Shown in pieces: positions 1 through 38,106 of a DNA stretch of 38,106 bases. The DNA lies in assembly GCA_022708505.1 (NCBI GenBank), contig JAKIYP010000016.1, positions 1-38,106 of the forward strand, read 5' to 3'. Source of the stretch: Bacteroidota bacterium (lineage in GTDB: Bacteria; Bacteroidota; Bacteroidia; Bacteroidales; Paludibacteraceae). Position 1 is the first letter of the stretch; each line of letters begins with the position of its first letter. The notes beneath the pieces were generated by a model. It saw only the letters and a program-made list of their open reading frames with translations. It was not told the DNA's origin and did not search any database. The translations under genes and the position numbers were made by a program.

Positions 1-94
1 AACTTACATCTTTGATTTACAGCCATAAAGATATAAAATATCATACAAATAAGCAAATTAATTGATGCCATTTTTTGAAAAATAAAACAATAAA

Positions 95-128
95 AAAGAG
101 GCTGTCTACCTTTTGAGACAGCCTCTTT
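95..128 (-). terminator. Rho-independent terminator of the tsf operon
   Basis: A perfect 13-bp inverted repeat, AAAGAGGCTGTCT at 95-107 and AGACAGCCTCTTT at 116-128, encloses an 8-base loop. On the minus strand the stem is followed by a run of T. It lies 26 bases beyond the tsf stop codon and ends the ribosomal protein operon. The A/T-rich ends also allow some activity on the plus strand. Confidence 0.93.
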
Positions 129-154
129 GTAGTATTGTAAATCAAGTGTGAGTA

Positions 155-973
155 TTACTCCTGATTCAGCGTTACACGTTTGAAAGCAACAGCAGTAGCC
201 TTATTAGCTTTCAGGTATGCAGAAACCGTAATTTTTGAATCTTTTATGAAGGCCTGTTCCAGCAAAGTAGATTCCTGGAAGAATTTATTCAAACGACCTT
301 CGGCGATTTTGTCGAGCATAGCTTCCGGTTTACCTTCCTGACGGGCTTTATCTCTACCGATTTCAAGCTCCTGTTGGATAACCTTTTCAGGAACAGAGGT
401 GCGATCGAGAGAAACAGGATTCATAGCAGCAGCCTGCATCGCGATGTCGCGGGCAACCTGATAATCCACGTCCTTTTCTTCGAAAGCAACGATAGTAGCC
501 AGCTTATTTCCCGGGTGAATGTAAGAGATTGTGCTACCACCCTGAACAAATTCGTAATAATCCAGTTCCATTTTTTCACCGGTAACGCCTGAGCGTTCAG
601 TAACCAAATCAGCGATTGTACGACCATCGAGCGTTAAAGCAGCCACTTCAGCCGTTGAAGCCGGTTTAGCTGCCATAGCGGCATCAAGAATAGATTGAGT
701 AAGTGCTACAAAATCAGCATTCTTTGCGACAAAGTCAGTTTCACATTTCAGCGCAACGATAGCTGCGAAACCATCTTGTGCAGCTGCAAGCACACAACCC
801 TCAGAAGCTTCGCGGTCGCTACGTTTTGCAGCTACAGCCTGTCCTTTTTTACGTATAATTTCAATTGCTTTTTCGAAATCGTTATCTGCTTCTGTCAAAG
901 CATTTTTACAGTCCATCATACCGGCGCCGGTCATGGTACGCAATTTCGAAATATCTGCCATTGTTACAGCCAT
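155..973 (-). CDS. tsf: Elongation factor Ts
   Basis: This is the guanine nucleotide exchange factor for EF-Tu, which releases GDP during translation elongation in the cytoplasm. The 272-residue protein has the N-terminal UBA-like domain (about residues 5-45, with the TGAGMMDCKNAL signature). The RKKGQAVAAKRSDREASEG stretch follows, then the core with the KCETDFVA motif near residue 76. The length matches Bacteroidales EF-Ts. The ATG at 973 was chosen because MAVTMADISKLR matches the usual family start. It is the last gene of the rplM-rpsI-rpsB-tsf cluster, 128 bases after rpsB, and is followed by a strong terminator. Confidence 0.97.
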   Translation of the reverse strand: MAVTMADISKLRTMTGAGMMDCKNALTEADNDFEKAIEIIRKKGQAVAAKRSDREASEGCVLAAAQDGFAAIVALKCETDFVAKNADFVALTQSILDAAMAAKPASTAEVAALTLDGRTIADLVTERSGVTGEKMELDYYEFVQGGSTISYIHPGNKLATIVAFEEKDVDYQVARDIAMQAAAMNPVSLDRTSVPEKVIQQELEIGRDKARQEGKPEAMLDKIAEGRLNKFFQESTLLEQAFIKDSKITVSAYLKANKATAVAFKRVTLNQE

Positions 974-1023
974 AATTTCTTATATTTATTTTTTATTAAC
1001 AACTAATTGATTTACTATTTATT

Positions 1024-1098
1024 CATTTACAATTTACATTTTATAGTGGAGCACAGGTTTTAGCTTAGCACCAAATCGTAAATGGTAAATCGTAAATG
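1024..1098. repeat. Imperfect inverted repeat between rpsB and tsf
   Basis: CATTTACAATTTACAT at 1024-1039 pairs, with a bulge and a mismatch, with ATGGTAAATCGTAAATG at 1082-1098. The right arm is itself part of a short tandem pattern of GTAAATCGTAAATG type. The arms are separated by 42 bases, and the whole lies in the 128-base rpsB-tsf spacer. In the transcript it could fold into a long A/U-rich hairpin. There is no clear U-tract, so it is not called a terminator. Confidence 0.55.
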
Positions 1099-1101
1099 TT
1101 T

Positions 1102-1935
1102 TTATTCTTCTTCCTTCACAAACTTAGTCAGGATGTTGGCATTCAATGCTTCATCATCTTCTTTTTGTGTTCTCGGACGTTTTGAAACGCGGTGTTTTCT
1201 TTCCTTTACAACCGGGGCTTCAGCTGCTTCGGCATCCACTTTTTCAACCTTACGTTCTTCCAGACCTTCCTGAATCGCTTCAACCAAAGCAGTCAGGATA
1301 ACATCTACCGATTTAGTAGCATCGTCGTTGGCAGGAATAATAAAATCAATTCCATTCGGATTTGAGTTCGTATCCACGATACCGAATACAGGGATTCCCA
1401 GACGTTGCGCTTCTTTCACCGCGATTTGTTCTTTCATCACATCTACCACGAAGATAGCCGAAGGAAGGCGGGTCAGGTCGGCGATAGAACCAAGGTTCTT
1501 TTCCAGTTTCTCACGCTGGCGGGAAATCTGGAGTTTTTCGCGTTTAGAGATATTATCGAAAGTACCATCGGTAGTCATTTTATCGATGGTTGTCATTTTC
1601 TTAACCGCTTTACGGATGGTTGGGAAGTTGGTCAACATACCACCAGCCCAACGTTCTGTGATATAAGGCATGCCAACTGCTTTTGCTCTTTCGGCAACTA
1701 CATCTTTAGCCTGTTTTTTGGTAGCAACGAATAAAACCTTGCGACCCGATTTTGCGATTGATTTGAGTGCTGCAGCCGCCTCATCGATTTTTACCACCGT
1801 TTTATGCAAATCGATGATGTGGATGTCGTTACGCTCCATAAAGATATAAGGAGCCATAGCGGGGTTCCATTTGCGTTTCAAGTGACCGAAGTGGCAACCT
1901 GCTTCTAATAACTGATCAAAATTTGTTCTTGACAT
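1102..1935 (-). CDS. rpsB: 30S ribosomal protein uS2
   Basis: This is the small-subunit ribosomal protein S2. The protein starts MSRTNFDQLLEAGCHFGHLKRKWNP and contains the S2 signatures ERWAGGMLTNFPTIRK and PVFGIVDTNSNPNGIDFIIPAND. It ends in a charged tail (about residues 225-277) of Lys/Glu-rich sequence typical of Bacteroidota S2. The reading frame is open upstream to 1989. The ATG at 1935 was chosen because the extra 18 residues are not part of S2 and the family starts at MSRTNF. The length is 277 residues. It lies between rpsI and tsf in a conserved order, with a repeat-rich 233-base spacer upstream. Confidence 0.96.
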   Translation of the reverse strand: MSRTNFDQLLEAGCHFGHLKRKWNPAMAPYIFMERNDIHIIDLHKTVVKIDEAAAALKSIAKSGRKVLFVATKKQAKDVVAERAKAVGMPYITERWAGGMLTNFPTIRKAVKKMTTIDKMTTDGTFDNISKREKLQISRQREKLEKNLGSIADLTRLPSAIFVVDVMKEQIAVKEAQRLGIPVFGIVDTNSNPNGIDFIIPANDDATKSVDVILTALVEAIQEGLEERKVEKVDAEAAEAPVVKERKHRVSKRPRTQKEDDEALNANILTKFVKEEE

Positions 1936-2062
1936 TTGTTTTGTTTTAATTTGTTTACTTTCTGTGAAAATCAATTTCCGGGTAGCCATCCAGTGTCTAT
2001 GAGTCCCGGGAATTTAGATACTAAACTATTTACTAATGTGTCAATTATCTAATGTGCCATGA

Positions 2063-2142
2063 TGCCAATGTGAACCTGACATATTTGAGCTACAATTGAT
2101 ACATTTTAAAATTCAGCAGATTAATTAATTGGCACATTGGCA
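2063..2142. repeat. Inverted repeat TGCCAATGTG/CACATTGGCA in the rpsI-rpsB spacer
   Basis: A perfect 10-bp inverted repeat has arms TGCCAATGTG at 2063-2072 and CACATTGGCA at 2133-2142, with a 60-base loop. Nearby text (AATGTGCCATGA at 2051-2062) is a related variant. The arms resemble short intergenic repeats seen in many Bacteroidota genomes, though this window alone cannot show copy number. The structure falls in the leader of rpsB. Confidence 0.6.
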
Positions 2143-2158
2143 AATTAATTAATTGGCA
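2121..2158. repeat. Tandem direct repeat TTAATTAATTGGCA
   Basis: The 14-mer TTAATTAATTGGCA occurs at 2121-2134 and again at 2145-2158, a 24-bp period, just downstream of the rpsI stop codon. It overlaps the right arm of the inverted repeat in the same spacer. No coding or promoter role is visible. Confidence 0.7.
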
Positions 2159-2168
2159 TATTGAAAAA

Positions 2169-2555
2169 TTATCGTTTTGAGAACTGGAATCTCTTACGAG
2201 CTTTTGGCTGACCTGATTTTTTACGTTCCACTTCGCGTGGGTCACGGGTCATGAAGCCTTCTGATTTCAAAGCCGGTTTATCTTCCGGGTTGATTTTAAC
2301 CAATGCACGGGCAATTGCCAAACGCAACGCTTCTGCTTGTCCTTTAAAACCACCACCATCAAGGTTTACTTTGATATCATATTTTTCAGCTACTCCTAAT
2401 TTATTCAGAGGCTGTTTCACTACATACTGCAATATCGGTGATGGAAAATAAGTGTTCAAATCACGTTTATTGATGGTAATCTGACCATTTCCTTCGCTTA
2501 CGAAAACACGTGCAACTGCAGCTTTTCTTCTTCCTAAGGCATTTACTACTTCCAT
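2169..2555 (-). CDS. rpsI: 30S ribosomal protein uS9
   Basis: This is the small-subunit ribosomal protein S9, whose C-terminal tail reaches the P-site tRNA. The 128-residue protein has the start MEVVNALGRRKAAVARVF, the central GGGFKGQAEALRLAIARAL motif and the basic tail KKSGQPKARKRFQFSKR, which are all diagnostic. It follows rplM with a gap of 5 bases, so the two are translated from one message. Confidence 0.97.
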   Translation of the reverse strand: MEVVNALGRRKAAVARVFVSEGNGQITINKRDLNTYFPSPILQYVVKQPLNKLGVAEKYDIKVNLDGGGFKGQAEALRLAIARALVKINPEDKPALKSEGFMTRDPREVERKKSGQPKARKRFQFSKR

Positions 2556-2560
2556 ACTGA

Positions 2561-3016
2561 TTATTTAAGTGCGTTTAAATCGATTGTTTTGGGTTGTTGA
2601 GCTTGTTTGTCATGTTCCGGACCGGCATACACATACAAGTTGCTCAAAATCTGAGCTCCGAGTCTGTTTTTGGGCAACATACCTTTCACTACTTTCTTAA
2701 TCAGTTTTTCAGGATCTTTTGCCATCATCTTGGCCGGAGTCGTTTCACGTTGTCCGCCGGGATGACCGGTGTGACGAAGATAAATCCGGTCGGTCCATTT
2801 ATTACCTGTTAACACTACTTTTTCAGCATTGATAATAATCACATTATCTCCACAATCAACGTGAGGGGTGAAACTTGGTTTGTATTTTCCGCGCAAAAGT
2901 TTGGCAACTTTCGAGCCCATACGTCCCAACACCATTTCGGTAGCATCCACTACTACCCATTCTTTCTGCGCGGTTGCTTTATTGGCAGAAATGGTTTTAT
3001 AACTTAACGTATCCAC
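2561..3016 (-). CDS. rplM: 50S ribosomal protein uL13
   Basis: This is the large-subunit ribosomal protein L13, needed early in 50S assembly. The sequence DTLSYKTISANKAT followed by EWVVVDATEMVLGRMGSKVA, KPSFTPHVDCGDNVIIINA and GHPGGQRETTPAKMMA is diagnostic. The frame is open to an ATG at 3058. The start is placed at the GTG at 3016 (151 residues) because family members begin with M-D-T-L-S-Y-K and the 14 extra residues are Lys-rich leader translation. It is the first gene of the operon, with a leader of about 130 bases from the promoter near 3160. Confidence 0.92.
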   Translation of the reverse strand: MDTLSYKTISANKATAQKEWVVVDATEMVLGRMGSKVAKLLRGKYKPSFTPHVDCGDNVIIINAEKVVLTGNKWTDRIYLRHTGHPGGQRETTPAKMMAKDPEKLIKKVVKGMLPKNRLGAQILSNLYVYAGPEHDKQAQQPKTIDLNALK

Positions 3017-3150
3017 TTTATAAAAATGTTTTTTAATTAATAACTGTCGTTTTTTCACTGGTTTTCCCGCTGAATCTGAATGAGGCTAATCGGCACAAAT
3101 TCAGGATATTCACACAGAGAACAACGAACTATTACACTGGGATAATAAAC
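3017..3150 (-). promoter_or_regulatory. Untranslated leader of rplM, possible ribosomal-protein leader
   Basis: About 134 bases lie between the predicted transcription start and the GTG of rplM. They include a short inverted repeat, CTGAAT/ATTCAG, around 3070-3105. Autoregulatory r-protein leaders are known in front of r-protein operons in this phylum. The length and position fit such an element, but a specific family was not matched here. Confidence 0.35.
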
Positions 3151-3156
3151 GGACTG

Positions 3157-3186
3157 CAAAGATAAGATAATTCTTTTATTTACAAA
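3157..3186 (-). promoter_or_regulatory. Promoter of the rplM-rpsI-rpsB-tsf operon
   Basis: On the minus strand TATCTTTG (plus-strand 3157-3164) matches the Bacteroidota -7 box TAnnTTTG exactly. A TTTG -33 element (3183-3186) lies 18 bases upstream. The transcription start would be near 3150. Confidence 0.8.
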
Positions 3187-3262
3187 ATAGCTGATAATAA
3201 AAATTTTAAGTGCGCTAATGACGGTGACCTAAATCTCAGACCACTCTCCAATCCTGACGATT

Positions 3263-3293
3263 TTTGAGTATTAAAAACATTTTATTTACTTTG
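3263..3293 (+). promoter_or_regulatory. Promoter of the SGNH hydrolase gene
   Basis: TTTG at 3263-3266 and TTACTTTG at 3286-3293 are separated by 19 bases. They match the Bacteroidota -33/-7 consensus (TTTG, TAnnTTTG) with one mismatch. The start codon is 40 bases further on. No copy of the PUL-type paired repeat is found upstream. Confidence 0.6.
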
Positions 3294-3333
3294 TTGTCGG
3301 GAAACGCGCAATACAATCAACTATATAACACAC

Positions 3334-4092
3334 ATGAGAAAAATATTCAACACAATCATTTTCACACTGATAATCAACTGCCTGAGCGGTCAAAACACAG
3401 AATCACTTTCCATCACACTCGATTCGGATCAGTACAAACAACTTGAAAAACATTTTGCTGAAAAAGAAAAAACAAAAATGAAGTCGACTGACTGGGCTCG
3501 TTTTTATCGTTATGAAGCCGTAAACGATACCATGTCAAAGCCGGCAAAAGTAGTTTTTCTGGGCAACTCAATCACTGATGGCTGGTACATACAACATCCG
3601 GAATTCTTCATTGAAAATGGTTTTACCGGTCGCGGAATCGGTGGGCAAACAACCAGTCACATGCTTACACGTTTTCAGGCTGATGTCATTGACCTTAAAC
3701 CCAAAATGGTTGTTATCATGGCCGGAACCAACGACATTGCCCGGAACAACGGCATCATCACGCATAAACATATCATGCAAAACATCAAATCGATGTGTGA
3801 ATTGGCGCAGTTTCACAAAATCAAACCGGTTTTGTGCTCCATATTACCTGCTCATGAGTTCAGATGGAACAAGGAGCTGACTCCTGCAGCTGACATCAAA
3901 TTGCTGAATGAAATGATAAAAGCATATGCTGAGGCCAACAAGATACCTTTTGTAGATTATTATTCAGCATTGGTCGATGAACGTGGAGGTTTACCGACCG
4001 AAATTGCCGCTGACGGAGTACATCCCAACATGAAAGGTTATGCGATCATGGAGCCGATTGTATTGAAAACCATTCGTAAATACGTGAAATAA
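3334..4092 (+). CDS. Secreted SGNH/GDSL-type hydrolase
   Basis: This is a predicted esterase or acylhydrolase of the SGNH fold, exported by an N-terminal signal peptide (cleavage near CLSGQ, residue 20). All blocks are visible: FLGNSITDGW with the nucleophile S79, GGQTTSHML for the glycine block, MAGTNDIARN for the asparagine block, and DGVHPN with D227 and H230 completing the triad. At 252 residues it has the size of the PAF-acetylhydrolase-like subgroup. It is the only plus-strand gene of the region, convergent with the first sulfatase and served by its own promoter. Removal of acetyl or other acyl groups from glycans is possible, but the substrate is unknown and its membership in the PUL is uncertain. 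Confidence 0.88.
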   Translation: MRKIFNTIIFTLIINCLSGQNTESLSITLDSDQYKQLEKHFAEKEKTKMKSTDWARFYRYEAVNDTMSKPAKVVFLGNSITDGWYIQHPEFFIENGFTGRGIGGQTTSHMLTRFQADVIDLKPKMVVIMAGTNDIARNNGIITHKHIMQNIKSMCELAQFHKIKPVLCSILPAHEFRWNKELTPAADIKLLNEMIKAYAEANKIPFVDYYSALVDERGGLPTEIAADGVHPNMKGYAIMEPIVLKTIRKYVK

Positions 4093-4290
4093 CAACTAAT
4101 TCATTCGGGTTAATTCTCTGGAAATTCTACTGAAAATGATGTTGTTAAATCAAAAGCATACCTGGTATTTCGCAGGACATTAAAAACTCATTTAAAACAA
4201 ACACGAAGTTATCGGGACATAAAATATCTGACAAAAGACAAATATGACCGCAAGACAGGTGCTTTAATAAAATAGAAACCTTTACCAAAA

Positions 4291-6201
4291 TCACCAAAAC
4301 TGGTCTCCCCTGCCAATTTGCTTTCCTTTCACCTGATGCAGGAAAAGTGTCATCAGCTCGTTTGGTTGCGACTGTTCTTTGTTCTTTTCCTTTTTATTCA
4401 ACTCCAAACGGGTTGCCACCTCGTCGGCAATCAATACCTGTTTTGCCGGATCAACTGTTAACAACAAATGCAGTGTTATCCTCAGCAATTCAGGATCTTC
4501 CTGTTTAAGCAAAGCGTTAATCGCCTCCCGATATTTTTTCTGGTCGCTGTTATTAAAAAGAGTTACTGCCAGGTTAATTTTAGCAGGAGGATAATTTTCA
4601 TCCCGGTAAAGTTTATCCAAATCTTTAATGATATGACGTAATTTTCCTCTCTGGCTAAATAACCCGATTGAAGCCCAGTACCGCACAAACGGATTTTTGT
4701 CCTGCATCAATTTCAGTTGAGAGTTCAGCACTTCTTTTCCTTTCCCAACCAACAAAGCTGCATCCAGCACCTTTTCAACCGGATAATAACTATTGTCGGA
4801 AGCAAGTTGTACTGGCATCTTATTTTCAGTTTTCAGTGTATATTCCGGTATAAAATGAGCGTCTCTTTCTTCGAGCAGTTTTTTTCTCAACACTTGTCGT
4901 AATTCTTCTGCTTTGGCTTTCAGCTCAGGTTTATCAATCAGGTTAACCGTTTCCCAGCGGTCGTTTTTCAGATCATAAAGATATTCGGCACTGCGTGGCT
5001 CCAGCATAGCGCTTTGCACCGGGGTAAGTAACCCGTTTCTGTAATCAGCACGGATGGTTTTCTGCATATCACTCACATCATAATACATATTCCATCGCAG
5101 GAAAGGCTGAAATGGCAGAAAAACACGTGTATAAAGATAATGACCGTCGGTTACCGAACGTGACAGTTCACTGCTGGCATCGGTACGATCCAGTGATGAA
5201 AACACATATTGCTTCTTTGGTTGTGGTTTCTCACCCATAAAGACACGTCCCTTCATATATTCGGGAACTTCAATACCGGCCAGTGTCAACACCGTCGGAG
5301 CCATATCCTCAAAACTCACCAGCTCATCGGTGATCACACCATCACCCCAGGGCGATAAATGTTTATACATGGGTGGAAACCAGGCTACAAATGCCACCTG
5401 ATACCCCAATCCAAGCGCGCTGCCCTTCCCGCGGGATATACCCTGACCGTGGTCACTGAAACAGAAAACGATGGTACTGTCTTTCAAACCTTCCTTTTCG
5501 AGCCGGTCAAGCCATTCACCAAATTCTTTATCCATCAGATGAATGGAATTATACACCCTGGAAATATGTTTTTGCATCTCGGGTGAATTTCGGTAAAAAC
5601 CGGGCACCAGGAGATTTCCGGGCTTAATAACTTCGTTTTCAGGCAACTTATCAAGCACCAATTCTTTATATTCCGACCAGGGATTGGTCATGGTACGTGA
5701 CTGGTGACTGGAAGTACTGTTATACACCGCGAAGAAAGGTTGTCCCGGCTTCCTGTTCCACCACCCAGCCTTGTTCGATGACTCATCCCACGCTTCTTTT
5801 ACAAATGGTTTTACATTGGCAATATTATAGTCGGTTTTAACATTGTTAGAAGTATAATATCCGACTTTACGGAGATAAGCAGGAAAACCTTTGATGTCAT
5901 CGGGGATGGCATACTGACTCCGGTGATTACCCGTTCCCATACCCAACGTACGAACACCGGTGATGAGACAGAACCGGCTGGGAGAAGAAACAGCACTGGT
6001 AGAATAAGCATTATCAAAACGCACTCCTTCCCTTGCCAGTCTGTCGATATTGGGTGTACTTGCCTGTTCATTGCCATAGCAACCGATAAAATGCGGGGAA
6101 GTATCCTCATAAGTGAGCCATAGTATATTAGGACGTTCTTTTGCCTGACCGGTAAATGTTGCTGTCAGCGTTAAGGCTGTAATACCAAAATATGTTTTCA
6201 T
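4291..6201 (-). CDS. Ser-type sulfatase (heparan N-sulfatase-like) with C-terminal helical repeats
   Basis: This is a predicted secreted S1-family sulfatase that hydrolyses a sulfate ester or sulfamate on a glycan. The start is set at the ATG at 6201, where a signal peptide begins (MKTYFGITALTLTATFTGQA). The upstream 28 codons would overlap the preceding gene's stop. The catalytic motif is S72-S-P-S-R followed by LITG. S72 must be oxidised to formylglycine. The usual Asp-Asp metal pair is Glu-Asp (YEDTS, about residues 31-35). A conserved NNVKTDYN segment is shared with the sulfatase at 11808-14756. Residues about 480-636 look like HEAT-type helical repeats. It is the last gene of the locus, 28 bases after the preceding sulfatase. 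The precise S1 subfamily and substrate are not assigned. Confidence 0.88.
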   Translation of the reverse strand: MKTYFGITALTLTATFTGQAKERPNILWLTYEDTSPHFIGCYGNEQASTPNIDRLAREGVRFDNAYSTSAVSSPSRFCLITGVRTLGMGTGNHRSQYAIPDDIKGFPAYLRKVGYYTSNNVKTDYNIANVKPFVKEAWDESSNKAGWWNRKPGQPFFAVYNSTSSHQSRTMTNPWSEYKELVLDKLPENEVIKPGNLLVPGFYRNSPEMQKHISRVYNSIHLMDKEFGEWLDRLEKEGLKDSTIVFCFSDHGQGISRGKGSALGLGYQVAFVAWFPPMYKHLSPWGDGVITDELVSFEDMAPTVLTLAGIEVPEYMKGRVFMGEKPQPKKQYVFSSLDRTDASSELSRSVTDGHYLYTRVFLPFQPFLRWNMYYDVSDMQKTIRADYRNGLLTPVQSAMLEPRSAEYLYDLKNDRWETVNLIDKPELKAKAEELRQVLRKKLLEERDAHFIPEYTLKTENKMPVQLASDNSYYPVEKVLDAALLVGKGKEVLNSQLKLMQDKNPFVRYWASIGLFSQRGKLRHIIKDLDKLYRDENYPPAKINLAVTLFNNSDQKKYREAINALLKQEDPELLRITLHLLLTVDPAKQVLIADEVATRLELNKKEKNKEQSQPNELMTLFLHQVKGKQIGRGDQFW

Positions 6202-6229
6202 GGATGTATTGTATTTTGTTTGTTTTATC

Positions 6230-7615
6230 CTATTTACTGAAAATGAAATTTGCATTATCTGTCCTTTGTGCAGCCATTTCTGCACGGAGTTTATCAGCTA
6301 TCCCCGGATATTGTGTAATCACATTGGCTAACTCTCCCGGGTCAGATTTGAGATTGTAGAGTTCCTCATAAGTCTTTTTGGGATTACCAACCTGCAATCG
6401 TATGAGTTTCCATCCATCGGCACTGAGAATGGATTGTTTGCCTCCCTGCTCATAAAATTCAAAATAAATATAATCATGCTTTGACTGCGAACGGTTATCA
6501 TGCAATAATTCAGGTAAAAAAGAGATACCATTGACACCTTTAGGAGTTTCGGCACCCACGATATCGCAAACTGTAGGAAGAAAATCCCAGAAAGCTGAAA
6601 TATGATAACTAACATGAGGAGTACTGATTTTATTTTTCCAGGAAACTATGAACGGAGCACGGATGCCACCTTCATACAAATCTCTTTTGTAACCCCTGAA
6701 CGGACCGTTGCTATCAAAAAAATCAGGATCATTACCTCCTACTTTATGAACACCATTGTCAGATGAAAAAATGATAATCGTATTTTCGTAAATGCCCTTC
6801 TTTTTCAGGAGTTCAATTATTTGTCCCACATTCCGGTCAAGTTCCGACACCATCGCTGCATAGGCAGCTTTCGGCTGCAACTGGGTTTTATATCCTTTGG
6901 TCGAATTGTTGATGTGTGGAGTTTCCGGAAACTTATTATTGTAAATACCCAAATCAGGAATATCCAGGTCGGCATGCGGAGGTGTGACTGCAAAATAGGC
7001 AAAAAACGGTTTAGTCACATTTTTCTCAATGAACTCAAGTCCTTTTTGCATGATAACGGTGTGACTATACTGACCATTTAAAGGATACTTCGATTCATTC
7101 TCATACAGAAATTCAGGATAATACCGGTGTGCTGCACCCTGACTCAGATAACCGAAGAAATAGTCGAATCCCTGATTCACCGGGGAACCGTTTGACTGCG
7201 GACCACCCAAACCCCATTTACCTACGCAGGCGGTTGCATATCCTTTTTCTTTCAAAATCTCCGCAACGGTTATTTCTTCAGGTGGCAACGACAGGTCAGC
7301 ATCTTCATTTCTGACAGCACTGCTTCCATTTCCCCGAATGGCGGCCTGTCCCGTGTGTTTTCCCGTCATCAGCGCACAACGGGAAGGCGCACTCACGGTA
7401 GAGCCACTATAATGTTGCATAAACTGAACACCCGAACTGGCAAGTGCATCAATATTGGGTGTCTTTATGATTTTCTGCCCGTAACATCCCGCATCTCCGA
7501 TACCCATATCATCAGCAAGAAAGAAAATAATGTTGGGTTGATTTTTTTCTACTGCTACAAGTGGCAGGCTCATTAACCCAAGGGCTGCTGTAATCGTGCT
7601 TGTAATTGATTTCAC
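6230..7615 (-). CDS. Ser-type sulfatase, arylsulfatase A-like
   Basis: This is a predicted periplasmic S1 sulfatase of 461 residues with a signal peptide ending near LPLVA. The metal site is ADDMGIGD (residues about 34-41). The formylglycine site is S75-A-P-S-R followed by CALMTG, and GKWGLGG and SSDNGVHK mark the later active-site blocks. The start codon is GTG at 7615, one base after the TAA stop of the HTCS gene, which suggests translational coupling. It is a close paralog of the sulfatase at 25750-27168: the segments DPDFFDSNGPFRGYKRDLYE and VSYHISAFWDFLPTV are identical. The two probably act on related linkages, perhaps with different neighbouring sugars. Confidence 0.92.
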   Translation of the reverse strand: MKSITSTITAALGLMSLPLVAVEKNQPNIIFFLADDMGIGDAGCYGQKIIKTPNIDALASSGVQFMQHYSGSTVSAPSRCALMTGKHTGQAAIRGNGSSAVRNEDADLSLPPEEITVAEILKEKGYATACVGKWGLGGPQSNGSPVNQGFDYFFGYLSQGAAHRYYPEFLYENESKYPLNGQYSHTVIMQKGLEFIEKNVTKPFFAYFAVTPPHADLDIPDLGIYNNKFPETPHINNSTKGYKTQLQPKAAYAAMVSELDRNVGQIIELLKKKGIYENTIIIFSSDNGVHKVGGNDPDFFDSNGPFRGYKRDLYEGGIRAPFIVSWKNKISTPHVSYHISAFWDFLPTVCDIVGAETPKGVNGISFLPELLHDNRSQSKHDYIYFEFYEQGGKQSILSADGWKLIRLQVGNPKKTYEELYNLKSDPGELANVITQYPGIADKLRAEMAAQRTDNANFIFSK

Positions 7616-7616
7616 T

Positions 7617-10600
7617 TTAATTGTTTTTATGCTTTAAATATTCGGTCGGACTCATGCCCGTTTCTTTTCTGAAAATGGTGCTGAAATATTTGGGATCACT
7701 AAATCCCAGATCGTATGCCACTTCAGATATATTCAGTTTTTTCTCTTGCAACATGCGACAGGCCACCTGAATCTTTACTTTACGTATCAATTCATTGGGA
7801 GATAAATTAACAAGCGATTTTAATTTTCGGTACAAAGTAGACTGGCTCATACTCAACTCGAAATACAAATCATTGGTGGTAAAATTCTTACGAAGCACAT
7901 TCTCTTCAATCAGACCGATGACTTTTTCCAGGAACAATTTATCTGTATCGTTATGGGTATATTTCGAAACATCCATCAATTCCTGATCTAAAGCAAAAGA
8001 CTGCGCCAATAGTTTACGGTTTTTTACCAGACTCCGGATATTGGCAATCAGGGCGGGCATCTCGAATGGTTTGGTAATATAGGAATCAGCTCCCGCCTCA
8101 AAGCCCTCGACTTTATGCTCCACATTCTGACGTGCTGATAACATCAAAACCGGGATATGAGAAAACTCAACCACCGATTTCATTTTTGCAGTTAGTTCTA
8201 TACCGTCCATTTCCGGCATAACCACATCAGTAACGACAATATCTATCTCATTTTCGTTCAGGATTTCCAGCGCTTCTATTCCATTGTTAGCCTGAAAAAC
8301 AATGTAATCACTTTCAAGCGCGTCAGATATCAATGCATTCAGCTCCTTATTATCTTCTACCAGCAACAATTGCATTTTTTCAGTCACTTCAAGAGCATCA
8401 ATATAGGATTTATTACCTTTGTCAGGTTGTTTCTCCTGACTTATAATCTCTTCTTCCGGCTCATATTCCTGATATATTTCTTTTGTATCATAATGATCTT
8501 TCTCTATCGGCAATAAAATACTGAATGTCGTACCTTTACCTTCAAATGAATCCACGGTTATGTTTCCTTTATGAAATTTTACCAAATCATGCGTTAATGA
8601 CAACCCAATGCCAATACTTTTTACTTTAAAATTACGAAAATTACCTTCGTAGAATCTCCTAAACAGGTTTTGTTTAACATCCTCGGGAATGCCATACCCT
8701 GTATCAGCAACAGAAACCGACAAGTTGCGATTTCCGGGCTCACCTGTTTCAGCAATGGTAACTTCAACAGAACCATTTTCTTTATTATACTTAAATGCGT
8801 TCGACAAGAGGTTGTACATAATCTTGTCCAGCTTATCACGGTCAATGTAACCATTGATTTGCTCACTCTCAGCATGAAACCGAAGTGCAATATTGTTTTG
8901 TACCGATAAGGGCGCAAAATGCACATCACACAATTCTCTGATAAACGATACAATCTCAATTTCTGACACTTTTAACCTGAGGTTGCCGGTTTCAACTTTT
9001 CTGAATTCTACGATTTGCTCCAATAACCTCACCAATCTGTCCATATTGGCTTTCATATTTTGCATAACACCGGTTTCCTCCGGATGTCGAACCTTTAAGC
9101 CGTCAAGGGCACAATTGAGGATGGTTATCGGCGTGAAGAATTCATGTGAGATATTCGTGAAGAATTTTAGCTTTGCCTGATGAACCTCTTCCGATTTTTC
9201 CCTTTCAATCTGCTCTATTGCCAGCATTTTTCTCAGGCGAACCCGATTAACCACAAAACGGGAAATCAGGTAAAATAAAATTAAAAAGATGACTGAATAA
9301 ACCAGGTATGCATAAATTGTATTCCAGGGAGCAGGCTTTATTTTGATTTTCAACTGAGCCGGATTGTCACACCAGACTCCGTGTCCGTTGGCTGATTTAA
9401 TTTTAAAGATATAAGTACCCGGAGCAAGATTATTGTAATTGACAAAACGTTTTTTTGAATCGACATAAACCCAGTCTTTATCAACTCCCTCTAACTGATA
9501 GGCATACTTTACAGCCGAGATGTTCTCAAACAAAAGAGACGAGTATTCTATCAGGATGTTTTTCTGGTTATGCGACAACGTTATTTGTTCTGCATAAGGA
9601 GTCTGTTTCAATGTTATCTTTGACTTTTCCTCCGGTGGCAAATTATCGATAAGTTCATTCGCTACCGAAATACCTGTAATGACAGGTTGCGGAGCAAATG
9701 ATTTTTCCTTGCTTTTTTCAGGGACAAAGGACACAAAACCATTGCTTCCACCGAAGAACAATTCATTGTTATTATTTTTAAATACGGCATTGGCATTAAA
9801 TGTATTAATTCTGATTCCTTCTTTGCCTGAAAAAATCCTGATTTTTTGATCGTGGGGCAGATCTTCATTGTAACTTACCAATCCGTTACCAGTTGCCAGC
9901 CAGATATTTCCCCAATGATCTTCTTCCATGGCGTAAATGGCATCGTCAGGAATCAGATTCATGTTATCGATGATATCAAACCGATCCGGATCAGCATGAT
10001 ACAAACTCAATCCTCCCCCTTTGGTTCCCGCCCAAATCCTGTTTTTATAGTCCTGGAGCAGGCATATTACTTCATTGTTGTTGAGGCGTTTGTTTTCAAA
10101 AGAGAATGTATCAATCTTTAAGTCCCCTTTATTCAAAACTATTTTAAACAATCCCAGATTCTGCGTTCCTACCCATATATTCTTGTCATTATCAATCAAT
10201 ACGGTATTGATAATCTGATTCGCGAATTGTTCCGCGATTTTCTTTTCGGTACGTACCTCATATTCATTTACTCCATTCCAGATTGCATGTACCAAACCTT
10301 TACTGGTTGCTATCCACAAGTGATTTTGCTCATCCTCAATAATCATCTTAATTCCCAGACTTTTGGGGTCGATACCTTCCAAATCAACTTTCCGAATCGA
10401 TACTACCTTTTGTTGTTGAAGTGTTACTGCATACAAACCATCATAACGTGTACCCAGCCATAACTCATTTTTTTTATGAGGTTTATGAAAGCTCAGAATA
10501 GCATTCGCCCTGCTTGAAATTTTATTCAGCACGGGATGTTGGTTGTATAAAATGAGCGAGTTATCAGATTTATTAAATAAACCCAACACAAAAGATTTTA

Positions 10601-11759
10601 TACCTAACCAGATAATATCGCCATCATCTTCGTAAATGCCGGTTACTGAGGACAACCAGTTTTCCTTATCAATAAGACCTGTCATGTTATATTGTTCGAA
10701 CTGAACCCGGTTTGAACTAAGCGCATTCATGCCAACACCATATATTGAATACCAGATGATTCCGGTCCGGTCGCGATAGAGTGAAAAAATCTCATCACTG
10801 GAAACTTTAATGGAGTTTGCTGCGTTTAGTTGCACCTCTTTGTCAAATTTGTACGGTTGTTGAATGATTTGCAAACCATTGGAAGTCGCTAACAAAATAT
10901 TTCCATTGTTGCGATCCTGATTGATACTGTACACTACCGGATAAAAGGTGCTTTTTTCATTCCGTTTCGGATAGAAAACGGTAAGTTTACTTTGTGAGGG
11001 TTGATGTGGATTTTCTATTCTGAAAACACCAAACCGGTCCCAGGTTGAAAGCCATATATTATTGGCTTCATCTTCGAAAAAAGAGTTCACAATCAGCAGT
11101 TTTTTATCCTGCAAATATGGATAATCCGCGAATAACCGGGTATTCAGGTTATACACATCATATCCGGTTTCCCAGGAACCAATCCACAGATAATTCTTTG
11201 AATCAATCAATAAACATCTGATTGTAACACTATTAAACTCCCGACCTTTAAGGTCCTTTCTTATCTGAATGAACTGCTTCAAATTCCGGTCATAATAAAA
11301 CAAACCGTTTGTAGTACCGAAATAGGGCGTATTATCATCTGCAATAACAATCGAGTTAATGCCACTACGGTCAAGCACTTCATGATTAAATCTGATTACG
11401 TCCCCTGTAAGTAAATCGATAAAATTTAATCCCATCAGTGTGCCTACCCATAAACCGTTTGTCTGGTCTTCGGCCAGACTCCTGATGGCATTATTACTAA
11501 AAAAAAGGGGATGCTGATAGTTGGACTTGTATTGCTTGAAAGTATATCCATCATATCTGCTCAAACCATTATTTGTACCAAACCACATAAATCCTTTGGA
11601 ATCCTGCAAAATACAATTTACTTCATTCGAAACCAGACCATCGGCCACACTGAGCGGACGCTGGTATTCATTTTGATAAATACCCGGCAATGCACGCAAC
11701 GGATGACTTAGTATCAGGAAGAATGCAAGCGTAAGGATAAATGATTTCATTAAATACAT
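7617..11759 (-). CDS. Hybrid two-component system regulator (HTCS)
   Basis: This is a one-protein signalling system that senses a glycan fragment in the periplasm and activates PUL transcription. The 1380 residues run as follows: signal peptide; beta-propeller sensor of repeated reg_prop units (W-x-G-T-x-x-G-L motifs, about 40-720); Y_Y_Y domain (about 725-785); transmembrane helix (about 813-836); histidine kinase with H-box ISHEFFTP (about 868-875) and ATPase motifs LLSNAFKYN and DTGYGIP; receiver domain (about 1123-1240) with phospho-Asp in VVTDVVMPEMDG; and a C-terminal AraC-type HTH (about 1286-1373). All key residues are present. A start three codons later, at MKSF, is equally plausible. 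It lies inside the operon, with its own promoter at 11790-11797 and two sulfatase genes directly downstream. It is the likely ligand of the paired repeats at 27237, 35208 and 36583. Confidence 0.96.
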   Translation of the reverse strand: MYLMKSFILTLAFFLILSHPLRALPGIYQNEYQRPLSVADGLVSNEVNCILQDSKGFMWFGTNNGLSRYDGYTFKQYKSNYQHPLFFSNNAIRSLAEDQTNGLWVGTLMGLNFIDLLTGDVIRFNHEVLDRSGINSIVIADDNTPYFGTTNGLFYYDRNLKQFIQIRKDLKGREFNSVTIRCLLIDSKNYLWIGSWETGYDVYNLNTRLFADYPYLQDKKLLIVNSFFEDEANNIWLSTWDRFGVFRIENPHQPSQSKLTVFYPKRNEKSTFYPVVYSINQDRNNGNILLATSNGLQIIQQPYKFDKEVQLNAANSIKVSSDEIFSLYRDRTGIIWYSIYGVGMNALSSNRVQFEQYNMTGLIDKENWLSSVTGIYEDDGDIIWLGIKSFVLGLFNKSDNSLILYNQHPVLNKISSRANAILSFHKPHKKNELWLGTRYDGLYAVTLQQQKVVSIRKVDLEGIDPKSLGIKMIIEDEQNHLWIATSKGLVHAIWNGVNEYEVRTEKKIAEQFANQIINTVLIDNDKNIWVGTQNLGLFKIVLNKGDLKIDTFSFENKRLNNNEVICLLQDYKNRIWAGTKGGGLSLYHADPDRFDIIDNMNLIPDDAIYAMEEDHWGNIWLATGNGLVSYNEDLPHDQKIRIFSGKEGIRINTFNANAVFKNNNNELFFGGSNGFVSFVPEKSKEKSFAPQPVITGISVANELIDNLPPEEKSKITLKQTPYAEQITLSHNQKNILIEYSSLLFENISAVKYAYQLEGVDKDWVYVDSKKRFVNYNNLAPGTYIFKIKSANGHGVWCDNPAQLKIKIKPAPWNTIYAYLVYSVIFLILFYLISRFVVNRVRLRKMLAIEQIEREKSEEVHQAKLKFFTNISHEFFTPITILNCALDGLKVRHPEETGVMQNMKANMDRLVRLLEQIVEFRKVETGNLRLKVSEIEIVSFIRELCDVHFAPLSVQNNIALRFHAESEQINGYIDRDKLDKIMYNLLSNAFKYNKENGSVEVTIAETGEPGNRNLSVSVADTGYGIPEDVKQNLFRRFYEGNFRNFKVKSIGIGLSLTHDLVKFHKGNITVDSFEGKGTTFSILLPIEKDHYDTKEIYQEYEPEEEIISQEKQPDKGNKSYIDALEVTEKMQLLLVEDNKELNALISDALESDYIVFQANNGIEALEILNENEIDIVVTDVVMPEMDGIELTAKMKSVVEFSHIPVLMLSARQNVEHKVEGFEAGADSYITKPFEMPALIANIRSLVKNRKLLAQSFALDQELMDVSKYTHNDTDKLFLEKVIGLIEENVLRKNFTTNDLYFELSMSQSTLYRKLKSLVNLSPNELIRKVKIQVACRMLQEKKLNISEVAYDLGFSDPKYFSTIFRKETGMSPTEYLKHKNN

Positions 11760-11789
11760 GGTATCAGACTATAAATATCGTTAATGAGT

Positions 11790-11797
11790 CAAAGATA
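11790..11797 (-). promoter_or_regulatory. Internal promoter (-7 box) of the HTCS gene
   Basis: On the minus strand TATCTTTG matches TAnnTTTG exactly. It lies in the 48-base gap between the large sulfatase and the HTCS gene. A weak ATTG is 18 bases upstream in place of TTTG. No paired operator repeat is present. It would give basal expression of the sensor and the two downstream sulfatases. Confidence 0.55.
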
Positions 11798-11807
11798 CAA
11801 AGAGTTT

Positions 11808-14756
11808 TCAGTTCACAATTACTTTTCGTATCACACTTCCCGACACGCCGGTAATGTTCAGCAAAAACAAACCTTCACCGGGCGCTGTAATTGTACAGTA
11901 GGTATTACTATTAACTACAGATGAGAGCATTTGCCCGGAAACAGCATACAACTTAACGCTCATCATTTCATTGGCATAAATACTGATTTCTCTATTCCTG
12001 ATAAGAATCTTCAGATTTTTATCCAATACTTTTTTAGTGTCAGAAGCAGGATCTACGGTTGCATTCAGCCATACTGTTCTGACACCATAATCCTCACCTC
12101 CATCAACCGACACACGTGAGGTATATGTTCCCGGCTGTTCCGGCGCATTAAATACAAAATTTATCTGGCTGTCATTTATTTCATCACTGAACGCAATGAC
12201 CGACTCTCCGGAAATCGAAAACAACTCATTATCGGGCTGTTGAAAACTAACCGTACCATAACCATTCTGTACACTTACCGGCAAGCTATAATTAAATTGA
12301 TGCCCGGGTTTTACATCTCCCATGTCGACAACCTTACTGTATGGTATACTGAGTGTAGGTTCATCGGTATAGGATACCCGAATGCTATCAATGCAAATAT
12401 CATTGGAAGCAACCTTCGTTCCGGTAAAACGAATGCGCGATTTTTCTCCGGCAACAAATGGAATACTTTTTCGGGGTGATATCGTATTGTTCGGGTTCAT
12501 TACATAAATAATTGTATCTCCCCCAACAACACCATAAAGCGTACCTTCACCTTCCTTGGTCCATTTCTTTGATTCAAACTCGAGGATTACCGGTTTCGAC
12601 AAATCCAGTTCCGGTGTTTCTATCCAGGCGAGCGTACTTGTTGTTGATGATAAACGTATACCACCTGCCAGTGTACTGGAACTTTGCGCAAACACACCGG
12701 TTGGTGAACAAAGCCAACCTGCATTATCAACTTTACCAACCATCTCTGTAAGAGGCACTTTACTCTGTCCATCAAGCGGCTTAAAGTTCTCTAAAAAAAA
12801 ATGTTCAGAAGTTGAAGAACCTCCTGGCGCCGGATTCAATGGCCTGCGGGTCTTATTGACCGATAATCCCTCATCGTAAACCGGTTGATCATATATCCGG
12901 TTTGCCGGATATTCTTTCAGGTTTGCGAGAACACCCCTGATCATGATACCAAGGTCTTTCTGACTTGCATAATTCTTTACAGGTGTATAGGTTTTGAGTT
13001 CGGAAATAATTGCGGGTGTAAAAAACTCATTTGCTCTTTCATCCAGCGACAACACCTCAAGCATTGATACTGCATCATGATAATTCTGCCTGCTTCTTAC
13101 CAAATTCATGTAATATGACATGGCCGTTTCCTTTTCTCCCAGATAACACAGCGCATAAGCCGCTTCAGCAGCAACTTCCTGAGAAGCATCGTTTAGTAAA
13201 CTAATCAATCCTGTCGGCGCTACATTGATTTTGCCGGTCACAGCCAATTGAGCAATATTGACAACTGCCCAAAAACGAATTTCCTGATACGTACTGGTCA
13301 AAGCTGTAGTTAGTTCCGGCAAATCGGAGGTTTCCACACGACAGGTCAAATTTGCCAGGCGATGCAACTGAGCCAGGGGATAACCCACAGCACGACATAA
13401 GTTGTAATTGTTTTTCTTTTCGCGCTGCATGGGCAACAAATAGCCTAAATCTACGGTTCCGGTAACAAACTCATCAATTTTTTGACGCATACTTTCTTTT
13501 TCTGTTACAAAATCAGGATGATAAGCCAGGTTATTAGTTTCAAAAGGATCTACCGAGAGGTCAAATAGCTCTTCTGCATATTTGTTTTGAAACGGCAGGG
13601 CCGTAATATTATTCGTCTGGTTCTTTTGATAGATAGAATCCCAGGCGATATTCCCCGGCATACCCCACTGATAATAGTTTCGCAAAGCATGTTGTTTATA
13701 GGGAATAAACCTGCGGATATATTTCCAGCGACCATCCGAAACCGAACGCAAGGGCTGAAAATGAGTTGCCTGATTGCCACAAACACCATACTGATATTTG
13801 GTTCTGCCATCCAAGGGTTTAAAGAAACTTTCTCCCTGATAACGCTCAGGAGCCTGAACACCTGCTATTTGCAGGAATGTGGGGGCTAAATCCACAAAAC
13901 AAACAGGCTTGTTCCCGGTTTCAGGGTTTATACCATATTGTTCTTTGTATTTTTCAGGCACATAAACAATCATGGGTACACGCAATCCTGTTTCGTACAA
14001 ATAACCTTTTCCGCGTGGTGAACAGCCTCCATGGTCACTAAAGAAGAATATAATTGTATTTTCATACAGCCCTCTCTTTTTGAGATCGTTGATAAACAAA
14101 CCCACCCAGGCATCCACATCTTTCACACCCTCAAGATGGAAAGCGTAATCGGAACGCACTTCCGGAATATCGGGCAAGTGTGCCGGAAGCGGGGCATTGT
14201 CGACAAAAATACCGTCTTTCGTGAAATCGCGTCTTCCGTCGGTGTGATACGACCGGATTCGTCCCATGTGTGTTATACCCGAGTTAAAAACCGCGAAGAA
14301 GGGTTTATTTGCCGGGCGTGCAGCACTGTTGTAACTTGCTTTATTATTACACTCATCCCAGCATATTTTGTTGTCGGTTGTGGTATTGTAATCCGTTTTG
14401 GCATTGTTGGTACAATAATAACCCGCATCCCGCAATAATTGCGGATAGAAAATTCCGGCCGGTGTTGCCGGACTGGAACGATGTTGCTCCATGGCATAGG
14501 TTGACGCATACGCACCGGTTATCAGTCCCGAACGTGCCGGTGAACTTTGGGGACCGTTCGAATAGGCATATTGAAACACAACGCCATCGCTTGCCATTTT
14601 ATCCAGATTCGGAGTTTGCACGCACTGATTACCATAGGCCGGAAATTCAAACCAACTGGTATCTTCAATACTTAACACCAGGATATTGGGGCGATCCTGT
14701 GCAAATGCTGCCAACACCACGTTTGACAGCATCAAAGTCAGTTGTTTTTTATTCAT
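11808..14756 (-). CDS. Large multidomain Ser-type sulfatase with T9SS-like C-terminal domain
   Basis: This is a predicted surface or secreted sulfatase of 982 residues. The signal peptide ends near AAFAQ. The N-terminal sulfatase domain (about 20-430) has the formylglycine site S71-S-P-A-R followed by SGLITG. It has Glu-Asp in place of the Asp-Asp metal pair (SIEDTSW), like the sulfatase at 4291-6201. HEAT-like repeats (about 465-600), a galactose-binding-like beta-sandwich (about 655-800) and an Ig-like domain (about 802-900) follow. The last 70 residues (VKLYAVSGQM ... GLFLLNI ... IRKVIVN) resemble a type A T9SS sorting domain. The ATG at 14756 follows the upstream TAA by two bases. An alternative ATG at 14765 overlaps it. 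It is the only sulfatase here with this tail. Confidence 0.88.
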   Translation of the reverse strand: MNKKQLTLMLSNVVLAAFAQDRPNILVLSIEDTSWFEFPAYGNQCVQTPNLDKMASDGVVFQYAYSNGPQSSPARSGLITGAYASTYAMEQHRSSPATPAGIFYPQLLRDAGYYCTNNAKTDYNTTTDNKICWDECNNKASYNSAARPANKPFFAVFNSGITHMGRIRSYHTDGRRDFTKDGIFVDNAPLPAHLPDIPEVRSDYAFHLEGVKDVDAWVGLFINDLKKRGLYENTIIFFFSDHGGCSPRGKGYLYETGLRVPMIVYVPEKYKEQYGINPETGNKPVCFVDLAPTFLQIAGVQAPERYQGESFFKPLDGRTKYQYGVCGNQATHFQPLRSVSDGRWKYIRRFIPYKQHALRNYYQWGMPGNIAWDSIYQKNQTNNITALPFQNKYAEELFDLSVDPFETNNLAYHPDFVTEKESMRQKIDEFVTGTVDLGYLLPMQREKKNNYNLCRAVGYPLAQLHRLANLTCRVETSDLPELTTALTSTYQEIRFWAVVNIAQLAVTGKINVAPTGLISLLNDASQEVAAEAAYALCYLGEKETAMSYYMNLVRSRQNYHDAVSMLEVLSLDERANEFFTPAIISELKTYTPVKNYASQKDLGIMIRGVLANLKEYPANRIYDQPVYDEGLSVNKTRRPLNPAPGGSSTSEHFFLENFKPLDGQSKVPLTEMVGKVDNAGWLCSPTGVFAQSSSTLAGGIRLSSTTSTLAWIETPELDLSKPVILEFESKKWTKEGEGTLYGVVGGDTIIYVMNPNNTISPRKSIPFVAGEKSRIRFTGTKVASNDICIDSIRVSYTDEPTLSIPYSKVVDMGDVKPGHQFNYSLPVSVQNGYGTVSFQQPDNELFSISGESVIAFSDEINDSQINFVFNAPEQPGTYTSRVSVDGGEDYGVRTVWLNATVDPASDTKKVLDKNLKILIRNREISIYANEMMSVKLYAVSGQMLSSVVNSNTYCTITAPGEGLFLLNITGVSGSVIRKVIVN

Positions 14757-14758
14757 AA

Positions 14759-15679
14759 TTACCATTCTTCAAAACGTAAATCATTTTCGGGATCATTTCT
14801 TTGTTTCAGGTATTCATCTACCCGGTAGGTTTTACCTCCTTTGGTATATTCATATTGAAAACGATATATTCCATCAGCGTAGGAACATCCCCGGTCAGTA
14901 ACAGGAATTGTAATTGTTGAGAGCGTAACGGCATGATCAGCACCAAAAGTTACTTTTACCTTATCTGAAGTTTGAATACCTATTCCGGTCATTTCACAAT
15001 CATCTAATGCAGCCGTAGTCAATACACGTGTTTTGTTTTTAATCCAGTCAACGTGATAGTACTCATTCCTGGTAGTTTCCACCGGATTTCCATTGATATC
15101 AAGTTCAACCTGCTCACCCCTGACATAATAGGTCCCGGAAAATTCATTGATGTATTTTACAACCAGGATGGTATAATCCCGCCGGGCAACCACATCATTG
15201 CCCCGCAACACGGAATCAGCAGATGTTTCGATCAATCTCACCGGAAGTGCATAATTCTTTGTAAGTGACAGTGGATCAGCCGTAAACTTTGCTTTATCAA
15301 TACTGATGGTGAAGTCACCCAGAAATTTTCCCTTTGGAATCTCAATCTTATTTTCTGAGATACTGAAATTATACCAGTCAGCCGGAAGCAATGTAAAGCC
15401 AGTGGCGCCGGGAATAGAATCTAATAAAACAGTATCTATTTCGAAAGTAGCCCAATGCCCGTTTTTATTTTCACGTAAGCCAGCCAGTACCACACCCAGT
15501 TTAAATTCAAGCTGGTCTTTATCCTGTCTGGTTACCAGAGTTCGCAATGGTTTTTGAGTTCCAAAATACACGGCTGAATAATCAAAATCTTTTATATAGT
15601 CTTCGTATGGCTCACAAGCTACAAACGACAACAGCAGCAGGGCCATTAACAATGATTTTACAGGCTTTATTTTCAACAT
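14759..15679 (-). CDS. Surface lipoprotein, DUF1735/DUF4361-type (putative glycan-binding)
   Basis: This is a predicted outer-membrane lipoprotein of 306 residues. The signal peptide ends in a lipobox (LLSFVAC) with lipidated C22 followed by acidic residues, as in surface-exposed Bacteroidota lipoproteins. The N-terminal half (about 35-170) has the DUF1735 pattern SAVYFGTQKPLRTL ... KLGVVLAGLREN. The C-terminal half (about 180-306) matches the DUF4361-like pattern of EFSGTYYVRGE and YRFQYEYTKGGKTYRVDE. Such proteins sit downstream of SusD and often serve as accessory glycan-binding proteins. It follows SusD by 24 bases and abuts the next sulfatase. A binding role is inferred from position. 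Confidence 0.82.
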   Translation of the reverse strand: MLKIKPVKSLLMALLLLSFVACEPYEDYIKDFDYSAVYFGTQKPLRTLVTRQDKDQLEFKLGVVLAGLRENKNGHWATFEIDTVLLDSIPGATGFTLLPADWYNFSISENKIEIPKGKFLGDFTISIDKAKFTADPLSLTKNYALPVRLIETSADSVLRGNDVVARRDYTILVVKYINEFSGTYYVRGEQVELDINGNPVETTRNEYYHVDWIKNKTRVLTTAALDDCEMTGIGIQTSDKVKVTFGADHAVTLSTITIPVTDRGCSYADGIYRFQYEYTKGGKTYRVDEYLKQRNDPENDLRFEEW

Positions 15680-15703
15680 AATGTATAATTTTTAAAGTTG
15701 CAA

Positions 15704-17494
15704 TTACCAACCTTTGTTTTGTTTTAGATTTGAATTTGTCACCACTTTATCGTAAGGAAGTGGCAGATAATAATGTTTCGGATCATCCAGTTTTCTTACT
15801 TCAACCACTACAGGAGTGCCGGCAGGATCAGTCCCGTTAAACACCAATCCCGTAGCAGTTTGGGTTATTTCAACACCACGGATGGGCTCATTCAGTGGTA
15901 ACAGGCAACGCCTCATATCAAAGAATCGTCGGTTCTCGAAAGCGAATTCAATTCTTCTTTCGTTATAAATCATTGATCTGAACTTATCTTTATCAGCAGC
16001 CATTTCATCTAAATAAGTTGTAGCTGTGATTCCGTTTTTGGTTCGGATATCCTTGATAATATTATAGGCAGTACGGGTTGACCCGGTTACTGTTCCGTTT
16101 GGACCAGCCAACTCATTCAATGCCTCGGCTAAGTTATAATAAACTTCGGCCCTGCGCAATAGTGGAAATTGATGGAAGTCGTTCACTGCACCTAAGGTTG
16201 CCGGATTATACAACATATCTTTTTTAGGTGAAAGGAATTTCTTCAGATAATATCCTGTTACTGTGTTCTGATAATCATAACCTGCAACATCTCTCATTTT
16301 CACGCCATTCGTATCGGTATAGATCTCCAATGCACGATCTGTATTGAAAATCTTACCGTTATAATACACCGTTAAATCAAATCGATTATCCCTGTTGACA
16401 TAAGGATTTTGGGGATTATATCCGGAACGCGGATCTGATATCGGGAAACCGTTCTTAGCAGGATATGCATCAACTAAATTTTGAGATGGATTGGTGCGAC
16501 CCTGTCCGAAGAATAAGGGTGGGAAATTCTGTCTTTCCAGCGCATTGTTATTAAACCATTTGCGGAATAAAAATTCAGCGTTTGTACTTCCGTTTACCGT
16601 TGACCCCACATACATAGCTTCAGTCAGCGCTGCATAGTTACCCAACGCCCCTGTTGTCAAAGCCCTTTCCGACAAGGTGACTACCCGTTGCCATTTTTTA
16701 TTTATTGAATCAGTACTGATGGCATATGCACCAGTTGGTTGATAGGCTGGTGAAGCACCAAAAAGAGCAACCCTCGACTGTAAAGCTAATGCAGCTTTGC
16801 CGTTGGCACGTCCTTCCTGTTTCACGCCTGTTTCTTCATCAGAGCCTACATAATTCAACGGCAGGTATTTGAAAGCAGAATCACAATCCGCGATGATTTG
16901 CAATACACATTCCTCATAACTGTTTCTGCCCATCAAATCCATGTCATCCTGATCTTCTTTGGTCAGGTGTTTGTTGATAATCGGATAGCCCATTGCCTGA
17001 CCGTCGTCGGTAAGTCCTCCGAAAACCTGTAACAACTCCATGCCCCACCAGGCTCGCAGGAAATAGGCTTCACCTCTCGAACGATCACGGATTTTCTTGT
17101 CTTTGATTGAGTCCGACAAACTGTAAATAATGTTATCACCCAATCCATTTTCAAGAAAAAGATGGATGTTCCGGAATTGCGTATACGCAGTTCCCCAGTT
17201 ATCAAGGGGGTTGATAGTCGGAGAAACACGTCCCATCACGTATTTGGAGAGTACTGAGTTTTGTTTGTTACAATAAGCGTTGTCAGTTGCCACATCCAGC
17301 AAATCATTGTCAAAACTATTCGGGGTTTGAGGGATATTTGCATACGCATTCATGAGCACCCCCAACGCGTAGTTAGGTAGTTTCCAGGTAATTTCATCGC
17401 CATAACTATTGTCAAGTTTCGTCTCCAGTGCATCTTCGCACGACCAAACTGAGAACAACAGTACAGCAAGCATTATATTGATTATTTTTTTCAT
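15704..17494 (-). CDS. SusD-family surface glycan-binding lipoprotein (second pair)
   Basis: This is the lid protein of a SusCD importer, binding glycan at the cell surface and closing over the SusC barrel. It is 596 residues long. The lipobox FSVWSC gives lipidated C19, followed by E-D. TPR-like helices occupy the N-terminal half (GEAYFLRAWWGMELLQVFGG, about residues 141-160). The C-terminal RagB/SusD domain shows RREVYYNLAEALNE-like and YNERRIEFAFENRRFFDMRR motifs and ends with the typical KQNKGW. It lies 56 bases after its SusC partner. The gene is intact, unlike the SusD of the first pair. Confidence 0.96.
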   Translation of the reverse strand: MKKIINIMLAVLLFSVWSCEDALETKLDNSYGDEITWKLPNYALGVLMNAYANIPQTPNSFDNDLLDVATDNAYCNKQNSVLSKYVMGRVSPTINPLDNWGTAYTQFRNIHLFLENGLGDNIIYSLSDSIKDKKIRDRSRGEAYFLRAWWGMELLQVFGGLTDDGQAMGYPIINKHLTKEDQDDMDLMGRNSYEECVLQIIADCDSAFKYLPLNYVGSDEETGVKQEGRANGKAALALQSRVALFGASPAYQPTGAYAISTDSINKKWQRVVTLSERALTTGALGNYAALTEAMYVGSTVNGSTNAEFLFRKWFNNNALERQNFPPLFFGQGRTNPSQNLVDAYPAKNGFPISDPRSGYNPQNPYVNRDNRFDLTVYYNGKIFNTDRALEIYTDTNGVKMRDVAGYDYQNTVTGYYLKKFLSPKKDMLYNPATLGAVNDFHQFPLLRRAEVYYNLAEALNELAGPNGTVTGSTRTAYNIIKDIRTKNGITATTYLDEMAADKDKFRSMIYNERRIEFAFENRRFFDMRRCLLPLNEPIRGVEITQTATGLVFNGTDPAGTPVVVEVRKLDDPKHYYLPLPYDKVVTNSNLKQNKGW

Positions 17495-17550
17495 TTCTGT
17501 ATTCTTTAATGGTTGAATCTTATTTCTGATTTATTTAACAACTTTACTCA

Positions 17551-20500
17551 TCAGAAGCTCAGTGAAACTCCTCCCGTGATGTTCATTAGCACAGGGTAAT
17601 TAGTAAGTCCCGCGTTTTTAGCTTCGGGGTCAAATATGCGATTCTTTGTCAGTAGCAACAAATTACTGCCCCTGGCAAAGAATTTCACTTTTCTGACCAC
17701 ATCAGTTTGTTCATTGTTAATCGTATAACTCAACTCTGCATTCTTAATTCTGAAGAAATCCCCGCTTTCAATCCAGAATGTAGAATTTCTGAAATTATTG
17801 GCACCATCGGTGGTGGTCAGGCGCGGATAGGTTCCATTCGGATTATTAGTCGGATGATACCTGTCCAGCGTAATGGCCGAGTATTTATCTTCAGCCCTGT
17901 TCCAATAGTAACCTGTATTCATCCAATTGCTGAAACCCAACTGAGATGTACCCAGCACATACAACCCGAAACCTTTGTAATTCAGATTGATATCAAGACC
18001 GATATGCGCACGGGGAAAACTGTTCGCCAATACCTTTCTGTCCAGGTCATCTATCAGGTTATCCTCATTCAAATCTTCATAAGCAATGTCACCCACCTGA
18101 TAAGGACCAAAAGCCTGAAACGCATGAGGAGAATTTATATCCACGTCCTTACCGAACAAACCCCTGGCCACATAACCATACATCACATCCGAAGCCTGTC
18201 CTATTATTTCCAGGTAATCTTCCGGATAATCCGTATAATCTGTCTGTAGCACTTTGTTTTTGGAATAAATCAGATTCGCACCCACCTGATAGAACAATTG
18301 ATCCACCCGGTCCGAATACTTCAGTTCTACTTCAACTCCCTGATTACGGACTTTGCCCCAGTTTTCGAAGGGCAATAATGTTCCATACATCATGGCATTG
18401 ATTTGGTCAAGTCTTTGTACGATATCGTAACGCAGTTCGTTGAAATAATTGGCTTCAATCCATAGCTTTTTATTTAACATCAATGCTTCTACGCCAATAT
18501 TGAACTCGCTTGATTTTTCCCACTTTAAATCAGGATTACCTACCTGTGCAAAATTCGTACGCTGAAAAGTAAGGTTATTGTTGAATCTAACCGTTCCGTT
18601 GTCATTCCAGCGATCTCTGTATAAATTATAGGAAGTCTGACCATCATAAGGCAGTAAACCTGCACTGGCTTTTAACTTCAAAAAATCTATACCTTTGAGC
18701 TTATCCTTAATAAAAGATTCTTCTGAAAGAATCCAGCCAACACCACCGGCAAAGGAAGCTGCATATTGATTTTCATTTATGAGCTTGTTAGTTCCCATAT
18801 AACCGGCACTGGCTTCTACAATATATTTATCCTGATTAACCAAATGTAGACGTAATACATTGTTTACAAATTTGAGATCCTGAGTTTCACCAGCCGATTC
18901 TGCCAGATAATAATTACTCAGGAAATCAGCCTGCAAATTGTTATTGCCAAACTTCCGCTGATAATTTAATGTGCCAAGATAACTGGTAGTCCGATATGAC
19001 CTTGTATTGGTAAGAATCATAGCATCAGTTTTATTTCCCATTCTTTTCATAATCAACACCAGCGAATCACTTCCGTCCGGAGCTTTAATCCAGCGCTGGG
19101 CATAAGTTGGAGCCTGTGTCGATAAGGTTTGTGCTCCATAAAAATAATTATCAAATGAAATCTGGGCTTTAGCGGTCAGACCCTTTACCAAGTCATTCAA
19201 ATCAAAATCCAACCCAAAATTAAGCTGACCGTTAATATTCTGGTCTTTTCGGAAACCACCATATTGTAAATCAGCATGCAGGTTTTCCGACATATAAAGA
19301 CCGGTCCCAAAGGCCGGATAACCGGCAGAGTCGGGTTGCAGTATTGTTTCCGGAATATAAATCGGATATTCGTTGGGGCGATGGCTACTCAATGCTGAAA
19401 ACGTCTGGCTGTGATCCAGTGAACTCCGGTTGGTAATGTCGAATACCCCGGCGATATTGAGATAAGCCGCGATGTAATCATTCACCTTCACATCCAGATT
19501 TCCACGGGCAGTCATCCTGTCACGTTGAGGTGTTTCGCCAATTTTCTGAAGACCACTGTTTCCATTATATGAACCAACAAACATGTACTGCGCATTGTCA
19601 TTCCCGCCTGAAAACTCAAAGTCGAACTTACGGTATTCCGTGTTTTTTTTCAGGAAATAGTCATAATAATCGATGTCGGGATATCTGAAATCATTTGCAC
19701 CAGTACTGTTCTGATAACCTTGCAAATCAGCATCAGTATAAACAGGCTGTAATCCATCATTTATCCGGGCCTCGTTATACAAACGTGCATAATCATAAGA
19801 ATTTACGAACTCAGGCATGATGGCAGGGAGTCCCGCACCATATTCCGCGTTTACACGGATTACCCTTTTGTGCTTTTCACCTCTTTTGGTTTTTATCATC
19901 AGCACACCGTTAGCAGCTCTGGGACCGTAAAGAATTTTTGATGTAGCATCTTTCAACACCTCTATTGTTTCAATTTCTTCCGGAATCAGGGTGTTAATAT
20001 CCCTTTCCACACCATCTACTAATGTTACTATCCCATTTCCTCCTTCACGCTGTAAACCTCTGATGTACAAGGTTGCTGCATTATTGGCTAAGCCTCCTGC
20101 ATTCATTATTGAAATCAATCCAAGTAATTTACCCTGTAAAGCGTTGTTGGTTATCATATCTGGATAAGTTTCGATGGCAGTACCACTCGTTGAACTGACC
20201 GCACCAACCTGGTAACGTTTGGTATTTTTTATCCAACCCGGTAATTCCAATATATCTTTCTCACCCGCAAAAAGAGGCTTGCGATTAACCACCACCTTCA
20301 TGTTCTTTGAAACTCCTTTAGAAGTATCAACCACCCGGGATTCGAAACCCAACGCTTCTATGATAAGTATGGATCCGGCTTTTACTTTAACTGTAAATTT
20401 CCCGTTCTGATCTGTATAATATGTCATGGCTCCTTCGCCAACAACAACGGCAGCATTGGGAATGACATTTCCTTTCTCATCAGTTACCACGGCGCTGACT

Positions 20501-20625
20501 TCAACAGCAGCAACCTTTCTGGCTTCTTTCTGTTTTTTATTTTGAGCTTCCAGCGTATTCAAACCCAGTGTCAGCAAGATGATAAAAAACAGTGTGATTT
20601 CTTTTATTCTACTTTTATTTCTCAT
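17551..20625 (-). CDS. SusC-family TonB-dependent transporter (second pair)
   Basis: This is an outer-membrane glycan importer of 1024 residues. The signal peptide ends near LNTLEAQ. A carboxypeptidase-D regulatory-like domain follows (about 40-115), then the plug with ALQGKLLGL, LYIRGLQ and LVDGVERDINTLIPEEIETIEVLKDA-type text, and a 22-stranded barrel ending in the aromatic residue F. The plug segment YGPRAANGVLMIKTKRG is a SusC signature. The usual VVVGYG-type TonB-box region is missing. In its place is FAGEKDILELPGWIKNTKRY. The gene starts 28 bases after the frameshifted SusD, within the same operon. Confidence 0.96.
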   Translation of the reverse strand: MRNKSRIKEITLFFIILLTLGLNTLEAQNKKQKEARKVAAVEVSAVVTDEKGNVIPNAAVVVGEGAMTYYTDQNGKFTVKVKAGSILIIEALGFESRVVDTSKGVSKNMKVVVNRKPLFAGEKDILELPGWIKNTKRYQVGAVSSTSGTAIETYPDMITNNALQGKLLGLISIMNAGGLANNAATLYIRGLQREGGNGIVTLVDGVERDINTLIPEEIETIEVLKDATSKILYGPRAANGVLMIKTKRGEKHKRVIRVNAEYGAGLPAIMPEFVNSYDYARLYNEARINDGLQPVYTDADLQGYQNSTGANDFRYPDIDYYDYFLKKNTEYRKFDFEFSGGNDNAQYMFVGSYNGNSGLQKIGETPQRDRMTARGNLDVKVNDYIAAYLNIAGVFDITNRSSLDHSQTFSALSSHRPNEYPIYIPETILQPDSAGYPAFGTGLYMSENLHADLQYGGFRKDQNINGQLNFGLDFDLNDLVKGLTAKAQISFDNYFYGAQTLSTQAPTYAQRWIKAPDGSDSLVLIMKRMGNKTDAMILTNTRSYRTTSYLGTLNYQRKFGNNNLQADFLSNYYLAESAGETQDLKFVNNVLRLHLVNQDKYIVEASAGYMGTNKLINENQYAASFAGGVGWILSEESFIKDKLKGIDFLKLKASAGLLPYDGQTSYNLYRDRWNDNGTVRFNNNLTFQRTNFAQVGNPDLKWEKSSEFNIGVEALMLNKKLWIEANYFNELRYDIVQRLDQINAMMYGTLLPFENWGKVRNQGVEVELKYSDRVDQLFYQVGANLIYSKNKVLQTDYTDYPEDYLEIIGQASDVMYGYVARGLFGKDVDINSPHAFQAFGPYQVGDIAYEDLNEDNLIDDLDRKVLANSFPRAHIGLDINLNYKGFGLYVLGTSQLGFSNWMNTGYYWNRAEDKYSAITLDRYHPTNNPNGTYPRLTTTDGANNFRNSTFWIESGDFFRIKNAELSYTINNEQTDVVRKVKFFARGSNLLLLTKNRIFDPEAKNAGLTNYPVLMNITGGVSLSF

Positions 20626-20653
20626 TTGTATCCTTATTTAAGATCATAACTAA

Positions 20654-21442
20654 TTACCAACCCGGATTCTGTTTAAAATTCACCATGCGGTTTGCTTCAT
20701 CTTCGCCCACAGGGTACCAGTAATGCCGGCGTTGAAAAACACGCACTTCTTCCGTTACATCTAAGAGTTCATAGGTGAATACATTACCCGGATTAGGTTT
20801 TAAGGCGGTTGCATTGCTGGCTGTCACCTTTACACCCTTGATGGGATTCGGCACATTCAACACTTCTTCGGCAATCATCCACCTGCGTAAATCGAACCAG
20901 CGATGGTTTTCAAACAACAATTCCACGGCTCTTTCATTCCGGATCAACTCTCTTAATTTCAGCTTATCTCCTGCAATTTCTGCCCGCACATCAGGCATTC
21001 CCACCCTGTTTCGAACCATATTCACGGCGTCGACAGCCGAATAGGTATAACCCGCCGGTTTGACCGTCGGACCGTAAGCTTCATTCATGGCTTCCGCGTA
21101 GTCCAACCATACCTGTGTGGTTCTGATGTGAATGGTGTTGTAGTAATACAAGCCATATCCATTATCGTTACTCCTGTCAAGTTTAACACTTTCAGGCCAT
21201 TGCCATTTTTTTACCATATAACGGGTACGCACCATTTCGCTTGGAGCTACTGAAACATCTCTCCCTCCTTCCCATGTGCACACATAATTCGGAGAGTTAT
21301 CCGAGAAAGTTCCATATTGTTCACCCGGATACAGGATAAATGCATCAAATCTCGGGTCCCTGTTTGCATACGGATTAGCCGGATTAAAAGCCGGGTCATC
21401 ACTCACCCATCCTGTAGCAGTCAGGTTCGGCTTTGTAACCAT
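20654..21442 (-). CDS. SusD-family protein, C-terminal part (separated by a frameshift)
   Basis: These 262 codons hold the C-terminal RagB/SusD domain. The motifs are GWVSDDPAFNPANPYANRDPRF-like text near the start, VWLDYAEAMNEAYGP, and NERAVELLFENHRWFDLRRW, ending MVNFKQNPGW. There is no signal peptide and the apparent ATG lies within the overlapping upstream frame, so it is not an independent gene. Joining it to the upstream part by removing one A from the AAA at 21432-21434 (minus strand) gives the continuous reading NGYKPNLTATGWVSDDP, as expected for SusD. Whether the frameshift is real or a sequencing error cannot be told from the sequence. Confidence 0.85.
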   Translation of the reverse strand: MVTKPNLTATGWVSDDPAFNPANPYANRDPRFDAFILYPGEQYGTFSDNSPNYVCTWEGGRDVSVAPSEMVRTRYMVKKWQWPESVKLDRSNDNGYGLYYYNTIHIRTTQVWLDYAEAMNEAYGPTVKPAGYTYSAVDAVNMVRNRVGMPDVRAEIAGDKLKLRELIRNERAVELLFENHRWFDLRRWMIAEEVLNVPNPIKGVKVTASNATALKPNPGNVFTYELLDVTEEVRVFQRRHYWYPVGEDEANRMVNFKQNPGW

Positions 21443-22508
21443 TGATGGTCTCGAATTTATTCACTAAATTCTGGGAAACACTTACATTAGCCTGACCGTA
21501 ATTACCGGCTCTTTTTGACCAGTGTATATTCTGCCAGTGAATAGGTAAATCCGGTGTCGAGTTTCGGTTTTTACCCACAGAATTCAGGTACCACAAGGAT
21601 TCGTCACTATAATAATTAGGAAAATGATAAAAAATGTTTTTGTACTGATTACCCGGCATCATCTTGTGTTTCGGCGCCGTAACGTCAATATATTCGAGAC
21701 ACTCTTTGGCATATTGCGCTGCTTTTTTGGCTCTTTCCACATCGTAACCATTGTTTTCAATTTTATCAATTGGGTTACACATCAGCGGACTGGCTGCATA
21801 TAATTCGGCCATTGATTTCAGCGCGTAAGCAGCTGATTTGTTCGGACGACCGACTTCCTGACTCGGCCAGGCATCCGGCAACAGCGAAATAGCCAAATCA
21901 AGTTGGTCGATAATCCAGTCGGTCGACTGATGGTAAGTCAGGCGTTCCACGTCAAAATCGTCGTCACTGGAGAAAGCCTTGTCGAGTAAAGGCATACCTC
22001 CGACCCTGCGGATAATTTCAAAATAAAACCAGGCTCGAAAGAAATGCGCTTGACCAAGTAATTGCGTTCTTTGGGCTTCAGTCAGATTCGACATCAGGGG
22101 GGCTTTCTGAACAACCTTGTTAGCCACCCGCAATGCATAAAAAGCATTGGGGATAACGTTTCCTCTGGGTGATGCAACAAACTCTTCTCCCCAACCTACA
22201 TCAGGAGCCTGTTTGTTTGCCAACCACTGTCCTTTATTCGTGAATTTCGCCATGTTATTTGAATAAGGATTTGCACCTTCATCCGACATTTGCCCCATAT
22301 GAGCACGTTCCAGTCCATTTGCTCTCCAAAATGTGTAGTCGAGTACACAATTATAACATTGATCCAGATAACCCCTTACCGTGAAAAAGTTACTGAATAC
22401 TTCTTCTTCCGACAATCCCAAATCCGGTGATTTATCCAGGTATTCTTCACAGGACGAGAATGAAATCAGACTTATCAGTAAGATGATAATATATTTATAT
22501 TGTTTCAT
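21399..22508 (-). CDS. SusD-family lipoprotein, N-terminal part (first pair, frameshifted)
   Basis: This part has 369 codons. The start is set at the ATG at 22508 (MKQYKYIIILL), where the signal peptide and the lipobox ISFSSC (lipidated C20) begin. The frame extends to 22553 but that overlaps the SusC stop. SusD features are FSNFFTVRGYLDQCYN, QAHFFRAWFYFEIIRRVGGMPLLD and LPDAWPSQEVGRPNKSAAYALKS, which are the TPR-like helices. After NGYK the frame changes and ends in AEPDCYRMGE. The downstream 262-codon frame carries the rest. Together they would encode about 617 residues, a normal SusD length. It follows its SusC by 22 bases. Confidence 0.85.
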   Translation of the reverse strand: MKQYKYIIILLISLISFSSCEEYLDKSPDLGLSEEEVFSNFFTVRGYLDQCYNCVLDYTFWRANGLERAHMGQMSDEGANPYSNNMAKFTNKGQWLANKQAPDVGWGEEFVASPRGNVIPNAFYALRVANKVVQKAPLMSNLTEAQRTQLLGQAHFFRAWFYFEIIRRVGGMPLLDKAFSSDDDFDVERLTYHQSTDWIIDQLDLAISLLPDAWPSQEVGRPNKSAAYALKSMAELYAASPLMCNPIDKIENNGYDVERAKKAAQYAKECLEYIDVTAPKHKMMPGNQYKNIFYHFPNYYSDESLWYLNSVGKNRNSTPDLPIHWQNIHWSKRAGNYGQANVSVSQNLVNKFETINGYKAEPDCYRMGE

Positions 22509-22530
22509 ACGTATTATACTTTTAAATGAG

Positions 22531-25500
22531 TTAGAATGTGATTCTTGTTCCAATATTATATCGTCTCACCAAAGGATATAAAGCCGAAGAGTTTCCTTCG
22601 GGGTCCAGCTGCCGGTTAAAACTCGTTATGGTAAACAAGTTATTGGCATTCGCATAAATTTGTACATTTTTCATTCCGACCCTGTTAATCAGTTTTTTAT
22701 CAAGGTCATATGCCAGTTCCAGGTTTTTCAGTCGCAAATAAGATGCATTCTGAAAGCTATAAGAAGTTCCACTGGTCATGCTGTACCCCCCAAAATCACT
22801 GTGCAGAGAAGGTTTAACCGCGTTGGCTGCATTATCAGCAGTCCACCTGCCGGTCACATCCGGATTGGCAAAATAATTATAATCGTTACCCTCACTTAGA
22901 TCCCACAACATCAACGCATCAACATCTTTATACACATTCACCACGCCATATAACATCGCGTTTACCTGAAATGATTTATACCGGAAGCCAAACGTAGTGC
23001 CATAAGTGTTTTGGGGATAATTATTGTATAAAACCGGAATTTTATCCAACACATTATCAATGGTACCATCGGCATCATAATCCAGATACATAAAATCACC
23101 CGGTATCAGCTTGCTTTGTGTTGAAGAATTATTTGCTGTTGCATAGTTAAAAATATCATCCAACGACTGATAATAATCAGTAACCTGTAATTTATTGATA
23201 ACCCCGATAGGTTTACCTGCATATTTACGGTAATCAGGATAATCAGCGGCATCATTTCTGTAAATTACCCTGTTTTCATTGATGGCAAAATTTACTTTCA
23301 CCCAATAGCTCCAGTCTTTATTAATATTTTCGTTCCAACCTACTTCCATCTCTATTCCCCTGCTTTTGGTTTCACCAACGTTTCCATCGGGTTCTTTAAT
23401 CCCAAACCAGGCTGGTGTAGCCACGGTCATCAGGATACCTTCACGTCTCTCACTGTACATGTCCACCGTTGCAGTCAACTTATTGAAAAGCATCAAATCA
23501 ATTCCCAGATTTTGCTTGTAGGCTGTTTCCCATGTTGCATTTGGATTAGCAGCTTTATCTTCTGAATACAGTGGACCATAATTTGTTTTTTCCGTTTCAC
23601 CAAAGCTTACATTACCACCTGCATTTTTATATAACTGAATATAGGTATATGCCTCTGCGGACTTATCGTAACCAACAATACCAGAAGAATATCTTATTTT
23701 TAAATTATCCAATGATTCTCCGGCAATTTCTTTGATAAACGGTTCTTCTGAAATTCTCCATCCCAACGAATAGGATGGAAAAAACTGGTATCTTAATCCG
23801 CGGGCAAATTTTTGTGAACCGGTGTACGCCCCATTGAATTCCATTAAATACCTTTCTTTCCAGTTATAGGTAACACGGGTAACCCAGGCTTCGTCATTTT
23901 CTTTAAACTTCAAATTCGTAGCACTACTACCTGCCAGACCTTCAATTTCGTTGCGACTCATCAAGGCTAGAGCCGTAACATTGTGATTACCGAAGCTGCG
24001 ATCATAATTGAATGCCAGCTCATAATACAAACGTTTATCAAACCCTCCATCAAGAATTAAATCATAATTTGCTTTTGGTTTTTCTCCCTGAAATTCAGAA
24101 TCAACCCATCGTTCCTGCTTCACCATTACGTATCCTCCATCTGGCAGGGGTTGAGAATAATCATATTCCCGTGAATAACCAATGAAGTTCTTCTCTCCAA
24201 ACGGACCGCCATTGTCATAACGCATGAAATCATCCCTTGATCTGGTGGCCACGTTATAACCGAATTTTCCATTGAATTTTAATCCTTTGGTTATAAAACT
24301 CAGGTCCTGATTCAAGGTGGCATCAATAAAATTCTGATAGTATTTATACAAACGTTGTCCCTTGTCAAAAAGAATACGCAAATTCTGAGATGATTCTGCG
24401 CTTGGAGTTAATCCATAGCTACCATCTTCCCAGGTTATCGGGAACATATTTCGCGGTGCCGTATAAAGCATTCTGAAAAACTGCGGCTGACCAAAAGAGG
24501 TGTCACTTTCGTTATTATCATTGATCCGGTATCCGGTCTGACTGCGGTATCCTTGCCTACCTGAGAGATTTAAAGAAAGTACCGTTGATTTTGTCAGTTG
24601 AAAGTCAAAATTGCTTCGCCAGTTATACCGTTGATATTTGAAAGTGGGATCGAACAATTCATTTTTCTGTGTTTTGAAAATATCTCCATCATTGAGGTAA
24701 CCAATTGAGGAGAAGTAACGCATGAAATCGGTACCGCCACTGATATTAATATTATATTGTTGCTGATATCCCATATCATTTACCATTTCATCCCACCAAT
24801 CAATATTAGGGAAATAAGGATTGTACGGTCCCACATTACCAGTTGCAAAAGCGTTCTGCCAGGCATTAATCTTAGACTCCGGGATTAATTTGGAATATTG
24901 TAAATCGTTTGTTGCAGCTTCATTCCACATATTCATGGAAGTAACATAATCGGCATATTCCGGGCGGGTCAGTGGTTCCTTGAAACCAAAGTTAGCACTG
25001 AAAGAAATCTTAGGTTTCTGATTCACACCTCTTTTCGTGGTAACCAAGATTACACCATTCGCACCTTTCACACCATAAACTGCTGTTGCAGAGGCATCTT
25101 TCAGCACCGACAAAGATTCAATCTCATTGGCATCGATGTCGTTCATATCTCTTTCAATACCATCCACAAGCACAAGCGGTTGAGAAGAACGCCAGCTTCC
25201 TTTCGCCCTGATGATGATGTCAGCTTCATCTGCACCGGGTTTTGCATCATTCATGATGGAAACCACCCCAGGCATCATCCCCTGCAATGCTTCTGATACT
25301 GATGTTACATTCCCTGTCTTCAACAGCTCCTCACCTTTGGCAGCAGATATGGAACCCACTGAAGATACTTTTTTCTGAACACCATACCCTACCACAATTA
25401 CTTCATCGAGTACTTTTGTATCTTCCCGCATCAGCACCCTCGACAAATCGGTACTGCTTCGGAGTTGGATACTTTGCGGAGTATAACCGACATACGAAAA

Positions 25501-25728
25501 ATTCAGCGTCTGGTTCACTTCTGCCCGAATCCGGAACTTACCATCGAAATCGGTAATGGTTCCTGCCGAACTTCCCTGCACCGTGACACTCACTCCAATG
25601 AGCGGTTCATTGAGTTTTTCATCCCATACTTGTCCCGACCACTCCCGTTGTTGCGCTTTAAGCTGAAACGAACAAATCAGGAACAGAACAAAACAAGTCA
25701 GTTTTAGTTTGTTTTTCATTCTTTGCAT
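22531..25728 (-). CDS. SusC-family TonB-dependent transporter (first pair)
   Basis: This is an outer-membrane glycan importer of 1065 residues. The signal peptide ends near SFQLKAQ. A carboxypeptidase-D regulatory-like domain follows (about 28-105: GQVWDEKLNEPLIGVSVTVQ), then a canonical TonB-box region LDEVIVVGYGVQKK (about 107-120). The plug carries the LVDGIERDMNDIDANEIES and YGVKGANGVILVTTKRG motifs, and the barrel ends in ITF. A start three codons downstream (MKNKLK) is also possible. It begins 21 bases after the sulfatase at 25750-27168, so the pair is co-transcribed from the promoter at 27202-27209. Confidence 0.97.
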   Translation of the reverse strand: MQRMKNKLKLTCFVLFLICSFQLKAQQREWSGQVWDEKLNEPLIGVSVTVQGSSAGTITDFDGKFRIRAEVNQTLNFSYVGYTPQSIQLRSSTDLSRVLMREDTKVLDEVIVVGYGVQKKVSSVGSISAAKGEELLKTGNVTSVSEALQGMMPGVVSIMNDAKPGADEADIIIRAKGSWRSSQPLVLVDGIERDMNDIDANEIESLSVLKDASATAVYGVKGANGVILVTTKRGVNQKPKISFSANFGFKEPLTRPEYADYVTSMNMWNEAATNDLQYSKLIPESKINAWQNAFATGNVGPYNPYFPNIDWWDEMVNDMGYQQQYNINISGGTDFMRYFSSIGYLNDGDIFKTQKNELFDPTFKYQRYNWRSNFDFQLTKSTVLSLNLSGRQGYRSQTGYRINDNNESDTSFGQPQFFRMLYTAPRNMFPITWEDGSYGLTPSAESSQNLRILFDKGQRLYKYYQNFIDATLNQDLSFITKGLKFNGKFGYNVATRSRDDFMRYDNGGPFGEKNFIGYSREYDYSQPLPDGGYVMVKQERWVDSEFQGEKPKANYDLILDGGFDKRLYYELAFNYDRSFGNHNVTALALMSRNEIEGLAGSSATNLKFKENDEAWVTRVTYNWKERYLMEFNGAYTGSQKFARGLRYQFFPSYSLGWRISEEPFIKEIAGESLDNLKIRYSSGIVGYDKSAEAYTYIQLYKNAGGNVSFGETEKTNYGPLYSEDKAANPNATWETAYKQNLGIDLMLFNKLTATVDMYSERREGILMTVATPAWFGIKEPDGNVGETKSRGIEMEVGWNENINKDWSYWVKVNFAINENRVIYRNDAADYPDYRKYAGKPIGVINKLQVTDYYQSLDDIFNYATANNSSTQSKLIPGDFMYLDYDADGTIDNVLDKIPVLYNNYPQNTYGTTFGFRYKSFQVNAMLYGVVNVYKDVDALMLWDLSEGNDYNYFANPDVTGRWTADNAANAVKPSLHSDFGGYSMTSGTSYSFQNASYLRLKNLELAYDLDKKLINRVGMKNVQIYANANNLFTITSFNRQLDPEGNSSALYPLVRRYNIGTRITF

Positions 25729-25749
25729 AGATTTTTTGGTTGATATATT

Positions 25750-27168
25750 CTATTTTTTAAAATTCCAGTATGGATTGGTAGTCCGTTGACTATCCATCAG
25801 TTTTTGCAGTTCTTTTACTTTCGTGGGGTATTGCAGGACCACATTGGCCATTTCTCCCGGATCCTGAAAATAATTATATAATTCAAGTGTTGATTTTTCC
25901 GGATTATTTGCATTCAGGCGAATGAGTTTCCATCCGTCCTTCATAATGGATTGCCGCCCTCCCTGTTCGTGAAATTCGAAGTAAAGCGAATTGTGCTCTT
26001 CTTGTTTTCCTTTGCCGGTGAGTGTCGGTAGATATGAAATTCCATCTGTACTTTTCGGGGGATCAACACCAATCAACTCAGCCACTGTCGGCAGAAAATC
26101 CCAGAATGCGGAAATATGATACGACACGCTGGCTTTGGGAACAACTGCCGGCCAGTGAACAATGAAAGGAACACGTATGCCTCCTTCATATAAATCGCGT
26201 TTATATCCCCTAAACGGACCATTACTGTCGAAAAAGTCAGGATCGTTTCCTCCTTCTTTATGCGGACCGTTATCAGAAGTAAAGATAATCAGGGTGTTAT
26301 CCAGCACACCCTTTTCTTTCAGTAAATCCACCAGACGTTGTATATCCCGGTCGAGCCGGCTGACCATGGCTGCATAAGTTGCTTTGGGCTGTGCCTGCGA
26401 CCCGTAGGAACCAGCTTTACGAATAAATGGTTTTTCAGGAAACATGCCTTCATAGCCCATCAATTCACCATTGGGCACAACCAATTCAGCATGCGGAATG
26501 GTTGGTGTCAGGTATAAAAAGAATGGTTTCCCGGCACTTTTCTCAACGTAATTCAGGGCTTTCTCCATAATCAAATCATGGGAATAAACCTTGCCATTCA
26601 GGGGGACAACCTGATTATTTTCGAATAATTGTTTCGGATAAAATTTATGAGCGTTCCCCTGCCCGAGATAGCCAAAGAAATAATCGAAGCCCTGGTTGTT
26701 GGGATGCCCGACCGATGCCGGTCCTCCAAGTCCCCATTTCCCGACACAAGCAGTTTGATATGCTTTTTGCTTGAAAATCTCGGCAACAGTTACTTCCTCA
26801 GCCGGAAGCGGGGTATCATAATCAATGCCATCGGTGTGCGTATATCCTCTGTTTCCACGCACATAAGCATTGCCCGTATGTTTTCCGGTCAGTAAAGCGC
26901 AGCGGGAAGGAGCGCTGACCGTGGATCCCGCATAATGCTGCGTAAAACGCATCCCGTTGGCAGCTAAATTATCGATTGCCGGTGTCTTGATGAGTTTCTG
27001 TCCATAACAACCCAGGTCACCAATACCAAGATCATCTACAAGAATATAGATTACATTGGGAAGATCTGCTGACATATTATTATTTTTTGCCGATGTTGTT
27101 TGCAAAAGTGGCAACATCAACACACCGGAAGAAATGAGCACACTCCCCGAACGCATATTTAAATTCAT
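25750..27168 (-). CDS. Ser-type sulfatase, arylsulfatase A-like (first gene of the SusCD unit)
   Basis: This is a predicted periplasmic S1 sulfatase of 472 residues. A signal peptide (hydrophobic stretch about 9-27) precedes the metal site VDDLGIGD. The formylglycine site is S85-A-P-S-R followed by CALLTG. GKWGLGG, TPTIPHAEL and SDNGPHKEGG mark the active site. It is a close paralog of the sulfatase at 6230-7615. It is the first gene after the operator/promoter block at 27202-27271 and lies 21 bases before the SusC gene. The substrate is not assigned; an exo-acting sulfatase on sulfated Gal or GalNAc is plausible from the context. Confidence 0.93.
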   Translation of the reverse strand: MNLNMRSGSVLISSGVLMLPLLQTTSAKNNNMSADLPNVIYILVDDLGIGDLGCYGQKLIKTPAIDNLAANGMRFTQHYAGSTVSAPSRCALLTGKHTGNAYVRGNRGYTHTDGIDYDTPLPAEEVTVAEIFKQKAYQTACVGKWGLGGPASVGHPNNQGFDYFFGYLGQGNAHKFYPKQLFENNQVVPLNGKVYSHDLIMEKALNYVEKSAGKPFFLYLTPTIPHAELVVPNGELMGYEGMFPEKPFIRKAGSYGSQAQPKATYAAMVSRLDRDIQRLVDLLKEKGVLDNTLIIFTSDNGPHKEGGNDPDFFDSNGPFRGYKRDLYEGGIRVPFIVHWPAVVPKASVSYHISAFWDFLPTVAELIGVDPPKSTDGISYLPTLTGKGKQEEHNSLYFEFHEQGGRQSIMKDGWKLIRLNANNPEKSTLELYNYFQDPGEMANVVLQYPTKVKELQKLMDSQRTTNPYWNFKK

Positions 27169-27201
27169 GATGATAGATTTAATAAATGTTATTTATCATC
27201 A

Positions 27202-27209
27202 CAAAAGTA
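27202..27209 (-). promoter_or_regulatory. Promoter (-7 box) of the sulfatase-SusCD operon
   Basis: On the minus strand TACTTTTG matches TAnnTTTG exactly. The transcription start would be near 27195, 27 bases before the ATG. No good TTTG -33 box is present, which fits an activator-dependent promoter. Confidence 0.65.
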
Positions 27210-27236
27210 TTTATTTAGCATCTACATGGGGGTATA

Positions 27237-27271
27237 AAAATTATGCAAACAAGGTGTGAATTTTATGCAAG
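27237..27271 (-). promoter_or_regulatory. Candidate HTCS operator upstream of the sulfatase-SusCD operon
   Basis: Two direct repeats read on the minus strand as TTTGCATAATTTT (27237-27249) and CTTGCATAAAATT (27259-27271). They are 22 bp apart, or two helical turns. The nearer TTTGnATAA core lies 31 bp from the -7 box. This is the same arrangement as at 35208 and 36583. AraC-type activators bind such direct repeats just upstream of the polymerase. Confidence 0.6.
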
Positions 27272-27299
27272 ATTACATTAAATCCTACAATAAATGCTT

Positions 27300-28706
27300 T
27301 TATCGTACCGTTGGCATTTGAGCATTCATTCGCAACTTCCAGTTTTCCAGCTCTTTCTGTAACCGGACTTTAACTTTCGGATTTTCATCAATCAAATTTC
27401 GCTGTTCCCCTATATCATCTTTTAAATTATATAATTCATAGCTATCGGTCTCGATGATGTGAATTAATTTCCAGTCGCCATTGCGCACGGCACTGTAAGG
27501 TGTGGCACCTTCAGAATGATAATGCGGATAATGCCAGTATAAAGATGTTCTTTTGAGTTTATTTTTTCCGGATGTCAGTACTTTCCTCAAACTGATTCCA
27601 TCGATTTCTTTTGCCACTGACCGGTCAATCTTTACTCCGGAAATATCAGCCAGTGTTGGCAATAAATCTATTGACATGACAGGAGTGTCGCTTACTGTTC
27701 CTCCTGCCTGCTGATTGAGGTTTTTGATCATGAAAGGAACCCTTACGCCACCCTCATACATATGGCCTTTCCCTTTTCTAAGGGGAGCGTTATTGGTTAT
27801 CTTGCGTTCCCCCTTTCCGATCAACCCACCATTATCGGAAGTAAAAACAATAATCGTGTTGTCGTATAATCCAGTTTCTTTTAGCTTCTGAACGATTTTG
27901 CCTACTGCATCATCCACATGCTCCACCATCGCAGCGTAAACAGGATTGCGCTGCGGATTTGCGGGATCTATCAACGCTTCGTATTTGTCAATTTTGTCCT
28001 GCTTAGCCATCAATGGCGTATGGACATTGTAGAACCACAAATTCAGGAAGAAAGGTTTTGTTTGCTTTTCAATAAACCCACAAGCTTCCTCAGTAAGGCG
28101 CTCAGTCAGGTGTTCTCCTTTCGGACCGTCCTTTAATCTTGGGTTTCCATAAGGTGAGAAATATCCGTCCGGACCATCCGCATTTTTCGCACGGTTCAGA
28201 TTGGGTGCACCTTTGGACCATCCACCGATATTGATATCGAACCCATGATGCTCCGGCCAGTATTTTTCATCTTCCCCCTGATGAAATTTGCCGATATGGG
28301 CGGTTGTATAACCTGCCGATTTAAATATTTCAGCTATCGTCGTCTCCTCGTGAGGCAGGTACATGGTCCATTCCGGCACCTTTAACTTAGACTGTGGAAA
28401 CTTCCAGCCTTCAATCCAGTCGGTCAGGTGCAGTTTAGCCGGATATTTACCGGTCAGTATACTGGCCCGGGTCGGAGAAGAAACCGTGCAGGCAGCGTAT
28501 CCGTTGGTGAAGCGTACCGCATCCTTTGCAAATGCATCAATCTGAGGGGTCTGATAAAACTTACTTCCGTAAACACCCAAATCAGTCCAACCCATATCAT
28601 CAATCAGTATCAGGACAACATTGGGAGGAGTTGCTGTTTTAGCGGCAGCAGGCACGGTCAACAACGACAATAGCGGTAATGCAAGTTTGTGATTCATCAT
28701 GTTCAT
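27300..28706 (-). CDS. Ser-type sulfatase, arylsulfatase A-like
   Basis: This is a predicted periplasmic S1 sulfatase of 468 residues. The signal peptide ends near VPAAAKT. Metal ligands are in LIDDMGWTD and the formylglycine site is S76-S-P-T-R followed by ASILTG. IGKFHQGE, FYNVHTPL and TSDNGGL give the rest of the active site. The GVYGSKFYQTPQIDAFAKDAV text marks a different S1 subgroup from the paralog pair at 6230 and 25750. It lies 69 bases after the sulfatase at 28776-30398, with a strong hairpin between them, and is the last gene before the operator of the SusCD unit. The substrate is unknown. Confidence 0.92.
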   Translation of the reverse strand: MNMMNHKLALPLLSLLTVPAAAKTATPPNVVLILIDDMGWTDLGVYGSKFYQTPQIDAFAKDAVRFTNGYAACTVSSPTRASILTGKYPAKLHLTDWIEGWKFPQSKLKVPEWTMYLPHEETTIAEIFKSAGYTTAHIGKFHQGEDEKYWPEHHGFDINIGGWSKGAPNLNRAKNADGPDGYFSPYGNPRLKDGPKGEHLTERLTEEACGFIEKQTKPFFLNLWFYNVHTPLMAKQDKIDKYEALIDPANPQRNPVYAAMVEHVDDAVGKIVQKLKETGLYDNTIIVFTSDNGGLIGKGERKITNNAPLRKGKGHMYEGGVRVPFMIKNLNQQAGGTVSDTPVMSIDLLPTLADISGVKIDRSVAKEIDGISLRKVLTSGKNKLKRTSLYWHYPHYHSEGATPYSAVRNGDWKLIHIIETDSYELYNLKDDIGEQRNLIDENPKVKVRLQKELENWKLRMNAQMPTVR

Positions 28707-28723
28707 GGTATTTATTAATTAAA

Positions 28724-28761
28724 AAAATTCCACCCTGACAGCATCATCAGTGTGGAATTTT
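28724..28761 (-). terminator. Intercistronic hairpin/terminator between two sulfatase genes
   Basis: AAAATTCCAC at 28724-28733 pairs with GTGGAATTTT at 28752-28761. An inner CTGA/TCAG extends the stem after one mismatch. On the minus strand it is followed by seven T. It ends only 17 bases before the next ATG (28706), and there is no room for a new promoter. It may therefore be a partial terminator or an RNA-stability hairpin. Confidence 0.75.
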
Positions 28762-28775
28762 ATTATGACTGTATA

Positions 28776-30398
28776 TTATAATTTTATTTTTTTAGGTAAC
28801 GAAACCTGCTTACCGTTATCAACATAATACATAGGAAGCGGTTGTGTGGAATCAATCCATTTCCGGAGGTCTTTCAGCAAATCATTTCCAATCTTCAGGT
28901 TCGATTTCGTTACATTCCCTTCCAACAGATTCACTGTTTCTCCCATATCATCCGTCAGATTATACAATTCATGTGTATCATATTCATAACAATAACGGTA
29001 TTTATAACGTTTTCCATCAACCCGTTTGTTGATGACCGAAGCCGGGATTCCTCTTTCATCCATATACCCGGGGAAATGCCAGCAGATGGCATCCCTGTCA
29101 AGTTGTTTGGCTTTCCCGGCAAGTAATGGCACGATAGATTCCCCATCGAGTTTATGCTCTTTATGGGTATATTTTACTCCCGCAAAATCGAGAAATGTAG
29201 GCAGGAAATCAATTACATGAACCGGCTCTGCTGAAACTCCGCTATTTTTTATCAGGTTTGGATATCGCACCATCATCGGCACACGGATTCCTCCTTCATA
29301 AAGTGTACCTTTTGCCCATTTCAAAGGTGCATTTGAATGATTTCCACCATGTACTCCCCCATTGTCGGATAAAAATATAACCACTGTATTATCACGCATG
29401 GAATCTGATTGATCTCCGTCACCATTCGGGTCATCCAAGGCAGCCAATATCCGGCCTACCGTCTGATCCAGTTGTTCCGTCAACGCGGCATATTTAAAAT
29501 TCTCATGCCTGTTATCAAGCGTTGTTCGTTCCCTGTACTTGGCATACAAGTCATCGCGACTAACAATAGCCGAATGAATCGCGTGAAAAGCTACCCACAT
29601 GGAGAATGGCTTATTTTTATCCGCATTGGCGATTTCATTAATCACGACATCCCCAATTGCATCGGTAAAATGCTTCTTAGTCCCTTTTAGCGTGAGTGGA
29701 TCATTGCCATTTGCAAAAGGAAGCAGGTTTTTCCGTATATAATCTTCGGTATACGGAGCCGCAAATTGATTATAAAGCGGATTATCGAATATCCACTTCC
29801 CATCTTTCGTCTTGAAGGCGAAGTAATTCGAGGCTTCTTTCTTATCCTCCTTCACTTTTTTACTGCACTCGAAATTATGGGTAAATCCGCAGTCGTCTTC
29901 TTCATTGATTTTAAATCCATGTACTTTGCCAAAAATATAGGTATTATATCCTGCATCTCTCAATAAACGGGCATAATTCAATGTTCCGGGCTGCAGCGAT
30001 TCCTTTTCCTGAGCAGCTGGTACAATACGCGCTTCTTCTTGTTTGATACCGGCCTCTTTACCTTTCGCATACCGGTCCAGCCCCCAAACATTATACACAT
30101 GGGTTCTGTTGGCACACTGACCGGTTAACAATGCCGCCCGGGTCGGTGCACTGTTTTGCTGGGTATAGGCATTGGTAAAAACCATACTTTGTTTCGCCAG
30201 TTTATCGATGTTCGGTGTCTGGTGATTTTTGGAACCGTGTCCCAGGGTGGCTATCGGTGAAGATATGTCATTCCACCCCAAATCATCAGCAAAAAGTAAG
30301 ATGATGTTGGGCTGTTTTTCCTGAGCTGTCAGTACCGGCGTTAACAAACCGGCAGCCATTATCGCGAAAATTGATTTGTGTTTCATGATTTTCTGCAT
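28776..30398 (-). CDS. Ser-type sulfatase
   Basis: This is a predicted periplasmic S1 sulfatase of 540 residues. The signal peptide ends near TPVLTAQ. It has FADDLGWND at the metal site and S83-A-P-T-R followed by AALLTG at the formylglycine site. FGKVHGFKI and LSDNGGVHGGNHSNAPLKWAKGT form the later blocks. Compared with its neighbours it has an insert after the formylglycine loop (about 100-140, Lys/Glu-rich). It is probably specific for another sulfate position. The ATG lies 5 bases after the GH2 stop codon, so the two are tightly coupled. A start at the fifth codon (MKHKS) is possible. Confidence 0.92.
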   Translation of the reverse strand: MQKIMKHKSIFAIMAAGLLTPVLTAQEKQPNIILLFADDLGWNDISSPIATLGHGSKNHQTPNIDKLAKQSMVFTNAYTQQNSAPTRAALLTGQCANRTHVYNVWGLDRYAKGKEAGIKQEEARIVPAAQEKESLQPGTLNYARLLRDAGYNTYIFGKVHGFKINEEDDCGFTHNFECSKKVKEDKKEASNYFAFKTKDGKWIFDNPLYNQFAAPYTEDYIRKNLLPFANGNDPLTLKGTKKHFTDAIGDVVINEIANADKNKPFSMWVAFHAIHSAIVSRDDLYAKYRERTTLDNRHENFKYAALTEQLDQTVGRILAALDDPNGDGDQSDSMRDNTVVIFLSDNGGVHGGNHSNAPLKWAKGTLYEGGIRVPMMVRYPNLIKNSGVSAEPVHVIDFLPTFLDFAGVKYTHKEHKLDGESIVPLLAGKAKQLDRDAICWHFPGYMDERGIPASVINKRVDGKRYKYRYCYEYDTHELYNLTDDMGETVNLLEGNVTKSNLKIGNDLLKDLRKWIDSTQPLPMYYVDNGKQVSLPKKIKL

Positions 30399-30403
30399 TG
30401 ATA

Positions 30404-33574
<3,171 letters not shown>

Positions 33575-33582
33575 TTACAAAA

Positions 33583-35145
33583 TTAATCCCATTTATAGCC
33601 TTCTGGCACTTCACTTTTCAACCCAGGTCCAAATTCATAACCTTTATTTTCAAACCAGGGTTTTAACTTTTCAATTTTATTTTTCATCATTTCGAACGAT
33701 TGTTCATTTCCGGTGTACCACATTTGGTTTGCAATTATAAAAATACGTGGAAACAATCGTCGGTCAATCATATATTCCTGTACGACATAATCAGTCCACA
33801 AAGAACAACTCATTCCCAGCACAAGTGGATTAGAAGGATCTACCCTTGAGGGGTTGTGATTGAAAACATCCTGCATATCGAAAGTGCGGTTTTCTTTATA
33901 ACCTTTCCAGGGTGTCAGTGGAAAGTTCAAATAATTGTAATTATTAGTACCACAGAGGATTTCCCGACCCGATGACAAAGCTTTTTTAAGTGGCTGATCT
34001 TTCCGTCCGCGGTATTGCCACCAATGAATAACAGCATTTTCTGCAATTTCTATGTTTCCTTCTTTGGCAATCACATCATCCCAGAAAATTGCTTTTCTAC
34101 CTTTTGTTTTGAGATATGCTGCCATCTCATTTGAGAACCATATTTGAAGGTCATGACTATCTTTCAAACCCTGCTTGTGAATCACATGTTGGCAATCCGG
34201 ACATTGATCCCAGTTATCTTTCAGGGCCTCATCACCTCCTAAATGAATATATTCTGAAGGAAAGAGTTCACAAACTTCATCCAGAATGTCTTTCAAAAAG
34301 TTTATTGTTTCAGGCTTTCCGGCACAAAAGATCTGTGGTGTAAATCCAACTTCCGGGATGGTCACAGGTTTGTTAAAACAGGTATATTCAGGAAAAACCG
34401 ACAATGCAGCTTCGGCGTGCCCGGGCATGTCTATTTCAGGCACAACAGTGATGTATCGTTGTGATGCATATTCAATGATTTCCTTTATTTCTTCTTGTGT
34501 ATAATATCCTTGCTGTTCCGGACCGTTGGCAACTTTAGAACCTTCAATAGCTAAGGACGGATATTTTTTGATTTCGATTCGCCAACCCAAGCCTTCTGTC
34601 AGATGCCAATGAAACACGTTCATCTTGAGCATCGCCATCATGTCCAGGTATTTTTTGATGGTTGCTATGTTTTGATATTGCCTTCCCGAATCAAGCATAA
34701 ATGTCCGCCACCTGTATGCTGGTTGATCGTATATTTCACAATAAGGTAGCGCATTGGAGTTCTTTGTAAAAGTTTTAAGCTGAACTAAAGTTTGCAAGGC
34801 ATAAAAAAAACCTGCATCGGTAGAGGCATTAATCTGTAGCCCTTTACGTGAAATACTCAATACATAGGCTTCCTGGGGAATTTGAGGATTTTTTTTAAAT
34901 ACAACCGAAGCTTCTTCATTTTTCACATACTTAATCTTCTTGTTTATCATAATCTCACGTTCAAAAAACGAAAGGTAATTTTCTGACTCTGAACTAGCAA
35001 AAACACGTACCTTGGATGGAATTTTCCAATATCCTTTTGATGTGATTTTCAATTCAGAAACCGATGGAATGATTGAAACTTCCTGTGCATACAGAAACCA
35101 ACAGGTCAGCAAACTGAGCAAGAAATAAATACTTGTTCTTTTCAT
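33583..35145 (-). CDS. GH20 beta-N-acetylhexosaminidase
   Basis: This is a predicted exo-beta-N-acetylglucosaminidase/galactosaminidase using substrate-assisted catalysis. It has 520 residues with a signal peptide ending near WFLYAQ. The GH20b domain (about 22-135) is followed by the catalytic barrel (about 140-500). Signatures are RWRTFMLDSGRQY, MNVFHWHLTEGLGWRIE, VPEIDMPGHAEAAL and the catalytic D305-E306 pair in HLGGDEALKDNW. It is the first gene of its unit, 22 bases after the predicted transcription start and controlled by the operator at 35208-35241. GH2 follows after 53 bases. Confidence 0.95.
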   Translation of the reverse strand: MKRTSIYFLLSLLTCWFLYAQEVSIIPSVSELKITSKGYWKIPSKVRVFASSESENYLSFFEREIMINKKIKYVKNEEASVVFKKNPQIPQEAYVLSISRKGLQINASTDAGFFYALQTLVQLKTFTKNSNALPYCEIYDQPAYRWRTFMLDSGRQYQNIATIKKYLDMMAMLKMNVFHWHLTEGLGWRIEIKKYPSLAIEGSKVANGPEQQGYYTQEEIKEIIEYASQRYITVVPEIDMPGHAEAALSVFPEYTCFNKPVTIPEVGFTPQIFCAGKPETINFLKDILDEVCELFPSEYIHLGGDEALKDNWDQCPDCQHVIHKQGLKDSHDLQIWFSNEMAAYLKTKGRKAIFWDDVIAKEGNIEIAENAVIHWWQYRGRKDQPLKKALSSGREILCGTNNYNYLNFPLTPWKGYKENRTFDMQDVFNHNPSRVDPSNPLVLGMSCSLWTDYVVQEYMIDRRLFPRIFIIANQMWYTGNEQSFEMMKNKIEKLKPWFENKGYEFGPGLKSEVPEGYKWD

Positions 35146-35173
35146 TATAAATCTACGTCACTTTATTTAAATG

Positions 35174-35181
35174 CAAAAATA
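35174..35181 (-). promoter_or_regulatory. Promoter (-7 box) of the GH20-GH2-sulfatase operon
   Basis: TATTTTTG on the minus strand matches TAnnTTTG exactly and is identical to the box in front of the phosphoesterase gene. The start of transcription would be near 35167. No TTTG -33 element is found at the right distance. Confidence 0.65.
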
Positions 35182-35207
35182 ACGGATTATAATATAATCA
35201 ACAGGTA

Positions 35208-35241
35208 CATTTTATTCAAATAGGGAGACAAATTAATCAAA
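35208..35241 (-). promoter_or_regulatory. Candidate HTCS operator upstream of GH20
   Basis: Minus-strand direct repeats TTTGAATAAAATG (35208-35220) and TTTGATTAATTTG (35229-35241) are exactly 21 bp apart. The nearer core lies 30 bp from the -7 box. The nearer half-site is identical to that at 36583-36595, and the core TTTGnATAA is shared with 27241-27249. Confidence 0.65.
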
Positions 35242-35248
35242 TAAAAAA

Positions 35249-35290
35249 AACCGGAAAATCTCATTGTTAAATTTATGAGCAATTCCGGTT
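35249..35290 (-). terminator. Rho-independent terminator of the phosphoesterase gene
   Basis: AACCGGAA at 35249-35256 pairs with TTCCGGTT at 35283-35290. An inner CTCAT/ATGAG pair extends the stem. Eight T follow on the minus strand. This separates the phosphoesterase unit from the GH20 unit. Confidence 0.88.
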
Positions 35291-35311
35291 CAGTTTTCAT
35301 TAGCCATGTGT

Positions 35312-36481
35312 TTATTTTGACAGTTTCTTTTCAAATTCAGGTTTATCAAGTTCATTCAGCACCTGAATCTTTAAACCTTTACTATCTACATCAATCCTGA
35401 CTTTATTTTTATTCGCATTCACAAGTACTGGAAACTGGCAACCGCCGTAATTCATTTCATGATAATAATGCCGGTGTTGATGACCACACAGCATCAAATC
35501 GACACCTGCTTCGTTCAATACTGGAACATAAAGCTGATTCACCATCCAGGGACCATGCCAGTGGTCGGGCATGGGAGGCATGTGTACAAACACAATTCTG
35601 TTTTTGGCAGTTCTGAAAGCATCTGATTTTACAACATCTTTCAGCCACATCAACTGCTCTTCCCTAAACTCATCAAAAGCAGCAAGTCCGCCATATTCAA
35701 TATTACTGTCTGGTTTGTCTTCTCCTGAATCCAGCACAATCATAAAGGTATTTCCATGATGAATCGTGTAATAAGGCTGACCGGTTGAACTCGGGAAATA
35801 ATGCATATAATCAATGGCATGAAGTCCCCGTGTTTCATGGTTTCCTCTTACCATGTAAAAAGGCACTTCTGAAGCAAACAACTCTACTGATTTGTTCAGA
35901 AAACCAGTTGGAATTTTTTCGGGCGAGCGCATATCATGCACCATATCGCCATTATATACCACAAAATCAACCTTTTCAGTTTTGACATTTTTCAACAAAT
36001 TAGTCAACAATTCATTATTTTCATGTATATCATTGACCATCAAAAAAGAAAATGCTTTTTTATCAGTATCCAGGGTTCTAAAAGTCAAAGGAGTTGATTT
36101 GAATATTTTCGACGCGGCAATCTTTCCATACTGCGTTGACGATCCGGTTCCACCCAGCACTTCATGAGAATAAATTCTATACCGGTATGCTGTACCGGGT
36201 TGAAGGTTTTTTAAGCGGATGGTGTGATTTCGGGTAACAACCTTTTTCCCAATATGGGTTTGAAAATACTGTGGTCTTTCCACCCTGAAAAAATGCGTGG
36301 AATCATCCGGAGCAAGTTCGACCCACGACATGGCGTCACCGGAAGTTTGCCACACGATGGTAGCCTCATTTTCAGTTACATTCTGCAAATACGGTCCAGT
36401 CGTGATTTTAAAATCCGTTTGAGAAAAAGATTCAATCGTAATAAAAATAACGAAGTGTAATAGCAAAAAAAAGTGTTTCAT
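35312..36481 (-). CDS. Secreted calcineurin-like phosphoesterase with N-terminal FN3-like domain
   Basis: This is a predicted exported metallophosphoesterase, related to purple acid phosphatases. The start was set at the ATG at 36481, where a signal peptide begins (MKHFFLLLHFVIFITIESFSQ). This gives 389 residues; the frame extends upstream through the promoter. An FN3-like domain (about 25-125: GPYLQNVTENEATIVWQT) precedes the metallophos domain. The domain has NDIHE (about 147), NGDMVHD (about 176), RGNHET (about 211), VHMPPM and GHQHRHYY (about 335), which together complete the two-metal site. It forms a single-gene unit with its own promoter and terminator. It shares the paired operator with the glycan-degrading genes, which places it in the PUL regulon. 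The true substrate is unknown. Confidence 0.87.
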   Translation of the reverse strand: MKHFFLLLHFVIFITIESFSQTDFKITTGPYLQNVTENEATIVWQTSGDAMSWVELAPDDSTHFFRVERPQYFQTHIGKKVVTRNHTIRLKNLQPGTAYRYRIYSHEVLGGTGSSTQYGKIAASKIFKSTPLTFRTLDTDKKAFSFLMVNDIHENNELLTNLLKNVKTEKVDFVVYNGDMVHDMRSPEKIPTGFLNKSVELFASEVPFYMVRGNHETRGLHAIDYMHYFPSSTGQPYYTIHHGNTFMIVLDSGEDKPDSNIEYGGLAAFDEFREEQLMWLKDVVKSDAFRTAKNRIVFVHMPPMPDHWHGPWMVNQLYVPVLNEAGVDLMLCGHQHRHYYHEMNYGGCQFPVLVNANKNKVRIDVDSKGLKIQVLNELDKPEFEKKLSK

Positions 36482-36547
36482 TTGAAATTTAGATTTTATT
36501 TGTCTTAGTAATTCTGTTTTTACCGTACAGGCACTCTGTATGAATTG

Positions 36548-36555
36548 CAAAAATA
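36548..36555 (-). promoter_or_regulatory. Promoter (-7 box) of the phosphoesterase gene
   Basis: TATTTTTG on the minus strand matches TAnnTTTG exactly. The surrounding 12 bases (GTTATTTTTGCA) are identical or nearly so to those in front of GH20. Transcription would start near 36541, 60 bases before the ATG. Confidence 0.62.
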
Positions 36556-36582
36556 ACAAATTGAAATAAGAAACATCAGGCA

Positions 36583-36616
36583 CATTTTATTCAAATAGGG
36601 TAACAAATTAATCATT
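36583..36616 (-). promoter_or_regulatory. Candidate HTCS operator upstream of the phosphoesterase gene
   Basis: Minus-strand direct repeats TTTGAATAAAATG (36583-36595) and AATGATTAATTTG (36604-36616) are 21 bp apart. The nearer core is 31 bp from the -7 box. The block aligns with the GH20 upstream region over about 40 bases with few differences. Confidence 0.65.
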
Positions 36617-36633
36617 TCACAGGCTTATTAAGT

Positions 36634-37863
36634 TTATTTCAATCCTGATGTCTGGTTATCTACAATAACCGCACACGCCGCATCTCCGGTTATGTTCAGG
36701 ACTGTACGCAACATGTCGAACACCCGGTCAAGTGCATATAATAATGGTAAACCTTCAATCGGGATACCGGCTGAAACCAACACGGCAACCACGAGCAGGG
36801 TTGGTCCCGGTACACCGGCCTGACCGACAGAACCAACACTGGCCGTAATCGTGATAGCAATATACTGAGCGAGTGTAAGGTCGATATTGTAGAGTTGTGC
36901 GAAAAACAGAGCTACCAACGTGTAATAAATCGCATTCCCTGTCATGTTGATGGTTGCACCGAGAGGCACTACAAACGAAGTTGTTTCTTTGCTAACGCCA
37001 AGTTTTTCTTCACAGGTTTCCATGGTAACGGGTAAAGTAGCCATCGAAGAAGAAGTAGAGAAAGCCACAACCTGCGGACGAATCATAGACCTCAAGAAAT
37101 GAGCTAATTTTATTTTCGAGAACAGTTTCAGGGTCAAAGGATAAAATAAGAACAGGATGATAAAGGCAGCAATCAGATTCACCCAAAACAGATTTCCTAC
37201 TTTCAGCAACATATCAAAACCAAAGGTCCCGGTGGCATCAGCCATCAGTCCGAATACCCCCAACGGAGCTACCAGCATCACTTTCTGAATACACCAAATC
37301 AGCGCATCTAAAAAAGTATTAAAAGCATTCAGTACCGGTTGTTTTTTTGAAACCGGCAAGGCACTCAAACCAAAGCCAAAAAACAGTCCGAAGAAAATCA
37401 ACTGCAGAATATTACCATCAGCAAGCGATTTAATGGGGTTGGCAGGTATGATATCCAGCAACATCGGCCAAAACTCCATTTTTTGAGGAGTCGCATTGTA
37501 TCCTTCAGCAGGCAAAAATGATTTGATGGAGTCGACCGACAAGCCGGCTCCCGGTTTGAACCATTCACCCAACAAAATAGCAAGAATGACTGCCAGCAGC
37601 GTAGTGATAAAAATATAAGCAATGGTGGTAATACCGATTCTACCTGCCGATCTGGTTGCACCTAAGGAAGCCGATCCGGCAACGATAGACACGAAAACTA
37701 ACGGAATAACCAGCATACGAATCAACTGGATAAACAAACTTCCCAGGGGTGCAAACATGGATGCGGACTCCCCCATTAACTTCCCGGCAACAACACCAAT
37801 TACCATGGCAATGATAATCTGTACACTGAGATCAGAAATGATTTTTTTAAAAGATTTCTTCAT
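36634..37863 (-). CDS. Dicarboxylate/amino acid:cation symporter (DAACS/GltP-like)
   Basis: This is a predicted inner-membrane secondary transporter of 409 residues with the glutamate-transporter fold. There are six N-terminal helices, then the serine-rich hairpin AFSTSSSMATLPVT (about 267-280), helix 7, hairpin 2 (ASVGSVGQAGVPGPT) and helix 8 with DMLRTVLNITGD. The helix 8 Arg, Thr and Asn are those that hold an acidic substrate in GltPh. The helix 7 signature is N306-M-T-G-N instead of NMDGT, so the cation-binding Asp is missing. It lies upstream of the phosphoesterase gene, with no terminator seen between them. Its link to the PUL is unclear. Confidence 0.9.
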   Translation of the reverse strand: MKKSFKKIISDLSVQIIIAMVIGVVAGKLMGESASMFAPLGSLFIQLIRMLVIPLVFVSIVAGSASLGATRSAGRIGITTIAYIFITTLLAVILAILLGEWFKPGAGLSVDSIKSFLPAEGYNATPQKMEFWPMLLDIIPANPIKSLADGNILQLIFFGLFFGFGLSALPVSKKQPVLNAFNTFLDALIWCIQKVMLVAPLGVFGLMADATGTFGFDMLLKVGNLFWVNLIAAFIILFLFYPLTLKLFSKIKLAHFLRSMIRPQVVAFSTSSSMATLPVTMETCEEKLGVSKETTSFVVPLGATINMTGNAIYYTLVALFFAQLYNIDLTLAQYIAITITASVGSVGQAGVPGPTLLVVAVLVSAGIPIEGLPLLYALDRVFDMLRTVLNITGDAACAVIVDNQTSGLK

Positions 37864-37880
37864 TATATTTGATTGAAATT

Positions 37881-37900
37881 TTATGTCTATTTATGTCTAC
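37881..37900. repeat. Two-copy 10-bp tandem repeat
   Basis: TTATGTCTAT at 37881-37890 is followed directly by TTATGTCTAC at 37891-37900, between the transporter start and the REP-like element. No function can be assigned. Confidence 0.6.
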
Positions 37901-37906
37901 GGTCTT

Positions 37907-37947
37907 TCATTGCGAGGAGTTCACGAAGCGAACGACGTGGCAACCTC
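37907..37947. repeat. REP-like palindromic repeat
   Basis: The sequence CATTGCGAGGAGTTCACGAA and its continuation to CAACCTC form an imperfect palindrome: TTGC/GCAA outer arms and GTTC/GAAC inner arms. It resembles the CATTGCGAG...GCAATC class of dispersed intergenic repeats found in many bacterial genomes. Copy number cannot be judged from this window. Confidence 0.65.
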
Positions 37948-38048
37948 ATATATGTCTGCACATGGCCATTTAACCTTCAACTGTATCGTCCTGAAATTTG
38001 TTTACAATTGTTGTTTAATAATTCTGTAAAAATCTCACATTTAAATTT

Positions 38049-38056
38049 TATCTTTG
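38049..38056 (+). promoter_or_regulatory. Plus-strand promoter at the right edge
   Basis: TATCTTTG matches TAnnTTTG exactly and points out of the window. No TTTG -33 element is seen at 19-21 bases. It would start a transcript at about 38063, just before the structured sequence that ends the window. Confidence 0.5.
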
Positions 38057-38067
38057 TGGCATCATAT

Positions 38068-38106
38068 TGAAGCGGAGTTAGGCTCTGCTGAGGAGCAACC
38101 TAACAA
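38068..38106 (+). ncRNA. ffs: Possible 5' end of the bacterial SRP RNA (partial)
   Basis: Downstream of a TATCTTTG box the sequence GTTAGGCTCTGCTGAGGAGC leads into AACCTAACAA. The outer GTTAGG/CCTAAC arms pair, and the text GGCTCTGnTG...GCAAC resembles the start of 4.5S/SRP RNAs. The diagnostic GGTCAGG...GGAAGCAGCC region would lie beyond the window edge, so the call is tentative. Confidence 0.35.

Follow-up and report, generated by a model that had tools for sequence, protein, structure and literature searches.

Among the 38,106 nucleotides of the window, the whole stretch of DNA that was analysed, lies a sulfatase PUL, a cluster for the breakdown of a sulfated polysaccharide, that encodes its own HTCS, which raises the question of whether its promoters share one operator, which regulator would bind it, and how far the regulon extends. 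Three promoters on the minus strand were considered. The gene run behind P1 (4291..27168, minus strand; ORF gaps ≤ 56 bp) comprises a sulfatase, two SusC/SusD pairs, a SusE-like gene, a sulfatase, the HTCS and two further sulfatases, while the unit behind P2 (27300..35145, minus strand) comprises a GH20, a GH2 and two sulfatases; each is probably read as a single transcript. P3 precedes a metallophosphoesterase gene (MPE; 35312..36481, minus strand; likely start ATG 36481, open frame of 389 aa). The resident HTCS (7617..11759, minus strand; 1380 aa; domains Reg_prop, Y_Y_Y, HisKA, HATPase_c, Response_reg and AraC-type HTH) has the predicted periplasmic sensor, HisKA, HATPase_c, receiver and AraC-type HTH of this family within one protein, its HisKA score (26.7 bits) being slightly below the 26.9 cut-off with the ISHEF stretch visible. 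As argued below, P1, P2 and P3 are likely HTCS-activated promoters with a tandem operator, at which the activator would replace a weak -33 box.

At each promoter we found paired direct half-sites of about 18 bp (consensus TTG[A/C]ATAAWWTKTRCC), spaced 22, 21 and 21 bp at P1, P2 and P3, respectively, the spacings that the first-pass annotation had reported. The P1 operator (27231..27270, minus strand) consists of TTGCATAAAATTCACACC (27270-27253) and TTGCATAATTTTTATACC (27248-27231), with the core TTGCATAA twice, at 27270 and 27248. The P2 operator (35202..35240, minus strand) consists of TTGATTAATTTGTCTCCC (35240-35223) and TTGAATAAAATGTACCTG (35219-35202), with the cores TTGATTAA at 35240 and TTGAATAA at 35219, and the P3 operator (36577..36615, minus strand) of ATGATTAATTTGTTACCC (36615-36598) and TTGAATAAAATGTGCCTG (36594-36577), with the cores ATGATTAA at 36615 and TTGAATAA at 36594. 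The core proposed at first, TTTG[A/C]ATAA, is exact in the proximal copies and departs from the distal ones (CTTGCATAA, TTTGATTAA and AATGATTAA); these nine bases are replaced here by the half-site of about 18 bp, and the proximal cores are placed at 27241-27249, 35212-35220 and 36587-36595, since the earlier coordinates were about 4 bp low. The -7 boxes, TACTTTTG at P1 (27202..27209) and TATTTTTG at P2 (35174..35181) and P3 (36548..36555), all on the minus strand, lie 31, 30 and 31 bp beyond the proximal core, in agreement with the 30-31 bp to TAnnTTTG described before, and 20-21 bp separate the end of the proximal half-site from TAnnTTTG. The description of all three promoters as having no good -33 TTTG is only loosely right because of a GTTG about 20 bp before the -7 box of P2. 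Across ten sites compared, half-site spacing was 21 or 22 bp and the distance from the second core to the TTTG of the -7 box was 34 or 35 bp, six of the ten having come from patterns that already required a -7 box near that distance. The P1 -7 box is also surrounded by an 11/12 repeat (GATGCTAAATAA/GATGATAAATAA, 22 bp), which we discarded since G069, one of the genomes compared below, has not kept the first copy.

Taken alone, each repeat is weak against shuffled sequence. Among 1000 dinucleotide shuffles, the best 16-bp self-match of the promoter (offsets of 20-23) was reached by 44 for P1, 15 for P2 and 565 for P3. The window contains eight copies of the exact 9-mer TTTG[A/C]ATAA, where 2.46 are expected and a single shuffle in 100 attains eight. 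The 9-mer was rejected as an operator signature for want of specificity, as five of the eight copies lie away from P1-P3. Moreover, P2 and P3 are related copies and not independent instances because both contain the exact TTAATTTGTNNCCCTATTTGAATAAAATGT, which at up to three mismatches has no other occurrence in its own genome. P2 also aligns with the G069 MPE promoter at 80% across 76 bp. The first-pass view that such an arrangement is hard to obtain by chance is therefore weakened for single repeats and for the agreement between P2 and P3, but is upheld by comparative data, and it is on comparison between genomes and loci that the argument against chance rests.

We searched 48 genomes of the genus (177 Mb) with a composite pattern (half-site pair plus -7 box) and found 10 matches, against 0.4-1.1 expected and none with the reversed control. 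Eight of them fell within the three genomes whose HTCS orthologues are closest, namely the window's own genome (G000, 75% complete), G069 and G006. G002 and G024, which lack a close orthologue, contributed one match each; both were taken as background, and the G002 site, which is intergenic, may be genuine. The many unlinked matches that might have counted against the operator did not appear, the own genome holding four, of which three are in the PUL and one is at an unlinked sulfatase operon. With a looser pattern, 13 of 21 matches were in the same three genomes and six of 44 further genomes had a single match (reversed control, 14 in total across the 48 genomes), and those in G066, G031, G020, G024, G011 and G001:C4 were taken as background. 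The pattern TGNWTAAN{14,15}TTGNATAA, which requires no -7 box, gave eight matches in four genomes versus six for the reversed control; P1 accounts for three of the eight, in G000, G069 and G006, and another falls in a GH2 promoter, where TATTTTTG follows after 31 bp. Sites of the P1 type carry TTGC at 22 bp and those of the P2 type TTGA at 21 bp, the latter class numbering five sites in the 48 genomes (≤ 3 mismatches). The three genomes are related, and shared ancestry therefore accounts for part of the co-occurrence of operator and orthologue.

Conservation in orthologous PULs, which the first reading had named as a check, was evident at P1, whose operator is kept in both G069 and G006, including the TTGCATAA-22-TTGCATAA pair in G006, where the HTCS is just 59% identical; the P3 operator is kept in G069. 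Conservation was weaker in G001, where the locus of a 45% HTCS orthologue with other gene content has one site by the P2-type profile and three by the P1-type profile. Built on P2/P3/P4-type sites only, the first of these profiles recovered P1 in the three genomes and seven additional intergenic sites (six of them ≤ 313 bp from a gene start), and the profile built on P1 sites alone recovered the P2/P3/P4 type, P2 included, with 10 and 13 sites, respectively, lying outside the training sets. In 571 strand-kb of test loci, three profiles found 15, 16 and 16 sites, training sites counted and thresholds fixed once scores had been seen, whereas 2,023 strand-kb of control loci had none. The randomised sequence in this test consisted of first-order Markov resamples (four per set) in place of dinucleotide shuffles, and the "unrelated" control set takes in eight weaker HTCS loci (L037-L044) as well as L081 and L082, the loci of the G002 and G024 composite matches, neither of which passes the profiles. 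The operator was likewise absent around the other HTCSs covered. For G000, G069 and G006, about 20 other AraC-type proteins of HTCS size were listed, and the 508 strand-kb surrounding 14 of them held no site; nor did 1,008 strand-kb from 26 loci, out of 80 that a contig scan with the HTCS had yielded without any close orthologue (best identities 31-33%). A search with SusC2 in 393 genomes of the order (E 1e-250) returned its own gene and seven relatives (44-53%) in four genomes. The stretch SQ[SP]TLYRK occurs in the first HTH of four members of the HTCS clade, and its Q is absent from 19 other rows, three of which (G000 C82, C75 and C111) were misread.

These results support the resident HTCS as the predicted ligand, as first proposed, because the operator clusters with its clade and did not turn up at the other HTCS loci covered, and because a search for its AraC-type domain (E 1e-6) gave no hit on the contigs of unlinked targets (G000:C133, G006:C80 and G069:C10). 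A second regulator is conceivable because the two site types differ: the resident HTCS would serve the P1 type, and another AraC-type regulator encoded elsewhere the P2/P3/P4 type. The P2-type sites do form a tight class set apart from P1 by position 4 and by spacing, and the matches listed for G000 include seven further AraC-type proteins of HTCS size. We nevertheless regard this division as unlikely, given that each class recovers the other by profile, that G006 P5 is intermediate (one A-type and one C-type half-site, 22 bp), that G006, G000:C133 and G001 have A-type half-sites 22 bp apart, and that the surroundings of the 14 other HTCS-sized proteins are free of sites. That AT-rich promoters simply yield such repeats, with P2 and P3 alike through copying alone, would fit the shuffles and the kinship of P2 with P3 and with the G069 MPE promoter, but is highly improbable against the contrast between test and control loci and the recurrence of the operator at P4, P5 and a relocated putative beta-helix gene. 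Least credible of all is a basal promoter part or a global regulator site in place of a PUL-specific activator site, which the fixed distance to the -7 box would suit, but which should be frequent, whereas the composite pattern occurs only 10 times in 177 Mb and was not found in the control HTCS loci.

Activation by the HTCS through a tandem operator also agrees with known systems. In Bacteroides thetaiotaomicron, the operators of HTCSs are direct repeats of two conserved sites at a mean distance of 21 bp, read as a dimer on one DNA face, and at least one such regulon takes in a distant operon (Ravcheev et al. 2013, PMC3878776). P1-P3, with direct half-sites about 21 bp apart in the promoters of the cognate PUL, resemble those operators in repeat layout and spacing, the features compared, and differ in that they belong to another organism and that their -7 box distance was measured. 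SusR-like operators in the same account are tandem direct repeats in PUL promoters too, but with sites 67 or 77 bp apart, a spacing that P1-P3 (21-22 bp) do not have, and the resident regulator here is an HTCS. BT4124 and BT4663 bind susCD promoters in gel shifts in a phosphorylation-dependent manner linked to an S/CHIP-DK interface (SHIP plus D/K positions; PMC11253607). The same interface is present in the resident HTCS, with SHIP at residue 1200 and the D and K positions identified by eye in the HTH alignment. None of the papers listed by topic-level searches for HTCS operators dealt with this motif. The kind of switch is known already and the present operator is new, and a specific, testable operator can now be proposed for an HTCS in this lineage.

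We infer that the HTCS sensor would perceive a glycan fragment in the periplasm, whereupon the receiver domain would be phosphorylated and the AraC-type domains released to pair on the direct repeat, two half-sites of about 18 bp on one helix face (21-22 bp equalling two turns), and to recruit RNA polymerase. Because the proximal half-site abuts or overlaps the -33 position, the activator would substitute for the weak -33 box (class II activation). From the position of its gene inside the P1 run, the HTCS would also activate its own expression, and the same operator may draw unlinked sulfatase, GH2 and secreted-protein genes into the regulon in trans.

Accordingly extended, the three-unit regulon of the first-pass annotation gives way to a larger predicted one, some units of which are unlinked. 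Among them is a sulfatase/GH2 cluster, whose contig lacks a match to the HTCS AraC-type domain; the operator at the unlinked sulfatase operon of the own genome is retained in a second species. A putative beta-helix gene was matched in two of four genomes searched and has the operator in both, at differing places. One G069 site has no ORF > 150 aa in the 3 kb downstream, and no operator lies directly before the G069 gene orthologous to that of the P4 sulfatase (96%); the site heading the cluster with this orthologue adjoins a TetR-type gene. Since the operator assigns to the HTCS unlinked clusters whose own contigs showed no AraC-type regulator, these scattered genes may be united in a single predicted pathway for a sulfated glycan, and HTCS targets could be assigned before experiments by means of cross-class profiles, a fixed -7 box distance and other HTCS loci as controls.

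Finally, operator and promoter may together form a portable regulatory end, behind which genes are captured or beside which they are exchanged, a tentative and rather doubtful reading which, if true, would mean that regulon membership spreads as cassettes. It is put forward because homology between species ends at the operator edge, the operator of the beta-helix gene is relocated, and the P2-GH20 unit is absent from the G069 PUL. In two cases, P3 and P4, homology stops ≤ 1 base from the upstream edge of the operator. At P3, G000 and G069 share 4 of 40 bases upstream of that edge and 35 of 40 downstream, within flanking DNA that is 97-99% identical, and immediately upstream of the operator G069 carries a 1.2-kb segment that includes an endonuclease I gene. 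At P4, G000 and G006 agree at 10 of the 40 bases upstream of the edge and at 39 of the 40 downstream; their P4 sulfatases are 90% identical and their PUL proteins about 60-74%.

The window is one entire contig of a 2.4-Mb draft genome (G000, 75% complete), and its minus strand holds a PUL adjoined by a sodium:dicarboxylate symporter gene. Read in the downstream direction, the PUL encodes a metallophosphoesterase (MPE), GH20, GH2 and two sulfatases, and then a sulfatase, SusC2, SusD2 (in two pieces), SusC1, SusD1, a SusE-like gene, a sulfatase, the hybrid two-component regulator (HTCS; 1380 aa, 7617..11759) and two sulfatases. Promoter P3 precedes MPE, P2 precedes GH20, and P1 precedes the sulfatase heading the SusC/D run. 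SusD2 (20654-22553) consists of two overlapping ORFs in different frames, either by frameshift or by assembly error; it is a single 619-aa ORF in the related genome G006, and in G069 both matched pieces share one frame.

The paired repeats at P1, P2 and P3 are spaced by exactly 22, 21 and 21 bp, with gaps of exactly 31, 30 and 31 bp to the -7 box TAnnTTTG, in agreement with the first-pass annotation. Its core repeats are also present at all three promoters, but the distal ones are degenerate, and positions were given about 4 bp too low. Shuffled sequences equalled the 16-bp repeat in 44/1000 (P1), 15/1000 (P2) and 565/1000 (P3) cases, so that any one repeat, taken alone, could be attributable to chance. 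P2 and P3 were counted as related copies, because the 30 bp that they have in common (two free positions) are unique in the genome at ≤3 mismatches and P2 aligns to the MPE promoter of G069 (80% over 76 bp).

We then searched 48 genomes of the genus for the HTCS and obtained matches at E 1e-200 or better in 23, the closest outside its own genome being those of G069 (99%), G006 (59%) and G001 (45%), followed by others at 35-36%. The PUL is present in G069 and G006, and P1 retains the TTGCATAA pair at 22 bp in both, while the P3 promoter is retained in G069. No match was found in G006 to GH20 (E 1e-10, 40 kb read) or MPE (E 1e-5). The GH2 promoter of G006 (P5) carries ATGAATAA-22-ACGAATAA with TATTTTTG 31 bp on, a site first found by eye and afterwards recovered by the P2-type profile described below. 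GH20 and P2 (33583-35240) are missing from the otherwise 97% identical G069 PUL, where MPE is directly followed by GH2.

The pattern TGNWTAAN{14,15}TTGNATAA gave 8 matches in four genomes versus 6 in reversed controls; three were P1, one was the GH2 promoter of G006, three lay inside ORFs on either strand, and one (G001:C4) covers the end of an ORF, shortly ahead of the following one. A composite pattern, with the -7 box added and the spacing widened, yielded 10 matches in 48 genomes (177 Mb; reversed control = 0, expectation = 0.4-1.1), three of which were sites used to make it. Three others (G069 P1 and P3, G006 P5) were already known, whereas P4 on an unlinked contig (G000:C133) and its orthologue on G006:C80 were first found by this search, and G002 and G024 had one match each. 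The G002 genome, which lacks a close HTCS orthologue, carries a TGCATAA/TTGCATAA pair with TAATTTTG (G002:C190, 291-357, minus strand), directed toward the contig end. The P2-type consensus at ≤3 mismatches occurred at 5 sites in 48 genomes, all within G000, G069 and G006. A looser pattern was clearly noisier as a search, with 21 matches in 10/48 genomes (G000 = 5, G069 = 5, G006 = 3, G001 = 2, one of them within a 996-aa ORF, and six others = 1 each) and 14 in the reversed control, none of these in G000, G069, G006 or G001.

Half-sites fall into a P1 type (TTGC, 22-bp spacing; 6 sequences from 3 sites) and a P2 type (TTGA, 21-bp spacing; 10 sequences from 5 sites), and we built a profile of each, requiring a pair at 21/22 bp and, 34/35 bp beyond core 2, TA(n2-3)TTTG; overlapping matches were merged. 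At thresholds of 2, 2 and 4 (joint profile), picked after a first look at the scores, the P2-type profile detected 9 sites in the resident loci (274 strand-kb), 3 of them from training, 5 in the unlinked clusters (184 strand-kb), 2 of them from training, and 1 at the G001 locus (113 strand-kb); for the P1-type profile, which did not recover the G006 GH2-operon site, the counts were 8 (3 from training), 5 and 3. Each profile gave 0 sites in 508 strand-kb around other HTCS-sized proteins (15 stretches, 14 proteins of G000, G069 and G006), in 507 strand-kb of loci from the same order (including eight weaker HTCS loci plus the pair in which the G002 and G024 matches lie) and in 1,008 strand-kb from an HTCS contig scan (26 of 80 loci). 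Markov resamples gave 0 or 1 site per set. None of nine profile sites checked lay within an ORF >150 aa, and eight were 98-293 bp upstream of one in the correct direction; for the ninth (G069:C10), the nearest such downstream ORF starts 3 kb away.

The proposed three-unit regulon is thus too small, as operator sites also occur beyond the PUL-linked P1-P3. P4 precedes a sulfatase, GH2, an FAD-dependent oxidoreductase and three sulfatases, and a second unlinked site (C133:45553) precedes genes for two proteins, one of 555 aa and one of 1299 aa, the latter with fn3 and secretion-tail domains. Just past the G006 PUL, sites precede GH2 (P5) and a gene whose product, by our guess, has a beta-helix fold (its Pectinesterase match is weak and under the cut-off); its G069 relative (47% identical) lies on another contig (C17), also with an operator, and no match was found in G000 or G001 at E 1e-20. 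At E 1e-6, the AraC-type domain of the HTCS matched nothing on G000:C133, G006:C80 or G069:C10, so control in trans would be the simplest reading for the unlinked targets. A divergent TetR-type gene adjoins one operator-like site on G069:C10. In G069, the P4 sulfatase orthologue lacks an operator directly in front, which may have been either lost or never present. Large sulfatase/GH2 clusters occupy both G000:C133 and G069:C10, and in G069 the operator-like site beside the TetR-type gene heads the cluster instead of preceding this sulfatase.

The predicted operator tracks one HTCS clade, whose members share SQ[SP]TLYRK in the first HTH; its Q occurs in 0/19 comparison rows (3 rows misread). 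P1-type sites may differ from the P2 type through promoter tuning or because of a second regulator; intermediates (P5 of G006, and also A-type half-sites spaced by 22 bp) speak for a single regulator. The resident HTCS carries the SHIP and D/K positions that go with phosphorylation-dependent DNA binding in B. thetaiotaomicron, according to PMC11253607. Its HTH matches 12aw (E 1.5e-22), a solved structure whose molecule name is that of an HTCS protein. The end of the proximal half-site, 20-21 bp ahead of TAnnTTTG, is the expected place of the -33 element in Bacteroidota promoters, so class II activation, with the activator beside or on -33, would fit. From this position and HTCS biology, we infer activation rather than repression, and the HTCS gene would also be driven from P1. 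The same architecture is known from B. thetaiotaomicron, where, according to PMC3878776, motifs predicted for 16/36 HTCSs are all direct repeats, tandem sites average 21 bp between them (interpreted as dimers set two turns apart) and a regulon can extend to a distant operon. Our literature searches on HTCS operators found no paper on the present motif; the present case adds a particular operator, its regulon and a measured distance to the -7 box.

Homology between species ends abruptly upstream of the operator at P3 (G000 vs G069, 4/40 bases matching upstream and 35/40 downstream) and P4 (G000 vs G006, 10/40 and 39/40). Selection on the operator alone could make such sharp edges. Transfer or exchange of operator-led blocks would leave them too, and the P4 sulfatases of G000 and G006 are 90% identical versus ~60-74% for PUL proteins; two cases are few, and we consider such transfer rather unlikely. 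The MPE block (35247-36628) shares 91.5% DNA and 97% protein identity with G069, compared with 97-99% for flanking DNA. The upstream boundary of this block coincides with the operator, and in G069 an endonuclease I gene (389 aa) lies immediately beyond.
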